Origin: Shimia gijangensis | GTDB lineage: Bacteria; Pseudomonadota; Alphaproteobacteria; Rhodobacterales; Rhodobacteraceae | Direction: 5' to 3' | NCBI RefSeq assembly: GCF_900142085.1 | Contig: NZ_FQZQ01000018.1 | Coordinates: forward strand, 1 to 64,000 | Length of the DNA: 64,000 nucleotides | In this document: positions 1-64,000 of the stretch, piece after piece | Position numbering within the stretch: position 1 is the first letter of the stretch | How the letters are laid out: each line of letters starts with the position of its first letter | Program-made: the position numbers and the translations under genes | Notes under the pieces: generated by a model | Told to the model about the DNA's origin: nothing | The model's input: the letters and a program-made list of their open reading frames with translations, nothing else | The model's database searches: none

Positions 1-1
1 A

Positions 2-79
2 TTGGCCGAAGTCTGCGACATGTTCACACCGCAAGAATGCTGGAACTACTTTTGCGAGGCCGGGTATGCATCAGGTTAA
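2..79 (+). mobile_element. IS630-family transposase, C-terminal end only (continues off left edge)
   Basis: The frame open from the left edge encodes a 25-residue tail ending at TAA (77-79). It contains the string FTPQECWNYFCEAGY, which matches the characteristic C-terminus of IS630-family DDE transposases (FxPxECxNYFxxxGY). The catalytic DDE residues would lie outside the window, so I cannot say whether the gene is intact. It is followed, only about a dozen bases after the stop and in the same frame, by alpha/beta hydrolase sequence. IS630 elements insert at TA dinucleotides, and a TA is present at 87-88. The short distance implies that the terminal inverted repeat overlaps the end of the transposase gene, or that the right end has been lost. 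Confidence 0.65.
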
Positions 80-403
80 AAGCGCGTAGCTTTAGAATCG
101 CCTTTTACATCCATACCAGCGCTGGCCGAACACCATTATCCGGGCACAGGCGATTTGGCACAAAAGATCGACAATACCTGGCAAAGCCTGGATCGGGCAT
201 CAGCCTTACAAGGACCCTTGCTGGTCATGCACGGAACCAAAGACGCGTTGATCCCAATAGAAATGGGGCGACAGATTTTCGCTGCCGCCCCATCAGTTCA
301 AAAACAATTGATCGTCGCCAAGAGAGCCGGACACACGGACCTATGGAGGTCTACCGTCCTGCCGCGTCTTTGGCAGTTTATCGATCAGTTCGCCTTGAGA
401 TAG
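80..403 (+). pseudogene. alpha/beta hydrolase, 5'-truncated fragment
   Basis: Reading on from the transposase stop gives 107 residues resembling the last part of a Bem46/lysophospholipase-type alpha/beta hydrolase. It starts near ALESPFTSIPALAEHHYP. It keeps the segment carrying the acid residue (LLVMHGTKDALIP) and the one carrying the catalytic His (AGHTDLW). The nucleophile elbow (GxSxG) and the first half of the fold are missing. They are probably left of the insertion element or deleted. The usual family length is about 250-280 residues. The only start available here, a TTG at 155, would give an 82-residue non-catalytic peptide. The stop overlaps the 3' end of the convergent YdcH-like gene by 19 bp. 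I infer a gene broken by the neighbouring element. Confidence 0.65.
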
Positions 404-624
404 GCATAAATCTCATCCTTGAGAGACCCACGCCGCTTGCGCAAATCCACTTCGGACAATTCCTCGCGCGGCTCGACATTCGTTTCCGCCCGGTGAACTT
501 TGCGGTTCAGTTCGTGATATTCATCGGCCATTTTGGAAAAATGCGCGTCCGAGGTTTTCAGCTCGCTCATTTTTTCAACAAATTCCGGAAACTCTTCGGC
601 CAGCTCGTGAGGGGTGTGGGACAT
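385..624 (-). CDS. YdcH-like DUF465 family small protein
   Basis: This is a 79-residue, charged, helical protein. Its core EFPEFVEKMSELKTSDAHFSKMADEYHELNRKV is typical of the DUF465/YdcH family, in which a short alpha-helical hairpin is formed around a conserved D-x-H-F motif. The function of the family is unknown. An AAGGAG ribosome binding site lies 8 nt upstream of the ATG at 624. The gene is monocistronic, convergent with the hydrolase remnant, and separated from the betA stop by about 100 bp. Family assignment is good; the role cannot be stated. Confidence 0.8.
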   Translation of the reverse strand: MSHTPHELAEEFPEFVEKMSELKTSDAHFSKMADEYHELNRKVHRAETNVEPREELSEVDLRKRRGSLKDEIYAYLKAN

Positions 625-722
625 GCAGTGCGCTCCTTTTCGTTAATCCATGAAGAGACTAGGCGGCACTGTTGGCCACCTGCTTTGACAGGGATCAAAA
701 ACCAGACAGAAAGTTGAGATTT

Positions 723-2381
723 CTAGCGTTGCGACGTTTCCCAGTCAGGATGGAACCAAGGCGCATCATTTGAGGGTGCCAACATGCCACGTCCCAGAAT
801 GTGATCGGCCGCTTTTTCCCCGGTCATGATCGAGGGGCCATTCAGGTTGCCATTGGTGATCCGGGGAAAGATTGAACTGTCGGCCACACGCAGGCCATCC
901 ACGCCAATCACGCGGCATTCGGGGTCCACGACGCTCATCGGATCGTCAGCCGCCCCCATGCGACAGGTCCCACAAGGGTGATAGGCGCTTTCGGCGTGCT
1001 CCCGGATGAAACTGTCCAATTCCTCGTCAGTTTGCAGCGCTTCACCGGGTTGAATTTCATGTTTCACGTAAGGCTCAAAAGCGTCTTGCGCGAAAATCTC
1101 ACGTGTGTGGCGCAGGCAGGTTCGAAAATCCTCCCAGTCTTCATCACACGACATGTAGTTGAAAAAGATGTTCGGCGCGGTGTTGGGATCACTGTCCGCC
1201 AGCGTCACCTCGCCTCGGGAAGGAGAGCGCATGGGTCCAACATGTGCCTGAAAGCCGTGACCCTCGGCGGCAACCTTGCCGTCATAGCGCACAGCGATCG
1301 GCAAAAAGTGATACTGAATATCCGGGTATTTTACCCCAGCTTTGGAACGAATAAAGGCAGCACTTTCGAACTGGTTCGATGCGCCCAAACCTTTTTTGGT
1401 GAACAACCATTTTGCGCCGATGACACCCTTCCAGAACAAAGTCCAGTATTTGAACAATGTGATCGGCTGTTTGCAGGCCACCTGCATGTAAACCTCAAGG
1501 TGATCCTGTAGATTCTGACCTACACCCGGACGGTCTGCGACAACGTCAATTCCATGGTCGGTCAAATGTTTGGCGGGCCCAATACCCGAAAGCATCAGCA
1601 TCTTTGGCGAATTAATCGAGCTGGCCGCGAGGATCACTTCGGTATTGGCGCCGATCACTTCGATTTTGCCACCGCGTTCGACTTCCACCCCAACTGCGCG
1701 ACCATCTTCAATCACAACCTTGCGGGCAAAGGCGCGGATCAGGTTGCAATTGTCCCGCTCCAGAGCGGGGCGCAGATAGGCGTTGGCCGCCGACCACCGC
1801 CGCCCTTGCCAGACGGTCATGTCCATCGGGCCAAAGCCCTCTTGTTGCTGGCCATTGTAGTCGTCGGTGGTCTGGTAGCCTGCCTGCTTGCCAGCTTTGA
1901 CAAAGGCCGTGTGTAGCGGATTATCTCGTGGGCCACGCGACACATGCAAGGGCCCGTCTTTGCCGCGCCATTCTACATCACCGCCCTGCCCGCTTTCGTG
2001 CCAGTGCTCCATGCGTCGAAAATAGGGCAGCACATCTGCATACCCCCAGCCAGAGGCGCCACTGTCCTCCCAGTGGTCATAATCGCCAGCGTGGCCCCGC
2101 ACATAGACCATCCCGTTGATCGAAGACGAGCCACCGATGACCTTGCCGCGTGGAGTCACAAGGGTCCTCCCGCCCAGATGTGGCTCAGGTAAAGTCTTAT
2201 AACCCCAGTCATAGACGCCCATATTCATGGGATAACTGAGGGCTGCCGGCATTTGGATAAATGGCCCCGCATCGGTTCCACCATGTTCAATGACCAGCAC
2301 GTCCTTGCCTGCCTCAGACAAACGATAGGCCATCGCGCAGCCAGCGCTACCAGCCCCAACAATCACATAATCCGCGTTCAT
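723..2381 (-). CDS. betA: choline dehydrogenase BetA (GMC oxidoreductase)
   Basis: This FAD-dependent enzyme of 552 residues oxidises choline to betaine aldehyde (and can act on the aldehyde), the first step to glycine betaine. The N-terminal dinucleotide-binding segment reads [18 protein letters not shown] (about residues 8-25). The GMC signature [20 protein letters not shown] follows near residue 80. The C-terminal catalytic motif [10 protein letters not shown] is near residue 468, with the active-site His. The length equals that of the family. A GGGGGCGAC stretch precedes the ATG. The gene lies 74 bp downstream of a co-directional BCCT-type transporter, suggesting uptake and oxidation from one transcript. 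A 10-bp GC-rich hairpin sits between the two genes. The aldehyde dehydrogenase betB is not in the window. Confidence 0.93.
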
Positions 2382-2419
2382 GTCGCCCCCAGCTTTCTTA
2401 AAGGGAATTCTATAAGTAT

Positions 2420-2447
2420 GCCCGGCGCGAAAGCCTCCGCACCGGGC
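2420..2447 (-). terminator. GC-rich hairpin between transporter gene and betA
   Basis: On the minus strand GCCCGGTGCG pairs with CGCGCCGGGC around an 8-nt loop, giving 10 bp with one G-U pair. It lies just after the transporter stop and about 40 nt before the betA start. The following bases are A/T-rich but not a run of T, so partial termination or mRNA processing within the operon is as plausible as full termination. Confidence 0.5.
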
Positions 2448-2455
2448 TGTTGCTT

Positions 2456-3664
2456 CTAGTGCACCTTGTCAATCTTGTGGAAATCGAGATCGCGGTCTTC
2501 TGGAGAACTGTCGATCGCCATCACCTCGGCTCTCTTGGCGAACAGTATGTAAGCCAAACATGCCACATAAAGGCCAATCACCACGATACCGATCCACTGG
2601 ATCTGCAACCATTGGCTCTGGAAGGCAAGAGTCAGACCAAACAGAACAACCGCGTTACCCAGCACGTAAGGCACGGTACCGAAACGCGCTGCGGTCAGGT
2701 TCAGGTTGTCGGTGTAAAGACGAATCAATGAGTCAAACGAGTTGATCACAAAGATGATCCCCACAACCATCATGGACACGTTGATCATCAGCGTCAGCTC
2801 GATGCTGTTCAGGTGATAATAGTACAGAACCGAGAACCACAGGCCGAGCGGGATCGATGGGAAGATCAGCAGCGCGGCAAGCACCTGCCATGTCTTCATG
2901 CCGCCCACAAAACGTGAGGTAAACTGGCCAATCATGATCGACCATGCGAACCACCAGAACAGGTAGAACTCGTGATAATCCGTCATTGGCAGGATGAATT
3001 TGTGAATATTGGTGAAATATCCACCGATGTTGGATGCTGTGCCAAACAATCCGCCAAGCCCCATGCCACCAAATCCCCACATAAGCAGGATCAGAGCGGC
3101 AAACAGCCCGGTCGATCCAACTGACAGGACACGCACATATTTGATGTCTGTTGACGAGAATGCGGCCACCAGAATAACCAGAAATGTGATGACATAAAAC
3201 GCAGGGATCACGGTTTCTCCGTCGCCCATAAAGGTCGCGTAATATGGCAGATAGATCAGGAATAGTGCACCGGTAAAGGCGCAGGTGCCGATGATGACGA
3301 TGTTGTTGATCAGCTTAATGATTGGAATTTCAAAGAACTTCACACGTGGTTCGATCACGCAGAAATAGAAAGTCGTCAAAAAGTAGAACGCCCAGATCAG
3401 AAAGCCCCAGAAACCGAACTCCAACGCCAACGGGTTGGTAAACGCGTAGGCGGGTTCGGCAGCGGTGTCCGCATACAATGGAAAATCCCACGCCAGAGGG
3501 AACATAATCAGCCCCACATCCAGACCGGACGTGAACAGAATGGCGATGAATGTGAAAAGGTGAACAGGTGTCACACCGACATTGCGCACGTTCCCCCATT
3601 TCATCACGCAGAACAATGCCAGCCCAAGCGCCAACAGAATTCCAAATGAAATAATTGCACTCAT
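2456..3664 (-). CDS. BCCT-family (choline/betaine-type) transporter, short form
   Basis: This polytopic inner-membrane protein has about ten to twelve hydrophobic segments. The stretch [23 protein letters not shown] resembles the BCCT signature region (WxxWWxxWxPFxGxFxARxSxG). BCCT carriers import choline, betaine or carnitine with Na+ or H+. I chose the ATG at 3664 because GGGAGG lies 6 nt upstream; an in-frame ATG at 3691 lacks such a site. The product is then 402 residues, about 100 shorter than ordinary BCCT proteins, so this is a divergent subfamily. Position immediately upstream of betA and divergent from a BetI-like regulator supports choline import. The exact substrate is inferred from context only. 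Confidence 0.68.
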
Positions 3665-3739
3665 GAATACCTCCCAGTTTACCGGGCTCATGAAGCCCGC
3701 ATGACGATGACAGCAGGGCGTATCACAGAAAATTTAAAC

Positions 3740-3777
3740 TTCAAAATTATTTCTTAAATGATCATTCAATTTTTGAA
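3740..3777. promoter_or_regulatory. nested palindrome in the BCCT/betI-like divergent region (candidate operator)
   Basis: TTAAATGATCATTCAA (3754-3769) is a palindrome with one mismatch, centred on TGATCA. It is flanked by TTCAAAATT (3740-3748) and AATTTTTGAA (3768-3777), which are themselves inverted. The element lies between the divergent transporter-betA operon and the BetI-like gene, where an autoregulating TetR-type repressor would bind. Assignment to the neighbouring regulator is inference. Confidence 0.5.
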
Positions 3778-3825
3778 AAGGAAAACCCGCTTGCAGCAAA
3801 CCCGCAGGCTTGCAAGACTGCCAAC

Positions 3826-4410
3826 ATGAGTAGAAAACGCATTCGCGATATTCGACATGATGAACTGATCGCTGCCACCATTACGGCCGTGCACAAACAC
3901 GGGTTCACCGGCGTGACTATGTCTGAAATTGCGCAAGAGGCGGGCGCAACGGCCGCCAGCATCAACTACTATTTCGGCTCCAAGGAAAACCTGATGGAAG
4001 CCACGATGCGCTGGGTATTGCAGCTTTTGAAGGACGCCACACTGGCGCGCTATGCCAATGCACATTCGCCTGAACAACGTTTGATGGCGGTTCTGGATGC
4101 AAACTTTTCTGATCGCCTGTTCACTGTCGAACATTGCTCGGTTTGGGTGCAATTCTGGAGCAACGCCCCCTACGTACCCTCGCTGGCCAGATTGCACCGG
4201 ATCAACCGCGCCCGCGTGACATCGCATTTCCGCGCAGAACTCCGCGCACTCCTGCCCGAAGACCAACGTGAAACCGTGCGCGAAGCCCTGCAAAGCTATA
4301 TGGACGGCGTTTGGTTGGAAGCCACGCAATCAGCCCGGCCACTCGACCCTGCCAAAACCCGTGCAGACGCCCGGCGTGTAGCCCAACTGCTGCTGGACGC
4401 CGCCCCCTAA
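3826..4410 (+). CDS. BetI-like TetR-family regulator (second paralogue)
   Basis: The protein has 194 residues. The N-terminal TetR helix-turn-helix includes VTMSEIAQEAGATAASINYYFGSKENLMEATMRW (about residues 30-63). The C-terminal ligand domain contains CSVWVQFWSNAPYVPSLARLHRINRARV and ends with YMDGVWLEATQSARPLD, closely matching the BetI-type C-terminal domain. BetI proteins repress choline genes until choline binds. It is divergent from the transporter-betA pair and shares a palindromic intergenic region with it. A second BetI-type protein, with the classical N-terminus MPKVGMEP, is encoded at 12541-13116, so the two may divide control of the two bet blocks. There is no clear Shine-Dalgarno before the ATG. 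Confidence 0.85.
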   Translation: MSRKRIRDIRHDELIAATITAVHKHGFTGVTMSEIAQEAGATAASINYYFGSKENLMEATMRWVLQLLKDATLARYANAHSPEQRLMAVLDANFSDRLFTVEHCSVWVQFWSNAPYVPSLARLHRINRARVTSHFRAELRALLPEDQRETVREALQSYMDGVWLEATQSARPLDPAKTRADARRVAQLLLDAAP

Positions 4411-4878
4411 TTTCACTTTTCCCAACGGCTCAGGGATGCGTGTGGTCTTTGCCACGCAGTGAGTATTTGCGGGATAACTGCCCATGCCCACCCAGCAATT
4501 GTCCATTTCGAGTGCTTTTGGGGTGAAATGGTTGTTGCACGGGTCTTTTGCCAGAACGGTATTATCAACGAGGCGGCTTCAGTCAGTTCGCTTCAAGGCT
4601 CTCTACCGAAGACTTGGGTTCAACGTTTTCGGGAATAGGTCATCAAAAGAATGCAGAGCCTTAGTGAAAATGCAAACACATCGCATGCCGTGAGCCCAGC
4701 AGATCGAGCGAATCTGGCAGGGGTAGATTTGTCTGGCACTCCACCCGTCAACGTTGCACAGTATTTCTCGGGAAACGCGGGAACTGGTGTTGTGCCAATC
4801 TCCCTAATTACGCTTCCCTGACATAAATTGGCACTTCAGGTTGGTTTTTCAAAATACATTTAGGCAGCGTATCTCTTC
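4411..4878 (+). other. intergenic stretch with an interrupted open frame, no recognised gene
   Basis: This region of about 470 bp lies between the BetI-like gene and the RTX gene. The frame of the BetI-like gene stays open after its stop from 4411 to a TAG at 4636. It then continues as a 56-codon ORF with ATG at 4651 and TGA at 4819-4821, containing SPADRANLAGVDLSGTPP. The composition of this part looks protein-like, but I recognise no family. It could be a decayed gene, a small gene or chance. AT-rich sequence at 4840-4870 could hold the promoter of the RTX gene. Confidence 0.3.
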
Positions 4879-4915
4879 GGGAGGGGTGCACATGCGGTTA
4901 GGGACAGTAAAATGA
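4879..4915 (+). promoter_or_regulatory. strong ribosome binding site and 7-codon leader ORF overlapping the RTX start
   Basis: GGGAGGGG (4879-4886) is placed 5 nt before ATG 4892, which opens the peptide MRLGTVK. Its stop TGA (4913-4915) overlaps the ATG of the RTX gene (4912) as ATGA. The RTX ATG itself is 25 nt from this site and has only a weak GGGAC upstream. Translation of the large protein may therefore depend on re-initiation after the leader. This is inference from spacing. Confidence 0.45.
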
Positions 4916-7900
4916 GTGCTTCAAGAAACAAAAACGCCAAGCGTGCACCACATGATCTGACGGGAACTGACGGAAGAGACGTTATCCTGGGACGAAAGGG
5001 CGATGATCTGATTGATGGTGGCGGGGGCAACGATCACCTTTGGGGTGGCAAGGGCCACGACACACTTATCGGAGGCGCCGGACGCGACCATCTAAACGGT
5101 GGCAAAGGCGACGACGTTCTTGTGTACAATGTCTCAGATAACAACAATTCGGTTGACCGCTATCGAGGTGGCAGAGGCAATGACACATTGCGGATTGTCA
5201 TCGACCAGTCCGACAACAACGCGACGCTGCAGATGCAAATTCAGGCGATAGAGGCCTGGATAAGCTCAGGTGGCAAGGGCCATATGTCCTTTGCGCTTGG
5301 AACCTCAACTCTTCATTTGCATTCAATTGAGAACTTCGAACTGATTGTCGAAGGTGGCAACGACGACGAAATCGTCATTGAAGACAGCAACACCGGTTCC
5401 CCGGTTGACGTTGATATGACCTCTGACCCTGAAACTGCAGACAATGATCGTGTGGTCACGGTGACAGGTACCGATGACGTTAACGCAACGACTGGCGGTG
5501 GCAATGACGTGGTGACCACATCGTCCGGCGACGACGTGATCGACGCTGGCGAAGGCGCAAACCAGATTGACGCAGGGGATGGCAACAACGTTGTCACAAC
5601 CGCGTCCGGCGCGGACACAATTTCCGCCGGTATTGGCAACGACACCATTGACGCTGGGGCTGGCGACGATTCCATAATATCAGGAGATGGTGATGACATT
5701 GTCGACGCGGGCGATGGAGACGACATCATCGTTGGCGGATCAGGCGCTGGAAATGACTATTTCGATGGAGGCGCTGGCGATGACACGGTGACATACCCGT
5801 CAGTATCCGCAGCCAGCAATCTGACCATTGACCTGCGCGAGGTCAATCGCGATGGTCAGATACTGGACTCCGGGGCCGGCGGGACGACCCTTGATGTGGG
5901 CGCATTCCTAACCGGCATTGGCCATGATGCAGACGAACATGTCGGCTATGCCTACGACAGCAATGACGAAATGTCTTATGACATTCTGGTCAACATCGAA
6001 AACGTTGTTGGTGGGGCGGGAAATGACCTGATCTACGGGAATTTCCTAAATAATCAGCTGTTTGGCGGCGCAGGGAACGATGTCATTTATGGCATTGGCG
6101 GAGAGAACTACATTGACGGCGGCGACGGAGATGACACGATCATCCTGAGCTATAGTAGCAACGTCATGAACGGTGGCGCGGGCGCTGACACCTTCACCAT
6201 GCTGGATAGTATTTTCCAAAACCGTATCCTGGATTTCCAAGTTGGTGCGGGCGGAGACGTTCTGGACCTGTCACGTACTGGTGCAACATCGCGTGCCTAT
6301 GTCGAAAACCTTGCCGCCTATGAGACAGACGTAAACAGCGACGGAACCATTGACCTTGTTCTTCAATATACAAATTGGGGCAGCGCCCAGGATCTGATCC
6401 TGGATGGGCTCACGATGGCAGACTGGAATGCGATGAACCTGAATGGACAGGTTACCTATTCCGCGCCCAGCGTCAGCTATTTCGGGACCAGCGCCGACGA
6501 CAGCGTAGCGCTTGCCGCGCTTGGCTCGGGTGGGGATACGATTTACGCTTACGAGGGGGATGAAACGGTTCGTGTTTTCGGCAACGACTATGTGTTTCAG
6601 GGATCAGGTAACGACACGCTCGATTACAGTGATGTCTCGGGATACACTGGCCTGTACTACAACCAACGCTATGACAGTGCCGGCAATTTTGTGTTCGATG
6701 GCGGCATCACGGTGGATATTCACGTCACGGATTTCAGCGGCACCCAAAATAACTCGATCGACGGAACCGTCATCAAGGGCAATTTGGGCCAATACGGCAC
6801 GGACACTCTGGTAGACATTGATGTTGCAACCAGCTCAACAAGTGACGGGCTGGCGATTTACGGAACCGACTTTGCGGATTCCTACACCATTGAACTTGCC
6901 GATGATGCCTGGATCGCGATCTATGGTGGGCTCGGCGATGATACTTATACGTTCCGTGGTGGTTCGGGTGGCCGGGTGTCTTACGAAGGACAGAATCTGG
7001 CAGTCCATTACGGCGACGGCGCTGGCGGGCGCGCGATTTTTGACGGCACGTCGGTTCTTGCCGGGGTTAATGTCTACGACCTGTCAAACAGCCTTCTCAA
7101 GACCGATACGATTGATTACACCAATGCACTGGAAATTGCAGGCGGCAATGGGAATGATGTGTTCCTGGGGGCCGACGGGTTCACGGAACGGTTTATCGGC
7201 GGGCGCGGTAACGACTATTTCGATGGTGGTGCGGGCGGGCTTGACCGCGCGCGTTTTGATCGGGGTGGCATCACTTCGATCACTGTTGACCTGACCGATG
7301 CCGGAACGGAAACTGTCTCTTATGATGGTGGCGTCGGATCGGGAGGGACGGATTACAATGTGACCATTCTGGGCGTCGAGTTCATTCGCGGCTCAAACGG
7401 TGACGACAGCATCACCATGTCCGACGTCGACGAGAAAGTCGAAGGTCGCAGCGGCAACGATATGATCGACGGACAGGGTGGACACGATCTGTTGCTGGGC
7501 CAGAACGGTGACGATACAGTTTTGGGTGGTTCCGGCAACGACACCATCTCGGGCGGATCGGAAAATGACGTGCTTTTTGGGGGCATCGGGGACGATTTCA
7601 TCGAAGGCGAGAGCGGCAACGACGATATGTGGGGCGAAGACGGCGCCGACCTCATCCTCGGCGGGTTGGGAGACGACACGCTGTCTGGCGGTCTGGGCAA
7701 CGACACCCTGGAAGGCGGATCCGAGGCTGATACCTTCTTGTTTGCGCCGGGTGACGGCAACGATCTGGTCAATGATTTCTCGTATAGCGATGGCGATCGG
7801 ATCGACGTATCGGCCTACGGATTCACTTCAACGGCGGAATTTGCGTCCATCTCTTTTGACGGAACAAATACTGTTATAGACCTGAACGGAGTCGACACAA

Positions 7901-9159
7901 TCACGCTTGCAAATGCTGACCTGACCGCGTTGATAGACATTGAAAACGCCTTTGTGTTTGATGGTGGCGCGGTCAACGTGATCAACGGCACCTCCGGCGA
8001 TGACGTGCTAAACGGCACCTCGGGGGCCGATTGGATCATCGGATTGTTGGGAACAGACGAACTCAACGGGGGTGCCGGAGACGACATTCTAAACCCCGGT
8101 GACAACTCGTATGACGACATTGTGCGCCCCGGCACCGGGAACAACACAATCATCTACACTGATGCGCTGAACGGGTATCAAACCCTGTCCTACGCGGATT
8201 ATGTTGCGGCCAATGGGATTGTCGCCTCAATCGATGGGATTGGGAACACGGCCACAGTAAGCCGTGGCGCAGACGGTACAGATACCATTGTTGATATTGC
8301 GAACCCTCTGAACGCTGGTTGGGTCGCCGGAGGCTTTGGCTTTGTGACGACAGCGCAGGACGACACGATCACCATTAACAATCAGGCGTCGGGCCAATGG
8401 ATGCAGCTGTCGATGGACGCAGGCAATGATGTCATCAACGTCTTGTCGGGCATCGTGCGCCTCGATTACCGGAACGCGGCCAACGGGATCACCATTGATC
8501 TCGAGAATGGCACCGCCTCAAACGATGGCTGGGGTGACGTGGATACCATCAACGGCAATGTATGGGAGGTGCGCGGCACGAATTTCGCCGACAACATCAC
8601 CGGCAGCAATGCCAACGAGGCTTTCATTGGCGAACAGGGCAACGATACCATTGATGGTGGTGGCGGAACTGACCGGATCAGATTTGACCGGTCCGGTGTC
8701 AGCGATGTCACAGTGGATCTCGCGGCTGAAATCGCGACCGGAACCTGGGGCGGCAACGGCTTTGCTTACACATTGCTCAACATGGAAAATATTCGCGGAT
8801 CCAATTCGGGCATCGATAACATTTCCGGTTCTGCTGCCGCCGAAACACTGGACGGGCGCGGCGGAGATGATGTTCTGAATGGTCGGGCGGGCAATGATAT
8901 GCTCATCGGTGGCTCAGGGGCTGATCGCTTTGTCTTTGCCGCCGGAGATGGCGTGGACACTATCAACGACTTTGATTTCGGGGCCGGCGACCAGATTGAT
9001 TTGGTAGCGTATGGCTATATGTCGAGCACCGATTTCAACAGCTATTCGTTTGACGGTGTAAACACGATCATCAATCTGAATGGGCTGGATGAGGTTGTCT
9101 TGCAGAATGTCGATTTGTTGAGTGTATCTCCCTCAGGCGATGCGTTCATTTTTGTCTAG
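4912..9159 (+). CDS. large RTX (hemolysin-type Ca2+-binding repeat) protein, likely type I secreted
   Basis: This acidic protein of 1415 residues has no N-terminal signal peptide. Blocks of GGxGxDxLxGG nonapeptide repeats occur at roughly residues 15-73, 190-293, 367-437, 823-943, 1023-1067, 1222-1257 and 1302-1340. These bind Ca2+ and fold into beta-rolls outside the cell. Two serralysin-type C-terminal modules are present. One is internal (about 937-1017, [18 protein letters not shown]) and one ends the protein (about 1337-1415, [18 protein letters not shown]), finishing in the hydrophobic tail DAFIFV expected of a type I secretion signal. No peptidase, lipase or other catalytic domain is visible in the segments between repeat blocks. 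No ABC/HlyD secretion genes are nearby. Likely roles are surface layer, adhesion or biofilm matrix, but none is shown. Confidence 0.88.
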
Positions 9160-9198
9160 GGATTGAACACCTTTCATTCGCGCGTCTTGGCGTCAACG

Positions 9199-9239
9199 AA
9201 AACCAGGTGATTTGCGGCTTTGCCCGATCACCCGGTTTT
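9199..9239 (+). terminator. hairpin after the RTX gene
   Basis: AAAACCAGGTGAT (9199-9211) pairs with ATCACCCGGTTTT (9227-9239) with one mismatch and a 15-nt loop, 40 bp downstream of the RTX stop. The terminal A and T runs inside the stem make it able to act on both strands; the other strand carries the end of the MarR gene. Confidence 0.55.
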
Positions 9240-9364
9240 GGCCCGGATAACGGTGACAAAAAGCGAACCGGCTGGTTGCGACCAATGCAGCCGGTGCAGC
9301 GCCTGTCGGCCTAACAAAGGCCGGACCATTCTCTCAGGACATGATCACGATACGCGCCTTGCGG

Positions 9365-9904
9365 CTATGACGTCTGTTCGCGGCAAATTTGCAGCGCTTC
9401 TTCTGGTTTAAGCACCAAGTCAAGAAGGCCGCAGTAGGGCGTGCGCCCTTTGCGCTGATGATGACGGCATGTGCTGCATATTCCAAACGAGCGACCGCCA
9501 TTCTTAGCAACAAGTGACCTAAGAGCGTCCGAAAGCGCCCCGTGCAGAATTGCTCTTTCGCGCTCGGGAACAGACCCAACTGCATCGTCAAGAACACCCC
9601 TCCGGGCGGCGAGCCTTACACCTTCTGGCGTCAAATCATAAGATATTGAGCGTCTGTCGGTTTCAGATGAAACCTCTGCCACATAACCCTTTCCTACAAG
9701 CGATTTGAGCGTCTGAGACATGGTGCCACGCGTTGTGCCGAGGTACTCGGCCACATGAGAGGGAGAGCGAGAAAACCGATTGGCGCGCGACAGGTAGCTG
9801 AGTGCAGAGACCTGCGCAGGATTGAGATCCCCTCCCCAGGTTTCCGAAGCGCTCAGACGCGCGAGGCGGGTGATAAGTTGGCTGATATGGGTGTTCTTAG
9901 ACAT
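9365..9904 (-). CDS. MarR-family regulator with a C-terminal four-cysteine motif
   Basis: The protein has 179 residues. The winged helix-turn-helix spans about residues 25-110 and includes VAEYLGTTRGTMSQTLKSLVGKGYV as recognition region and a wing with ETDRRSISYDLTPEG. Unlike ordinary MarR proteins of about 140-150 residues, it has an extra C-terminal segment with four Cys: CSTC, then C after 12 residues, then C after 14 more (ICREQTS at the end). Such spacing suggests metal or Fe-S binding or a redox switch; this is inference. It is divergent from an exported protein gene, and a perfect 14-bp inverted repeat lies between them, just upstream of its start. Autoregulation and control of the neighbour are likely. 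Confidence 0.8.
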   Translation of the reverse strand: MSKNTHISQLITRLARLSASETWGGDLNPAQVSALSYLSRANRFSRSPSHVAEYLGTTRGTMSQTLKSLVGKGYVAEVSSETDRRSISYDLTPEGVRLAARRGVLDDAVGSVPERERAILHGALSDALRSLVAKNGGRSFGICSTCRHHQRKGRTPYCGLLDLVLKPEEALQICREQTS

Positions 9905-9913
9905 TGACCCAAT

Positions 9914-9956
9914 GTAGCGAGTCGAAATTATTATTGCAATAGTTTCGACTCGCTAC
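9914..9956. promoter_or_regulatory. perfect 14-bp inverted repeat, candidate MarR operator
   Basis: GTAGCGAGTCGAAA (9914-9927) and TTTCGACTCGCTAC (9943-9956) are exact inverted copies separated by 15 bp. The element sits 10 bp from the MarR start and about 38 bp from the start of the divergent exported protein. A partial further half-site, TCGACTCAAAC, follows at about 9969-9980. Position and symmetry indicate an operator for both promoters. Confidence 0.7.
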
Positions 9957-9993
9957 TATTTTTCTTCCATCGACTCAAACATTGGAGATGAAA

Positions 9994-10737
9994 ATGATCA
10001 GATTTCTTACAACCGTCACCGTCGTTGGACTTTGTGCAACAGGCCTATCTGCTGATGACTCTCATGCCATTCACCAAGGTGGCGCGATTGCGCCTGAAGC
10101 CAAAACCGCCAAAGTGGCGTCTTTCGACATTCTTGCCGCGCATGTTCATCGGGCTGGCAACATGGTTAGCTTCCACATGACCACAAATGGAGCAGCCGGG
10201 AGTGATACTCCTGAAGCCAAAGGCTCTGTTGGTGGTGCGCCTGTCTGGTCCTATGTCTGGCCAACCTCCCTTGATCCAAGCGTCGTTGGTTTTGATGAAG
10301 GGGCCGGTATTCTGGCGATGGCCGCGACCAGTCACCCAGACTTTGACGACACGCCACTATTTGACGAAAATCTGGACGGGAGCACCGGCAATGATGGCGG
10401 AATCTGGCACAGCCACTGGGTTGTTCTGGCCCCAACTGAGGCGTGCGGTTCGGGATCTCTGGCCGTCAAGGACATCCCCGAGGGGGCGACGCCGAACTTA
10501 CCCCTGACCTGGCCGGGCTTTCCGATCCTGCTGGACAGCCCCGGCTTTACCCCTGTCTTTGATGGACCGGAAGTAACGATCAACGCCGCGGTTGCCGGAG
10601 GTGCACATGGCGCGTCCTATGATGGTGTGACCGCAGCTTTACGGGTCAACGAAAGCGTTCACGCCCCGCTGTTATGCGTTACGGATGTCTTTGATGTCGC
10701 CTCGGCTGACCTCTCTCTACCCGGTCGCGTCGAATAA
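9994..10737 (+). CDS. exported protein of unknown function
   Basis: I place the start at ATG 9994 because GGAG lies 6 nt upstream. The TTG at 9982 would add four residues before the signal peptide. The product is 247 residues with a signal peptide of about 20 residues (hydrophobic TTVTVVGLCATGLSA, then DDSHA). The mature part is rich in His, Asp and Gly, with HVHRAGNMVSFHMTT and GIWHSHWVVLAP as the most distinctive segments. It contains two Cys (ACGSG and LLCVTD) that could form a disulfide in the periplasm. The clustered His might bind a metal. I do not recognise the family. It is transcribed divergently from the Cys-containing MarR gene, so it is probably its target. Confidence 0.75.
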   Translation: MIRFLTTVTVVGLCATGLSADDSHAIHQGGAIAPEAKTAKVASFDILAAHVHRAGNMVSFHMTTNGAAGSDTPEAKGSVGGAPVWSYVWPTSLDPSVVGFDEGAGILAMAATSHPDFDDTPLFDENLDGSTGNDGGIWHSHWVVLAPTEACGSGSLAVKDIPEGATPNLPLTWPGFPILLDSPGFTPVFDGPEVTINAAVAGGAHGASYDGVTAALRVNESVHAPLLCVTDVFDVASADLSLPGRVE

Positions 10738-11035
10738 GATTAACGCGTTTCACGACAGGGACCCTATTGATCAGACCCTCAAAACTTCACGAACCCAGAC
10801 GGTTTTATCTTGCGACAGCCAAGAGCCGTTTGGTTTCGCACTTCGTGAGTTCGCACATCACCTGATTTCGCAGGTAAAAGCCTGTCTTACGAGCCACCAC
10901 GAGCGATCAAAAACAATGCCCACGGAACGGCGTCTTACTGATCTTGACGTCGATCCAGATCTGGTTCCAAGTTTCGAAATTTCCGCATCCTTTTTCAATC
11001 TTTTCCCAACGCGTTTGCCTGAAGATGGCTTATGC
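10738..11035. other. intergenic region, nothing recognised
   Basis: About 300 bp lie between the exported protein gene and the convergent betC. I see no convincing coding frame, RNA gene or strong hairpin here. Confidence 0.5.
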
Positions 11036-12544
11036 CTATTCTCCCCTCGGAAATCGCTGACTCTCTTCCAGCACATTCAAATCCATGTGGTTGCGCATGT
11101 AACGCTCGGACGCGTTTTGCATCGGCTGGTAGTCCCACGGCGTGTAGCCTCCTTCGCGCAACGCGTCATAGACCACCCAACGCCGCGCCTGACTTGCCCG
11201 CACATCTGCATCAAATTTCTCTAAATCCCAACGCGCCTCAGACTTGGCCCGCAGTGTTTGCACTGTGCCCTGATGCTCTGGTGCTTCGGCCAGATTGGTC
11301 AACTCATGCGGGTCCGCCTCAAGGTCAAACAATTGATCGGGGTCGAGAAGACAGCGATTGTACTTCCATTTGCCATAGCGCAGCGACACCATCGGCGCAT
11401 AAGACGCTTCGGCAGCGTATTCCATCGCCACAGGGGCTGTTCGCGCACCACCCTGCCCCAAATGCACCAGACTTTCACCCGAGGTCCATGGGGACACTTC
11501 GTCCATATCAACACCCGCGAGATCACAAAGCGTCGGGCAGATATCGATGCTCGATACAGGTGCTGTGACATTGCCCGGCGCCATGTTGGGGGCGGCAATC
11601 ATCAGTGGTACACGCGAAGAGCCCTCGTAGAACGACATCTTGAACCACAGGCCACGTTCGCCCAGCATGTCGCCGTGGTCTGACACGAACATGATGATGG
11701 CCTCTTGCCGTGTGGCTTCAAGCGCTTCCATCACTTCGCCAATCTTGTCATCAAGATAAGAAATATTGGCAAAATAGGAGCGACGAGATCGGATAATATC
11801 CGCCTCAGAAATATCAAACGACTGCCAGTCATTGGCGTCAAGAATGCGTTTGGAATGGGGGTCGTGGTCGTCATAATCCATCGCGCCGACCTCGGGCAGA
11901 AGATGTTCGCAATCCTCATAGAGATCCCAGTATTTCTTGCGCGCGACAAAGGGATCATGCGGATGGGTAAAGCTGACTGTCAGACACCAGGGGCGTTCAT
12001 CGCTACCGCGGGCCAGATCATAAACCTTGCGAGTCGCGTGATAGGCCACCTCATCATCATATTCGAGCTGATTGGTGATTTCGGCCACACCTGCGCCAGT
12101 CACCGAGCCCATATTGTGATACCACCAGTCGATGCGTTCACCGGGTTTGCGATAGTCCGGCGTCCAGCCAAAGTCGGGGGGATAGACGTCCGTTGTCAGG
12201 CGTTCTTCAAATCCGTGCAGCTGATCTGGTCCAACAAAATGCATCTTGCCGGACAGGCTGGTTTGATATCCAGCACGGCGCAGATGATGCGCATAGGTGG
12301 GAATTGAGGCGGAAAATTCCGAGGCGTTGTCGTAAACCCCCGTTGCACTGGGCAACAATCCGGTCATGAAACTTGCCCGCCCCGGAGCACACAGCGGAGA
12401 GGCGGTATAGGCATTGGCAAATCGCGTGGACTGGTCTGCCAGTTTGCGAATATTGGGTACATGCAACCAATCGGCAGGGCCATCCTCAAACAAGGTGCCC
12501 GTCAGTTGGTCCACCATAAAAATTAGAATATTGGGGTGGGTCAT
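11036..12544 (-). CDS. betC: choline-sulfatase BetC
   Basis: This type I sulfatase of 502 residues hydrolyses choline-O-sulfate to choline and sulfate, feeding the BetA route. The formylglycine site is Cys52 in SPLCAPGRASFMTG (C-x-P-x-R). An early metal ligand is Asp12 in FMVDQL, and the downstream metal site is in VSDHGDMLGERGLWFKMSFYEGS. The long C-terminal part (DLEADPHELTNLAE and YMRNHMDLNVLEESQRFPR) and the length match choline-sulfatases rather than general arylsulfatases. No signal peptide is seen, so the enzyme is cytoplasmic. Its start overlaps the betI stop by 4 bp (ATGA), showing translational coupling in a betI-betC operon. Maturation would need a formylglycine-generating enzyme encoded elsewhere. 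Confidence 0.92.
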   Translation of the reverse strand: MTHPNILIFMVDQLTGTLFEDGPADWLHVPNIRKLADQSTRFANAYTASPLCAPGRASFMTGLLPSATGVYDNASEFSASIPTYAHHLRRAGYQTSLSGKMHFVGPDQLHGFEERLTTDVYPPDFGWTPDYRKPGERIDWWYHNMGSVTGAGVAEITNQLEYDDEVAYHATRKVYDLARGSDERPWCLTVSFTHPHDPFVARKKYWDLYEDCEHLLPEVGAMDYDDHDPHSKRILDANDWQSFDISEADIIRSRRSYFANISYLDDKIGEVMEALEATRQEAIIMFVSDHGDMLGERGLWFKMSFYEGSSRVPLMIAAPNMAPGNVTAPVSSIDICPTLCDLAGVDMDEVSPWTSGESLVHLGQGGARTAPVAMEYAAEASYAPMVSLRYGKWKYNRCLLDPDQLFDLEADPHELTNLAEAPEHQGTVQTLRAKSEARWDLEKFDADVRASQARRWVVYDALREGGYTPWDYQPMQNASERYMRNHMDLNVLEESQRFPRGE

Positions 12545-13116
12545 TTGGCGTCTCCTATCAGAGCGTCCAGTGTCAAAAGAACGGTTTCAGCAGCTTGCGG
12601 ATCAGGGCCCTGTCCGGCCAGCGCCGCACGTAAGTATGCGCCGTCAATCAAAGCCCCCAAAGCAGCCGCGACAGCCTCAGGGTTTGCCACCAAATGCCGC
12701 AAGTCAAACAACAGATTTGATTGTAAACGACGTTGATAGATTTGCATCAACCGCGCGGCGTCTTCGTTGGCTTGCGCCATGGCGTAAAAACTAAGCCATG
12801 CACTGGTCTTTTTTCGATCAAACACGTGATCCGCAAAATTGGCACGGATCAGAGCTTCGAGCCTTTCTCGCGGTGTTTTGGCACTGAGAAAACCGATGCG
12901 GACTTGTTCCGTAAAGACCCCAAGAATATGACGCATAGCCGCTAACAACATCTGCTCTTTGCCGCCGAAGTAATGATGCGCCAACCCCGAACTCATTCCG
13001 GCCCGCCGCGCGATCTGCGCCACGGTCACGTCCAGCGATCCAGCTTTGCCAATCTCGACAATGGCCGCATCCACCAAGGCGGCACGCCGTTTGGGTTCCA
13101 TTCCGACTTTGGGCAT
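12541..13116 (-). CDS. betI: choline-responsive repressor BetI (TetR family)
   Basis: This 191-residue protein begins MPKVGMEPKRRAALVDAA, the characteristic start of BetI. The TetR DNA-binding domain includes VTVAQIARRAGMSSGLAHHYFGGKEQMLLAAMRHI (about residues 30-65). The C-terminal part (SAWLSFYAMAQ, IYQRRLQSNLLFDLRHL, ALIDGAYLRAALAG) is the BetI-type ligand-binding domain. BetI represses bet genes until choline binds. A GGAG site is 5 nt upstream of the ATG. It is the first gene of the betI-betC pair, and a 20-bp palindrome lies 39 bp upstream as the expected operator. Confidence 0.92.
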   Translation of the reverse strand: MPKVGMEPKRRAALVDAAIVEIGKAGSLDVTVAQIARRAGMSSGLAHHYFGGKEQMLLAAMRHILGVFTEQVRIGFLSAKTPRERLEALIRANFADHVFDRKKTSAWLSFYAMAQANEDAARLMQIYQRRLQSNLLFDLRHLVANPEAVAAALGALIDGAYLRAALAGQGPDPQAAETVLLTLDALIGDAK

Positions 13117-13155
13117 GAGCGCTCCGATTCCAGTTGCGCACAGGCTAATTTATTT

Positions 13156-13175
13156 TTGATTGACTCGTCAATCAA
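13156..13175. promoter_or_regulatory. BetI-type operator upstream of betI-betC
   Basis: TTGATTGAC and GTCAATCAA flank a 2-bp centre, a perfect 9-bp inverted repeat, 39 bp before the betI ATG. The TTGA...TCAA ends resemble described BetI boxes. Autorepression is the simplest reading. The palindrome near the other betI-like gene (3754-3769) has similar ends but a different core. Confidence 0.7.
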
Positions 13176-13221
13176 CAAAAAACCAGCAACCTGCACCTGC
13201 TGCACTATCCGTTGCCCTATT

Positions 13222-14127
13222 TCAAACTTTGGTTTGATTGATTGTTGGGGTCATCTGCCGGCGCTTCAACACCGCTTCGCGCCATGTGATAAAGCTGATG
13301 GCGCTGATAATCACAAAACCGCCCAAAATCACCCAGGGGTCCACACCTTCGTCAAAGATAAGCCAGCCTATAAGAACCGCCCAGACCAATTGCAGGAACG
13401 TCACCGGCTGTGTCACCGTGATCGGTGCCGCCGCAAAAGCGAGCGTCATCGTGAAGTGACCTGCCGTGGCAAAACACGCCACTGCAGCCAGAACCGCCAT
13501 ATCTGACCAGCTCGGCGTGACCCAATTCATCGCGGCCAATGGGGCAAGACCGATTGTCACCGTGATCGACAACATGCCCACCACAACCGCCGGATTGAAT
13601 TTGTCGCTCATGTTTTTTGCGATCAGATAGCCAATTGCGAACAGCACCGAGTTGGCCAGCATGGCCAAATGCCCGGCGTTCACTTCGCGAAATCCGGGGC
13701 GCAGGATGATCAGAGCCCCGACCAGTGCTGCGGCCACGGCCAGAATCCGCCGCAGGGCGAGCTTTTCTCCCAAGAAAATCGCCGCCCCGATCGTGACATA
13801 TATCGGGGCCATGTAGCCCATTGATGTCACATCCGCGATTGGAATTCTGGTCATCGCATAGAACCAGCACACCACACCCAGGGTGTGCACCACGCCACGC
13901 AAAGCAAAAAAGCCAAGGTCGCGCCCCGAAAGATGGGCGCTCAGAATCGGGCGGATCATCGGCAACAAGAATGGCAACCCAAGCACATACCGCAAAAAGG
14001 CGGCCTCGGCCGCAGGCACTCGGCCATGAAGCGTTTTCACAAGAACATTTACCGCAACGAAACAAAGGCCAGTCAAAAGCATCCAAAGGATGCCCTTCAT
14101 CGGCTTTGAGGAGGAGGCGTCGGTCAT
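13222..14127 (-). CDS. EamA/DMT-superfamily permease
   Basis: The protein has 301 residues with ten predicted membrane segments arranged as two EamA repeats. The first contains LLTGLCFVAVNVLVK and the second begins AMLANSVLFAIGYLIAK near residue 155. Members export amino acids, metabolites or nucleotide-related compounds, and the substrate cannot be read from sequence. Its stop lies about 47 bp from the betI operator on the same strand, so it is just upstream of betI-betC in the direction of transcription. A perfect 20-bp palindrome lies 40 bp upstream of its ATG, suggesting its own regulator. Another DMT permease at 43258-44154 is only distantly similar. Confidence 0.85.
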   Translation of the reverse strand: MTDASSSKPMKGILWMLLTGLCFVAVNVLVKTLHGRVPAAEAAFLRYVLGLPFLLPMIRPILSAHLSGRDLGFFALRGVVHTLGVVCWFYAMTRIPIADVTSMGYMAPIYVTIGAAIFLGEKLALRRILAVAAALVGALIILRPGFREVNAGHLAMLANSVLFAIGYLIAKNMSDKFNPAVVVGMLSITVTIGLAPLAAMNWVTPSWSDMAVLAAVACFATAGHFTMTLAFAAAPITVTQPVTFLQLVWAVLIGWLIFDEGVDPWVILGGFVIISAISFITWREAVLKRRQMTPTINQTKV

Positions 14128-14167
14128 GAGCGCATTAACACCGCTTCACCAGAGCTTGTCGAGACGG

Positions 14168-14187
14168 GAAACAAGTTAACTTGTTTC
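14168..14187. promoter_or_regulatory. perfect 20-bp palindrome upstream of the DMT permease
   Basis: GAAACAAGTTAACTTGTTTC reads the same on both strands with no spacer. It lies between the end of the lysE-like gene and the start of the permease gene, both on the minus strand, 40 bp before the latter. It has no loop or T-run, so an operator is more likely than a terminator. The regulator is unknown. Confidence 0.55.
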
Positions 14188-14202
14188 ATTTGCCAAGTCA
14201 GA

Positions 14203-14802
14203 TCAATTCATCAAAAGTTTGGCAGCAATCGCCCACATCGTCAGCCCCACGACGACATCCAGAACTTGCCAGGCCCGCGGATTTGTAAACAAGGGGCGCA
14301 ACAGGCTGGCTCCAAAGCCCAGAGAAAAGAAAAACACAAAGCTGGCGACCACGGCACCCAACCCAAAACCCCAGGCCGGGTCATATTGTGAGGAAATGCC
14401 ACCCAGCAAAACTACCGTGTCCAGATAGACATGCGGATTGGCCCAGGTCAGCATCAGGCAAGCCGTCACGGCTGCACCAAGGCTTTTGGCGCCTCTGCCG
14501 GTCTCCTTGAGTGCGTCCCCCCCCCGAAATGCCGCCCGAAAACTTATCAGCCCGTAAAACAACAGGAACGCCGCCCCACCCCATCGGGCAAGATCGATGG
14601 CCTGAGGATAGGCCTCGACGAGCGCACCAAATCCCAAAACACCCGCCACAATCAGGATGGCATCAGACACCGCGCAGGTCAAAACCAACGCCAGAACATA
14701 TTCTCCGCGCAGACCTTGGCGCAGCACAAAAGCATTCTGCGCCCCGATTGCCATGATCAGAGAAAACCCTAAGGCAAATCCAGCAAGTGCTGCTTCAAAC
14801 AT
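14203..14802 (-). CDS. LysE/ArgO-family amino acid exporter
   Basis: This inner-membrane protein has 199 residues and six hydrophobic segments. It opens with GFALGFSLIMAIGAQNAFVLRQGL, the conserved first helix motif of LysE/ArgO exporters (GAQNAFVLRQ), and also carries LTWANPHVYLDTVVLLG, another family motif. The function is export of basic amino acids such as lysine or arginine. I use ATG 14802, which has GGAG 7 nt upstream; a TTG one codon earlier is less likely. It is divergent from a LysR-type gene of the ArgP/LysG group, the standard arrangement for this exporter, with an A/T-rich 86-bp region between that should carry the shared control sites. Confidence 0.9.
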   Translation of the reverse strand: MFEAALAGFALGFSLIMAIGAQNAFVLRQGLRGEYVLALVLTCAVSDAILIVAGVLGFGALVEAYPQAIDLARWGGAAFLLFYGLISFRAAFRGGDALKETGRGAKSLGAAVTACLMLTWANPHVYLDTVVLLGGISSQYDPAWGFGLGAVVASFVFFFSLGFGASLLRPLFTNPRAWQVLDVVVGLTMWAIAAKLLMN

Positions 14803-14888
14803 CAATCGTCTCCTGTTGCTAAAGCTTGCCTAACGGGCCCATCTGAATTATCCAAATTAAAATTTCTCACACTGGATTAGTTTTGCTA

Positions 14889-15773
14889 ATGCAATTTGAC
14901 TACGCTCACCTTCAGGCTTTGGCGGCAATTCTGCGCACCGGCAGTTTTGATGGTGCGGCCGCAGAACTCGGGGTCACACAATCGGCGATTTCTCAGCGAT
15001 TGAAAGCCCTTGAAGATCGTGTCGGCGCCTTGCTGGTACACCGTGGTCATCCCTGTACGGGCACTGATGCAGGACGACGGCTGGCGTCGCATGTGACCAA
15101 TGTGGGCCTGCTGGAACGTAATCTGGACAAGGACTTGCGGTCACTCGTGCCGGGGCCAGACGCTCCGGTGCGTATTGCTGTCAACGCCGACAGCTTGGCA
15201 ACATGGCTCCTGCCTGCGCTGGCGAATGTGCCGGATATGTTGTTTGATCTTGTGGTGGATGATCAGGAATACTCAGCCGATTGGCTCCGACGCGGAGAAG
15301 TTGCTGCTGCGATCACCTCCAACGATCGGGCAGTGTCGGGGTGTGATTGTCGGGCGCTTGGGAACCTGCATTATGTCGCCACGGCCAGCCCCGACTTTAT
15401 GCAACGGTACTTTGCGGATGGGGTCACGGCGCAGACCATGTCTGCAGCCCCAATGCTGCGCTTTGATCCCAAGGATTATCTGCAGGGCCGTTGGATGCAA
15501 AAGTATCTGGGGCGCAAGCTGACACCTCCCAGCCATCGCCTGCCGTCACCTCAGGGCTTTGTCGAAGCCAGTCTGTTAGGGCTTGGCTGGGGCATGAATC
15601 CCGAACTTTTGGTGCGGTCCCATATTGCGTCCGGAGCTCTGGTCCCACTATTGCCCCATGCTGGCTTTGACACGCCGTTGTTCTGGCAATCTGCACGGCT
15701 TTTGGGAGACGCGCTGGAGCCGTTGACACGGTCCGTGCAAAGGGCTGCAAAAAATGGTCTCATGCAGGGCTGA
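14889..15773 (+). CDS. argP: LysR-family regulator of the ArgP/LysG type
   Basis: The protein has 294 residues. The N-terminal helix-turn-helix is FDYAHLQALAAILRTGSFDGAAAELGVTQSAISQRLKALEDRVG, typical of ArgP (IciA)/LysG, followed by a LysR substrate-binding domain. These activators sense lysine or arginine and switch on the LysE/ArgO exporter, here the divergent neighbour. I chose ATG 14889; a TTG two codons upstream is possible. Sequence such as TTAGttttgCTAA just before the start and ATTATCCAAATT at about 14847 could be LysR-type binding positions, but I cannot fix them. The gene ends 6 bp before a hairpin shared with convergent yebC. Confidence 0.87.
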   Translation: MQFDYAHLQALAAILRTGSFDGAAAELGVTQSAISQRLKALEDRVGALLVHRGHPCTGTDAGRRLASHVTNVGLLERNLDKDLRSLVPGPDAPVRIAVNADSLATWLLPALANVPDMLFDLVVDDQEYSADWLRRGEVAAAITSNDRAVSGCDCRALGNLHYVATASPDFMQRYFADGVTAQTMSAAPMLRFDPKDYLQGRWMQKYLGRKLTPPSHRLPSPQGFVEASLLGLGWGMNPELLVRSHIASGALVPLLPHAGFDTPLFWQSARLLGDALEPLTRSVQRAAKNGLMQG

Positions 15774-15779
15774 AAAAGG

Positions 15780-15804
15780 AAACGGCGCCACTTGGGCGCC
15801 GTTT
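15780..15804 (-). terminator. rho-independent terminator of yebC (shared with argP end)
   Basis: AAACGGCGCC and GGCGCCGTTT form a perfect 10-bp stem with a 5-nt loop. On the minus strand it is followed by CCTTTTT, so it terminates yebC; on the plus strand it may also stop argP transcription. Confidence 0.85.
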
Positions 15805-15834
15805 GGTCAACTGTTTACTGCAAGACGGCATAGC

Positions 15835-16575
15835 TTACAGCTGATCCATCACCTCGTCCGAGGCTTCAAAATTGGTCGTGACGCGCTGAATATCATCGTC
15901 ATCCTCCAGGGCATCGATCAGCTTCATCAGCTTTTCCATCGCCTCGAGATCCATTTCCGTTGTGGTCGTGGGCTTCCAAATCAACTTGGTCGACTGCGAC
16001 TCGCCCAGCGCGGCCTCGAGCGCATTGGACACATCGTTCAAATCGGTATCCACACACCAGATAATATGACCATCTTCCGAGCTTTCGACATCATCAGCCC
16101 CGGCCTCAATCGCCGCCTCAAAGATCGCATCCGCGTCGCCTGCATCCGCTGGATAGGTCACCTCACCAGTGCGCTCGAACATAAAGCCAACCGAGCCTGT
16201 CTCGCCAAGGTTGCCACCATTCTTAGTAAAGGTTGAGCGCACAGTGGAAGCGGTGCGGTTGCGATTGTCGGTCATGGTCTCAACAATTACGGCGACACCG
16301 TTGGGGCCGTAGCCTTCATACCGAATTTCTTCGTATTCGTCACCTTCACCAGCGACAGATTTCTTAATCGCGCGGTCAATCACATCTTTGGGCAAGGACT
16401 GGCTTTTGCCTTCCTTAATCGCCATGCGCAGGCGCGGATTTTTATCAGGATCCGGGTCGCCCATTTTCGCGGCGACAGTAATTTCTTTGGACAGCTTCGA
16501 GAACAGTTTTGAACGCGCGGCGTCCTGGCGTCCCTTACGATGCTGAATATTCGCCCATTTTGAGTGACCTGCCAT
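15835..16575 (-). CDS. yebC: YebC/PmpR-family protein
   Basis: The protein has 246 residues and begins [32 protein letters not shown], the near-invariant YebC start. The three-domain length fits. Members were described as transcriptional regulators, and more recent work links the family to relief of ribosome stalling at proline-rich stretches; which applies here is not visible. Cytoplasmic. It is monocistronic, convergent with argP, and ends at a strong shared terminator. In many bacteria yebC lies beside ruvC, but it does not here. Confidence 0.95.
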
Positions 16576-16771
16576 GTTGCGCGTCCCATTTGTTTCGTCG
16601 GTTTGGCATCATATAGACCAGCCGGGGCCTGACCTGCAAGCGACTGGGCATCACGCGTTTCATCAGTGAATTCCACACCTCACGAAACTATCGGGGAATT
16701 TTTGCTTCATCAGCCCGCTTGCCAATCACGCTGCGCTTTGTTTGGGTAACAGACAGGTAACGAGGCGCGCC

Positions 16772-18544
16772 ATGACCACTGATCAGATTATCCTGTTTTC
16801 GCTTTTTGGGCTGGTGTTTATTTTTCTTCTCTGGGGTAAATTTCGCTATGACCTGATTGCCTTTTCGGCGTTGTTGCTGGGCGTCGTTCTGGGGGTTGTC
16901 GACACCAAAGATGCCTTTAGCGGTTTTGGCCACCCGGCCACGATTGTGGTGGCATTGGTGCTGGTCGTGTCCGCCGGATTGATGCGCTCGGGTGCTGTCT
17001 TCCTGATCACGCGCACCTTGGTCGACAGCGCACGCGGGCTTGGCAGCCATATTGCGTTGATGGGTAGTATTGGCGCGATCCTGTCAGCTTTCATGAACAA
17101 TGTCGCCGCCCTTGCACTGCTGATGCCTGTCGACATTCAGACTGCGCGCAAGGCAGGTCGGTCCCCTGCCCTGTCACTGATGCCCCTGTCGTTCGCCACG
17201 ATCCTTGGTGGCATGGCGACACTGATTGGCACGCCGCCCAACATCATCATCGCCGCTATTCGCGGCGAAGCCATGGGCGAGCCTTACAAAATGTTCGATT
17301 TCGCCCCAGTGGGTGGGATCACGGCCATCGCTGGCCTAATTTTTGTGGCGCTGATCGGCTGGCGACTGATCCCGGCACGTGAAGATGCGGGAAAATCTGT
17401 TTCTGAGCTTGATAGTTACATCGCCGAACTGACTGTTCCGACAGAAAGCAAATTGCTTGGGCTACGGTTGGCCGAGCTACAAGAGGAAGCAGACGAGGCC
17501 GATGTCGCCATCATCGGTCTGATCCGCGACGGCAAACGCCGCTATGGTGCCGCACGCAACGTTAAACTTTTGGCCAAAGACACGCTGATCATTGAAGCCA
17601 CTCCGGACGCTTTGGACGAATTTCGCACCGCTTTGAACCTAAATTTCTCAGATGAAAAACGCGAAGAGCATCTGAAAGCAGCGGGCGAAGGGCTCGACAT
17701 GATCGAAGTGGTTGTGACCGACAGTTCGCGGATTGCCGGAAAAACAGCACAAGCTTTGGGTTTGGCTTGGCGGCAACGCTCGGTTCTGATGGGGATTTCC
17801 CGAGAGGGACGTCGCATCACCAGCCACGTGCGGCGCACCGAAATTCGCCCCGGTGATATTCTGTTGGTGTTGGTGCCTAAAGATCGCGGCGGCGATGTGA
17901 CCGAATGGTTGGGATGTTTGCCGCTGGCCGACAAAGGCTATGTCGTCACCGACAACAAAAAGGTCTGGCTGGCCATCGGCCTGTTTGGTGGCGCGGTGCT
18001 CGCGGCCTCAGTTGGGCTGATCTATTTGCCGGTGGCTTTGGGCATCGTGGTGGTCGCCTATGTGCTGACGAAAATCATGCCAATCTCAGAGCTTTATGAC
18101 CATATTGAATGGCCGGTCGTGGTTTTGCTTGGGTCCATGATCCCGCTGGGCGCTGCCTTGGAGCAGGCGGGTGGCACCAAATTAATCGCGGATTCATTGG
18201 TCGGCCTGACGAATGGCATGCCCGCATGGGCGGTGCTGACTGTCTTGATGATCGTGACGATGACCCTGTCTGATGTGTTAAACAACACAGCCACCACAAT
18301 TGTGGCCGCACCCGTGGGCATCCAGATGGCCAACACGCTGGGCGTGTCGCCCGATCCTTTTTTGATGGCCGTCGCTGTGGCAGCGTCATCCGCATTCCTG
18401 ACCCCGATTGGGCACAAGAACAACACCCTGATCCTTGGCCCCGGCGGATATCGCTTTGGCGATTATTGGCGCATGGGTTTGCCGTTGGAAATTCTGGTCG
18501 TGGCGGTGTCTGTGCCTGCTATTCTGGTGTTCTGGCCGCTTTAA
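16772..18544 (+). CDS. SLC13/DASS-type anion transporter with two RCK_C (TrkA_C) domains
   Basis: The protein has 590 residues from ATG 16772 (GAGG 6 nt upstream); a TTG 30 bp earlier is less likely. The membrane part is split by a cytoplasmic insert. The first half includes FMNNVAALALLMPV and IGTPPNIIIAA, and the second half includes LNNTATTIVAAPVGIQ and FLTPIGHKNNTLILGPGGY. These SNT-type motifs are typical of DASS carriers for dicarboxylates or sulfate. The insert, about residues 210-373, carries two RCK_C domains, as in the YfbS/SAC1-like group often linked to sulfate or other oxyanions. The substrate remains open. The stop overlaps that of convergent GAPDH by 4 bp. Confidence 0.85.
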   Translation: MTTDQIILFSLFGLVFIFLLWGKFRYDLIAFSALLLGVVLGVVDTKDAFSGFGHPATIVVALVLVVSAGLMRSGAVFLITRTLVDSARGLGSHIALMGSIGAILSAFMNNVAALALLMPVDIQTARKAGRSPALSLMPLSFATILGGMATLIGTPPNIIIAAIRGEAMGEPYKMFDFAPVGGITAIAGLIFVALIGWRLIPAREDAGKSVSELDSYIAELTVPTESKLLGLRLAELQEEADEADVAIIGLIRDGKRRYGAARNVKLLAKDTLIIEATPDALDEFRTALNLNFSDEKREEHLKAAGEGLDMIEVVVTDSSRIAGKTAQALGLAWRQRSVLMGISREGRRITSHVRRTEIRPGDILLVLVPKDRGGDVTEWLGCLPLADKGYVVTDNKKVWLAIGLFGGAVLAASVGLIYLPVALGIVVVAYVLTKIMPISELYDHIEWPVVVLLGSMIPLGAALEQAGGTKLIADSLVGLTNGMPAWAVLTVLMIVTMTLSDVLNNTATTIVAAPVGIQMANTLGVSPDPFLMAVAVAASSAFLTPIGHKNNTLILGPGGYRFGDYWRMGLPLEILVVAVSVPAILVFWPL

Positions 18545-19539
18545 CGACACCCCATCAGGCGGGCCATATCCAGCATCCGACAGGAAAAACCCCATTCATT
18601 GTCGTACCAGCCAAAGACACGCAGCAAGCCCCCCACAGAAACAGACGTTTCTTGTGCTGACAGGATCAAGGATTCAGGCCGCATGCGCAAATCGGTGGAA
18701 ACCAAAGGCTTTTCCGTCCAGCCAATCAAATGTGCCTTGTCCGCTTCGGCCTTGAGCAATGTGTTCACCCCATCCTGCGTTGTTGGCTTGTCGGTCTGAA
18801 TAGTGAGATCAATCGCAGACACGCTGGCCGTTGGAACACGGATCGCACGCGCAAGTACCCGACCTGCAAGATCGGGCAAGACCTGGTCGATCAAACGGCC
18901 AGCACTTGTGGTGGTCGGCACCATAGAAAGCGCTGCCGCCCGGGATCGGGCCAGATCGGCGCGGGGTTTATCGACAGTGGGTTGGCTGCCGGTATAACAA
19001 TGCACAGTTGTCATGTGACCACTGATCAGGCCGTATTCTGCATCCAGAAGTTTGAGAAGTGGGGCCAGAGCATTGGTTGTGCACGACGCGTTTGAAACAA
19101 TCCGGTGATCGCCAAGCGCGGCCTCGTTTGCCCCTATCACAAGGGTCACATCCGCCTCATCCGAAGGCCCTGAAATCAACACAGATTTTGCGCCCGCCTC
19201 AAGCCCCCGTTCTGCCATATCCCGGGTTCCGGCCATGCCGGTGCATTCCAGAACGACGTCCACATTTCTTAGGTCGAGATCACGCAGATCATGCACATCG
19301 TGGAACGGGATCGCGTGTCCATCAAGGATCAAAGCCTTGTCGGCGGTTTCGACCGCGCCCAGATAGGTGCCGAACACGCTATCGTATTCAAAAAGATAGG
19401 CGCAGGTTTCCAGCGGCTCAATGTCGTTGATGCCGATGATTTCAATGTCCGAATGCTCACCCTTGGCCAGAATACGCAGCAACGTCCGTCCAATTCGGCC
19501 AAAACCATTCATAAAGATGCGGGTTTTCTGATCGGTCAT
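18541..19539 (-). CDS. gap: glyceraldehyde-3-phosphate dehydrogenase, type I
   Basis: This NAD-binding enzyme of 332 residues begins with the FMNGFGRIGRTLLRI motif. The catalytic Cys153 is in SNASCTTN, the partner His is in TTVHCYTG, and the C-terminal GWYDNEWGFSCRMLDMARLM is intact. It catalyses oxidative phosphorylation of glyceraldehyde-3-phosphate in central carbon metabolism. The segment INDIEPLETCAYLFEYDSVFG differs from the usual NDLxD-type sequence of housekeeping forms, so it may be a second isozyme in the genome. AGGAGG lies 5 nt upstream of the ATG. It is monocistronic and convergent with the SLC13 gene. Confidence 0.93.
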   Translation of the reverse strand: MTDQKTRIFMNGFGRIGRTLLRILAKGEHSDIEIIGINDIEPLETCAYLFEYDSVFGTYLGAVETADKALILDGHAIPFHDVHDLRDLDLRNVDVVLECTGMAGTRDMAERGLEAGAKSVLISGPSDEADVTLVIGANEAALGDHRIVSNASCTTNALAPLLKLLDAEYGLISGHMTTVHCYTGSQPTVDKPRADLARSRAAALSMVPTTTSAGRLIDQVLPDLAGRVLARAIRVPTASVSAIDLTIQTDKPTTQDGVNTLLKAEADKAHLIGWTEKPLVSTDLRMRPESLILSAQETSVSVGGLLRVFGWYDNEWGFSCRMLDMARLMGCR

Positions 19540-19618
19540 GCGCGCCTCCTGTGGGTTGAGACGTTATCGACGGGTTTACCCTGCAAAAGCCAGTGTATTT
19601 TTGTGATGACGGGCATCA

Positions 19619-19690
19619 AGGGGCGTTGCCCCTCGGTCGGCGTGCCAAGGCACGCCGCTCTGACCTCATAGTACTTTGGAAATAATGAAG
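19619..19690 (+). repeat. composite intergenic repeat, copy A (divergent)
   Basis: It contains hairpin 1 AGGGGC-gtt-GCCCCT (19619-19633), hairpin 2 with arms GGCGTGC and GCACGCC (19639-19656), then the tail AGTACTTTGGAAATAATGAAG-like sequence ending at 19690. The layout matches copies at 37208-37310, 45915-46009 and 46102-46168: two hairpins, then a TATTT-TGGCAAGATGAAG-type tail. It lies between gap and the ureidoglycine aminohydrolase gene. Confidence 0.55.
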
Positions 19691-19697
19691 CCGGGTC

Positions 19698-20525
19698 TCA
19701 GCCAAGCTTCATATGGCGATTGACGTCTTTGTAGAGGAGATAGCGGAACCGACCCGGCCCACCAGCATAGCAGGCTTGTGGGCAGAAGGCGCGCAGCCAC
19801 ATGTAGTCACCGGCCTCAACTTCGACCCAATCCTGATTGAGACGGTAAACTGCTTTGCCTTCGAGCACATATAGTCCGTGCTCCATCACATGGGTTTCCG
19901 GAAATGGGATCACGCCGCCGGGTTCAAATGTCACGATGGTCACGTGCATGTCATGGCGCAGATCGGTTGGATCCACAAAACGCGTCGTTCCCCAAGCTTT
20001 GTCGGTTCCGGGCATCCATGTGGGCTCAATTTCTTTTTCATTGGCGACAAAGGCTTCGGGTTTTTCTAACCCATCCACAGCATCATAGGCCTTCCGAATC
20101 CAATGAAACTTGGCAAGTTCTTCGCTGTTGTTCTTGAGCGTCCACTGACAACCCGCCGGCAAATAGGCATACCCACCCTCGGCCAGAATATGCGGTTCAC
20201 CTTCGACTGTTAGGGTCACTTCCCCGCCGGTAACAAACAGCACCCCTTGGGCGTTACTGTCCAACTCAGGCCGCTCACTTCCGCCGCCGGGCGCCACTTC
20301 AGCGATATAGTGCGAAAAGGTTTCCGCAAACCCCGACAATGGCCGTGCAATCACCCAGAAACGTGCCTCACTCCAAAATGGCAAGAAGGACGTAACAATA
20401 TCTGTCATCGTGCCACGCGGGATCACCGCATAGGCATCGGTGAACATCGCGCGATCTGTCAAAAGTTGCGTTTGCGGCGGCAGGCCGCCCGCTGGGGTGT
20501 AGTATGTCGGGTTGCTCATCGTCAT
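19698..20525 (-). CDS. (S)-ureidoglycine aminohydrolase (bicupin, AllE/YlbA-like)
   Basis: This protein of about 275 residues starts at the ATG of MTMSNPTYYTPAGGLPP; an upstream in-frame ATG at 20600 adds a non-conserved extension. There are two cupin halves. The second contains FPETHVMEHGLYVLEGKAVYRLN, giving His/Glu metal ligands (usually Mn2+), and ends with LRAFCPQACYAGGPGRFRYLLYKDVNRHMKL, typical of this enzyme. It releases ammonia from ureidoglycine to give ureidoglycolate in allantoin/purine degradation. In this window it stands alone, without other allantoin genes, although a nucleoside salvage operon occurs 28 kb away. Start uncertain by a few codons. Confidence 0.88.
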   Translation of the reverse strand: MTMSNPTYYTPAGGLPPQTQLLTDRAMFTDAYAVIPRGTMTDIVTSFLPFWSEARFWVIARPLSGFAETFSHYIAEVAPGGGSERPELDSNAQGVLFVTGGEVTLTVEGEPHILAEGGYAYLPAGCQWTLKNNSEELAKFHWIRKAYDAVDGLEKPEAFVANEKEIEPTWMPGTDKAWGTTRFVDPTDLRHDMHVTIVTFEPGGVIPFPETHVMEHGLYVLEGKAVYRLNQDWVEVEAGDYMWLRAFCPQACYAGGPGRFRYLLYKDVNRHMKLG

Positions 20526-20639
20526 ATCTCGGCTGTTCCGGGGTGGTGGCATCATGGCCCACGATCCCATCGGGGTCCAATGCCAAGCGACTGAGTCCAC
20601 CTTGAAAGATTAACTTGGTTTATTTGATAATCACGCGAC

Positions 20640-21293
20640 CTACAGCGGTTCGATAAGCTCGGGGCCGCAGGCGCGGTTTGAATTCACTGCCCGATCCACC
20701 TGATGAAACTGCAACAGATCATCAGGCGCCGCCTGCATCAGTTTTGCCGCGCCGTGCCCTTCTTCGCCCAACCAAAGCGGCCAGTCTTCGTGACTGACAA
20801 TGACCGGCATGCGGTGATGTATCGAAGACATGGTCTTGTTCGCCCCGGTTGTAACAATGGCGCAGGTGTCGAACGTCAGGTCTTCAAAACTCCAGTTTTG
20901 CCAGATACCGGCCAAAGCCAGAGGACCCTGACTGTGAATATACCAAGGCCACCGCACACCGTCGTCGTCCTTGGTCCATTCATAAAAGCCCGTCACAGGG
21001 ATCAGGCAACGGCTTTCCCGGCAGGCCGCGCGAAAAGCTGGTTTTTCGGCAATGGTTTCAGCACGCGCATTGATCAGCAATGGCCCGCCTTCCGTGGCCT
21101 TGTACCAATGCGGCAGGAACCCCCAGCGCATCGCCACCAATCTGCGCCCGTTTTCCGAACCGCGCACCACATGCACTTGCGTTGTCGGGCACACGTTGAA
21201 ATTCGGCACATCAGGCAGATCGTTTGCCGGTGCCGCAGAAAACAGCTGCGCCATCGCGTCATGGGGTAAGGTGATTGCAAATCTGCCGCACAT
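20640..21293 (-). CDS. SRAP-domain protein (YedK/HMCES-like abasic-site protein)
   Basis: The protein has 217 residues and begins MCGRFAIT. Cys2 is the catalytic residue of the family, which forms a thiazolidine crosslink with abasic sites in single-stranded DNA. Other conserved parts are MRWGFLPHW, INARAETIAEKPAFR (with the conserved NARxE), CLIPVTGFYEW and the His in HHRMPVI. Its role is protecting abasic sites during replication. The initiator Met must be removed to expose Cys2. There is no clear ribosome binding site. Its start faces the first sulfotransferase gene, with about 60 bp between them. Confidence 0.95.
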   Translation of the reverse strand: MCGRFAITLPHDAMAQLFSAAPANDLPDVPNFNVCPTTQVHVVRGSENGRRLVAMRWGFLPHWYKATEGGPLLINARAETIAEKPAFRAACRESRCLIPVTGFYEWTKDDDGVRWPWYIHSQGPLALAGIWQNWSFEDLTFDTCAIVTTGANKTMSSIHHRMPVIVSHEDWPLWLGEEGHGAAKLMQAAPDDLLQFHQVDRAVNSNRACGPELIEPL

Positions 21294-21355
21294 GTATACA
21301 TCCTAACACCGGGTCGTTTAAGGCTCATACTGGAATTTTCGCAAAGGTCGTGATC

Positions 21356-23101
21356 ATGGCAGTCACTCATCAGCAACACGCACAAAAAGTCATGTCTCTG
21401 ATGAATGCAGGACAGTTTGTCCAAGCCGCAAAGGCCGCAAAGGCCGCACTTAAAAAGTTCCCCCGCGAAGGTAACTTTGCCAACGCTGCCGGTATGGCCA
21501 TGGCCCAATCCGGAAACCTGCGCGAAGCCATCAGCTTTTTCTCCAAAGCTCTTAAGATCACACCCGGCGATCCGGGCGTTCAGGATAACCTTATTCAGGC
21601 ACTTGTGATGACCGATCAGCACACCAAGGCCAACGAGCTGATTGACAAGCTTTTGCCCCGCCGTGCCGACCCATCCCAGTTGTACCACCTCAAAGCCTCG
21701 TCTTGCGCCCGTCAGGGAAATCCCGAAGCGGTAATCGAAGCTGCGAGCAAGGCCATTGCGGCCAGTCCCAAAATGTCTCTGTCCTACAACATCAGAGGCA
21801 TCGCCCATACTGACCTGGGGCAAGACGAGCTGGCCTATGCAGATTTCGAAATTGCACATGAACTGACTCCGGCTGATCCGGATCCCCTTGCCAATATGGG
21901 TATTCCGCTGTCCAGATTGGACCGCACAGACGAGGCGATGGTCGCTATTGAAACGGCACTGACACTGCGGCCGGACCATATCAACGCAAACCATCGATAT
22001 GCGGTGCAACTGGCCGAAGTTGGTCGGGTTGAAGATGCGATTGCCCAGTATCACAAGCTGTTAGAGATAGATCCGTTGCACGGCGAAGCCTATTCAGAAC
22101 TGGTGCTGACGCAGTCCAAAGACCGCAATGCAGAATTGGAGCCCAAGCTGCGCACGGCTATCGCCAAATCGCCGAAGAAAGCCCCGGTGCAGATCTATTT
22201 GAACCTTGGTATGGGCAACTTGTTGTATCAACAGGGCAACTTTGAACAGGCAGGCCGTTTCTTGGCGGCGTCCAACGCACTTTCAGCCCAGATGAGACCC
22301 TATGATCGCACTGTCGCCGAGGCAGAGTTTGATCGCATCGTTTCGATGTTCCCTGCCGGTGATCTGGCTCCTGAAACCGGGGATATCGATGCTCCGCAGC
22401 CAATTTTCGTGCTTGGGCAGCCACGGTCAGGCACGACCCTGACCGAGATGATCCTCACGTCGCATCCCGACGTGCAGTCCTGTGGAGAGCTGCCGGGTGT
22501 CGGCAAGATCACATTGCCAATTGTCGAAGGTCAAGAGACGTTCGATGCGGCGACTTTTGCCCGCGAGTATCGTCAGAGATTGCCAAAAATGGACCCGGGC
22601 ACATTGGCCTTTGTCGACAAAATGCCTGCCAATTATCGGTTCATAGGCTTCTTGCTTCATGCTTTTCCCAATGCAGGCATTGTACATATCGCCCGCGATC
22701 CGCGTGATGTGGCGCTTTCGATGTGGCGCAGCCATTTCCCGTCGGGGTGGCTGAATTTCACCTTTGAACTCAAAGCGATGGCGTTTAACGCCAACCTGTA
22801 CCAACGCTATATGCAACATTGGAACACTTTGTACGGCGACCGTATTTTGACGTTGAACTATCGCGACATTGTCTCTGACGTTGAGGCCGCCAGCCACCAG
22901 TTAGCCGAGCAATGTGGCGTTGACTGGATACCCGAGATGGCCTCTCCAGAGCGCAACAAGGCAAAGGTACGCACAGCGTCTGTCGTGCAAGTCCGCCAAG
23001 GAGTTCACAAAAAATCCCTCGGTGGATGGCGCGCAATGGAACCGTCGCTACGACCCTTTATTGATGCGCTCGACCGGGACTTGTGGCCCGACCTGGATTG
23101 A
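21356..23101 (+). CDS. TPR-sulfotransferase fusion protein, copy 1 of 3
   Basis: The product has 581 residues from ATG 21356; the longer frame from 21275 would overlap the SRAP gene and lacks family support. The N-terminal ~330 residues are TPR helices (EAISFFSKALKITPGDPGVQDNL, DELAYADFEIAHELTPADPD and others). The C-terminal ~230 residues are a sulfotransferase: the PAPS 5'-phosphosulfate loop GQPRSGTTLTEM near residue 353 and the 3'-phosphate site HIARDPRDVALSMWR near 445. It ends with VRQGVHKKSLGGWRAMEPSLRPF. It would transfer sulfate from PAPS to an unknown acceptor, with the TPR part probably presenting it. No signal peptide, so cytoplasmic. It is the first of three tandem paralogues with the same domain order. 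Confidence 0.9.
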   Translation: MAVTHQQHAQKVMSLMNAGQFVQAAKAAKAALKKFPREGNFANAAGMAMAQSGNLREAISFFSKALKITPGDPGVQDNLIQALVMTDQHTKANELIDKLLPRRADPSQLYHLKASSCARQGNPEAVIEAASKAIAASPKMSLSYNIRGIAHTDLGQDELAYADFEIAHELTPADPDPLANMGIPLSRLDRTDEAMVAIETALTLRPDHINANHRYAVQLAEVGRVEDAIAQYHKLLEIDPLHGEAYSELVLTQSKDRNAELEPKLRTAIAKSPKKAPVQIYLNLGMGNLLYQQGNFEQAGRFLAASNALSAQMRPYDRTVAEAEFDRIVSMFPAGDLAPETGDIDAPQPIFVLGQPRSGTTLTEMILTSHPDVQSCGELPGVGKITLPIVEGQETFDAATFAREYRQRLPKMDPGTLAFVDKMPANYRFIGFLLHAFPNAGIVHIARDPRDVALSMWRSHFPSGWLNFTFELKAMAFNANLYQRYMQHWNTLYGDRILTLNYRDIVSDVEAASHQLAEQCGVDWIPEMASPERNKAKVRTASVVQVRQGVHKKSLGGWRAMEPSLRPFIDALDRDLWPDLD

Positions 23102-23110
23102 GGGGCAAAA

Positions 23111-24862
23111 ATGCAAAACCCGTTGCAACAAACCGCCGAGAAAATAGCAGCTCAGCTCGACGCCGGGCAGTTTAAGTTCGCAGCCAAGTCGGCGCGAGCG
23201 GCCTTTAAGAAACATCCCAAGTCTGGTGAATTTGCAAATCTGGCAGGCAGCGCATTGTCCAATCTGGGGCAACACCCACTGGCCAGCAGCTATTTTTTGA
23301 AGGCCTTGAAACTGTCACCCGGACATGAAGAGCTTCAAAACAATCTTGTTCAGTCGCTGATCATGGCGGATCAACGTGACAAGGCTCGAGAGTTGATCGA
23401 CCGCTTTCTCACCAACCGCGATGCCCCGGCACATTTGTACTTTCTGCGCGCGTTGTCGCACAATGACCAAGGCGAAGAGCAAGCCGTGATTGAGGCAGCA
23501 TCACAGGCCCTGCAACATGCGCCTGAAATGGTTCCCGCATTGAACATCCGGGGGCTGGCGCTGGCGGAAATTGGTGAAATTGATGAAGGGTTGGCCGATC
23601 TGGAGAAAGCTCAGGCTCTCAATCCGACGGATCCTGATACTTTGACCTATATCAGCCCCCTTCTGGCCAAACGCCTTCGCAACGAAGAGGCTTATCAAGT
23701 CGCCCTGAAGGCAGTGCAGCTTGCGCCTAACCACTTTGGCGCGCGCTACAACCTGGCCAGCCAACTCACTACCATGGGTCGCTTTGAAGAAGCCGCTGAG
23801 CATTTCTACAAGGTGCTCGACCTTAACCCCACACATGGCTTTGCTTTGTTTGAGCTTGCCCAATCTCAGACCCGGGACCAGAACGAGGCCTTTTTACCTC
23901 AACTTCAGGCCGCGCTGGGTAAAACACGACGAAATTCATTTGATTTTGTGCTCGCGAGTTTCGGGCTTGGCAATATCCTGTTGCGACAGGGGGACGAACG
24001 CGGCGCGACAAAACATCTGGCCATGGCCAACAAAGCTGCGGCCAGTCTACGCCCCTATGACCCGGCCCATGCAGAGCGTGAGTTTGAGGCCATTTGTGAA
24101 CATTCCAAAGGTTTGAAACAGACCGGCACATCTGAGGGAAACACCACGCTTCAACCCATTTTTGTGCTGGGACAACCACGGTCAGGCACAACTTTGACCG
24201 AGATGATCCTGACGGCCCATTCGGATGTGATCAGCTGTGGAGAGCTGGAAGCCGGCCCAGACGCAATGGTAGCATTTGAAGACTATTCACGGCCTTTTGA
24301 TGCTGACCTGTTCAAATTACGATATCTGCGTCATCTGCCAGCCGACACAAAAGGCGCCAACCGATTTGTCGATAAAATGCCGGGAAACTATAGGTTCATT
24401 GGTCATTTGCTGACCGCTTTTCCTGAGGCTCGGGTCGTGCACATAGCCCGGGACCCACGCGATGTCGCGTGGTCAATGTGGCGCAATTATTTCTTCGGAA
24501 ACTGGATGAATTTTACATATAATATGAACTGGATGGCCCACCAGGCGAACTTGTATCGCCGCTATATGAACCTATGGGATCAGCGGTATCCGGACCAGAT
24601 CTTGTCTCTGGACTATGCCGATATTGTTGCAGATGTCGAACTCGCCAGCCGCAAATTGGCCGATTTCTGCGGACTAAACTGGACTGAAGCTATGGCCGCG
24701 CCCGAGAAAAACGCGGCTCAGGTGAATACGGCCTCAGTCGTTCAAGTCCGTCAGGGCGTTCACAAGAAATCCGTCGGCGGGTGGCGGGCAATGGAACCAT
24801 CGCTGCGGCCTTTCAATGACGCACTCGACCGGGATTTGTGGCCCGAACTTGATCTCGACTAA
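23111..24862 (+). CDS. TPR-sulfotransferase fusion protein, copy 2 of 3
   Basis: The product has 583 residues and starts 9 bp after the stop of copy 1, so the two are co-transcribed. TPR region from about residue 35 to 320 (LASSYFLKALKLSPGHEELQNNL, EEAAEHFYKVLDLNPTHGFA). Sulfotransferase part with GQPRSGTTLTEM near residue 352 and HIARDPRDVAWSMWR near 445. Here Ala-Trp replaces the Ala-Leu of the sister copies (DVAWSMW against DVALSMW). The closing VRQGVHKKSVGGWRAMEPSLRPFNDALDRDLWPEL is almost identical to that of copy 1, while the TPR half is much more diverged. This pattern suggests a shared sulfuryl-transfer chemistry with different partner recognition (inference). Confidence 0.9.
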   Translation: MQNPLQQTAEKIAAQLDAGQFKFAAKSARAAFKKHPKSGEFANLAGSALSNLGQHPLASSYFLKALKLSPGHEELQNNLVQSLIMADQRDKARELIDRFLTNRDAPAHLYFLRALSHNDQGEEQAVIEAASQALQHAPEMVPALNIRGLALAEIGEIDEGLADLEKAQALNPTDPDTLTYISPLLAKRLRNEEAYQVALKAVQLAPNHFGARYNLASQLTTMGRFEEAAEHFYKVLDLNPTHGFALFELAQSQTRDQNEAFLPQLQAALGKTRRNSFDFVLASFGLGNILLRQGDERGATKHLAMANKAAASLRPYDPAHAEREFEAICEHSKGLKQTGTSEGNTTLQPIFVLGQPRSGTTLTEMILTAHSDVISCGELEAGPDAMVAFEDYSRPFDADLFKLRYLRHLPADTKGANRFVDKMPGNYRFIGHLLTAFPEARVVHIARDPRDVAWSMWRNYFFGNWMNFTYNMNWMAHQANLYRRYMNLWDQRYPDQILSLDYADIVADVELASRKLADFCGLNWTEAMAAPEKNAAQVNTASVVQVRQGVHKKSVGGWRAMEPSLRPFNDALDRDLWPELDLD

Positions 24863-24880
24863 TCAAAAGGTGATTTGACA

Positions 24881-26620
24881 ATGGCAAATCCGGCGCAGAT
24901 TCAGATGCAAAAAATCACCGCCCAGATGCGCGCGGGACAATTCACTGGGGCTGCGAAAACCGCCACCGCCGCATTTAAGAAATTTCCTCGTGAAATCGGT
25001 TTTGCCAATGCTGCAGGGTCGGCACACGCCCAGGCCGGGAATTTCCCGCAAGCCGTTTCGTTTTTCAACAAAGCTCTGGCGCTTGCGCCCGGTGATGCGG
25101 GCACACAAGACAACCTTCTGAGGGTCCTTGTTCAAGCCGGGCGTGCTGAAAAGGCGCTGGAATTAGTTGACCGCCTTTTGAAAAAGCGCGATGAAACCGT
25201 ACCTTTGATGATCCTGAAGGCAAATGCCGAAATGGCACTCGAACGGTTCCATGACGCCATTGCCACCACATCTCAAGCTCTTGAAAGTGAAACTAAAATT
25301 TCCGAGATCTGGGCCCTCAGAGGCGCGGCCCATGATTGTGTAAGAGAGGACGATGCAGCGATTGCGGATTTTCAACAAGCCTTTGATCTTGCGCCATCGG
25401 ACCCAACTCCGCTTGTAAACATGGCCGAGCCTTTGACCCGACGCCATCGCACGGACGATGCACTTGCTGTCTTGCAACAGGCTCTTCAAATTCGCCCGTC
25501 AGATTTGCGAGCCCGAAGGTTTTTGGCAATTCAGCTTGCTCAAGCAGGGCAAGGCGAAGCCGCCAAGGCCGAGTATCATCGCCTGATCGAAGCCGATCCC
25601 TTGGACGCACAAAGTTTTCGAGCCTTGGTTCTTGCGCAAACGGCGGAAGAAAACACAAAGCTCAAACCTGCACTTGAGGCTGCGTTGAAGCAGCTTCCTC
25701 AGAAATCCGAGGGGCAAGCGTCGTTAAACTTTGCCATGGGCAACTTATTGTTCCAGCACAAAGATTATGAAGGCGCGGCTTCCGCTCTGGCCCGGGCAAA
25801 TTCCCTGACTGCCAAAACACGCCCCTTCAACAAAAAAGTGGCAGAGGCAGAATTTGAAACGCTGACCCGAAAACTGACTTCGACAAATGACCGTGACCCT
25901 GAGGTCAAATCAATGCCGCGCCCGATATTCATCATCGGGCAGCCCCGCTCGGGAACCACTTTGTGTGAAATGGTCCTGAGTGCGCATCCTCAGGTGGCAA
26001 GTTGCGGTGAAATGGAAGCGGCATCGCGGGTTTTGGATCCCGCATTAAGCAAGGGGGCTTTTGACCCAGTGACCCTCGCAGCGGCCTTTCAGGACGATCT
26101 GCCAGAAGCGGCACTCAAAGTGCAGGCTTTCGTGGATAAAATGCCTGCCAACTATCGGTATGTTGATGCCTTGCTAAAAACCTTCCCCGACGCAGTATTT
26201 GTGCACCTTACCCGGGACCCGCGCGATGTAGCATTGTCGATGTGGAGAAACTTTTTTCCCAATCCTTGGATGAACTTCACCTTTGATCAGCGTGCTATGG
26301 CCTACCAAGCGAACTTGTACCGACGTTACATGACGCATTGGCAAGACTTGTATCCGGATCGCATTTTAACATTAGATTACAAAGACATCGTGTCTGACAT
26401 CGAAGGGGCAAGCCGCGAGATGGCAAAGTTCTGCGGGTTAGACTGGATCGCCGAAATGGCCGCCCCGGAAAAAAACACCGCAATGGTGCGCACGGCGTCC
26501 GTGACACAAGTACGTCAAGGGGTTCATCAAAAGTCACTGGGTGGTTGGCGCCGCTTTGAAAAGGCTCTGGCCCCATTTTGTGATGCTCTTGATCCAGCGC
26601 TTTGGCCCGATCTCGACTAA
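24881..26620 (+). CDS. TPR-sulfotransferase fusion protein, copy 3 of 3
   Basis: The product has 579 residues. I use ATG 24881, preceded by AAGGTGA, rather than the TTG two codons earlier. It follows copy 2 after 18 bp. The TPR part includes QAVSFFNKALALAPGDAGTQDNL and AIADFQQAFDLAPSDPTPL. The sulfotransferase part has GQPRSGTTLCEM near residue 352 (Cys in place of Thr) and HLTRDPRDVALSMWR. The C-terminal VRQGVHQKSLGGWRRFEKALAPFCDALDP is more diverged than in copies 1 and 2, so this copy probably split first or evolves faster. The stop overlaps that of the convergent DUF1992 gene by 4 bp. Confidence 0.9.
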   Translation: MANPAQIQMQKITAQMRAGQFTGAAKTATAAFKKFPREIGFANAAGSAHAQAGNFPQAVSFFNKALALAPGDAGTQDNLLRVLVQAGRAEKALELVDRLLKKRDETVPLMILKANAEMALERFHDAIATTSQALESETKISEIWALRGAAHDCVREDDAAIADFQQAFDLAPSDPTPLVNMAEPLTRRHRTDDALAVLQQALQIRPSDLRARRFLAIQLAQAGQGEAAKAEYHRLIEADPLDAQSFRALVLAQTAEENTKLKPALEAALKQLPQKSEGQASLNFAMGNLLFQHKDYEGAASALARANSLTAKTRPFNKKVAEAEFETLTRKLTSTNDRDPEVKSMPRPIFIIGQPRSGTTLCEMVLSAHPQVASCGEMEAASRVLDPALSKGAFDPVTLAAAFQDDLPEAALKVQAFVDKMPANYRYVDALLKTFPDAVFVHLTRDPRDVALSMWRNFFPNPWMNFTFDQRAMAYQANLYRRYMTHWQDLYPDRILTLDYKDIVSDIEGASREMAKFCGLDWIAEMAAPEKNTAMVRTASVTQVRQGVHQKSLGGWRRFEKALAPFCDALDPALWPDLD

Positions 26621-26922
26621 CGGAAAGACGTGCGCGCGATCTCAAGGCGGGTTTCCATCATCGACATCTCTTTTAGGATGTCCTGGCGTTGGGTCCGGTC
26701 ACCGGTTTCGCGCAATTCTTCTCTCAGCCGGCTTAGCTCTCGGCTGATTGAAACGTATTCAGGCACACCGCCACTCTCCCGAACAAGCCGGTTCAAAAGC
26801 GCGTCTTGGGGATCATCCTCCTGAGGCAGCGGTTTGCCCGCCCCTTCGAGATTATCAAAGGCGCCGTCTTTCTGGGCTTGCTGGATTTTCTGATCAATCA
26901 GATCGAATAGCGGATGATCCAT
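26617..26922 (-). CDS. DUF1992 (DnaJ-related domain) protein
   Basis: The product has 101 residues from ATG 26922, chosen because GGAG lies 5 nt upstream and homologues begin at MDHPLFDLIDQKIQQAQKDGAFDNLEGAGKPLPQ. The FDNLxGxGKPL motif is diagnostic for DUF1992, a small alpha-helical family sometimes named DnaJ family domain-containing. It has no J domain with HPD, so co-chaperone activity is not shown. It is convergent with the third sulfotransferase, and a terminator for the 5'-nucleotidase gene lies just upstream. Confidence 0.85.
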   Translation of the reverse strand: MDHPLFDLIDQKIQQAQKDGAFDNLEGAGKPLPQEDDPQDALLNRLVRESGGVPEYVSISRELSRLREELRETGDRTQRQDILKEMSMMETRLEIARTSFR

Positions 26923-26939
26923 GAGCACTCCGAATAAAA

Positions 26940-26965
26940 GACCCCGCCAGTTTCCCGGCGGGGTC
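26940..26965 (-). terminator. terminator of the 5'-nucleotidase gene
   Basis: GACCCCGCC and GGCGGGGTC form a 9-bp stem with an 8-nt loop. On the minus strand it is followed by TTTTATT. It lies about 20 bp after the stop of the 5'-nucleotidase gene. Confidence 0.88.
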
Positions 26966-26986
26966 GCGACTGTCAAGACAGCGCAT

Positions 26987-28561
26987 TTACTTCTGGGTGA
27001 TGCGCCCATCTGTATACGACGTGTAGGGCGCATTCTTGGCCATGTACTCGGCCAAAACATCCGCCAGATCAGGGCCGTAGTCATAGGCATTTTCGGCACT
27101 GCGGAACATTTTGTAACCGTCGCCACCGCCCCGCACATAGTTGTTCGACACCAGTGTGTAGGTTTTGGCCGGATCAATCGGTCCCCACGCGCCGCCTTCC
27201 ATCACCATCACATCACTGACTCGTCCTTCGTTTGGTGCAACCTCAGCACTCCAAGAAAACTTTAGGCCCGCGACTTGTGGGAAGCGGCCTTTGACCTCTT
27301 CTACCTGGCTCACGCCGTTTTCCAGCGCGTCTATCACAGTTTGACCCGACACCTGAAAGGTCGACAGCGTGTTTTGGAACGGCAGCACCGTCAGCACTTC
27401 GCCCATAGTCACCTCGCCCGTGTCAATTGAGGCGCGAATGCCACCCGAGTTGGCAATCGCGATGCTCACACCTTGATCCGCTACGCGATCCAGCATGGCG
27501 TCAGCAATCAGATTGCCCATGGCGCATTCCTGTACCCGGCATACTTCACGATCACCGACGATGGGCTCGGCTGCCGAAGCCACAACCTTTTGACGAATTT
27601 CTTCCAGCGGCCCGGCCAGCTCGGCGATACGCGCCTTGGTGTCCCCGTCTTCAGCCACGGCAGCATCCATGATGATAGGCTCACCGACCGCTTCGGTGAT
27701 CTCGCCTGCGTCATTGAAGGTGACATTCAATTCACCCAGAAATTTGCCGTATGCGTAGGCCTGCACAATTGCCGTGCTGCCCACCATGGTCGGATATGGC
27801 CCTTTGGCGCGGTCTGACGTGTTGGACAGATAGGTGTTATCATGTCCGCCCACGATCACATCCACACCCGTGGTTTTGGCCGCAACATGCTGATCGACGC
27901 CATACCCCGAGTGGCTGAGCACGATGATCTTGTTCACGCCCATTTCGGTCAATTTGTCGACTTCGCCCTGCACCGCGGCCACCGGATCAGAAAAGGTCAC
28001 ATTGGGACCCGGGCTGGCCAGCTCATCCGTGTCCTGAGGTGTCAGGCCAATCAGGCCGATCTTTTCACCACCTCTTTCGATGACCACCGATTTCTGCAGT
28101 TTGCCAGCGAGCATTTCTTCGGCACTGACATCCGCGTTGGACATCACAACCGGAAAGTTCACCGCATCCATAAAGCCACGCAGCACTTCCGGGCCATCGT
28201 CAAACTCGTGGTTGCCGACGGTCATGCCGTCATACCCCATTTTGTTCATCATCTCGGCGGCAGCTTTGCCCTTATAATAGGTGTAAAATAGCGTGCCCTG
28301 AAACTGGTCACCACCATCCACGAGAATCGCATTGTTAGAACGCGCACGCGCTTCGGCGACTGCTGTCATCAATCGGGCCGAACCACCAAAGCATTTGCCT
28401 TCGACGTTTTTGTCCTCCGAACACCCTGAATCATATTTGCTAATCGGTTCAAATCGTGAGTGAAAATCGTTGGTGTGCAATATGGTCAGCGAATAATCTG
28501 CCATTGCTGCACCAGTACTAAAAGCGATGGCGGCCACACTTGTCATGACACGAGAAAACAT
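26987..28561 (-). CDS. periplasmic 5'-nucleotidase / UDP-sugar hydrolase family protein
   Basis: The product has 524 residues from ATG 28561 (GGGGAG 5 nt upstream); the frame further upstream overlaps the divergent gene region and is not family sequence. A signal peptide of 21 residues ends GAAMA. The N-terminal calcineurin-like metallophosphatase domain has LHTNDFHSRFEP (metal ligands Asp32, His34) and TVGNHEFDDG. The C-terminal substrate domain has AIANSGGIRASIDTGEV and VSNNYVRGGGDGYKMF. It dephosphorylates extracellular nucleotides, so nucleosides can enter the cell; the salvage operon at 48803-53327 could use them. It has its own terminator. Exact preference (5'-nucleotide or UDP-sugar) not readable. 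Confidence 0.9.
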   Translation of the reverse strand: MFSRVMTSVAAIAFSTGAAMADYSLTILHTNDFHSRFEPISKYDSGCSEDKNVEGKCFGGSARLMTAVAEARARSNNAILVDGGDQFQGTLFYTYYKGKAAAEMMNKMGYDGMTVGNHEFDDGPEVLRGFMDAVNFPVVMSNADVSAEEMLAGKLQKSVVIERGGEKIGLIGLTPQDTDELASPGPNVTFSDPVAAVQGEVDKLTEMGVNKIIVLSHSGYGVDQHVAAKTTGVDVIVGGHDNTYLSNTSDRAKGPYPTMVGSTAIVQAYAYGKFLGELNVTFNDAGEITEAVGEPIIMDAAVAEDGDTKARIAELAGPLEEIRQKVVASAAEPIVGDREVCRVQECAMGNLIADAMLDRVADQGVSIAIANSGGIRASIDTGEVTMGEVLTVLPFQNTLSTFQVSGQTVIDALENGVSQVEEVKGRFPQVAGLKFSWSAEVAPNEGRVSDVMVMEGGAWGPIDPAKTYTLVSNNYVRGGGDGYKMFRSAENAYDYGPDLADVLAEYMAKNAPYTSYTDGRITQK

Positions 28562-28673
28562 CGGCACTCCCCTTCCGTTGGACAATTTAAAGGGCAATGG
28601 TGACTCCGTTTTGACCTTTGAGTCAAAACTTCTCTCGCTTGACCTTGCGGCCGAAGCGTTGCACATGGGTTTT

Positions 28674-29015
28674 ATGCTGATTTTCAAGATTTTCCGGTCC
28701 ACAGAATGGGCTGAGTTGCGCGCAAACGGCGAGACCGCCGGGGCGCCTATCGATGTCACCGATGGCTATGTGCATTTTTCAACTGCTGAGCAGGCCGCCG
28801 AAACTGCTGCCAAGCATTTTGCGGGTGAAAAGGGTTTGTTTCTTCTTGGTGTTGAGACTGACGCTTTGGGGGACGATCTGGTTTGGGAACCATCGCGCGG
28901 AGGGGCATTGTTCCCTCATCTTTACCGGGTTTTCAAAATCGAAGATGTGGCCTGGGCGCAGCCCTTGCCGCTGCAAGACGGGGTGCATCAATTCCCGGCA
29001 GGACTTGGCTTATGA
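28674..29015 (+). CDS. DUF952 family protein
   Basis: The product has 113 residues starting [20 protein letters not shown]; an alternative ATG three codons upstream (28665) is possible. Conserved features are the early I-[FY]-[22 protein letters not shown], and the closing [22 protein letters not shown], all typical of DUF952. The family has a fold related to ADP-ribosyltransferase/RNA 2'-phosphotransferase-like proteins and no established function. Its stop overlaps the pyrD ATG (ATGA), so it is translationally coupled to pyrD, an arrangement I recall as common in alphaproteobacteria. Confidence 0.85.
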
Positions 29016-30070
29016 AACTCATTGAAACCTTTGGTATGCGGGCTTTGCGCTCGATTGATCCCGAAGCGGCGCATGGCTGGGCCTTGCGCGCCTTGCAGAT
29101 GGGGTTGGCCCCGGCCCCGGGTAAGATTACGTCAGATCGGCTGAAGACCACTTTCGCAGGGATTGATCTGGCGAACCCTGTGGGATTGGCCGCTGGATTT
29201 GACAAAAACGCCACTGCCTTAAAAGGTCTTTCCAAAGCGGGGTTTGGGTTTTTCGAAGTGGGGGCTGCGACGCCTCGCCCACAGCCCGGCAACCCAAAGC
29301 CACGGCTGTTCCGCCTGACCGAAGACTACGCCGCCATCAACCGGTTTGGCTTTAACAACGACGGGATGGAGGCGATTGCAGCACGACTGGCAAACCGACC
29401 CAAAGACGCCGTGATTGGCCTTAACCTTGGGGCCAACAAAGACAGCGACGACCGTGCCAGCGATTTTGCCAAAGTGCTGGCGTGTTGTGGTGCGCATTTG
29501 GATTTCGCCACGGTGAATGTATCATCGCCAAACACCGAAAAGCTCCGGGATTTGCAAGGCAAAGCGGCTTTGTCTGCCCTGCTGGCGGGTGTCATGGAGA
29601 CCCGTAACGGACTGGCCAAACACATCCCTGTGTTCCTAAAAATTGCGCCTGATTTGTCGGATGCAGAGATCGCGGAAATCGCGGAAGTGGCGATCGAGTC
29701 CAAACTGGACGCCGTGATTACCACGAACACAACACTGGATCGCAAGGCACTGACATCTCAGCATAAAAATGAAGCTGGCGGCCTGTCTGGCGCCCCATTA
29801 TTCACTAAGTCCACGCGTGTTCTGGCGCGTTTGTCGCAGCTGACCGAAGGCAAGATGCCACTGGTGGGCGTGGGCGGTATCTGCAATGCGCAGGACGCAT
29901 ATGACAAGATCTGCGCAGGCGCATCGGTGGTGCAGCTCTATACCGCGCTGGTCTATGGCGGTTTGTCCCTCGCGGAAGACATCATTCGCGGGCTGGATAA
30001 GCTGTTAGAGCAAGACGGGTTTGGCAATGTCGCCGAGGCGGTAGGCAGCAAACGGGAGAATTGGCTATGA
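29012..30070 (+). CDS. pyrD: dihydroorotate dehydrogenase (quinone), class 2
   Basis: The product has 352 residues from ATG 29012. An N-terminal amphipathic region ([20 protein letters not shown]) associates with the membrane. The FMN barrel has [55 protein letters not shown] (Ser as catalytic base in class 2) and [22 protein letters not shown]. It oxidises dihydroorotate to orotate using quinone, the fourth step of pyrimidine synthesis. It overlaps DUF952 upstream and the ArsC-like gene downstream by ATGA junctions, so three genes form one tight operon. Confidence 0.96.
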
Positions 30071-30405
30071 TTACCATCTGGCACAATCCACGCTGTTCAA
30101 AATCGCGTCAAACGCTTGCTCTTGTTGAGGAAAAAGGCGCGGTTGAGGTTGTAAAATACCTAGAAGCCAAGCTCAGCGAGAGCGACATCACTGCAGTGCG
30201 TGACTTGCTGGGGATGAAGGCCATCGACATGATGCGCCCAAAAGAACCAGAGTTTTCCGCGCTGGGCCTATCCAAATCTGATGACGACAAAACCCTGATT
30301 TCTGCTATGGCGAAATGTCCGAAACTGATTGAACGGCCGATTGTAATTGCCGGCAACAAAGCCGCCATTGGGCGCCCCCCCGAAGCTGTTCTGGAAATTC
30401 TCTGA
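30067..30405 (+). CDS. ArsC-family (glutaredoxin-dependent arsenate reductase-like) protein
   Basis: The product has 112 residues starting [17 protein letters not shown], where Cys10 in the N-x-R-C-S-K-S motif is the redox-active residue of plasmid-type ArsC. Also present are the ArsC Arg segment [26 protein letters not shown] and [19 protein letters not shown]. It may reduce arsenate via glutathione/glutaredoxin. Many chromosomal copies outside ars operons have no proven arsenate role; this one is coupled to pyrD (ATGA) with no arsB or arsR here. TTG two codons upstream is a less likely start. Confidence 0.9.
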
Positions 30406-30440
30406 AACAGATCGCGCCGCGTGCGTTTTTGGCAGAATAA

Positions 30441-30490
30441 CCGGTTTGTACAAAACTTTTTCGGCACGTAACCGTTTTGTACAAAACCGG
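30441..30490. repeat. two copies of a TTTGTACAAA palindrome
   Basis: CCGGTTTGTACAAAAC (from 30441) and CCGTTTTGTACAAAACCGG (30472-30490) both carry TTTGTACAAA; the second is a perfect 14-bp palindrome GTTTTGTACAAAAC. Centres are about 31 bp apart, near three helical turns. They lie between the convergent ArsC-like and MATE genes, an unusual place for operators. Confidence 0.5.
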
Positions 30491-30508
30491 ATCAACCGCA
30501 ATATCCGG

Positions 30509-31828
30509 TTAATCGGCCCCGGCTGCACGCTCGAGAGCGGGATATTTCAACCAAAGTGTCACCCCCCGCGCGACAAAGCTGATCAGCAGCGCAACCCACA
30601 GTCCGTGGTTTCCCCAGAGCGGCATGAGCACCAGAACCGCGGCCACATAAACCAAAAGCGATATGGCCATCATATTGCGCATGTCGCGGGTTCGAGTCGC
30701 GCCTATGAAAATGCCATCCAGCATCCAGCTCGTCACACCGACAAGCGGAGCTGCCACCATATAGGGCAGATAGGCCCGTGCCTCGATCCGCACATCCGGC
30801 GCCTTGGCCAATAGATCAACGATGGCCCCTCCGGCGAGCGCAAAGGCAAGCGCAAGAACCGCCACGATCACAACACCCCAAAGGCTGCTCATCCAGGCCG
30901 ACCGCCGCAACGCCAGACGGTTGCGCGCACCCAGCGCCTGGCCGACCAAGGCTTCGGCTGCGAAAGCAAAGCCATCAAGCGCGTGACCGGTAATTTGCAG
31001 GAACTGCATCAGTACCTGATTTGCGGCCAGCGTCACATCGCCGAACCGCGCACCAAGGAAAATGAACGACAAAAACATCGCCTGTAGCATCAACGAGCGA
31101 GTCATAATGTCAGAATTAACTGCCATGACTTCACGCAGGCGCGCGCGATCAAACACCCGAACCCAGTCTCTCCAGGCGGGTTCACGAAAGGCGCCACGAC
31201 ATAGCCAAATGCCCAGAACAAAACCACTCCATTCCGCCAGAAACGTCGCAAAAGCAACGCCTGAAACGCCCCAGTCCAGACCAAGCACGAACCACAGATC
31301 CAACACGATATTCAGGCCGTTCATCCACAGTTGGAGCCATAGAACTGCCCGGGCGCGTTCCAGCGCAATCAGCCAGCCAGTGACGCCATAAAGAGCGATT
31401 GCAGCAGGTGCGCTGTAGACCCGGATCAGCAGGTATTGGCGCGCCAATGCTTCGACCTCTGCGCTGGCCGGCGACATTTTGAACGCCAGCCAATAGAGGG
31501 GGATTTGCAACAGAATGATCGCGATGCCTGCAATCACTCCCAGCATCAGAGAGCGGGTCAACATGGCCGAGACTTCGCCGGTGCGCCCTGCCCCATAGGC
31601 TTGCGACGTCAATCCGGTTGTGCCCATGCGCAAAAACCCGAACACCCAATAAAAAGTGGTCAGAACAATCGCGCCTATGCCTACAGCGCCAATCGGTGCC
31701 GCCAGTCCCAGCTGCCCAACCACACCCGTATCCACAGCCCCGAGAATGGGGACCGTGGAATTGGCAATCACAATCGGAATGGCGGTCTTCAGAACCCGGC
31801 GATGGGTGATCCCGTGGGTTTCAGCCAT
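30509..31828 (-). CDS. MATE-family multidrug efflux protein
   Basis: This inner-membrane protein has 439 residues and twelve hydrophobic segments in two MatE repeats. It begins VLKTAIPIVIANSTVPILGAVDTGVVGQLG, with the family-conserved P and D in helix 1, and GTTGLTSQAYGAG. The DinF-like branch fits. It exports cationic drugs or metabolites in exchange for Na+ or H+. It is the last gene of an operon with two hotdog thioesterases; its start overlaps the preceding gene by 8 bp. Whether the thioesterases supply or relate to its substrate is unknown. Confidence 0.93.
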   Translation of the reverse strand: MAETHGITHRRVLKTAIPIVIANSTVPILGAVDTGVVGQLGLAAPIGAVGIGAIVLTTFYWVFGFLRMGTTGLTSQAYGAGRTGEVSAMLTRSLMLGVIAGIAIILLQIPLYWLAFKMSPASAEVEALARQYLLIRVYSAPAAIALYGVTGWLIALERARAVLWLQLWMNGLNIVLDLWFVLGLDWGVSGVAFATFLAEWSGFVLGIWLCRGAFREPAWRDWVRVFDRARLREVMAVNSDIMTRSLMLQAMFLSFIFLGARFGDVTLAANQVLMQFLQITGHALDGFAFAAEALVGQALGARNRLALRRSAWMSSLWGVVIVAVLALAFALAGGAIVDLLAKAPDVRIEARAYLPYMVAAPLVGVTSWMLDGIFIGATRTRDMRNMMAISLLVYVAAVLVLMPLWGNHGLWVALLISFVARGVTLWLKYPALERAAGAD

Positions 31829-32333
31829 CCTGTTTCGATGGCATCAAAAAGTGACCTGTGGCTTGTGCAAACAGTTTGCCACGCTGATCTTGCCAGGCTT
31901 CGACATGCACGCTTGCGTATCGGCGCCCCGAACGGTTGACCCGCGCCCGCGCATAGGCATCTCGCGGCAGGCCAGAGCGCAAATAGTCGACGTTAAAGTC
32001 AATCGTCTTGGGCAGACGCGGCAAATGACCGATTGCCAGTTCATCTGAATCAAAATTGCCGGTTTCGATGTCCTCCCAAAGAACCGACCACGCCAACCCG
32101 ATCACCGCCGTGGTTTCCAGAAATCCGGCAATGGCCCCACCGTGCAAGGCAGGCAACATAGGATTGCCGATCAGTTTTTCATCGAAAGGCATCACGGCGG
32201 TCAGTTCGTCCCCGCGCCGATCAAATTCAATCCCCATATACTGTACATAAGGCACACCATGCACCAACCCGCTGAGGGCGGCATCACGGCGTTGCTTGAC
32301 CACCTGAACGGGTTCAATCGGTTTGCGGCTCAT
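31821..32333 (-). CDS. PaaI-type hotdog thioesterase (gene 2 of the pair)
   Basis: The protein has 170 residues. The hotdog core contains GNPMLPALHGGAIAGFLETTAVIG, where HGG(A/T) with a following acidic residue on the central helix is the PaaI/YdiI-type active-site pattern. Further on it has KTIDFNVDYLRSGLPRDAYARARVNRSGRRYASVHVEAW. It probably hydrolyses acyl-CoA thioesters. It overlaps its upstream partner by ATGA and the MATE gene by 8 bp. The beta-oxidation operon 1 kb away fits acyl-CoA chemistry. Substrate not readable. Confidence 0.87.
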   Translation of the reverse strand: MSRKPIEPVQVVKQRRDAALSGLVHGVPYVQYMGIEFDRRGDELTAVMPFDEKLIGNPMLPALHGGAIAGFLETTAVIGLAWSVLWEDIETGNFDSDELAIGHLPRLPKTIDFNVDYLRSGLPRDAYARARVNRSGRRYASVHVEAWQDQRGKLFAQATGHFLMPSKQDG

Positions 32334-32755
32334 GACAGACCCTCGACTGTAAAGGCCCCGGTGGCTGTCGCGACGGGGTTGTCTTGGTCATCATCCATCG
32401 CAACCGCGCGCACAAAAGCCACTGACCGGGTGATGTGATAGCATTCTGCGCGCGTACGCACGTTCTGACCCGGTGTCGCAGCACGCATATAGTCGATCCG
32501 CAGATCAATGGTTGCGGTTCCGGCGGGCGATGAAGGGTGACTCATCGCGGCGGCCCCGCAGCAGGTATCCATCAACGCCGACACCGCCCCACCGTGCAGG
32601 ACACCGGTTTCCGGATCTCCGACCAGACGCAAGTCATAAGGCAGCTCCATCACAGCGACTCCATCGCCGATTTCAGTCAGCGTCATACCAAGCGCCTTGC
32701 AATGTGGAATTGCGCTGATGAACTGCTTTGCCATTTTTACTTTTTGGTGGGCCAT
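32330..32755 (-). CDS. PaaI-type hotdog thioesterase (gene 1 of the pair)
   Basis: The product has 141 residues from ATG 32755, where homology begins (MAHQKVKMAKQFISAIPHCKALGMTL). Active-site region DPETGVLHGGAVSALMDTCCGAAA, with the HGG and Asp on the central hotdog helix, then IDLRIDYMRAATPGQNVRTRAECY. It is a classic PaaI-like thioesterase, a compact single domain. It is the first gene of a three-gene operon and is divergent from a MerR gene with 114 bp between, so that regulator may control it. The adjacent second thioesterase is a distant paralogue. Confidence 0.88.
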   Translation of the reverse strand: MAHQKVKMAKQFISAIPHCKALGMTLTEIGDGVAVMELPYDLRLVGDPETGVLHGGAVSALMDTCCGAAAMSHPSSPAGTATIDLRIDYMRAATPGQNVRTRAECYHITRSVAFVRAVAMDDDQDNPVATATGAFTVEGLS

Positions 32756-32869
32756 GTGCGTTTCCTGAATTTCCCTGTCCTTTATGAGCCTCATTTTCAG
32801 ATCTCTGCAAGGGGCGGTTGCACCCCGCAAAAAGCCAGAATAGGCTTGGCGGTACTGGAGAATTACCAA

Positions 32870-33241
32870 ATGACCGAAGAACGCCTGTCTTTTAAGGAAA
32901 TGTGTGCCAAGTTTGATGTGACGCCCAGAACGTTGCGTTACTATGAATATATTGAACTGCTTCAACCCGACCGCGAAGGCCGGTCCCGGTTTTTTGGTCC
33001 TCGGGAAGTGGCGCGAATGACGTTGATCATGCGGGGGCGTCGGTTTGGGATCAAACTCGAAGATATTCGCCAGTGGTTGCTGATTTATGAACACGAAGGC
33101 ACCTCGGCGCAGATGCAGGCCTTTGTGGATATGGCTGATCGCCAATACGCCGAGCTGGAAGAGCAAAAACGCCAGCTGGAAGAAGCCATGCACGAACTAA
33201 AGACGTTGCGCGACGAAACAGCGGCATTGGTCGACGGTTAA
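32870..33241 (+). CDS. MerR-family regulator (acyl-CoA locus, copy 1)
   Basis: The product has 123 residues from ATG 32870 (GGAG 9 nt upstream). The winged helix-turn-helix is LSFKEMCAKFDVTPRTLRYYEYIELLQPDREGRSRFFGPREVARM, and a C-terminal coiled coil (residues 85-115, EEQKRQLEEAMHELKTLRDE) is the dimer helix. There are no clustered Cys, so it is not a metal sensor. It is about 45 percent similar by eye to the next gene, another MerR. It is divergent from the thioesterase-MATE operon and upstream of the beta-oxidation operon. It resembles LiuR-type regulators of branched-chain or fatty acid breakdown (inference). Confidence 0.87.
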   Translation: MTEERLSFKEMCAKFDVTPRTLRYYEYIELLQPDREGRSRFFGPREVARMTLIMRGRRFGIKLEDIRQWLLIYEHEGTSAQMQAFVDMADRQYAELEEQKRQLEEAMHELKTLRDETAALVDG

Positions 33242-33307
33242 TTGCGACCCAAAACCAACTTTTCCACTGCGCTTTTCTGAAAAAATTCACTTTACCTTTA
33301 CAAACAA

Positions 33308-33353
33308 TACGTCAACTAAGAAGTGACGTAACGTTTCGCTTACGTCAACGTAA
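33308..33353. promoter_or_regulatory. ACGT-centred inverted repeats before the second MerR gene
   Basis: TACGTCA (33308-33314) and TGACGTA (33324-33330) form an inverted repeat with a 9-bp spacer. TTACGTCAACGTAA (33340-33353) is a perfect palindrome around CA. They lie 67-112 bp before ATG 33420. The TTACGT...ACGTAA pattern resembles boxes described for LiuR-type MerR regulators of acyl-CoA catabolism. The region should carry the promoter of the beta-oxidation operon. Confidence 0.62.
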
Positions 33354-33419
33354 AGCAATGTTGTATCCAGATCGGCAACTACCAATTTGTCTATGGAACG
33401 ACACGACGAGGTTGACGAC

Positions 33420-33821
33420 ATGATCGATGGGACACTGACAATTCGCGAAATGTGCGATGCGTATGATGTAACACCCCGCACCCTGCGGTTCTATGAGGCC
33501 AAGGAACTTCTGTTCCCAATCCGAGAGGGTCAAAAGCGGCTTTTCACCAAGCGCGACCGCGCCCGACTCAAGCTTATTTTGCGCGGCAAACGTTTTGGCT
33601 TTTCGTTGGAAGAAATTCGCCAGCTGCTTGATCTTTATGACATGGACGATCATCAAGCGACGCAGTTTAAGCGTACCTATGAGGTCGCACAAGCCCGCCT
33701 TCAGGACATGATCGAACAACGCGATGAGCTGAACGAAGCCATCGACGATCTGAAAGAACAGCTCAAATGGGGTGAACGCATTATCACCTCATTTAACACC
33801 ACTAAAAAAGCCGCAGAATAA
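33420..33821 (+). CDS. MerR-family regulator (acyl-CoA locus, copy 2), LiuR-like
   Basis: The product has 133 residues from ATG 33420, favoured by GAGG 7 nt upstream; the frame is open to 33387. DNA-binding part LTIREMCDAYDVTPRTLRFYEAKELLFPIREGQKRLFTKRDRARLKLIL, then LEEIRQLLDLYDM and a long C-terminal coiled coil (DMIEQRDELNEAIDDLKEQLKWG). No metal-binding Cys. It is the first gene of the beta-oxidation operon, 15 bp before the first acyl-CoA dehydrogenase. ACGT-type palindromes upstream are probable self-binding sites. Two adjacent homologous MerR genes suggest duplication with one controlling each direction. Confidence 0.88.
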   Translation: MIDGTLTIREMCDAYDVTPRTLRFYEAKELLFPIREGQKRLFTKRDRARLKLILRGKRFGFSLEEIRQLLDLYDMDDHQATQFKRTYEVAQARLQDMIEQRDELNEAIDDLKEQLKWGERIITSFNTTKKAAE

Positions 33822-33836
33822 GCAGGGAACAAACCG

Positions 33837-35612
33837 ATGCCGATTTATAAAGCCCCCGTAAAAGACCTCCAATTTGTCCTGCATGACGTTCTGGACGTGT
33901 CCCAATCCGACATTCCCGGTTATGATGATATGGACGCTGATTTCACCAAGGCCGTGCTGGAAGAATCCGGCAAACTGACGAGCGAATTACTGGCGCCTCT
34001 GAACGTCGTTGGCGATCAGGAAGGCTGCCGTCTGGAAAACGGTGTTGTTTATACCCCCACCGGTTTCAAAGCGGCGTTTGAACAAGTCAAAGAAGGTGGC
34101 TGGACCGGTCTGGACATGCCCGAACAATACGGTGGTCAAAACCTGCCCTATGTTCTGAGTACCGCCGTTGGCGAAATGTTCTCAGCATCAAACCAGGCGT
34201 TTACCATGTATCAGGGTCTGACCCATGGTGCGGCTGCCGCGATCCTTGCGCATGGCACCGATCAGCAGAAAGATACCTATCTTCCAAAAATGGTCTCGTG
34301 CGAATGGACCGGCACGATGAACCTGACCGAACCGCACTGCGGCACCGATCTCGGTCTGATGCGCACCAAAGCCGACCCTGCGGGTGACGGCAGCTACAAG
34401 ATTTCCGGCCAAAAGATCTTTATCTCGTCTGGCGACCACGACATGGCCGACAACATTGTGCACCTTGTTCTGGCCAAAATCCCCGGCGGCCCCGAAGGCA
34501 TCAAAGGTGTATCCCTGTTCATCGTGCCCAAGTTCATCGTCAAAGACGATGGCACGCCCGGCGAGCGCAATGGTGTTTCGGTCGGAGCGCTTGAGAAAAA
34601 GATGGGTATTCACGGCAACTCGACCTGTGTGCTGAACTATGACGAAGCCACAGGATACCTTCTGGGTGAAGAAAACAAAGGCATGCGCGCCATGTTCACC
34701 ATGATGAACGAAGCGCGTCTGGGTGTTGGCATGCAAGGGCTGTCGGCCGCTGAAGCCGCCTATCAGAACGCTGTGGAATACGCCAAGGACCGCTTGCAGG
34801 GCCGCGATGTCACCGGCACCAAGAACCCTGATGGCCCGGCCGATCCATTGATCGTGCACCCTGACATTCGCCGTTCGCTCATGGATCAGAAATCTTTCGT
34901 CGAAGGGGCGCGCGCCTTTATCCTATGGGGCGCACAGATGATCGATGCGGCACACCGCAGTGAGGACAAGGATGCCGATGGTCTGGTATCGCTGTTGACC
35001 CCTGTCATCAAAGGCTTCCTGACAGACGAAGGTTACGACATGACCGTGCTGGCACAGCAAGTGTACGGTGGTCACGGCTATATCGAAGAACACGGCATGA
35101 GCCAGTTCACGCGCGATGCGCGGATTGCGATGATCTATGAGGGGGCCAATGGCGTTCAGGCGCTGGACCTTGTTGGTCGCAAGCTGGCGCAGGACGGCGG
35201 CAAACACGTGATGGCCTTCTTTGATCTGGTCAAATCCTTCTGCAAGGACAATGGCGACGACGACGCCATGGCCGATTTCATTGAACCATTGAAAGCTGCG
35301 TCTAAAGATCTGCAAACCGCCAGCATGTACTTTATGCAAAACGGTGTGAAAGATCCGAACCACGCATTGGCGGGCTCGTATGATTTCATGCATCTGTTTG
35401 GGCATGTGTGTCTGGGTCTGATGTGGGCGAAAATGGCCAAGGCCGCGACGTCACAATTGGCCGCGGGCACATCTGACGCCGCGTTCTGCGAGACCAAGCT
35501 GACCACCGGTCGCTACTATATGGCTCGTCGTCTGCCCGCTACTGGCATGCATCTGGCCCGCATTCAATCCGGTGCGGATACAGTCATGGCCTTGCACGCA
35601 GACGCGTTTTAA
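33837..35612 (+). CDS. acyl-CoA dehydrogenase, long C-terminal type (DmdC/FadE5-like)
   Basis: This FAD enzyme of 591 residues introduces the 2,3 double bond into acyl-CoA. Segments [38 protein letters not shown] and [16 protein letters not shown] form the FAD/substrate site. The catalytic Glu is probably that in [14 protein letters not shown] (near residue 440), as in the classic YEG(T/A) motif. An additional C-terminal domain of about 120 residues is present, as in DmdC (methylmercaptopropionyl-CoA dehydrogenase) and related long ACADs. Several such paralogues occur in roseobacters, so chain length or DMSP link cannot be decided. Operon with MerR upstream. Confidence 0.92.
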
Positions 35613-35619
35613 TCGGAAC

Positions 35620-35637
35620 GGCGGGGTGAACCCCGCC
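35620..35637 (+). terminator. small GC-rich hairpin after the first acyl-CoA dehydrogenase
   Basis: GGCGGGG-tgaa-CCCCGCC forms a 7-bp stem with a TGAA loop, 8 bp after the stop. No T-run follows. It may reduce read-through or stabilise the mRNA 3' end rather than terminate. Confidence 0.45.
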
Positions 35638-35665
35638 CGACCACAGGGCCTTATTGGGAGGACAG

Positions 35666-35878
35666 ATGCCAAAACGATTTCGACTGACCCGCCGCTTTCC
35701 GGTCGCCATGACCGAAGACGGCTATCGCAAGCTGCGCAGTTTTGCAGCAGAGGCCGGGTTGGACGAAGGCGAAGCGCTGTCCTTTCTGTTTGAAAACTTC
35801 GCGTCCGTCACGGACGAAGAAAAGCTGGCCCAGAAATTGCGACTGTTTAATTCCGAGCTTGAGGCGCGCAAGCGCTGA
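35666..35878 (+). CDS. small basic protein, possibly ribbon-helix-helix-like
   Basis: The product has 70 residues from ATG 35666 with GGGAGG upstream; TTG 35654 lies inside that site and is not the start. Sequence [35 protein letters not shown] and then two helices ending in [14 protein letters not shown] short basic strand followed by two helices recalls ribbon-helix-helix DNA-binding proteins, but I do not recognise a family. It is embedded between two acyl-CoA dehydrogenase genes, 20 bp before the second, so it is co-expressed with beta-oxidation. A regulator or accessory factor is possible. Confidence 0.62.
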
Positions 35879-35898
35879 TCCGCCGGAGGGAGAATGAT

Positions 35899-37038
35899 AT
35901 GACGTCCAGCTGGATGACCGACGAACACCAGATGCTGTCCGAGATGACAGCAAAATTCATCAACGATGAATGGGCTCCGCGTTTTGACAAATGGCGCAAA
36001 CAGGGCGAAATGGATCGCAGCACATGGAACGAGGCCGGAGAGTTGGGCCTTTTGTGCCCCTCGATCCCCGAGGAATATGGCGGCGTTGGCGGCGATTTCG
36101 GCCACGAGGCAGTGATCCTGATGGAAAGCAACCGCGCCAATCTGGCCAGCTGGGGGCACGGCATCCATTCCGGCATCGTGGCACATTACATTCTGGAATA
36201 CGGCTCGGAAGAGCAGAAACAACGCTGGCTGCCGAAAATGGCCACCGGCGAGATGGTCGGCGCGCTGGCGATGACCGAACCTTCGGGCGGCTCGGACGTG
36301 CAGGCAATCAAAACCCGCGCGGTGAAAGACGGCAACGCCTACCGGCTGTCGGGATCCAAGACCTTTATCACCAACGGACAGCACGCCGATCTGGTAATTG
36401 TGGCGGCCAAGACCGACCCCAAAGCAGGCGCCAAGGGCACGTCGTTGGTGGTGGTTGAAACCGCCAAGGCGGAAGGTTTCTCGCGCGGGCGCAATTTGGA
36501 AAAAATCGGCTGCCACGCTGCGGACACGTCAGAGCTGTTCTTCGACAATGTCGAAATTCCGCCCGAAAACCTCCTTGGCGGTGAAGAGGGCCAGGGGTTT
36601 TATCAGATGATGAAACAACTGGGCCAGGAACGTCTGGTCATTGCCTGTATCGCCCAAGGGTCGATGGAAGGCGCGGTTGAGCGCACCATCGCCTATTGCA
36701 AGGAACGCGAAGCCTTTGGTGGGCCGATCATGCAGTTCCAGAACACGCGGTTTAAACTGGCCGAATGCCTGACCAAAACCAAGGTCGCACGTGCCTTTCT
36801 GGATGAATGTATCTCTGAGCTGATCGCTGGCGAGCTGACAGTTGAGAAGGCCGCGATGGCGAAATACTGGATCACGGACACGCAAGGAGAAGTGTTGGAT
36901 GAATGCCTGCAACTCTTTGGGGGCTATGGCTATATGCAGGAATACTCGATCGGCGAAATGTGGGTCGATGCACGGGTGCAACGGATCTACGGCGGCACCA
37001 ATGAAATCATGAAGGAACTGATTTCAAGGTCACTTTGA
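35899..37038 (+). CDS. acyl-CoA dehydrogenase (LCAD/IVD-type active site)
   Basis: This FAD enzyme has 379 residues, the standard ACAD length. FAD/substrate motifs are [20 protein letters not shown] and [23 protein letters not shown]. The position of the usual catalytic Glu is Gly in [19 protein letters not shown] Glu is present in [15 protein letters not shown] near residue 240, where LCAD and isovaleryl-CoA dehydrogenase carry theirs, so the enzyme belongs to that subgroup. It has GGAGGG upstream of the ATG. It follows the 70-residue gene within the beta-oxidation operon. Likely substrates are long or branched acyl-CoAs. Confidence 0.92.
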
Positions 37039-37207
37039 ATTGAAGGCGACGTTTTAGGAGGATGATGTTGGATTATGAGTATTTAGAGCGAGATGAAGCG
37101 GGGCGTCCACCCTGCCATCCGGCCCAGCGTTTGCCAGCGGGACGGCAGGGCTTCACCTCGCGCGGCCATCGGCTCTCCAGCCTGTACCGCAGTTCTGATA
37201 TTCGCGC

Positions 37208-37310
37208 GTTAACCTTAATGGCGCGTAAACCCGCCTCTTCATCTTGCCAGAAATACTCTGCGGGGGAAGTTCAAAATGCATGCATTTTGAACTGGGGGTG
37301 CAAAACCCCC
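37208..37310 (-). repeat. composite intergenic repeat, copy B
   Basis: It lies in the 300-bp gap between acyl-CoA dehydrogenase and GST genes. Read on the minus strand it has GGGGGT-loop-ACCCCC (37294-37310), then a perfect 26-bp palindrome (37268-37293, arms AGTTCAAAATGCA), then CCCCCGCAGAGTATTTCTGG, CAAGATGAAG, and finally TTAAGGTTAAC at 37208-37218. The same order is found in copies C and, in part, A and D. No convincing coding sequence is present in the gap (37039-37339). Confidence 0.7.
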
Positions 37311-37339
37311 GCTGCCTCGCCAACCATAGGGAAATGCGC

Positions 37340-37978
37340 ATGACCATTAAACTCTACTGCTTCGGAGAAAGCGGTCATTCTTACAAGGCCGCGTTGGCTC
37401 TTGAACTGAGCGGTCTTGATTGGGAGCCGGTCAAGGTCGACTTTTTCGCAGGCGAAACCCGCAGTGCAGACTACCGCGAAAACGTCAATGAGCTGGGCGA
37501 AGCGCCTGTGCTGGTGGATGGCGATTTCAAGACCAGCCAGTCGGGGGCTATTCAGGCCTATGTCACCGAGATATCCGGCAAGTTCGGCGGCAAGACCCGC
37601 GACGAGAATTACGACATTTTCCGCTGGGTTTTGTGGGACAACCACAAACTGTCATCGTTTGCGGGCATGACCCGGTTCCTGATGAATTTCCTGCCCGAGG
37701 ACAAACAGCCCAAAGAGGTGATTGGCTTCAATCTGGGCCGCCTCAAGGGGGCTTATGACATCCTGAACAAACACCTTGAGGGCCGCGACTGGATTGTGGG
37801 TGATGGTGTCACCAACGCTGACCTGACTTGCTGCGGCTACCTGTTTTACAACGAACCCTTTGGGTTTGATCGCGCCGAGTGGCCCAATATCGACCGCTGG
37901 CTTTCAAACATCCAGGCCCTTGAGGGCTGGAAACACCCTTATGACCTGATGCCCGGTTCCCCCGCGGACCGCACCTGA
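37340..37978 (+). CDS. glutathione S-transferase family protein
   Basis: The product has 212 residues from ATG 37340. The N-terminal thioredoxin-like domain has KLYCFGESGHSYKAALALELSGLDWEPVKVD, with Ser as likely catalytic residue in GESGHSYK, and the glutathione-binding GEAPVLVDGDFKTSQSGAI (cis-Pro before Val, then Gln-Ser). A C-terminal all-helical domain includes KHLEGRDWIVGDGVTNADL. It is in the beta-oxidation operon, 13 bp before the thiolase gene. GSTs in such operons may detoxify reactive acyl or aldehyde products; this is inference. Confidence 0.9.
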   Translation: MTIKLYCFGESGHSYKAALALELSGLDWEPVKVDFFAGETRSADYRENVNELGEAPVLVDGDFKTSQSGAIQAYVTEISGKFGGKTRDENYDIFRWVLWDNHKLSSFAGMTRFLMNFLPEDKQPKEVIGFNLGRLKGAYDILNKHLEGRDWIVGDGVTNADLTCCGYLFYNEPFGFDRAEWPNIDRWLSNIQALEGWKHPYDLMPGSPADRT

Positions 37979-37991
37979 CAAGGAGAAACTG

Positions 37992-39203
37992 ATGACCGAA
38001 GCTTATATCTATGACGCGGTGCGCACGCCGCGCGGCAAGGGCCGCAAGGACGGCGCCCTGCACGAAGTCACCTCGGTACGCCTGTCGGCCACCGTGTTGA
38101 ACAGCCTGAAAGACCGCAACGGTCTGGACGGCCACGCGGTGGAAGACGTGATCTGGGGCAATGTCACCCAGGTGAAAGAACAGGGCGGCTGTCTGGCACG
38201 GACCGCCGTGCTGGCATCTGACCTTGACGAGTCGATCCCCGGTCTGGCGATCAACCGTTTCTGTGCGAGCGGCATGGAAGCTGTGAACCTGGCGGCCAAT
38301 CAGGTCAAAGGCGGCGCCGGTGATGCCTATATCGCTGGCGGCGTGGAAATGATGGGTCGTGTGGCCATGGGGTCAGACGGGGCCGCCGTGGCTGTGGATC
38401 CGACCGTGGCGATGGACCAGTATTTTGTGCCGCAAGGCATCTCGGCCGACATTATCGCAACCGAGTATGGCTTTAGCCGCGATCAGGCCGACGCACTGGC
38501 CGTTGAATCGCAGCGCCGAGCTAAGGCCGCGTGGGATGACAACCGTTTTGACAAGTCGATCATTGCGGTGAACGACGTCAATGGCCTGCCGATCCTCGAC
38601 TATGACGAATACATGCGTCCGCAGACAGACATGCAGTCCTTGGGCGCACTAAAGGCGTCTTTTGCGGAAATGGGTCAGGTGATGCCCGGTTTCGACAAGA
38701 TCGCGCTGATGAAATACCCGCATCTTGAGGCGATCAACCACATCCACCACGCGGGCAACTCGTCCGGTATTGTGGATGGTTCGGCTGGTGTGCTGATTGG
38801 CAACGAAGAGTTCGGCAAAAAGTATGGCCTGAAGCCACGCGCGCGCATCCGCCAGACCTGTAAAATCGGCACCGATCCGACGATCATGCTGACGGGTCCT
38901 GTACCTGCGACGCAAAAGATCCTTGCTGATAGTGGCATGACCATTGGTGACATTGACCTGTTTGAGGTGAATGAGGCTTTTGCCAGCGTTGTAATGCGCT
39001 TTCAGCAGGCGTTCGACGTCGACCCCGCCCTTGTGAACGTCAATGGCGGCTCAATCGCCATGGGTCACCCGCTGGGGGCCACCGGCGCGATCATCATCGG
39101 CACGCTTCTGGACGAGCTGGAGCGCTCGGACAAAGAGGTCGGTCTGGCAACCCTGTGCATTGCATCCGGCATGGGTGCAGCCACCATCATCGAACGCGTG
39201 TAA
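37992..39203 (+). CDS. acetyl-CoA acyltransferase / thiolase (FadA type)
   Basis: The thiolase has 403 residues. The acyl-accepting Cys is in INRFCASGMEAVNLAANQ near residue 92. The C-terminal motifs are NVNGGSIAMGHPLGATGAII (catalytic His) and ATLCIASGMGAATII (catalytic Cys). NEAF is present in LFEVNEAFASVVM. It cleaves 3-ketoacyl-CoA with CoA to acetyl-CoA and a shortened acyl-CoA, acting with the FadB/FadJ-type protein encoded 12 bp downstream. AGGAG lies upstream of the ATG. The gene may be named fadA by context. Confidence 0.94.
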   Translation: MTEAYIYDAVRTPRGKGRKDGALHEVTSVRLSATVLNSLKDRNGLDGHAVEDVIWGNVTQVKEQGGCLARTAVLASDLDESIPGLAINRFCASGMEAVNLAANQVKGGAGDAYIAGGVEMMGRVAMGSDGAAVAVDPTVAMDQYFVPQGISADIIATEYGFSRDQADALAVESQRRAKAAWDDNRFDKSIIAVNDVNGLPILDYDEYMRPQTDMQSLGALKASFAEMGQVMPGFDKIALMKYPHLEAINHIHHAGNSSGIVDGSAGVLIGNEEFGKKYGLKPRARIRQTCKIGTDPTIMLTGPVPATQKILADSGMTIGDIDLFEVNEAFASVVMRFQQAFDVDPALVNVNGGSIAMGHPLGATGAIIIGTLLDELERSDKEVGLATLCIASGMGAATIIERV

Positions 39204-39215
39204 GGAGTTAAAAAC

Positions 39216-41408
39216 ATGAGCGATTTCAATCTCTCCGTAGACGCAGATGGCGTCGGGATCATCACCTGGGACACGGCTGGTAAGTCGATGAACGTGATGA
39301 CAGAGCAAGCTTTCAGCGATCTGAATGCCATCATCGACACGGTGCTGTCGGATGACGCCATCAAAGGCGCGGTAATCACCTCGGGCAAAGAAGGCTCGTT
39401 TGCCGGTGGTATGGACCTCAATGTGTTGGCCGAAATGGGCAAACGTGGCGGCGACAACCCGGCGCAGGGCATGTTTGACGGTGTGATGTCGATGCACAGC
39501 GTTCTGCGCAAGATCGAGCGCGCAGGCATGGATGCCAAGACCAACAAAGGCGGCAAGCCCATTGCCTGTGTGTTGCCCGGCACCGCGTTGGGCATTGGTC
39601 TGGAGCTGCCGTTGTCGACGCACCGCATCTTTGCCGCCGACAACCCCAAAGCCAAGATCGGCCTGCCGGAGATTATGGTCGGCATCTTCCCCGGTGGCGG
39701 TGGTACCACGCGCATGGTGCGCAAAATGGGTGCCATGGCGGCCTCGCCTTTCCTGTTGCAAGGCAAGATGGTGGACCCCAAGAAAGCCAAGATGGCGGGC
39801 ATCATCGATGAGGTCAGCGAAGACCCGATGGCGGATGCCAAGGCCTGGGTTCTCTCTGAGCCGAAGATCGTCAAACCCTGGGATGAAAAAGGCTATAAAA
39901 TGCCCGGCGGCGAGCCCTATCACCCCGCAGGTTTCATGACCTTTGTTGGCGCCAATGCGATGGTCAACGGCAACACGTGGGGTGTTTACCCTGCTGCCAA
40001 GGCATTGTTGAGCGCAGTGTACGAAGGTGCGATGGTGCCGTTTGACACCGCAATCAAGATCGAAGCGCGCTGGTTTACCAATGTGCTGGTGAACCCCTCG
40101 TCCTCGGCCATGATCCGGTCCTTGTTCATCAACAAGGAAGCGCTGGAAAAAGGCGCGAACCGTCCTGACGTGCCCGACCAGCGCGTCAAGAAAGTGGGCG
40201 TCTTGGGTGCGGGCATGATGGGTGCTGGTATCGCGTTGGTCTCGGCCAAGGCAGGCATGGATGTTGTGCTGATCGACACCAATCAGGAAGCAGCGGATCG
40301 CGGCAAAGCCTATTCCGAGAGCTTCATGGACAAGGGCATCAAGCGCAAGAAGGCGACGCCTGAGCAGAAAGATGCGATGCTGGCCAGGATCAACGCCACC
40401 ACCGATCTGAACGCTTTGGCTGATGTCGATCTGATCATCGAAGCCGTGTTCGAAGACCCCGGCGTCAAAGCCGAGATGACCAAAAAGGTTGAGGCGATCA
40501 TCCCCGAGGATGCGATCTTTGCCTCGAACACCTCGACCTTGCCGATCACCGGTCTGGCCAAGGCGTCTGTGCGCAAGGATCAGTTCATCGGCATCCACTT
40601 CTTCTCGCCGGTTGAGAAGATGGCGCTGGTGGAAATCATCAAGGGCCGCGAAACCGGACCACGTGCGGTGGCCAAAGCGCTGGACTATGTGCGTCAGATC
40701 AAGAAGACACCGATTGTCGTGAATGACGAGCGCTTTTTCTATGCCAACCGCTGCATCATTCCTTACATCAACGAGGGCGTGATGATGACCGGCGAAGGGG
40801 TGGCTCCGCAGCTTTTGGACCATGCCGCGCAGCTGCTCGGCTTCCCGGTTGGACCGATCCAGCTGGTGGATGAAACCTCGCTTGATCTGGGTGCCAAGAT
40901 CGCCAAGGCGACGATGGCGGCGATGGGCAATGCCTATCCGAAATCCGTGGCTGATGATGTCACCTTCTGGATGGTTGATGAGGGTCGCTTTGGTCGCAAA
41001 GCCAAGGCCGGGTTCTTTGACTATGACGAGAACGGCAAACGTCTGGGCTATTGGAAAGGCTTTGCCGACAAGTTCCCGCAGCTGGAAGAGCAACCGGATG
41101 TGACCGAGGTTCAGCATCGCCTGATTTTTGCACAGGTTCTGGAAGCCGTGCGCGCGTTGGAAGCAGATGTGCTGGAAGACATCCGCGAAGGCGACGTGGG
41201 CGCGATCCTGGGTTGGGGCTTTATGCCTTGGTCGGGTGGTCCGTTCTCATGGCTGGACATCGTGGGTGCGCCTTGGGCGGCGGCAAAATGTGACGAGCTG
41301 ACCGAGAAATTCGGTGAGCGGTTCACCTGCCCACCGCTGTTGCGTGAAATGGCCGAGAAGAACCAGACTTTCTATGGTCGCTTTGGTGAGGCTGCAAAAG
41401 CAGCCTAA
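39216..41408 (+). CDS. enoyl-CoA hydratase/3-hydroxyacyl-CoA dehydrogenase fusion (FadB/FadJ type)
   Basis: The protein has 730 residues. The N-terminal crotonase domain (about 1-290) has SGKEGSFAGGMDLNVLAEM for the oxyanion hole and ALGIGLELPLSTHRIFAADNPKAKIGLPEIMVGIFPGGGGTTRM, with the catalytic Glu in GLPE. The Rossmann domain follows from about residue 325 (VGVLGAGMMGAGIALVSAKAG), with the 3-hydroxyacyl-CoA dehydrogenase His in IGIHFFSPVEKMALVEII, then two HCDH helical domains. It hydrates enoyl-CoA and oxidises the product with NAD. It forms the trifunctional complex with the upstream thiolase. Last gene of the operon, followed by a strong terminator. Confidence 0.95.
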   Translation: MSDFNLSVDADGVGIITWDTAGKSMNVMTEQAFSDLNAIIDTVLSDDAIKGAVITSGKEGSFAGGMDLNVLAEMGKRGGDNPAQGMFDGVMSMHSVLRKIERAGMDAKTNKGGKPIACVLPGTALGIGLELPLSTHRIFAADNPKAKIGLPEIMVGIFPGGGGTTRMVRKMGAMAASPFLLQGKMVDPKKAKMAGIIDEVSEDPMADAKAWVLSEPKIVKPWDEKGYKMPGGEPYHPAGFMTFVGANAMVNGNTWGVYPAAKALLSAVYEGAMVPFDTAIKIEARWFTNVLVNPSSSAMIRSLFINKEALEKGANRPDVPDQRVKKVGVLGAGMMGAGIALVSAKAGMDVVLIDTNQEAADRGKAYSESFMDKGIKRKKATPEQKDAMLARINATTDLNALADVDLIIEAVFEDPGVKAEMTKKVEAIIPEDAIFASNTSTLPITGLAKASVRKDQFIGIHFFSPVEKMALVEIIKGRETGPRAVAKALDYVRQIKKTPIVVNDERFFYANRCIIPYINEGVMMTGEGVAPQLLDHAAQLLGFPVGPIQLVDETSLDLGAKIAKATMAAMGNAYPKSVADDVTFWMVDEGRFGRKAKAGFFDYDENGKRLGYWKGFADKFPQLEEQPDVTEVQHRLIFAQVLEAVRALEADVLEDIREGDVGAILGWGFMPWSGGPFSWLDIVGAPWAAAKCDELTEKFGERFTCPPLLREMAEKNQTFYGRFGEAAKAA

Positions 41409-41426
41409 ATTCCGAAAGATACTAAT

Positions 41427-41461
41427 AAAGGGCGCATCCTCTTGGTGCGCCCTTTGTTTTT
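41427..41461 (+). terminator. rho-independent terminator of the beta-oxidation operon
   Basis: AAAGGGCGCA and TGCGCCCTTT form a perfect 10-bp stem with a 9-nt loop, followed by GTTTTT. It lies 18 bp after the stop of the FadB/FadJ-type gene. Confidence 0.93.
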
Positions 41462-41477
41462 GGTTGCCGTTGAATGG

Positions 41478-42155
41478 TCAACTCGCCGATTTTGTTTCGG
41501 CACGCGCATTAAGCGTTTCAACCAGCTCTTGTTCGAGGTGCGCAAGAAAGGCCTTGGCCTGCATATGATCCAATTTCGGGATCCCGGTTGTTGTTGCCTC
41601 AATACTCTCACGATCGCCTGACGCATCCAAACTCAGCGCGCTCAATATAGAAGGGCAACAGGCAATTGCCCCATTCGCAACGGGAACAAGTTCCTCCTGA
41701 TCGAAGTGCAGCTGATACAACTTGGCCGGGACATCGGGTTGAAACAGCTCAATACCGATAAACCCAATCAGATCAGCCCCCTGGAGTAAGGCAAACCTGC
41801 TGCCGTTTTGTTTTTCAAAAGCCTTTGAAGCGAGCGCCACCATGGTTTCGCCTTGCAAAACCAGATCTTCTTCATTGCCCAACGCCCCGCTTGGGACGAA
41901 AAGAGGACAGACACTCGACGGGCAAGTGCCGGGTTGCTTCCAGATGTCGATCACGGTGATCTGGCGCACGGGCTGAAGGCCGTTTTCAAACGTAAAAACC
42001 ATATCGCCTTCGACCAACCAGGCAACGTTACGCCAATCGCTTTCCATCCGAACAGTGGTGCCTTCAACAAAGCCATCTTCACCGCAACGAGCGCACGCCA
42101 TACCGACCTGGGCAAACTCGCATTTGATGTGACTCATTGAATGCGTACCAAACAT
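41478..42155 (-). CDS. Hint-domain (Hedgehog/intein-type) protein, degenerate copy
   Basis: The protein has 225 residues. The Hint start region is GFVEGTTVRMESDWRNVAWLVEGDMVFTFENGLQPV, matching Hint_2 proteins of roseobacters (EGTxVxTxxGWxxVxxLxxGDxVxTFDxG). The conserved Cys that usually precedes it is displaced (CARCGEDG), and the His-containing block expected near LVLQGETMVALAS lacks His. Self-splicing or autoprocessing activity is therefore doubtful. The C-terminal 60 residues are unlike the sister gene. No signal peptide is seen. It is the downstream member of a tandem pair on the minus strand; both begin MFG. The function of small Hint-only proteins is unknown. Confidence 0.78.
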   Translation of the reverse strand: MFGTHSMSHIKCEFAQVGMACARCGEDGFVEGTTVRMESDWRNVAWLVEGDMVFTFENGLQPVRQITVIDIWKQPGTCPSSVCPLFVPSGALGNEEDLVLQGETMVALASKAFEKQNGSRFALLQGADLIGFIGIELFQPDVPAKLYQLHFDQEELVPVANGAIACCPSILSALSLDASGDRESIEATTTGIPKLDHMQAKAFLAHLEQELVETLNARAETKSAS

Positions 42156-42289
42156 TGCGCGCCCTTTTTGTTCTTAACCGGAAGGTGAGGCAAAATCATG
42201 AAAATGGGCCACTACACAGCCCAACTGAGGGTTGCTCAACGCGCGCTCTACCTAAGAGTGTATGAACATCGCAACAATAATGCAAGGAG

Positions 42290-42310
42290 AAGTTTACCTA
42301 ACGTAAACTT
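42290..42310. promoter_or_regulatory. 8-bp inverted repeat between the two Hint genes
   Basis: AAGTTTAC (42290-42297) and GTAAACTT (42303-42310) are exact inverted copies with spacer CTAAC. The element lies 135 bp before the start of the downstream Hint gene and after the terminator of the upstream one, so it could be its operator. Confidence 0.45.
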
Positions 42311-42348
42311 GCACTTGGATGTTGTGGCTGTCTGCTTCCTCAGAAAAA

Positions 42349-42375
42349 AACGTCCGAGACAAAATCCCGGACGTT
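42349..42375 (-). terminator. bidirectional-type terminator after the upstream Hint gene
   Basis: AACGTCCG and CGGACGTT form an 8-bp stem with an 11-nt loop. The minus strand continues TTTTTTTCTG, a strong U-tract. It lies 25 bp after the stop of the Hint gene at 42400, so the two Hint genes are separately transcribed or partly coupled. Confidence 0.85.
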
Positions 42376-42399
42376 CTTTTTTCTGTCAGGCCTTTGAGC

Positions 42400-43053
42400 T
42401 TAGGCAACTGCGCACTGTAGGTCATCCTGAAAACAGGCTGCCTCAAGCACGCGCATGGCAACAGGCAAAGGAAGCATGTTGTAGTTTCCAGCTGCGCCAT
42501 ATTTTGGCAGCATACCCGCGCCCAGCCCCCAGTGGGCCTGACAAAACATCAAAGCACCCTGGTCTGCAAAGACCATCTGATCCTCTTCAAAAACTGGCAA
42601 AGCAACTTCGACTGTACCGTATGGGTTTTCGCGTTCCACACCATCAAGAACATCGAGAGCAGCGCCCGGGACAACGGCAAAGGGGTCCCCCCACTGGTCC
42701 ACAATCGCGTCACTTTCGATCAGGACACCTTGGTGAGGCATCACCAGCATGTCGTGACGATTGCCCAGAACGCCCTCGGGCACCATCAGAGGCCAAAGCG
42801 CTTCGGGGCACGGGCCGATGCCCCCCCAAAGCTCGTCGCGCATCACGGCAGTCACGCGTTGCATGCCGCCGTCAAAAGTCAGCACGTCGTCTCCCGGACG
42901 CAAGGTTTCTACCGGCTGCCAGCCATTTTGTGTCGCAACATGTGTGCCCTCAACAAGACCACAACCGGCGCCCAGCAAAACTGGATCCTGAAGGTTTTGT
43001 ACAGGAGACACCATTTGGGTGTTCGATTCCTGTGATGGGTTCCATCCAAACAT
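42400..43053 (-). CDS. Hint-domain (Hedgehog/intein-type) protein
   Basis: The protein has 217 residues. The Hint fold is clearer than in its neighbour: GAGCGLVEGTHVATQNGWQPVETLRPGDDVLTFDGGMQRV at about residues 28-68, with Cys31 in the position of the nucleophile, then GVLGNRHDMLVMPHQGVLIESDAI near residue 100, which carries the His block. The domain occupies most of the protein, with little sequence N-terminal to splice from, so it may act as a protease-like or ester-forming autoprocessing unit, or merely as a fold. AGGGGA lies upstream of the ATG. No signal peptide. It ends at its own terminator. Confidence 0.82.
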   Translation of the reverse strand: MFGWNPSQESNTQMVSPVQNLQDPVLLGAGCGLVEGTHVATQNGWQPVETLRPGDDVLTFDGGMQRVTAVMRDELWGGIGPCPEALWPLMVPEGVLGNRHDMLVMPHQGVLIESDAIVDQWGDPFAVVPGAALDVLDGVERENPYGTVEVALPVFEEDQMVFADQGALMFCQAHWGLGAGMLPKYGAAGNYNMLPLPVAMRVLEAACFQDDLQCAVA

Positions 43054-43242
43054 TGTTTTCCCCTAGTGTCTGGTATGATCGTTAGCAGCCCTATTATTTG
43101 TGACGAATTGTATGAAGTCGCTTGGTCGGAAATGTGGAAGTTTTGGGGCAATGTTTCCGAGCCTGAGACAATCCTCAAATCGCAACTGGATTGGGTCAAA
43201 ATCGGCGGAAATCACGCAGAAATTGAGAGTTTTTTCAGAGCC
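43054..43242. other. intergenic region, nothing recognised
   Basis: About 190 bp between the upstream Hint gene and the DMT permease end. It should hold the promoter of the Hint gene. I see no RNA gene or conserved ORF. Confidence 0.4.
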
Positions 43243-43260
43243 TGATTCCAATTGGAATCA
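43243..43260. repeat. perfect 18-bp palindrome over the DMT permease stop
   Basis: TGATTCCAATTGGAATCA is self-complementary without spacer and its last three bases are the stop codon (minus strand TGA) of the permease gene. There is no adjacent T-run. It may be a protein-binding site or chance constraint. Confidence 0.4.
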
Positions 43261-44154
43261 CTTGGATCGAACCGCAATTACCACTCCGGAAGCCGCGATC
43301 ATACCAATGCCAAGCCCCTGCAGGAAACTAAGAGTTTGCCCGAACAGGATCCAGGCAAACAACGGTGCAAACAGCATTGCGGTGTATTCAAAAACCGCTA
43401 CGTTGGTGGGCTCATCCATTTGGTATGCACGAATTATCAAAAACACAGCACCCAGTGATCCAACCGCCTGCAACACCACCCAAGGCAGTACGGCAGCTAT
43501 GTCCCAAGTCCAGACACGGTTCACAAATTCAACGCCTTCAGGAATGACCGGTCCAACCAGAAAGCTCACCACCAGCCCCGCCAACCCGAGCATCATCATA
43601 TTCGCCGCCAGCATCGACACCGCGCTTTCACCCTCGCACCAGCTTCGGGTCGCAATGGACGAGATTGCATAGAAAAATCCTGCCGCGACGGGCATCATCA
43701 TCAAAGGCCCAAAGCCATCTGATCCCGGTTGCAAAACCAGCAGGATACCTAAAAAGCCAATCAGCACCGCGCCGATACGCCTTGGTCCTATGCGTTGTTT
43801 CAGCCCAATTGTCTTAATCAACAGAACCCAGATCGGCGAAGTAAACAGCCCGGCAAGCGCCTGAGAAATTGGCATGAAACCAAGCGAGGCAAAATACAAC
43901 ATCATCGCGACCGTGATCATCGTGGCACGCGCCAGGACAGGTAACCAACGTATCGGGCGTAGCCGCCCCAACCCAATGGCGGCCATGCCAACCAAGAGAG
44001 GCGCCATAAAGGTCGAACGCATGACCTGGAACTGCCAAAGGCTGATTTCTTCCGCAATAACGCTGACAAAATTGTCGATAAACCCAACAGTGGCCATCGC
44101 AGACATCATGGAAACTGCCGCCACCATGGGTCGATTATTGACGGATGCAGTCAT
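43258..44154 (-). CDS. EamA/DMT-superfamily permease
   Basis: This inner-membrane protein has 298 residues and ten hydrophobic segments in two EamA halves; the first has SLWQFQVMRSTFMAPLLVGM and MPISQALAGLFTSPIWVLLIKTIGLKQRIGPRR, the second VAFEYTAMLFAPLFAWILFGQTL. The substrate is unknown. It is divergent from the DmdB-like ligase gene; the 111-bp region between holds the palindrome GACAATTGTC (44173-44182). It is a distant relative of the permease at 13222-14127 and is not next to an obvious pathway. Confidence 0.85.
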   Translation of the reverse strand: MTASVNNRPMVAAVSMMSAMATVGFIDNFVSVIAEEISLWQFQVMRSTFMAPLLVGMAAIGLGRLRPIRWLPVLARATMITVAMMLYFASLGFMPISQALAGLFTSPIWVLLIKTIGLKQRIGPRRIGAVLIGFLGILLVLQPGSDGFGPLMMMPVAAGFFYAISSIATRSWCEGESAVSMLAANMMMLGLAGLVVSFLVGPVIPEGVEFVNRVWTWDIAAVLPWVVLQAVGSLGAVFLIIRAYQMDEPTNVAVFEYTAMLFAPLFAWILFGQTLSFLQGLGIGMIAASGVVIAVRSK

Positions 44155-44265
44155 TTCTGCCTCTAATTGTCTGACAATTGTCGTTTCAGTGTTACTTCGA
44201 ACATATCGAGTACAGGTAGTCTGTCATAAAAACGACAACGCTCAGAGAATCAAGGGAGGGATCTG

Positions 44266-45894
44266 ATGGGCTGGATGGCTGATGAGACGGGGCTGGAGAA
44301 ATGCGCCGCGAACTTTGTACCCCTGTCGCCTCTGTCGCATTTGCGGCGGGCTCGGGACGTGTTTCCGGATCACCTGGCGGTCAGCTACGGAAAACACCGC
44401 AAGTCTTACGCCGAGTACTATGATCGCTGTACGCGGCTGGCGTCAGGTCTGCTCGGACTGGGTGTCAGATCAGGGGACGTGGTGGCAACGCTGATCCCGA
44501 ACCTGCCAGCCCAGGCCGAAGCGCATTTTGGCGTGCCTGCCTGCGGGGCAGTCTTGAACACGATCAATACGCGCCTTGATGTCGATACGGTTGCTTACAT
44601 CTTTGACCACGGCGGCGCCAAAGTGGTTCTGGTGGATCCGCAATTTCTTGATCTGGCTGAGGCCGCCTGTGCCCGGATGGAAGGCACCGCACCCTTGATT
44701 GTCGAGGTCGCTGACGATCAAGCCGGTTTTCACGCCACTGGCAAGCATTTGGAATATGAGGCTTTGCTGGCCTCAGGCGACTCTGACTTTGACTGGATCA
44801 TGCCACAGGATGAATGGGAGAGCCTCGCTCTGAACTATACCTCCGGCACCACGGGTCGCCCCAAGGGCGTGGTCTACCATCACCGTGGGGCTTACCTCAT
44901 GACCATGGGCACCGTGGTCAGCTGGCGCATGGTGCTGAACCCGGTGTTCATGGCGATCGTGCCGCTGTTTCATTGCAACGGCTGGAACCATACCTGGATG
45001 ATGCCGCTGATGGGCGGCACTTTGGTGTGTTGTCGCGATATCACCGCCACAGCCATCTACAACGCGATCCACTACGAAGGTGTTACGCATTTTGGCGGTG
45101 CCCCCATTGTCTTGAATATGCTGGTAAATGCGCTGGACGAAGAACGCCGCACGTTTGACCACAGAGTCGAGGTATTTACCGCAGGTGCCCCCCCGGCCCC
45201 GGCAACGCTGTCCAAGATCGTAGATCTGGGGTTCAATGTAACCCAGGTCTACGGCCTTACGGAAACCTATGGCCATGTCACCGAATGCCTGTGGAAACCC
45301 GAAGAATGGGACCGTCTGGACAAAGCCGGAGTGGCCGGCATCAAAGCCCGTCAGGGCGTAGCGATGCCAATGATGGAACACATCACGGTGCTGGATGAAA
45401 ACATGCAACAAATCCCGATGGACAGTACCACACAGGGCGAAATCGCGATCCGGGGAAACTCTGTTATGAAGGGCTACCTTAAGAACCCGGAGGCCACGAA
45501 AGAAGCCTTTGAAGGTGGCTACTTTCACTCTGGTGACATCGCCTTGCAGCACCCCGACACCTATATCCAGATCGCGGACCGCGCCAAAGACATCATCATC
45601 TCGGGCGGCGAAAACATCTCGTCTGTAGAAGTTGAAGGCGTTCTGATGGGGCACCCGGCAGTGTCGCTGGCAGCGGTAGTCGCCAAGCCTGACGACAAAT
45701 GGGGCGAGGTGCCTTGCGCTTTTGTGGAATTGCTGGACGGACAAACAGCCACCGAGGCTGATATCATCGCCTTTTCACGGCAAACCCTTGCAGGTTTCAA
45801 AGCCCCAAAACAGGTTGTCTTTCAGGAGCTCCCCAAAACATCTACCGGGAAAATCCAAAAATTTGAACTTCGAAAAGTGGCCAAATCTATCTGA
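44266..45894 (+). CDS. acyl-CoA ligase, DmdB-like (AMP-forming)
   Basis: This adenylate-forming enzyme has 542 residues. The phosphate loop is LNYTSGTTGRPKGVVYHH near residue 188. It has YGLTETYGHVTE (A5), GGYFHSGDIALQHPDTYIQIADRAKDIIISGGENISSVEVE (A7-A8) and the catalytic Lys in PKTSTGKIQKFELRK. Its overall sequence resembles medium-chain acyl-CoA and 3-methylmercaptopropionyl-CoA ligases (DmdB), which roseobacters use in DMSP demethylation. The specificity cannot be settled by eye. GGGAGG lies upstream of the ATG. It is monocistronic and followed by two repeats facing each other. Confidence 0.9.
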   Translation: MGWMADETGLEKCAANFVPLSPLSHLRRARDVFPDHLAVSYGKHRKSYAEYYDRCTRLASGLLGLGVRSGDVVATLIPNLPAQAEAHFGVPACGAVLNTINTRLDVDTVAYIFDHGGAKVVLVDPQFLDLAEAACARMEGTAPLIVEVADDQAGFHATGKHLEYEALLASGDSDFDWIMPQDEWESLALNYTSGTTGRPKGVVYHHRGAYLMTMGTVVSWRMVLNPVFMAIVPLFHCNGWNHTWMMPLMGGTLVCCRDITATAIYNAIHYEGVTHFGGAPIVLNMLVNALDEERRTFDHRVEVFTAGAPPAPATLSKIVDLGFNVTQVYGLTETYGHVTECLWKPEEWDRLDKAGVAGIKARQGVAMPMMEHITVLDENMQQIPMDSTTQGEIAIRGNSVMKGYLKNPEATKEAFEGGYFHSGDIALQHPDTYIQIADRAKDIIISGGENISSVEVEGVLMGHPAVSLAAVVAKPDDKWGEVPCAFVELLDGQTATEADIIAFSRQTLAGFKAPKQVVFQELPKTSTGKIQKFELRKVAKSI

Positions 45895-45914
45895 ACACAG
45901 GATGAAGTCCAAAC

Positions 45915-46009
45915 ATGGGGGCCAGCCCCCATCGTTGAAAATCTGCGCATTTTCAACGACTCCCCCGGGATACTTTTGCCAAAAGATGCAAGGGTTCGTT
46001 AACCTTAAT
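45915..46009 (+). repeat. composite intergenic repeat, copy C
   Basis: Hairpin 1 ATGGGGG-ccag-CCCCCAT (45915-45932), hairpin 2 CGTTGAAAAT-loop-ATTTTCAACG (45933-45958), then TCCCCCGGGATACTTTTGCC (45961-45980), an AAAAGATG core and GTTAACCTTAAT at 45998-46009. It matches copy B element by element, with arms changed but pairing kept. Confidence 0.72.
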
Positions 46010-46065
46010 CCGCCACACTCAGCGCGCGGTACAGGCGGGGACGCCGATGACCGTGCCAGAAGATG

Positions 46066-46090
46066 CTCCCTGGTGCCTTGCACCGGGGAG
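46066..46090 (+). other. 11-bp hairpin between repeat copies C and D
   Basis: CTCCCTGGTGC and GCACCGGGGAG pair over 11 bp with one wobble and a 3-nt loop CTT. It lies midway between two inverted repeat copies in the 376-bp gap between the ligase gene and the next CDS. No T-run follows. Confidence 0.4.
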
Positions 46091-46101
46091 TTCACATCTC
46101 G

Positions 46102-46168
46102 GATCTTTTGGCCTCTCAATATCCCGGGGGTGAAGCGGGCCAACGGCCCGAGAGGGGGCTGGCCCCCT
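46102..46168 (-). repeat. composite intergenic repeat, copy D
   Basis: Read on the minus strand: AGGGGGC-CAG-like hairpin (arms AGGGGGC 46153-46159 and GCCCCCT 46162-46168), hairpin CGGGCC-gtt-GGCCCG (46136-46150), then CACCCCCGGGATATTGAGAG and GCCAAAAGATC. It is opposite in orientation to copy C and 93 bp from it. Confidence 0.62.
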
Positions 46169-46270
46169 GACTGTCTTAACTTTTCAATTCAATGCTTGCC
46201 TGCGTTGCTCCTGACGGGTGGATCGTGCTATCTTTGAAGCAACAGAGGCAGAGCAGCCCAACCAACAGAT

Positions 46271-47281
46271 ATGACGGCACTTCAAAAATACGACCGGATC
46301 GAGGCTTCGGGCCTTTGGCGTCCCACATCCAATGAACAGCGCCGCGAAGTCGTGGTCTCTATTGGGGATGCATCTTTGACGATCTCGGATATGCAGGACC
46401 GTGCTCTGGCCCACTGGTCGCTGCCTGCGGTCGAAAGGGTCAATCCCGGCAAACGCCCTGCGATCTATAGCCCGGATGGAGACCCGGAAGAAACGCTGGA
46501 ACTGCCTGCTTCGGAAAGCCAGATGATCGACGCCATTGAGAAACTGCGTCTGGCCATCCTGAAAAGGCGCCCGCGCCCTGGTCGCCTGCGGTTGTTTTCG
46601 CTAACTCTGTCGGCGGTCAGCGTTTTGGCTCTCGCTGTGTTCTGGCTGCCTGGTGCGCTACTGACCCACACAATTTCAGTGGTGCCCGACGTGAAACGGC
46701 AAGAAATTGGCCTGGCTCTGATGACTCCGATGGAGCGATTGACCGGCAAACCCTGCGCCGACGTGCTGGCAACCCCGGCCTTGAATCGCCTTACGCAACG
46801 TCTTGGGTCTGGGGAACTGGTGGTGGTGCGAGGCGGCGTGCGAGACACGCTAAGCCTGCCTGGCGGCACGATACTGATTAACCGCTCGATCCTTGAAGAC
46901 TATGAAGAACCGGACGTGGCGGCAGGATATGTGATTGCGCAACAGTTAGAAGCCACCACCAACGATCCGCTGCGCACGATGCTTGAACATCTGGGCTTTC
47001 TCGCCAGCTTTCGCCTGCTCACAACCGGGCATCTGAATGACGACATGCTACGCGCCTACGCCGAAGATCTGGTGGTCTTACCGCACACGACGCTCGATAC
47101 GAACACGCTTTTGGCGGCCTTTTCTGCACGTGAGGTCAAAACCTCGCCCTATGCCTATGCGCTGGATCCCTCAGGCGAACGCACTTTGGAGCTGATTGAA
47201 GCAGATCCTTTTGTGACCTCTCCAAAACAAGTGCTGACAGACGGCGACTGGGTCGCTCTGCAAGGAATTTGTGGAAATTAG
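46271..47281 (+). CDS. membrane-anchored protein resembling an M48 peptidase without zinc motif
   Basis: The protein has 336 residues. A cytoplasmic N-terminal part of about 110 residues precedes one membrane segment (LFSLTLSAVSVLALAVFWLPGALL, about residues 112-135); the rest should be periplasmic. The stretch SLPGGTILINRSILEDYEEPDVAAGYVIAQQLEA near residue 195 aligns with the M48 pattern LPGGxIxVxxGLLxxxxxxxxxAxVLAHExxH, but the HExxH zinc ligands are replaced (IAQQLEA). The region CADVLATPALNRLTQRLG also resembles M48-type domains. I infer a non-catalytic relative, and the family has no function I can name. It is convergent with the SPOR gene. Confidence 0.6.
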   Translation: MTALQKYDRIEASGLWRPTSNEQRREVVVSIGDASLTISDMQDRALAHWSLPAVERVNPGKRPAIYSPDGDPEETLELPASESQMIDAIEKLRLAILKRRPRPGRLRLFSLTLSAVSVLALAVFWLPGALLTHTISVVPDVKRQEIGLALMTPMERLTGKPCADVLATPALNRLTQRLGSGELVVVRGGVRDTLSLPGGTILINRSILEDYEEPDVAAGYVIAQQLEATTNDPLRTMLEHLGFLASFRLLTTGHLNDDMLRAYAEDLVVLPHTTLDTNTLLAAFSAREVKTSPYAYALDPSGERTLELIEADPFVTSPKQVLTDGDWVALQGICGN

Positions 47282-47290
47282 AGCGTCGTG

Positions 47291-48724
47291 TCAGTTGCGC
47301 ACAAACGCACCTGAATAGCCTGCGCCGCGGGCTTTGCTGGCAGCCCGATCCGCCTTGTCCGAGGTCGCAAATGGGCCTGCAAGAACAATCCGGTAGGTCG
47401 CTCCGTTACGCTCATATTTGCCGATCTTTGCCGGAAGGCCCATGGATTGAATCCGTTTGGCGGCCCCTTGAGCGGCGTTTTTGTCCTGATAGGTCGCCAC
47501 CTGAACATAGCTTTGCCCGGACAGGCGGATGGATTTTTCTTTGGCGACGCTTTTGGTGGAAATGACAGCAGTGCTGCTGGTTGCGGGGGCCGTGGTGGAT
47601 TTGCTCGAAACGACCGCTGAGCTGCCATCCTGCAAGTCCCGGCGCAATTCACGCGGAACCTCTTGTGTCCAAATCGCATCCATTGCCGCCTTGCCCGCAA
47701 AGGTTTGTTCCGCCCGGTAAGGATTAAGCCGTCCGTCATCAAAAACCTTGCGATACCCCTTGGGCACCGTTGTTGTTGTCAAAACCAGGCGCCGGTTTTC
47801 ATAAACGTGCCTGGGGACAACGCGCACATTTGACGCCACCTCACCCTCTTTCACAACCGTGCCCACAGGCGCATTAAGTGATGCCCCGGAGCGATTGATG
47901 TTGATCACAGGTGCCGGAGCGGTTGGGTTGCCCGATCCCGGACTGTAAGGCAATTCTGCCTGTGGACCGCAGCGCACTTTGTATTTTGACTTAGCACCAT
48001 CGCGGCACACAGCCTCGTATCCGGACTGACGCTTGGTCTGGTCCAAGGTTCGGCGGGGCGTTTGTGTGCTGGTTGTCGTGGTTGTGGTTGTGCTGGTTGT
48101 CGAACTGGTCGTGGCCGGTTTTGCCGCAGATGTTGTGCTCGTGGTTTTCTTCGTCGTCGATGTGGAAGTCGAAGTGGATGTTGTCGATCCCCAGTTCCAG
48201 AAATTGTTCGACGAAGATTTCGGTTTTGTGGCCGTGGTTGTTGCCGACGCCGCAGTGCTGGTCGTGGAGGCCGGTTTTGTTTTGGTTGACGTTGTTTTGG
48301 TGCTGGTTGTGGTCTTGGGCTTGGCGGCTGTTGTCGTCGTCGATGTGGTTTTTGGCTTGGTCGCAGGTTTTGTAGCCGGGGCCAAAGCTGACGCAGTCGG
48401 TTTGGCAGCAGGTTCAATATAAACCACATTTTTATCAAGCTTTTGAGCCGACGCTGTGGTTGGTGCCGCGTTCGGGTTCGTGGGTTTGTAGCCACAGACC
48501 ACCTTGCGGTCGCGGGTCACACGGGGGACCCAACTCACGTTGCCATCCACGCCCGCGCGGATATAGACACAGCCTTTGCTGTCTACGTATTGTTTACCCT
48601 TGTACGACGCCGGCGGAAATTCGTTCGGCGTATCGACATTTTTGAGGGTTTGAGCGTGCACCGCCGCGCCTAAACCCAAAGATGCCCCGATCACAGTGAT
48701 CGCGATTGCTCTGGTTAAATTCAT
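47291..48724 (-). CDS. SPOR-domain periplasmic protein with Thr/Ser/Lys-rich linker
   Basis: The protein has 477 residues. The signal peptide ends near residue 24 (GAAVHA). A folded part follows with [28 protein letters not shown] (two Cys). A long low-complexity tract from about residue 105 to 235 is made almost only of Thr, Ser, Ala, Lys and Pro. A middle segment has [20 protein letters not shown] (two more Cys) and the C-terminus is a SPOR domain ([25 protein letters not shown] to [24 protein letters not shown]). SPOR domains bind glycan strands lacking stem peptides at division sites. The linker probably spans the periplasm. Related to cell division or wall remodelling (inference). Confidence 0.88.
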
Positions 48725-48726
48725 TG

Positions 48727-48749
48727 TGCCCCCACAATATGTAGGGGCA
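48727..48749 (-). promoter_or_regulatory. hairpin covering the SPOR-gene ribosome binding site
   Basis: On the minus strand TGCCCC (48749-48744) pairs with GGGGCA (48732-48727), an 11-nt loop between. The right arm holds the G-rich sequence 4 nt before the ATG (48724), so pairing would occlude it. It could also be the end of the upp transcript. Weak evidence. Confidence 0.35.
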
Positions 48750-48802
48750 AGTTTAGACGTAAAACCCTATATGAGTAAACAGTTCATAGAGAACAATACG
48801 AT

Positions 48803-49432
48803 CTATTTTGTTCCAAACATCCTGTCACCAGCGTCACCCAGTCCCGGCATGATATAGCCTTTTTCGTTCAGCTTATCATCCAGAGAGGCCGTGACGATCG
48901 GTACATCCGGGTGAGCTTCTTTCATGTGGGCAACACCTTCGGGCGCCGCCAAAAGGCACAGAAAACGGATATTGGTGGCACCAGCTTCTTTCAGCAAATC
49001 AATCGCCGCAGCCGAAGAGTTTCCGGTCGCCAGCATCGGGTCCACCGCGATCACCATGCGTTCATCCAGCTCGGAGGGAGCTTTGAAATAGTATTGAACC
49101 GGTTCAAGGGTTTCCTCATCACGGTAAAGACCAACAAAACCAACGCGGGCCGAAGGGATCAGCTCGAGCATACCGTCCAAAAGACCATTGCCTGCCCGCA
49201 AAATAGACACCAGTGCCAGCTTGCGGCCTGCCAGTGCCGGGGCGTCCATTTCCATCATCGGTGTGCTGATACGTTTGGTGGTCATCGGCAACTCGCGCGT
49301 GATTTCATAGGCCAGAAGCTGACTGATTTCACGCAGAAGACGGCGAAACTCGCCCGTTGATGTATCGGTTTGACGCATCAAAGTCAGTTTGTGTTGCACC
49401 AGCGGGTGATCGACGACAGTAAGGTGATCCAT
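48803..49432 (-). CDS. upp: uracil phosphoribosyltransferase
   Basis: The protein has 209 residues and begins [34 protein letters not shown]. The PRPP-binding loop is [25 protein letters not shown] near residue 127, and the uracil-binding C-terminus is [17 protein letters not shown]. It forms UMP from uracil and PRPP. It is the last gene of the salvage operon cdd-deoA-deoB-add-upp, overlapping add by 1 bp, so uracil made by the upstream enzymes is recaptured. Confidence 0.97.
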
Positions 49433-50418
49433 CAGTTTGTCTCCAGTTTCTTTTTGACGCGTGTTTTTGTGGTTTCGTCGCAGAATGCCGCCTCAATGGC
49501 GGTCGCATTCAGCGCGCGGAAATCTTCAGTCTCCCAGCCAAAAGCCTCGGCCAGCATGTCATATTCCTTGCGCATGGTGGTATGAAAAAATGGCGGATCA
49601 TCGGTAGAGACCGTCACTTTGACGCCCGCATCCCGCAGGCGGGCAATCGGATGACTTGGCATGTCCGGGTACAATCCCAGCACAACATTCGAACCCGGAC
49701 AGCATTCCAGTGTGATTTGGCGTGCCACCAATTCTTTGACCAGCGCGGGGTCTTCGATGGCGCGCACGCCATGGCCGATGCGCTCGACGTTCAGATCGCG
49801 GATAGCCTCCCAAACGGACTCGGGGCCTCCAAACTCACCGGCATGGGTCGTCAACCGCAACCCGGCCTCGCGTCCCAAGTCAAACGCATAGGCAAAATCA
49901 CCCTGATGCCCCTGCCCTTCGTCACCGCCCATGCCAAGGCCAACAATCCAGTCGCCCGCAGTTTCCGCAGCACACAGCGCGGTCTTTTTCGCCTGCTCTG
50001 GTCCAAAGTGGCGCACGGGGGTCACGATACCGCGCAGGGTGATGCCAAAATCGACTTCAGCCTTGTCAGCGGCCTCCTGAATGGCGTGCAGATATTCGCG
50101 CCATGCCGCGACATCCCCACCCCCGCAAAAATCAGGGCTTAGAAAGCTTTCGCAATAGACCACGCCGTTGGCGGCGCTTTTTTCCAGAATAGCGCGGGTC
50201 AGACGGGCGAAATCTTCGGGCGTATGCAATACCGATGTTGCGGCCTCGTAGGTTTGCAGAAAATGCGCAAAGTCCTCAAAGACATACCCCCCTTTTGCGT
50301 CGAATATTCCGCTGAGATCTGTTTTCTTTTCAAACGCAAGTTGGCGAATGAAATCTGGCGGTGCGGCCCCTTCGTGGTGCAGATGCAACTCGACCTTTGG
50401 CAGATCTGACACGCTCAT
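49432..50418 (-). CDS. add: adenosine deaminase
   Basis: The protein has 328 residues. Zinc ligands are in [11 protein letters not shown] (His12, His14), TTHAGEFGG (His with catalytic Glu in GE) and [13 protein letters not shown] (Asp). RIGHGVRAI carries the other catalytic His. It deaminates adenosine or deoxyadenosine to inosine. Members of the adenine deaminase type II group are similar, but the nucleoside operon supports adenosine. The gene overlaps deoB by 4 bp (ATGA) and upp by 1 bp. Confidence 0.93.
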
Positions 50419-51626
50419 AAAAAGCTCCTTCCGGGACGTTTGCCCGGCACTCCTAGATGCGCCGCCACTGTGGCTGCGACATCCACCATTTCAATCAATC
50501 CGGCCTGACCTGTGCCAATGCCTGCGCACAGGACGGGCACACGTTCGCGCGTGTGGTCGGTGCCACTCCAAGAGGGGTCATTGCCATGATCGGCGGTCAG
50601 CAGCAACAGGTCACCACTGCGTAAATTGCTCAGCACTTTACCAATCTCGCCGTCAAACCATTCCAGCGCAGCTGCATAGCCCGCGATATCGCGGCGATGG
50701 CCATATTCGCTGTCAAACTCGACAAAATTTGCAAATGTCAGGCTGCCGTCTTGGGCCTCATCAATCAGTCGGTGAAGATGAGTCATCAGCGTGGCGTCTG
50801 ATCCCTTCACGCTGTCATCAATCCCCGTCATCGAAAAAATATCACCGATTTTGCCGACACCATGCACAGTACGGCCAGCGTCCTGCACCCAATTTGTCAG
50901 AACAGATTCAGGGGGTTCAATCGCGAAATCCTTGCGATTGGTGGTGCGGGTAAACCCGTTTTCGCTGTCACCGACAAAAGGACGAGCGATCACCCGGCCC
51001 ACTTTCATTTCATGCAACATCGGTGCCAGAGCTTTGCACAATTGCAAGAGCCGATCGAGGCCGAAATGCACCTCATGAGCCGCAATCTGAAACACGCTGT
51101 CAGCACTTGTATAACAGATCGGAAACCCCGTTTTGACGTGCTCTGCGCCAAGGCTTTCGATGACCTTTGTGCCCGAGGCATGGCAATTGCCCAAAATACC
51201 CGTCGTGCCGGCAATCTTGCAAACCTCGGCGACGACTTTCGCGGGGAAGGCGGGATGGGTATCCGGGAAATAGGTCCAATCCCAGGGCACTTGCAAGCCC
51301 GCCAATTCCCAATGGCCAGACGGGGTGTCTTTGCCCTTGCTGCGTTCGGTTGCTGCCCCCCAAAAACCCTGTGGAACAGCTTCCAGTCCCGGCGTCGCAT
51401 CACCGCTGGCCAATCGGATGGCAGCCCCGAGGCCCAGTTGATCCAAGTTGGGCAATTGCAGCGGTCCGCTGCGCCCGACGTCCCCCAAGCCTCTGGCGCA
51501 GGCCTGAGCAATGTGGGCCAGCGTGTTGGCGCCGGTGTCAGGCAGATCACCGTTGAAAAACGCGTCTGCGTCCGGCGCGCCGCCACAGCCAACTGAATCC
51601 ATCACCACAAGAAAGGCACGTGCCAT
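50415..51626 (-). CDS. deoB: phosphopentomutase
   Basis: The protein has 403 residues of the alkaline-phosphatase superfamily. Metal site MDSVGCGGAPDA near the N-terminus (Asp), TPSGHWELAG, CHASGTKVIESLG (the phosphorylated Thr is expected in TPSGHWE), and VEFDSEYGHRRDIAGYAAALEWFD, LLLLTADHGNDPSWSGTDHTRERVP for the second metal site. It interconverts ribose or deoxyribose 1- and 5-phosphates (Mn2+). It joins the products of DeoA to central metabolism. Gene overlaps deoA stop by 1 bp. Confidence 0.97.
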   Translation of the reverse strand: MARAFLVVMDSVGCGGAPDADAFFNGDLPDTGANTLAHIAQACARGLGDVGRSGPLQLPNLDQLGLGAAIRLASGDATPGLEAVPQGFWGAATERSKGKDTPSGHWELAGLQVPWDWTYFPDTHPAFPAKVVAEVCKIAGTTGILGNCHASGTKVIESLGAEHVKTGFPICYTSADSVFQIAAHEVHFGLDRLLQLCKALAPMLHEMKVGRVIARPFVGDSENGFTRTTNRKDFAIEPPESVLTNWVQDAGRTVHGVGKIGDIFSMTGIDDSVKGSDATLMTHLHRLIDEAQDGSLTFANFVEFDSEYGHRRDIAGYAAALEWFDGEIGKVLSNLRSGDLLLLTADHGNDPSWSGTDHTRERVPVLCAGIGTGQAGLIEMVDVAATVAAHLGVPGKRPGRSFL

Positions 51627-52930
51627 CAGCGGATCCTTTCATGCACAAGGGGCGGAATGTCAGGAGCCGTCGCGCCAATCGAAATGGCGCGCACCACGGC
51701 CTGCGCCGCGCGTTGGGCCGCGTCTTCGCGGGCGGCATGGATGCGCAACAACGGTTGCCCTTTGCCCACGCGGTCGCCAATCCGAACCACTTCTGACAAA
51801 CCCACCGAGGCGTCCACGATATCGCTTTCCACCTGACGCCCTCCTCCGAGTTCGACCACAACCAACCCCAGAGCCTCGCCGTTCATGGCAGTGATGTACC
51901 CGGCTTTGGGTGCCACAACTTCGCGGATAACGGTCGCTTCGGGCAAAAATCGACGCCAGTTCTCGACAAACTGCACAGGTCCGCCCATGGCCGACACCAT
52001 GCGACCAAACCGTTCCGCGGCCCGTCCGTCCTGCAAAACAGACACGATCCGGCCCGCCCCGTCTTCGATATCGGTGGCAAGACCCGCATTGGCCAACAAC
52101 ACACCGCCCAAGGCAACACTGAGATCCGCCAACGGCCCACCTTTGACACCGGTCAAAACCTCCATGCAGTCAGCAACTTCAAGCGCATTGCCCAGAGAGG
52201 GGGCCAGCGGTTGGTTCATGTCAGAGATCACAGCACTCGTGGGGCAGCCCGCGAGATTTGCCGTGCTGACCAGCGACTCGGCCAAAGCGCGCGCCTCATC
52301 GGGCGTTTTCATAAAGGCACCAGACCCGACTTTGACGTCCAGAACCAGACCGCCAAGGCCGGCCGCCAGTTTCTTGGACAGGATCGACGCGGTAATCAAA
52401 TCAAGGCTTTCGACCGTGCCAGTCACATCCCGAATAGCATAAAGCCGTTTGTCCGCCGGGGCGATATCGGCACTGGCGCTGACAATGGCGCAGCCCGCAG
52501 CATCTACGACATTGCGAAACGCCATTTCATCTAATCCGGTGCGCAGTCCGGGAATGGACTCCATCTTGTCCAACGTCCCACCGGTATGCCCTAGTCCACG
52601 CCCTGAGATCATCGGAACATACGCCCCGCACGCCGCCAGAGCCGGGGCCAAAACCAAAGACACACAATCGCCAACGCCGCCGGTGGAATGTTTGTCCAAC
52701 ACCGGTCCGGCCAAGTCCCAGCGCAACGTGTCACCGCTGTCGCGCATTGCCAAGGTCAGCGCCACGCGCGACTCTTCGCTCAAGCCTCGAAGACACACAC
52801 CCATGGCAAATGCGCCGGCCTGCGCATCCGTCACAGAGTGATCTGCCAAGCCGTTGGCAAACCAAGATAATTCATCTGAGCTTGGTGAATTTCCAAGTCG
52901 CAGTTGCGCGATTATTGCACGGGCGTCCAT
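51626..52930 (-). CDS. deoA: thymidine phosphorylase
   Basis: The product has 434 residues from ATG 52930 (MDARAIIAQLRLGNSPS), 4 bp after the cdd stop; the longer frame would overlap cdd. The glycosyltransferase family 3 helical domain has MRDSGDTLRWDLAGPVLDKHSTGGVGDCVSLVLAPALAACG (phosphate-binding KHSTGGVGD), SGRGLGHTGGTLDKMESIPGL and DVKVGSGAFMKT. The C-terminal PYNP domain follows (AGYITAMNGEALGL). It cleaves thymidine to thymine and deoxyribose 1-phosphate. Its length agrees with E. coli DeoA. No deoC is present in the window. Confidence 0.96.
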   Translation of the reverse strand: MDARAIIAQLRLGNSPSSDELSWFANGLADHSVTDAQAGAFAMGVCLRGLSEESRVALTLAMRDSGDTLRWDLAGPVLDKHSTGGVGDCVSLVLAPALAACGAYVPMISGRGLGHTGGTLDKMESIPGLRTGLDEMAFRNVVDAAGCAIVSASADIAPADKRLYAIRDVTGTVESLDLITASILSKKLAAGLGGLVLDVKVGSGAFMKTPDEARALAESLVSTANLAGCPTSAVISDMNQPLAPSLGNALEVADCMEVLTGVKGGPLADLSVALGGVLLANAGLATDIEDGAGRIVSVLQDGRAAERFGRMVSAMGGPVQFVENWRRFLPEATVIREVVAPKAGYITAMNGEALGLVVVELGGGRQVESDIVDASVGLSEVVRIGDRVGKGQPLLRIHAAREDAAQRAAQAVVRAISIGATAPDIPPLVHERIR

Positions 52931-52934
52931 GGCG

Positions 52935-53327
52935 TCAGACGGTTTCCATGTGGTGCTCGCCAAAGGCTCCGGGCAACAAATCAGCCAGGGTGATTTTTTC
53001 TTCTACGCCGTCGAGATTGGCCATGGTGATGACCACATCTCCGGTTCCAAATTCTGCCAGCTTTTGACGGCAGCCTCCACAAGGTGTCACCGGATGGGGG
53101 CTATCGGCCACAACATAAACCTCGGTCAGACGCGTGTCCCCGGCGGCCACCATCGCGGCAATGGCCCCTGCTTCGGCGCAGGTGCCTTCGGGATAGGCCA
53201 CGTTTTCCACGTTGCAGCCACTGTATATCGTTCCATCCTGCGCCCGGATGGCTGCGCCAACTTTGAAATTCGAATAGGGCGCATAGGCGTTTTCACGCAC
53301 CGCCAGAGCAGCTTTGTTCAGGCTCAT
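52935..53327 (-). CDS. cdd: cytidine deaminase
   Basis: The homotetrameric-type enzyme has 130 residues. NAYAPYSNFKVGAAIRAQDG is the start motif. The catalytic Glu and zinc Cys are in GTCAEAGAIAAM, and PHPVTPCGGCRQKLAEF has the other two zinc Cys. It deaminates cytidine and deoxycytidine. GGAGG lies 7 nt before the ATG. It is the first gene of the salvage operon, so the operon promoter should be in 53328-53525, where I recognise no firm -35/-10 pair. Confidence 0.97.
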   Translation of the reverse strand: MSLNKAALAVRENAYAPYSNFKVGAAIRAQDGTIYSGCNVENVAYPEGTCAEAGAIAAMVAAGDTRLTEVYVVADSPHPVTPCGGCRQKLAEFGTGDVVITMANLDGVEEKITLADLLPGAFGEHHMETV

Positions 53328-53525
53328 GATGTCCTCCGTCAGGTTCGGGTCGGGCGATACAGGCTGGTTTTACAGCAGGCTGGCATCACACCGGGCAATT
53401 CACTATCGTTACCTGATACAGCTTGATCCGCAATGGCGACTGGTAACACCCGCAAGATTGCGGCGCATGTCCGCTTTTTGCAAGGGGGCTGACCTTTGGT
53501 CAATTCGACCCGTTTTCATTTCCAC

Positions 53526-53553
53526 CGAATTAGTTTAACACTAAACTAATTCG
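53526..53553. promoter_or_regulatory. perfect 12-bp inverted repeat directly before maeB
   Basis: CGAATTAGTTTA (53526-53537) and TAAACTAATTCG (53542-53553) are exact inverted copies with spacer ACAC. The element ends 17 bp before the maeB ATG, next to the GAGG ribosome binding site. An operator for a repressor, or an mRNA hairpin, fits. The divergent salvage operon starts 200 bp away. Confidence 0.65.
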
Positions 53554-53570
53554 AAATTTGAGGTCCAGAC

Positions 53571-55850
53571 ATGTCCGATAAAGCCAAAGATCACCTGCGC
53601 CGGGCGGCGCTTGAATACCATGAGTTCCCAAAACCCGGTAAGCTGGAAATTCGCGCCACCAAACCTTTGGCCAACGGACGCGACCTCAGTCGGGCCTACT
53701 CTCCGGGCGTGGCAGAAGCCTGTCTTGAGATCAAAGAAGACGCCGCGACCGCATCGCGCTATACCTCGCGCGGCAACCTTGTGGCCGTGGTCTCAAATGG
53801 CACGGCCGTTCTGGGGCTGGGCAATATCGGCGCGCTGGCCTCAAAACCCGTCATGGAAGGCAAGGCGGTTTTGTTCAAGAAATTCGCCAATATCGACTGC
53901 TTTGATATCGAAGTAGACGAGACAGACCCCGAAAAACTTGCGGATATCGTTTGCGCATTGGGTCCGACGTTTGGGGCGATCAACCTTGAAGACATCAAGG
54001 CGCCGGATTGTTTTATTGTCGAGAAAATCTGCCGTGAGCGAATGAACATCCCGGTATTTCATGACGACCAGCACGGCACTGCCATTGTGGTTGGGGCTGC
54101 GGCCACCAATGCGCTGCAGGTCGCCGGCAAAAAATTTGAAGACATCAAGATTGTTTCAACCGGCGGCGGTGCTGCGGGCATTGCCTGTCTCAACATGCTG
54201 CTGAAACTGGGCGTGAAACGAGAAAATGTCTGGCTTTGTGACATCAAAGGGGTGGTCTACGAGGGCCGCACCGAAGAGATGACACCGCAAAAGGCAGAAT
54301 TCGCCCAAGACACAGACCTGCGCACGCTGGATCAGGTGATCGACGGCGCCGACATGTTCCTTGGCCTGTCAGGCCCCGGCGTTCTGAAAGCCAGGATGGT
54401 GGCCAAAATGGCCTCTCAACCGATTGTTTTTGCGCTCGCCAACCCCACTCCGGAAATCATGCCGGATGAGGTGCGCAGCGTGGCGCCGGATGCCATTATT
54501 GCCACCGGGCGCAGCGATTTCCCCAATCAGGTCAACAATGTCCTTTGTTTTCCGTTTATTTTCCGAGGCGCATTGGATGTTGGGGCAACCGAGATCAACG
54601 ACCAAATGCAACTGGCTTGCATTGATGGCATCGCCGAGTTGGCGCGCGCCACAACCAGCGCCGAAGCCGCTGCTGCCTATAAGGGCGAGCAAATGACGTT
54701 TGGGGCGGATTATCTGATCCCAAAACCATTTGACCCGCGTCTTGTTGGTGTGGTGTCGGCTGCTGTTGCCAAAGCAGCGATGGAAAGTGGTGTGGCCACC
54801 CGTCCGATCGACGACATTGAAGCCTACATACAAAAACTGAATCAATCTGTGTTCAAATCAGCCTTGCTGATGCGTCCGGTGTTTGAGGCAGCCCGTGTTG
54901 CTCGCCGTCGCATCATCTTTTCTGAAGGCGAAGACGAGCGTGTGCTGCGCGCGTCTCAGGCCATTCTGGAAGAGACAACGGAGACCCCCATCCTGATCGG
55001 TCGTCCTGACGTGATTGAGGCGCGTTGCGAACGATTGGGTCTGGCCATCCGCCCCGGGGCGGATCTGGAAATTGTGAACCCGGAAAATGATGCGCGGTAC
55101 CGGGATTTCTGGACGTCGTATCACGAGTTGATGCAACGCAAGGGCGTCACTCCCGATCTGGCCAAGGCCATCATGCGGACCAACACCACTGCAATTGGCG
55201 CTGTGGCTGTGCATCTCGGTCACGCCGACAGCCTGATATGTGGCACGTTTGGCGAATACCGCTGGCATTTGAATTATGTGAATCAGGTGCTGGGCGGTCA
55301 GGGGCTCGAGCCGCATGGCGCATTGTCGTTGATGATTCTCGAAGACGGCCCGCTGTTCATCGCAGATACCCACGTTAATGAGCTGCCAACGCCGGAAATT
55401 CTTGCACGAACCGCCGTTGGGGCGGCCCGGCACGTGCGCCGCTTTGGACTTGAGCCAAAGATCGCTCTTTGTTCGCAGTCGGAATTTGGCAACCATGCAC
55501 AAGGGTCTGGCAAACGACTACGTGCTGCGATTGAAATTCTCGACTCGGAGCCCAGAGATTTTGTCTACGAGGGCGAAATGAACGTAGATAGCGCGCTTGA
55601 CGCTGCTCTGCGCAACCGGGTCTTCCCCAACTCTCGTATGGACGGCGAGGCCAATGTGTTGATTTTCGCCCACGCAGATGCGGCCTCGGGTGTGCGCAAC
55701 ATTCTTAAGATGCGCTCGGATGGGCTTGAGGTTGGGCCGGTCCTGATGGGTATGGGCAACCGTGCTCACATCGTTTCGCCGTCGATTACGCCACGTGGAC
55801 TTTTGAACATGGCCGCGATTGCCGGGACACCCGTCGCGCACTACGGCTAG
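53571..55850 (+). CDS. maeB: NADP-dependent malic enzyme with phosphotransacetylase domain (MaeB)
   Basis: The protein has 759 residues in two parts. The malic enzyme part (about 1-430) has [67 protein letters not shown] (catalytic and metal residues) and [14 protein letters not shown] (NADP fold). The C-terminal part (about 430-759) resembles phosphate acetyltransferase ([56 protein letters not shown]). Such PTA-like domains often act as allosteric sites for acetyl-CoA rather than enzymes. It converts malate to pyruvate, CO2 and NADPH. It is single-gene, with a terminator 33 bp downstream. Confidence 0.96.
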
Positions 55851-55882
55851 TCAGACGCGACGACGGATTAGACCTATGGAGG

Positions 55883-55897
55883 GGGCGATTCTCGCCC
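55883..55897 (+). terminator. terminator of maeB
   Basis: GGGCGA-ttc-TCGCCC forms a 6-bp stem with a 3-nt loop, followed by TTCTTATTTT. It lies 32 bp after the maeB stop. Confidence 0.72.
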
Positions 55898-55904
55898 TTC
55901 TTAT

Positions 55905-56015
55905 TTTGCAAGAAAAAATTTGCAGATTTGCAAAAAGGGAAATATTTCCTGAATATTCGCGGAAATCAACGTTGTTTGCAAAGGTTTGCAGGGTCTGCCC
56001 CTCAAAAAATGCAAA
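55905..56015. promoter_or_regulatory. cluster of six TTTGCA motifs before prpE, probable ScfR-type control region
   Basis: TTTGCA occurs at 55905-55910, 55919-55924, 55927-55932, 55975-55980 and 55985-55990, and inverted (TGCAAA) at 56010-56015. Two of these are full TTTGCAAA (55927-55934, 55975-55982). TTTGCAAA-type repeats are the known target of short-chain acyl-CoA regulators (RamB/PccR, ScfR family), which control propionate use. Between the two groups is a perfect palindrome GGAAATATTTCC (55938-55949). The gene downstream is prpE. Spacings differ (0, 2 and 6 bp) from the arrangement I recall for PccR. Confidence 0.68.
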
Positions 56016-56111
56016 TTCTCCGCGATAATCTGACGCGACGTCGCGAAAGTCTCTTGCTGCAAGAGCCCTTGCTTTCGTAACAACTTCACAACGCATTCGG
56101 AGGAGAATACC

Positions 56112-58004
56112 ATGGCATACAAAGACGTGTACGAAGGCTGGAAAAACGATCCAGAAACTTTTTGGATGAACGCCGCCCAGGCCATCGACTGGGACCAGGC
56201 CCCTTCGAAAGCTTTGTTTGAAAAAGGCGACGACCTGTATGAGTGGTTCGCCGACGCCAAGGTCAACACCTGCTGGAACGCCGTGGATCGCCATGTTGAG
56301 GCAGGCCGTGGTGAACAGACAGCGATCATCTATGACTCGCCCATCACCCACACCAAACGCGAAATCTCGTATGTGGAATTGCGCAACCGGGTGGCCAACC
56401 TTGCTGGTGCCTTGCGCGCCAAAGGCATCGAAAAAGGCGACCGTGTCATCATCTATATGCCGATGATCCCCGAAGCTTTGGAAGCCATGCTGGCCTGTGC
56501 CCGTATTGGCGCGGTGCATTCGGTGGTGTTTGGCGGGTTTGCCGCCAACGAACTGGCAGTGCGCATTGATGACGCCACGCCAAAAGCCATCATTGCAGCG
56601 TCTTGCGGTCTCGAGCCGGGGCGCGTGGTGCATTACAAACCCCTTCTGGACGGTGCGATTGATCTGGCCGAACACAAGCCTGACTTTTGCGTAATCCTAC
56701 AGCGTGAACAGGAAGTGGCGGAATTGGTCGAAGGCCGTGACGTGAACTGGCACGGGTTCCAATACGGTGTAGAGCCTGCCGATTGTTTGCCAGTTGAAGG
56801 CAACCACCCGTCTTATATCCTTTATACTTCTGGCACCACGGGTCAGCCCAAAGGCGTGATCCGCCACACAGCAGGCCAGTTGGTTGCGCTGAACTGGACC
56901 ATGAAGAACCTGTATAACGTGGACCCCGGTGATGTGTTCTGGGCGGCGTCAGATGTGGGTTGGGTCGTGGGACATTCGTACATCTGCTACGCGCCCCTGA
57001 TCCACGGCAACACCACCATTGTGTTCGAAGGCAAACCCGTGGGCACGCCGGATGCAGGCACGTTCTGGCGGGTGATTTCCGAACACAAAGTGAAATCGTT
57101 CTTTACCGCGCCAACCGCCTTCCGTGCGGTGAAACGCGAGGACCCCAAAGGCGAGTTTGTCAAAAAATACGACCTTAGCTGTCTTGAGCAGGTGTATCTG
57201 GCCGGGGAACGTGCCGATCCTGACACCATCATCTGGGCGCAGGATCAATTGCAGGTGCCAGTGGTGGATCACTGGTGGCAGACAGAAACCGGTTGGGCGA
57301 TTGCCGCCAATCCGGTGGGCATCGAAAACCTGCCGATCAAGCTGGGGTCTCCCACCGTGCCAATGCCGGGCTATGAGGTGACCATTCTGGACGAAGGCGG
57401 GCATCCGGTTCCGGCGGGCGAACTGGGCGCGATTGCGATCAAACTGCCGCTGCCTCCAGGCACGCTGCCAACGCTGTGGAACGCCGAAGATCGGTTCAAG
57501 AAATCCTATCTGACCACCTTTCCCGGCTACTATGAAACCGGCGATGCGGGCATGATGGATGAAGATGGCTATGTCTACATCATGGCGCGCACCGATGACG
57601 TTATCAACGTGGCAGGCCACCGTCTGTCAACTGGTGGTATGGAAGAGGTTCTGGCAGGTCACCCGGACGTCGCAGAATGTGCCGTTATTGGTGTCACCGA
57701 TCAGCTGAAAGGCCAATCGCCTGTTGGCTTCCTGTGCCTCAATGCGGGCGTGGATCGTGACCATGGCGACGTTGTCAAAGAGGTTGTGAAACTGGTGCGT
57801 GAAAAAATCGGACCCGTGGCGGCGTTCAAGCTGGCTGTGGTTGTCGATCGTCTGCCCAAGACACGCTCGGGCAAAATCCTGCGCGGCACGATGGTCAGCA
57901 TTGCGGACAACGCACCCTATAAAATGCCTGCCACCATTGATGATCCGGTCATTCTGGATGAAATCAAAGAGGCCTTACAAACGATTGGCTATGCCAAAGG
58001 CTAA
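56112..58004 (+). CDS. prpE: propionyl-CoA synthetase PrpE
   Basis: This AMP-forming enzyme has 630 residues. It begins YEGWKNDPETFWMNAAQAIDWDQAPSKAL, the ACAS N-terminal domain. ATP loop ILYTSGTTGQPKGVIRHT near residue 238; FWAASDVGWVVGHSYICYAPL; VVDHWWQTETGWAI; YYETGDAGMMDEDGYVYIMARTDDVINVAGHRLSTGGMEEVLAGHP; the catalytic Lys is in PKTRSGKILRGTM. The N-terminus and length are closer to PrpE (628 residues in E. coli) than to Acs (about 650). It activates propionate (and acetate) to CoA esters. GGAGGAG precedes the ATG. TTTGCA motifs upstream support propionate control. Strong terminator follows. Confidence 0.92.
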   Translation: MAYKDVYEGWKNDPETFWMNAAQAIDWDQAPSKALFEKGDDLYEWFADAKVNTCWNAVDRHVEAGRGEQTAIIYDSPITHTKREISYVELRNRVANLAGALRAKGIEKGDRVIIYMPMIPEALEAMLACARIGAVHSVVFGGFAANELAVRIDDATPKAIIAASCGLEPGRVVHYKPLLDGAIDLAEHKPDFCVILQREQEVAELVEGRDVNWHGFQYGVEPADCLPVEGNHPSYILYTSGTTGQPKGVIRHTAGQLVALNWTMKNLYNVDPGDVFWAASDVGWVVGHSYICYAPLIHGNTTIVFEGKPVGTPDAGTFWRVISEHKVKSFFTAPTAFRAVKREDPKGEFVKKYDLSCLEQVYLAGERADPDTIIWAQDQLQVPVVDHWWQTETGWAIAANPVGIENLPIKLGSPTVPMPGYEVTILDEGGHPVPAGELGAIAIKLPLPPGTLPTLWNAEDRFKKSYLTTFPGYYETGDAGMMDEDGYVYIMARTDDVINVAGHRLSTGGMEEVLAGHPDVAECAVIGVTDQLKGQSPVGFLCLNAGVDRDHGDVVKEVVKLVREKIGPVAAFKLAVVVDRLPKTRSGKILRGTMVSIADNAPYKMPATIDDPVILDEIKEALQTIGYAKG

Positions 58005-58034
58005 GCCAAAAGGCAGACCTAGTTGAACAACTTG

Positions 58035-58062
58035 AAAGCCCCGCCATTGTGCGGGGCTTTTT
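58035..58062 (+). terminator. terminator of prpE
   Basis: AAAGCCCCGC and GCGGGGCTTT form a perfect 10-bp stem with a 6-nt loop and following TT. It lies 30 bp after the prpE stop. Confidence 0.9.
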
Positions 58063-58110
58063 GGTGCGAGAGAGTTTGACAGCAAAGGATACACTCCATA
58101 CCAATCGGGC

Positions 58111-59571
58111 ATGACCCAGAAAAAGCCCAATATCCTCTTGATCTATGTCGACAACCAGCCCGCCGATATGATGGGTTGTTCCGGCAATGACGAAGTACAC
58201 ACGCCAAACCTTGACGGATTGGCGAACAAGGCCACGCGGTTTTCTGAGGCTTTCAGCCCCAATGCCATGTGCTCCCCAAGCCGCGCATCGATGTTGACCG
58301 GCCTTATTCCATCACAACATGGCATTCACACGTGGCTGGATGATGATGAAATCGACAATTGGCCAGACCACTACAACGCGCTGCATGAGTTCGAGACCTT
58401 GCCCGAACAGCTGCGCCAAGCGGGCTATAACACGGCATTGATTGGGAAATATCACCTCGGCGTTGCAGATCAGCCGCAAAACGGGTTTGACCATTGGGTG
58501 ACCATGCAGATCGGACATGTGCTGTCTTTTTACGACAACAAGATGTTGGTGAATGGTGACAAGCTGACCCATCCCGGCCATTCGGTTGAGTTTTTCAGCA
58601 ATCACGCCGTTGACTATATCAAGGCGCGCCAAGACCAAGACGATCCGTTTTTCATGTATCTCACCTATCCGGCGCCCTACGGGCATTGGCCGTCGATCCA
58701 AGGCGAGCCGCAAAACCCGTTTGCCGATCTTTACAAGGACACGGCGTTTCATTCGGTTCCGCGTGAAGGCTTGAGCAAAGAACTGATCGACTGGATGCTC
58801 ATTGTGCATGACAAGGTCGACGGCGAAGACGCGTTCTTCAAAGACATTGCGCGCATTCCCAACGATCTGACCACGTTGCGAAACTACTATTCACAGATGA
58901 GCATGGTGGATCATGGCGTGGGTCAGGTTCTGGAGGCGTTGGAGCAACAGGGCCTGAGTGACGATACGCTGGTGATCTACACCTCGGATCATGGCATGTC
59001 GCTGGGCCATCATGGATTTTGGGGGCATGGCGAAGACACATGGCCGTCCAACACCCACCGTCAGGCCAATCATATTCCGCTGATCGTTAAGGCTCCGGAG
59101 GAGAGCCGCGCGCAGGTGCGCAATAACCTCGTCGGCACCACAGACATTCATGCCACGGTTCTGGATTTTGCCGGATTGCCTGCAATCGACAAAAGCCCCG
59201 GCCACAGTTTGCGACCCTTAATGCAAGGCGATGATGTTTCGTGGGACAATGCTGTGTTTATGGAACAGGAAGAAACCCGCGCCATACGCACCGATAAATG
59301 GTTGTTGATGCGCCGGGTTGCCCCCTGCCCTTATGAGTTCAAGACAGAGTTGTATGATCTGGAAGCGGACCCGGATGAGCGGGTGAATGTGGCCAACGAT
59401 CCGGCGTATGCCGACGCTCTAGAGGCCGCATCAGACAGGCTGGACACCTATTTTTCGACCTATTGCGATCCGAAGTGGGACCTGTGGAAGGGGGGCACAT
59501 TGAAATCGAACTCAACCCGCCCCTTCTTGTGGAAAGAAATCTGGGGCGAGGATTGGCGGCCTGAATACTAG
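58111..59571 (+). CDS. type I sulfatase (substrate unknown)
   Basis: The protein has 486 residues. The formylglycine site is Cys54 in AMCSPSRASMLTGL (C-S-P-S-R), so it depends on a formylglycine-generating enzyme. Metal-site parts are IYVDNQPADMMGC (Asp14) and IYTSDHGMSLGHHGFWGHGEDTWPSNTHRQ. Other features: IGKYHLG with the active-site Lys, and GTTDIHATVLDFAGL. No signal peptide is seen, so cytoplasmic like BetC, with which it shares the fold but not the C-terminus. The substrate may be an imported organosulfate. It is a single gene, with its stop overlapping the convergent gene by 4 bp. Confidence 0.9.
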   Translation: MTQKKPNILLIYVDNQPADMMGCSGNDEVHTPNLDGLANKATRFSEAFSPNAMCSPSRASMLTGLIPSQHGIHTWLDDDEIDNWPDHYNALHEFETLPEQLRQAGYNTALIGKYHLGVADQPQNGFDHWVTMQIGHVLSFYDNKMLVNGDKLTHPGHSVEFFSNHAVDYIKARQDQDDPFFMYLTYPAPYGHWPSIQGEPQNPFADLYKDTAFHSVPREGLSKELIDWMLIVHDKVDGEDAFFKDIARIPNDLTTLRNYYSQMSMVDHGVGQVLEALEQQGLSDDTLVIYTSDHGMSLGHHGFWGHGEDTWPSNTHRQANHIPLIVKAPEESRAQVRNNLVGTTDIHATVLDFAGLPAIDKSPGHSLRPLMQGDDVSWDNAVFMEQEETRAIRTDKWLLMRRVAPCPYEFKTELYDLEADPDERVNVANDPAYADALEAASDRLDTYFSTYCDPKWDLWKGGTLKSNSTRPFLWKEIWGEDWRPEY

Positions 59572-59906
59572 GGATCAACACCGTCCTGCCAACAGGTGAA
59601 CACCGCATTTGTTACCTTAGAGAAAACATGGTTATGCGATTGCGTCGCACCTGAGAGGCGTTGTGCAATTTGCACATAGGCCGCTTCAAGCTGTGTGCGA
59701 TCCTCAAACGACATGACCGAGAAAAACTGATGTGTGCGATCATTGTCAGTGTCCATTGGCGTGTCAGACACACGTCGCCCAACCGGACCCGCCTGTGCAA
59801 TCATGGCCTCTGCCAGCAAATCTGACAGGAAGGCCGAATAGGCGGTTTCAAAGGTTTTCGGGTCTTCACCATCTTTCAGGTCAAAGGCGGACAGCATGTG
59901 GATCAT
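59568..59906 (-). CDS. small alpha+beta protein, DUF6614-like
   Basis: The protein has 112 residues, MIHMLSAFDLKDGEDPKTFETAYSAFLSDL then GRRVSDTPMDTDNDRTHQFFSVMSFEDRTQLEAAYVQI and a C-terminal NAVFTCWQDG. The order of strand-helix elements fits a dimeric ferredoxin-like fold. GRRxSDTPMDTD matches what I remember of a roseobacter family named DUF6614. Function unknown. It is convergent with the sulfatase gene. Confidence 0.65.
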   Translation of the reverse strand: MIHMLSAFDLKDGEDPKTFETAYSAFLSDLLAEAMIAQAGPVGRRVSDTPMDTDNDRTHQFFSVMSFEDRTQLEAAYVQIAQRLSGATQSHNHVFSKVTNAVFTCWQDGVDP

Positions 59907-60116
59907 GAAGATGCCATTTCGTTAGGGGTGGTACGTTTATCAGAACCCAAAAAGGTTAACACCAGCTCACTCAATTCGACAATGCAAGACGGAACAGAGT
60001 CGGGCAAATGTCGCAATTTGACTATCCCTGACCGGAATTGCCATTAACCTGTGAAATTGCGGCCAGAGCCTTTCAATCAGGCTTTACCACGTTGGAGACC
60101 TCAGGAGGCACCCCGA

Positions 60117-61262
60117 ATGTTTAAAGCGCGTATGCAGGAATTTCGAAAGCGTTTGGCAAAAGCCGACGTTGATGTGGCCCTGATCACCGACGACGACAAC
60201 GTCTACTACCTGACTGGGTATTATGACTATCTGCACATGGAATTTGGCCGTCCGACAATTCTGGTGGTGACCAAGGACGGCGAGACCCTGTTGATTACGC
60301 CCACAATTGATCTGGTCGCAGCCGAGGCCCATGCGCAGGTGGATCGCATCGCCGCGTGGAACGACGGCATGGGGGATGAATGGCGTACCGAGTTGCCGCA
60401 AGCCGTCAGAAACGCAGGCAAGGTCGCTATCGAACCTGATCACATGCCCCCTGTTGTGCGTGCCTATGTGAATGACCTGATGGATGCCACACGGATGACG
60501 TCGGCAACCCCGATCCTATCTGACATGCGGATGATAAAATCGGCACAGGAATTACAACTGGCGCGCCATGCCGGTCAGGTGGGCAGTGCAATGATGAATG
60601 CGGGGCGTGCCGCCATTGGAGATGGCGTGGCCGAGTTTGAAGTGGCGCTCGCCATCAATCAGGTCGGAACCCGAAAAGCCGCCGAACTGCTGGCAGCCCA
60701 CTACGACGACGCTGACATGTCCCCGATTACACATTTCCTGCAAATCATGGCGTCCGGCGAGGAGATCACTAAAACCCATCACCGTGCGTCAACCCGGATC
60801 ATGAAACACGGCGAACCGGTTTTCTTGTGTTTTTGTGGTATGACCAATTTCCACCGCTTTAAACTAGGGTTTGACCGCACCTTCTGGATCGGAGAGATCG
60901 CCGACAAGTCGCAAGCAGACGTTTATGAAGTCGCGCTGAACAGCCAACGCGCGGCCCTTGCCGCCTTGCGCCCCGGTGTGACGGCACAAAGCGTACATGC
61001 GGAATATGCCGAGGTTATTCAGGGGGCGGGCTATGAGTATCCGTTCCGCTGTGGGCGCGCGACCGGGTTCAGTTTTCTGGAAAGCCCGCAGCTGGTGACG
61101 GGAGATACCACGGTTTTGCAACCGGGCATGGTGTTTGCGGTGGATGGCTCGGTACTGGTCGACACATTCCGCGCACAGATTGGCGACAGCTTTATTGTCA
61201 CCGAAGATGGATGGGAGCCGATCACACATCATCCGAAATCTTTAGATGAGATCGTGTTGTAA
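60117..61262 (+). CDS. creatinase-like M24 (pita-bread) family protein, metal ligands not conserved
   Basis: The product has 381 residues from ATG 60117, chosen because GGAGG lies 8 nt upstream; a GTG at 60051 would add 22 residues. N-terminal creatinase-type domain with YYLTGYYDYLHMEFGRPTILVVT. The C-terminal pita-bread domain has THHRASTRIM (the His expected in creatinase), but the places where M24 peptidases bind metal are replaced: FKLGFDRTFWIG, CGRATGFS for GHGxG, PGMVFAVDGS for PGxxxxxEP, and AQIGDSFIVTEDG for IED. This matches metal-free creatinase-like hydrolases of C-N bonds. The substrate may be a compatible-solute derivative or guanidine compound (inference). Not a DddP-type protein by sequence. 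Confidence 0.72.
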   Translation: MFKARMQEFRKRLAKADVDVALITDDDNVYYLTGYYDYLHMEFGRPTILVVTKDGETLLITPTIDLVAAEAHAQVDRIAAWNDGMGDEWRTELPQAVRNAGKVAIEPDHMPPVVRAYVNDLMDATRMTSATPILSDMRMIKSAQELQLARHAGQVGSAMMNAGRAAIGDGVAEFEVALAINQVGTRKAAELLAAHYDDADMSPITHFLQIMASGEEITKTHHRASTRIMKHGEPVFLCFCGMTNFHRFKLGFDRTFWIGEIADKSQADVYEVALNSQRAALAALRPGVTAQSVHAEYAEVIQGAGYEYPFRCGRATGFSFLESPQLVTGDTTVLQPGMVFAVDGSVLVDTFRAQIGDSFIVTEDGWEPITHHPKSLDEIVL

Positions 61263-61277
61263 GGCCGCGAAAAGGCG

Positions 61278-62039
61278 TCAGACAAACTGTTCGCGGATCA
61301 GCCGTTCTTCCAATCCATGGCCCGGATCAAACAGGATGTGGTGTTGCACGGTCATTTCCGAGCGAATTTCCACGGACCGCACATTGTTTACCGCGCGGCT
61401 GTCGGCTTCGGCCATCACCGGGCGCTTTTCGGGGTTGAGAATTTCAAACCGCACCACGGCATCTTTTGGCACCAAAGCGCCGCGCCAGCGACGTGGACGA
61501 AACGGCGCAATCGCCGTTAATGCCAACACATCAGACCCGATGGGCAAAATAGGTCCATGAGCCGAATAGTTATACGCAGTGGACCCCGCAGGTGTGGCGA
61601 TCAAGGCACCGTCGCAGACCAATTCTTCCAATCGCAGCCGCCCATCAATGGTGATCCGCAACTTGGCCGCCTGAGGTCCGGCGCGCAAAACCGAAACCTC
61701 GTTGATGGCCAGGGCTTCGTGCACAGAGCCGTCCATACAGGTCGCGCGCATGGACAGCGGGTTGGTCAGCTCTTCTTCGGCGGCATCCAAACGAGCAATA
61801 AGGTCACTTTCCGAATACTCATTCATCAAAAAGCCAACCGTGCCGCGGTTCATGCCGTAAACAGGGGCGGGAAGCTCTTGCGTGCCGTGCAGGGTCTGTA
61901 ACATGAAACCGTCCCCCCCCAAGGCGACGATCACATCAGCCTCTTCAGGGGCGACATCGCCATAGCGCCCGATCAATGCCGCGCGCGCGGTTTGGGCGAC
62001 GGGGGCCTCGCTGGCCAGAAATGCGATTTTCTTTGTCAT
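61278..62039 (-). CDS. nadK: NAD kinase
   Basis: The product has 253 residues from ATG 62039 ([16 protein letters not shown]). The catalytic GGDG is in [16 protein letters not shown], followed by [33 protein letters not shown] and [27 protein letters not shown] (substrate binding). It phosphorylates NAD to NADP. It is divergent from glyA and convergent with the M24 protein gene; single-gene transcript. MaeB and other NADP enzymes in the window depend on it only in a general way. Confidence 0.96.
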
Positions 62040-62218
62040 GCCCGGACCCTGATTCTTGTTTCCGATAGCGCTCACTGTGTTCCCGATGGAAACACATCTC
62101 CCGCTTGGGCACCAGAGGGGACGTTCTGACGGGACTTAGGGTCGCATTCAGCCTTTTAACCAAAGGGGCTTTCCGTTACGAAAGCCGCCAACTGACCTCT
62201 GATCTGGAGCCTTACCCT

Positions 62219-63511
62219 ATGACCGAGACCCGCGACCCTGGATTTTTCACCGAAAGCCTAGCCACCCGTGACCCTGAGTTGTTCGGCTCAATCACCGATG
62301 AACTGGGCCGTCAGCGCGACGAAATCGAGCTGATTGCATCGGAAAACATCGTCTCTGCAGCCGTCATGGAAGCGCAAGGCTCGGTGTTGACCAACAAATA
62401 CGCCGAAGGATACCCCGGACGTCGCTATTATGGCGGGTGCCAATATGTGGACGTGGCCGAAAATCTCGCGATCGATCGCGCCAAGCAACTGTTCGGTTGT
62501 GAGTTTGTGAATGTGCAGCCCAACTCAGGGAGCCAAGCCAACCAAGGTGCGTTTCAGGCGCTGATCCAACCCGGAGACACCATTCTGGGCATGAACCTTG
62601 CCTCGGGTGGTCACCTCACCCACGGTGCGGCCCCGAACCAGTCGGGCAAGTGGTTTAATGCCGTGCAATATGGCGTGCGCAAAGAAGACAACCTGATCGA
62701 CTATGATGAGATTGCCGCACTGGCCACCGAGCATCAGCCCAAGCTGATCATCGCGGGTGGATCGGCCATCCCGCGTCAGATCGATTTCGCCAAGTTCCGC
62801 GAGATTGCTGACAGCGTTGGCGCCTATCTGATGGTCGACATGGCCCACTTTGCCGGTCTGGTTGCCGCAGGCGAGCATCCTTCGCCGTTCCCGTTTGCCG
62901 ATGTGGCCACCACCACGACGCATAAAACCCTGCGCGGTCCGCGCGGTGGCATGATCCTGACCAACAACGAGGCGATCGCCAAGAAAGTGAACTCGGCGAT
63001 CTTCCCCGGCATTCAGGGTGGACCGTTGATGCATGTGATTGCCGCCAAGGCTGTGGCCTTCGGTGAAGCGTTGCGGCCCGAGTTCAAGACCTATCAAAAG
63101 CAGGTCCGCGCAAATGCCGTGGCTTTGGCCGATCAGTTGATGAAAGGTGGATTGGACATCGTCACTGGTGGCACTGATACTCACGTCATGCTGGTCGATT
63201 TGCGCCCCAAAGGTGTGAAAGGCAACGCCACCGAGAAAGCCCTGGGTCGTGCACATATCACCTGCAACAAGAACGGCATCCCGTTTGACCCGGAAAAGCC
63301 GATGGTGACATCCGGCATTCGTTTGGGCACCCCTGCGGGCACTACGCGCGGATTTGGCGAGGCCGAGTTCCGCAAAATCGCTGATCTGATCATCGAAGTG
63401 GTCGAAGGTCTGGCCGCCAATGGCGAAGACGGCAATGGTGCGGTTGAGGAAAAGGTAAAGGCAGAAGTCGCAACACTTTGCGCGGGCTTCCCGATGTACC
63501 CGAACCTCTAA
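62219..63511 (+). CDS. glyA: serine hydroxymethyltransferase
   Basis: The product has 430 residues from ATG 62219 (GGAG 9 nt upstream); the frame open further upstream is not family sequence. The PLP enzyme motifs are [98 protein letters not shown] (PLP Lys in HKTLRGP) and [15 protein letters not shown]. It converts serine and tetrahydrofolate to glycine and methylene-THF. A GGCTTTC/GAAAGCC hairpin (62167-62186) is in the leader. A strong terminator follows. Confidence 0.97.
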
Positions 63512-63532
63512 GCCAACAGGCTTTCAAGAACA

Positions 63533-63568
63533 AAACGCCGCCAGCCGCTGCTGGTGGCGTTTTTTTTG
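63533..63568 (+). terminator. rho-independent terminator of glyA
   Basis: AAACGCCGCCAGC pairs with GCTGGTGGCGTTT, 13 bp with one G-U pair and a 4-nt loop, followed by a run of eight T. It lies 21 bp after the glyA stop. Confidence 0.95.
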
Positions 63569-63644
63569 TTTAAGTGGTCTTCTGAAAGGAACGCCCCGTC
63601 GCTGCACTGATAATGGGGAATTAAGCTTTTTCAAAGCCCGGCAG

Positions 63645-63992
63645 TCACAGAATGCCCCGCCACCGAAGCACTAGTACCACCAGCACGACAACCGCAATCA
63701 GGTTGAATGATAAAGCCCCTAGCAACGAAAGGATCGCGCCTTTGCGTCGATCTTTTGGATCAATGGATTGAAGCGCCGCACGCAACCCCGTGGACGCCTT
63801 GCCTATCGCCCTGGCGTCGAGCATTGGCGATAGTTTGGGATGGCCGGACATGAATTCGGCTTTAACCAGAACTTCCGCGTGACGGTGCGCCCATTTGGGC
63901 AACCGTCGACCAATCTTGCGCATGGCTTTCGCCAGATCATCCGTTTTCACCGAAAATTTCTCTTCAGCAAGCAGGCAAAGCTCTTGGTTCAC
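63645..63992 (-). CDS. small protein with C-terminal membrane anchor (5' end may lie beyond the window)
   Basis: The frame encodes at least 115 residues from GTG 63992, but it stays open to the right edge, so the real start could be outside. N-terminal part is charged and helical (LAEEKFSVKTDDLAKAMRKIGRRLPKWAHRHAEVLVKAE). It ends with GAILSLLGALSFNLIAVVVLVVLVLRWRGIL, one membrane segment with positive residues before and after, suggesting a tail-anchored inner-membrane protein. I do not recognise the family. It is convergent with glyA. Confidence 0.68.
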   Translation of the reverse strand: MNQELCLLAEEKFSVKTDDLAKAMRKIGRRLPKWAHRHAEVLVKAEFMSGHPKLSPMLDARAIGKASTGLRAALQSIDPKDRRKGAILSLLGALSFNLIAVVVLVVLVLRWRGIL

Positions 63993-64000
63993 TTTGCGAA

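Follow-up and report, generated by a model that had tools for sequence, protein, structure and literature searches.

Bordered by an SRAP gene and a DUF1992 gene in Shimia gijangensis are three tandem genes, each encoding an N-terminal tetratricopeptide repeat (TPR) region and a C-terminal sulfotransferase (ST) domain. The triplet, found in a 64,000-nucleotide stretch of contig NZ_FQZQ01000018.1 referred to here as the window, is one state of an array that varies in copy number among relatives. It is a member of a known family, because deposited annotation already carries the name 'Tetratricopeptide repeat-containing sulfotransferase family protein' (for example, on plasmids of Thalassospira marina and Cereibacter azotoformans); the array with variable copy number is the new feature. 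Our tentative reading, held with somewhat less than even confidence, is that the proteins carry out cytoplasmic, TPR-guided, PAPS-dependent sulfation of exported (surface or secreted) proteins, with one acceptor per paralogue.

The coordinates, strand and lengths of the three co-directional genes (579–583 residues, with gaps of 9 and 18 bp) agree with those in an earlier note on this DNA (Table 1). Ahead of the gene 2 ATG is GAGGGG, which overlaps the gene 1 stop codon and was recognized by eye as a putative ribosome-binding site; together with the spacing of genes 1 and 2, it is consistent with a single operon. The gap between genes 2 and 3 likewise holds a candidate ribosome-binding site, again assigned by eye.

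Table 1. Coordinates of the TPR-sulfotransferase genes, their domains and gaps, and the bordering genes.
Feature	Position	Strand	Basis
SRAP gene, marking the left edge of the variable site	20640..21293	-	PF02586, E 5.2e-65
Gene 1, TPR-sulfotransferase, 581 aa, type 1 lineage	21356..23101	+	ORF, Pfam, tree, AlphaFold model
Gene 1 Sulfotransfer_3 domain, residues 349–525	22400..22930	+	PF13469, E 2.9e-35
Gene 1/gene 2 gap, 9 bp	23102..23110	+	Sequence
Gene 2, TPR-sulfotransferase, 583 aa, groups with type 2	23111..24862	+	ORF, Pfam, trees
Gene 2 Sulfotransfer_3 domain, residues 349–526	24155..24688	+	PF13469, E 4.5e-37
Gene 2/gene 3 gap, 18 bp, with AAAGGTGAT ahead of the gene 3 ATG	24863..24880	+	Sequence
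Gene 3, TPR-sulfotransferase, 579 aa, of the type 3 lineage, which G009 also has	24881..26620	+	ORF, Pfam, tree
Gene 3 Sulfotransfer_3 domain, residues 348–522	25922..26446	+	PF13469, E 4.5e-39
Right-border gene with a DUF1992/DJC28 domain, transcribed towards gene 3	26617..26922	-	PF09350, sequence; start codon by eye
UshA-like 5'-nucleotidase ORF, longest frame, right-hand neighbour	26987..28759	-	PF02872, PF00149

The common domain order described earlier is borne out by Pfam. Each protein has several TPR families above the Pfam cut-off at approximately residues 10–310, amounting to about nine repeats, followed by Sulfotransfer_3 (PF13469) from residue 348 or 349, with scores of 122.9, 128.8 and 135.4 bits for genes 1, 2 and 3 against a cut-off of 27. 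In the AlphaFold model of the gene 1 protein (pLDDT 88.5, pTM 0.82), which begins with a TPR helix, 18 helices span residues 5–313 and one more extends to residue 331. No N-terminal hydrophobic segment or membrane anchor was seen by eye in the three proteins. The stretches PRSGTT, CGE, DKMP and RDPRD are identical across the copies, and PRSGTT and RDPRD, with the invariant S455, are of PAPS type; we take the two stretches to be the 5'-PSB and 3'-PB motifs. With the C-terminal block VRQGVH[KQ]KS[LV]GGWR, also common to all three proteins, they confirm the conservation reported earlier, and the proteins probably use PAPS. Across 27 aligned proteins, including those of the window, G354, R357, G359, R447 and S455 are invariant, as are R357, E378, K422, T540 and S542. 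The remark that the TPR parts are less conserved was right, since identity between the copies is 36–43% there and 57–64% in the ST part.

The best fold and profile matches of the ST domain are the tyrosylprotein sulfotransferases (TPSTs) TPST1, TPST2 and tick TPST. With the gene 1 ST part modelled separately, Foldseek ranks 1–11 are all TPSTs (best E 6.9e-8, TMq 0.61–0.69, r.m.s.d. 3.5–10 Å, 17–22% identity), heparan sulfate 3-O-sulfotransferases also being among the matches, and in a search of PDB sequences with a five-sequence ST profile the three TPSTs fill the top seven places (E 2.4e-15 to 1.2e-12). The catalytic residues of TPST2 are R78, E99, K158 and S285, as given in an excerpt of PMC5562738. 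In the profile alignments, E378 falls on the second Glu of GEE and K422 coincides with the Lys of NKDP, and these alignments together with invariance match the catalytic Arg, Glu and Lys (R78, E99 and K158); the R-to-E spacing is 21 in the triplet proteins and TPST2 alike. The profile alignment stops near the position of TPST2 S285, the region in which T540 and S542 are the invariant candidates.

TPSTs are eukaryotic Golgi enzymes, membrane-anchored and without a TPR part like that of the triplet, whereas the triplet proteins have no visible anchor; we therefore describe them as working like a TPST rather than being one. The full-length gene 1 model has as its top Foldseek matches SPINDLY (SPY) and OGT, which, like the triplet proteins, combine a TPR superhelix with a transferase domain. 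These protein O-fucose and O-GlcNAc transferases differ in their catalytic domain, which is a glycosyltransferase and not a sulfotransferase, and no such domain was present among the best 25 of the 30, 29 and 25 Pfam rows for the three proteins.

Comparison among relatives, which the earlier note had proposed, gave zero to three copies at one site. Between SRAP and the DUF1992/5'-nucleotidase genes, 1 of 25 genomes of the genus has three copies, 4 have two, 6 have one and 14 have none. SRAP itself is present in all 25 and a UshA-like 5'-nucleotidase in 22 (E ≤ 1e-60), and DUF1992 directly adjoins SRAP in 12 of the 14 copy-free genomes (tblastn). A role for the 5'-nucleotidase as a PAP-recycling partner was considered and rejected: UshA lies near SRAP without any ST gene in 13 of the 14, and the link between ST and UshA is therefore plain synteny. 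As the neighbourhood is conserved also without ST genes, it indicates no acceptor. Outside the genus, the gene adjoins the same 5'-nucleotidase in 16 of 22 inspected relatives (from 33 matched genomes, mostly the best-scoring, second matches in G100, G302 and G319 being set aside; up to four candidates were scored per genome, so that higher counts would not show); one relative with 46–48% identity adjoins a porin (G308) and another an outer-membrane barrel (G038). A scan of genome contigs gave six loci, all from MAGs, four of which match the TPRs only; viral contigs held no relative of gene 1, and PHROGs returned one weak TPR match without function.

More distant family members have the same TPR and sulfotransferase parts (28.5% identity for Thalassospira marina and 25.5% for Cereibacter azotoformans, over 92% of gene 2) and occupy one or two places per plasmid record among the 30 matches listed. 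We opened 21 of the 73 matching records, with the best 30 matches listed, and none of the 20 annotated loci holds a tandem triplet. The next listed gene encodes a surface or secreted protein in 9 of these 20 loci (an autotransporter, a porin, a calcium-binding protein, a flagellin, four TonB receptors and a cadherin adhesin), such a gene lies within two genes in 12 and none does in 8; this category was set after the first loci had been inspected, and the plasmid gene tables are incomplete. Three of the 20 loci are from Pseudoalteromonas and three from Novosphingobium. The gene for the calcium-binding protein is clustered with genes for type I secretion. In comparison stretches, taken non-randomly from four of these records, 1 of 159 CDS encodes a surface or secreted protein. 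Flagellin, an idea from the Paroceanicella locus, was set aside as an acceptor here because G000 has no flagellin match. We found no functional paper on TPR-sulfotransferases in the open-licence PMC literature; a TPR screen, in an excerpt of PMC11870540, only excludes sulfotransferases.

The three copies belong to paralogue lineages, types 1–3, with counterparts in other genomes. Gene 2 groups with type 2 in the full-length tree (support 94/96) and the TPR tree (95/95), and it fits that type poorly in TPR identity (31–34%). The separate trees advised earlier agree on the three types, albeit with a weak ST tree (type 1 support 36/47) in which gene 2 does not cluster with the remaining type 2 rows; constraining them to stay together gives p-AU 0.171. 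Domain swapping was rejected on this agreement. Within the 55–66% band of ST identity, different-type pairs (n = 28) average 34.1% in the TPR part and 58.4% in the ST part, and same-type pairs (n = 16) 44.2% and 60.8%, the pairs not being independent. These identities are indirectly consistent with diverged acceptor recognition among the paralogues, as proposed earlier. The earlier term 'triplication' is misleading, because related genomes carry counterparts of the copies.

A recent local triplication or an assembly artefact can be virtually discounted. Genes 1 and 2 are 87% identical over the last 47 residues, possibly a short conversion tract, but overall gene 1 shares only 49% identity with gene 2 and 51% with gene 3, which rules out an assembly repeat, and the counterparts elsewhere refute the idea for whole genes. 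That the proteins are catalytically dead TPR scaffolds is very improbable, given the invariant catalytic-type residues and the purifying selection seen in three closer counterpart pairs of relatives (dN/dS 0.10–0.28), stronger in the ST than in the TPR part of each.

Sulfation of a cell-surface or protein-bound glycan, the TPRs binding a partner enzyme or carrier protein, is somewhat unlikely. Sulfotransfer_3 contains the glycan enzyme NodH (in an excerpt of PMC11625862), there are weak NCBIfam matches to the nodulation protein NoeE (E 4e-6 to 7e-5, 22–26 bits against a cut-off of 500), and a glycosyltransferase gene adjoins the ST gene in Kluyvera, Lelliottia and Komagataeibacter; however, TPSTs outrank glycan sulfotransferases in both fold and profile searches, and Pfam found no polysaccharide gene among the 20 window genes scanned besides the triplet. 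We consider a small-molecule or lipid acceptor quite unlikely. By fold and profile, the sulfotransferase domains of olefin synthase and curacin come directly after the TPSTs. When the gene 2 ST part alone is the query, the olefin synthase domain is first (E 1e-5), with tick TPST (3.5e-5) second and retinol dehydratase (4e-5) third; the olefin synthase domain is also the only sulfotransferase among the 60 matches listed for the full protein. A fourth TPR-ST of the same genome (30% identity, contig C60) also sits among cupin-HTH regulator and AMP-ligase genes. Against this, the long TPR arrays of known enzymes bind proteins, to our knowledge, and no biosynthetic gene occurs among ten flanking genes scanned with Pfam. 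Among the acceptors that the earlier note had listed, a protein has the most support, from the fold and the distant gene neighbourhoods, and a polysaccharide or small molecule less.

Under the protein-sulfation reading, the three enzymes, probably products of one operon, would act in the cytoplasm. As in OGT and SPY, the TPR superhelix would pick and hold the acceptor; sulfate would be transferred, perhaps to tyrosine, by the C-terminal domain through a TPST-like mechanism. The acceptors are most likely to be surface or secreted proteins sulfated before export, and each paralogue may serve its own. Very few cases of bacterial protein sulfation are known to us, RaxST of Xanthomonas among them. 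According to an excerpt of PMC6637879, RaxST is a tyrosylprotein sulfotransferase, modelled on TPST2, that modifies a peptide before secretion; compared by description, it is encoded in the raxX-raxSTAB cluster together with the gene for its substrate, whereas the triplet has no adjoining acceptor gene. A bolder version, which we think rather unlikely, makes these proteins the OGT counterpart for sulfate: cytoplasmic TPR-guided protein-tyrosine sulfotransferases, each with a surface-protein client, whose copy number at one fixed chromosomal site tracks the clients displayed by the species. If TPR-sulfotransferases do modify surface proteins, the annotated family becomes testable, with adjacent pairs such as a TonB receptor and its ST as ready enzyme–client candidates; the array offers natural states of 0, 1, 2 and 3 copies for comparison in one genus.

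The ten genes flanking the triplet that were scanned with Pfam have housekeeping roles, and none of them points to an acceptor. An RTX protein at 4912–9159 was tried as a general acceptor and rejected, with matches in 4 of 25 genus genomes (E ≤ 1e-40), its own included; those in G001, G009 and G015 are confined to residues 954–1402. As noted earlier, the triplet has no sulfate activation gene among its scanned neighbours. The genome does have an APS kinase match, on contig C29, which counts in favour of the PAPS-dependent reading. Besides the three copies and the fourth on C60, the same-genome search gave a match on contig C71 that spans query residues 146–241 only, within the TPR part.

The triplet encodes three TPR-sulfotransferases (genes 1–3), separated by gaps of 9 and 18 bp, with lengths and spacing as the earlier note had given them. 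In each, several TPR families are followed by Sulfotransfer_3 (Pfam); with gene 1, gene 2 shares 49% and gene 3 51% identity. Common to all three are the motifs PRSGTT, CGE, DKMP and RDPRD and the C-terminal QVRQGVH.KS.GGWR, in line with the conserved PAPS sites and C-terminal block of the earlier note. The family is already named in public annotation; new here are how old and how variable the array is, the finding that a domain resembling tyrosylprotein sulfotransferases (TPSTs) follows an OGT-like TPR part, and the surface-protein genes near distant homologues. Surrounding a fourth TPR-sulfotransferase of the same genome (30% identical) are genes for a cupin-HTH regulator, an AMP-ligase, a DsbA-like protein, DUF1638 and a B12-binding protein; a fifth match comprises TPR only (query residues 146–241).

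Features of the window, and loci and plasmid neighbours of other sulfotransferase (ST) genes
Feature	Location	Strand	Remark
RTX calcium-binding repeat protein	window 4912–9159	+	1415 aa
Gene 1, TPR-sulfotransferase	window 21356–23101	+	581 aa
Gene 2, TPR-sulfotransferase	window 23111–24862	+	583 aa
Gene 3, TPR-sulfotransferase	window 24881–26620	+	579 aa
Fourth TPR-sulfotransferase	own contig C60, locus L053 7914–9731		~30% identical
TPR-sulfotransferase and sulfatase	relative G100, locus L125 6097–9730		divergent genes
Autotransporter	Thalassospira plasmid		adjoins ST
Porin	Cereibacter plasmid		adjoins ST
Calcium-binding protein	Sulfitobacter plasmid		adjoins ST; clustered with type I secretion genes
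Flagellin	Paroceanicella plasmid		adjoins ST
TonB receptor	plasmids of Pseudoalteromonas sp. HL-AS2, CuT4-3, P. xiamenensis, Novosphingobium pentaromativorans		adjoins ST
Cadherin-domain adhesin	Comamonas plasmid		adjoins ST; type I secretion genes at other side
Autotransporters	Kluyvera plasmid		both sides; GT8 adjoins ST
Autotransporter	Lelliottia plasmid		order ST–GT8–autotransporter
TonB receptor	N. capsulatum plasmid		at most two genes from ST

To the left of the triplet are genes for SRAP, a cupin protein, a GAPDH-family protein, a CitMHS/Na-sulfate-symporter-like permease, YebC and a LysR regulator, and to the right those for DUF1992, a UshA-like 5′-nucleotidase, DUF952 and dihydroorotate dehydrogenase (Pfam). 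By these matches, genes for sulfate activation or polysaccharides are absent from the ten; an APS kinase match lies on a different contig, and all 25 genus genomes have one. For the RTX protein (PF00353, 216 bits), encoded 12 kb upstream of the triplet, the only other matches in the genus at E ≤ 1e-40 are partial (G001, G009, G015).

The comparison of copy number proposed in the earlier note was made on 25 genomes of the genus, S. gijangensis included, and the site was found to hold three, two, one or no copies. SRAP was found in 25/25 and UshA in 22/25. Three copies occur in S. gijangensis alone, two in four genomes (G005, G009, G020, G022), one in six (G001, G002, G004, G008, G014, G017) and none in 14. 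In 12 of the 14, DUF1992 and SRAP share a strand and are at most about 50 bp apart, so that the array sits, in opposite orientation, between otherwise close neighbours; a DUF1992 match is missing from the other two (G010 and G006), as is UshA from G006. A tree built from four flanking proteins of 26 genomes (G029 filled to only 35%) requires at least four changes in presence and absence, three of them forced by well-supported branches. Copy-free G006 groups with two-copy G022 and G020, and the history of the site is therefore likely to include at least one loss. The single copies of G017 and G008 (L051, L052) are very divergent (~33% identical to gene 1, GGWR block lost) despite flanking proteins that are 73–79% identical, reflecting either fast evolution or replacement.

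A match to gene 1 at E ≤ 1e-60 occurs in 35 of 295 family genomes, S. gijangensis being the sole one with three matches (up to four candidates scored per genome). Outside the genus, 22 of 33 matched genomes, mostly the best-scoring, were inspected. UshA adjoins ST in 16 of the 22, with SRAP on the opposite side in 11 of those 16; G260 has the same site, with UshA 3.5 kb away and an additional partial match of ~203 aa. Other places are occupied in G308, G293, G100 and G027, and the contig of G167 is too short for placement. Given this occurrence in the genus and inspected relatives, the location is probably old within the family and has probably lost or gained copies repeatedly. Elsewhere, too, the genes can be in tandem, as two overlapping copies in G038 show.

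The copies fall into three lineages on a tree of 27 proteins: gene 1 with G009_a, G005_a, G020_a and G022_a (support 99/97), gene 3 with G009_b (100/100), and gene 2 with G005_b, G001, G020_b and G022_b (94/96), suffixes denoting separate copies in one genome. Separate trees of the two parts had also been proposed; that of TPR only (19 proteins) repeats the lineages (95/95, 96/100, 95/95), and the ST-only tree is weaker, with gene 2 outside its group (grouping not rejected, p-AU 0.171). TPR and ST identities are 47.4% and 63.2% for same-type pairs (n = 21) and 35.4% and 58.5% for within-genome paralogues (n = 7). Within an ST band of 55–66%, mean TPR identity is 44.2% (range 30.7–54.1; ST 60.8%) for same-type pairs (n = 16) and 34.1% (27.3–42.7; ST 58.4%) for different-type pairs (n = 28), the pairs in these comparisons being non-independent. 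Gene 2 shares only 31–34% TPR identity with its own type, no higher than between types. Over the C-terminal 47 residues (codon ends 23098 and 24859), genes 1 and 2 are 87% identical, versus 70% for gene 1 and its G009 counterpart, which suggests a possible short gene conversion tract. In three pairs of closer relatives, the TPR part has dN/dS values of 0.17, 0.21 and 0.28 and the ST part 0.10, 0.15 and 0.18; synonymous change is saturated in both pairs involving S. gijangensis.

An AlphaFold model of gene 1 (five sequences; mean pLDDT 88.5, pTM 0.82) has SPY and OGT as its top Foldseek matches. With the ST domain modelled alone (pLDDT 83.9, pTM 0.85), ranks 1–11 are TPSTs (TMq 0.61–0.69, r.m.s.d. 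3.5–10 Å), followed by an olefin synthase ST domain (12), TPST chains (13, 14) and a curacin ST domain (15). A five-sequence ST profile likewise finds TPSTs first (top seven E 2.4e-15 to 1.2e-12), then the olefin synthase domain (6.1e-12); the ST part of gene 2 alone is less decisive, with the olefin synthase domain first (1e-5) and a tick TPST second (3.5e-5). As, to our knowledge, few bacterial protein or glycan sulfotransferases are in the PDB, this ranking partly reflects which structures are solved. Judging from motif and fold, genes 1–3 very likely carry out PAPS-dependent sulfotransfer.

Our best guess for the client, held at slightly below even odds, is a protein, probably an exported one. 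Matches occur in 73 plasmid records, of which 21 were inspected; in nine of the 20 annotated ones, the gene listed next to ST encodes a surface or secreted protein. Such a gene lies within two genes in three more (Kluyvera, Lelliottia, N. capsulatum), and none lies within two genes in eight (Komagataeibacter, Sphingobium, Novosphingobium EMRT-2, Methylovirgula, Thalassococcus, Hirschia, Sphingomonas, Roseibium). By comparison, the 159 CDS in four 45-kb stretches from these records include one (an OprD porin). As the category was defined after the first loci were viewed, the stretches were non-random and the plasmids have incomplete gene tables, these neighbourhoods are an indication and not a test. 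In contrast, the window itself and 16 of the 22 loci outside the genus present a housekeeping site.

In G308 (48% identical), a porin adjoins ST and a leucyl-tRNA synthetase gene is close by, as in Cereibacter. A second conserved location of ST is possible, marked by leuS and a porin in L108 (G308) and L128 (Cereibacter) and by an adjoining YggS-type gene (PF01168) in L128 and L110 (G293). A flagellin match is absent from four of the 25 genus genomes (S. gijangensis, G005, G022, G013), three of which are among the five with at least two copies, a post hoc observation on small numbers. The sulfatase gene (PF00884) divergent from the TPR-sulfotransferase of G100 could possibly form a writer/eraser pair with it.
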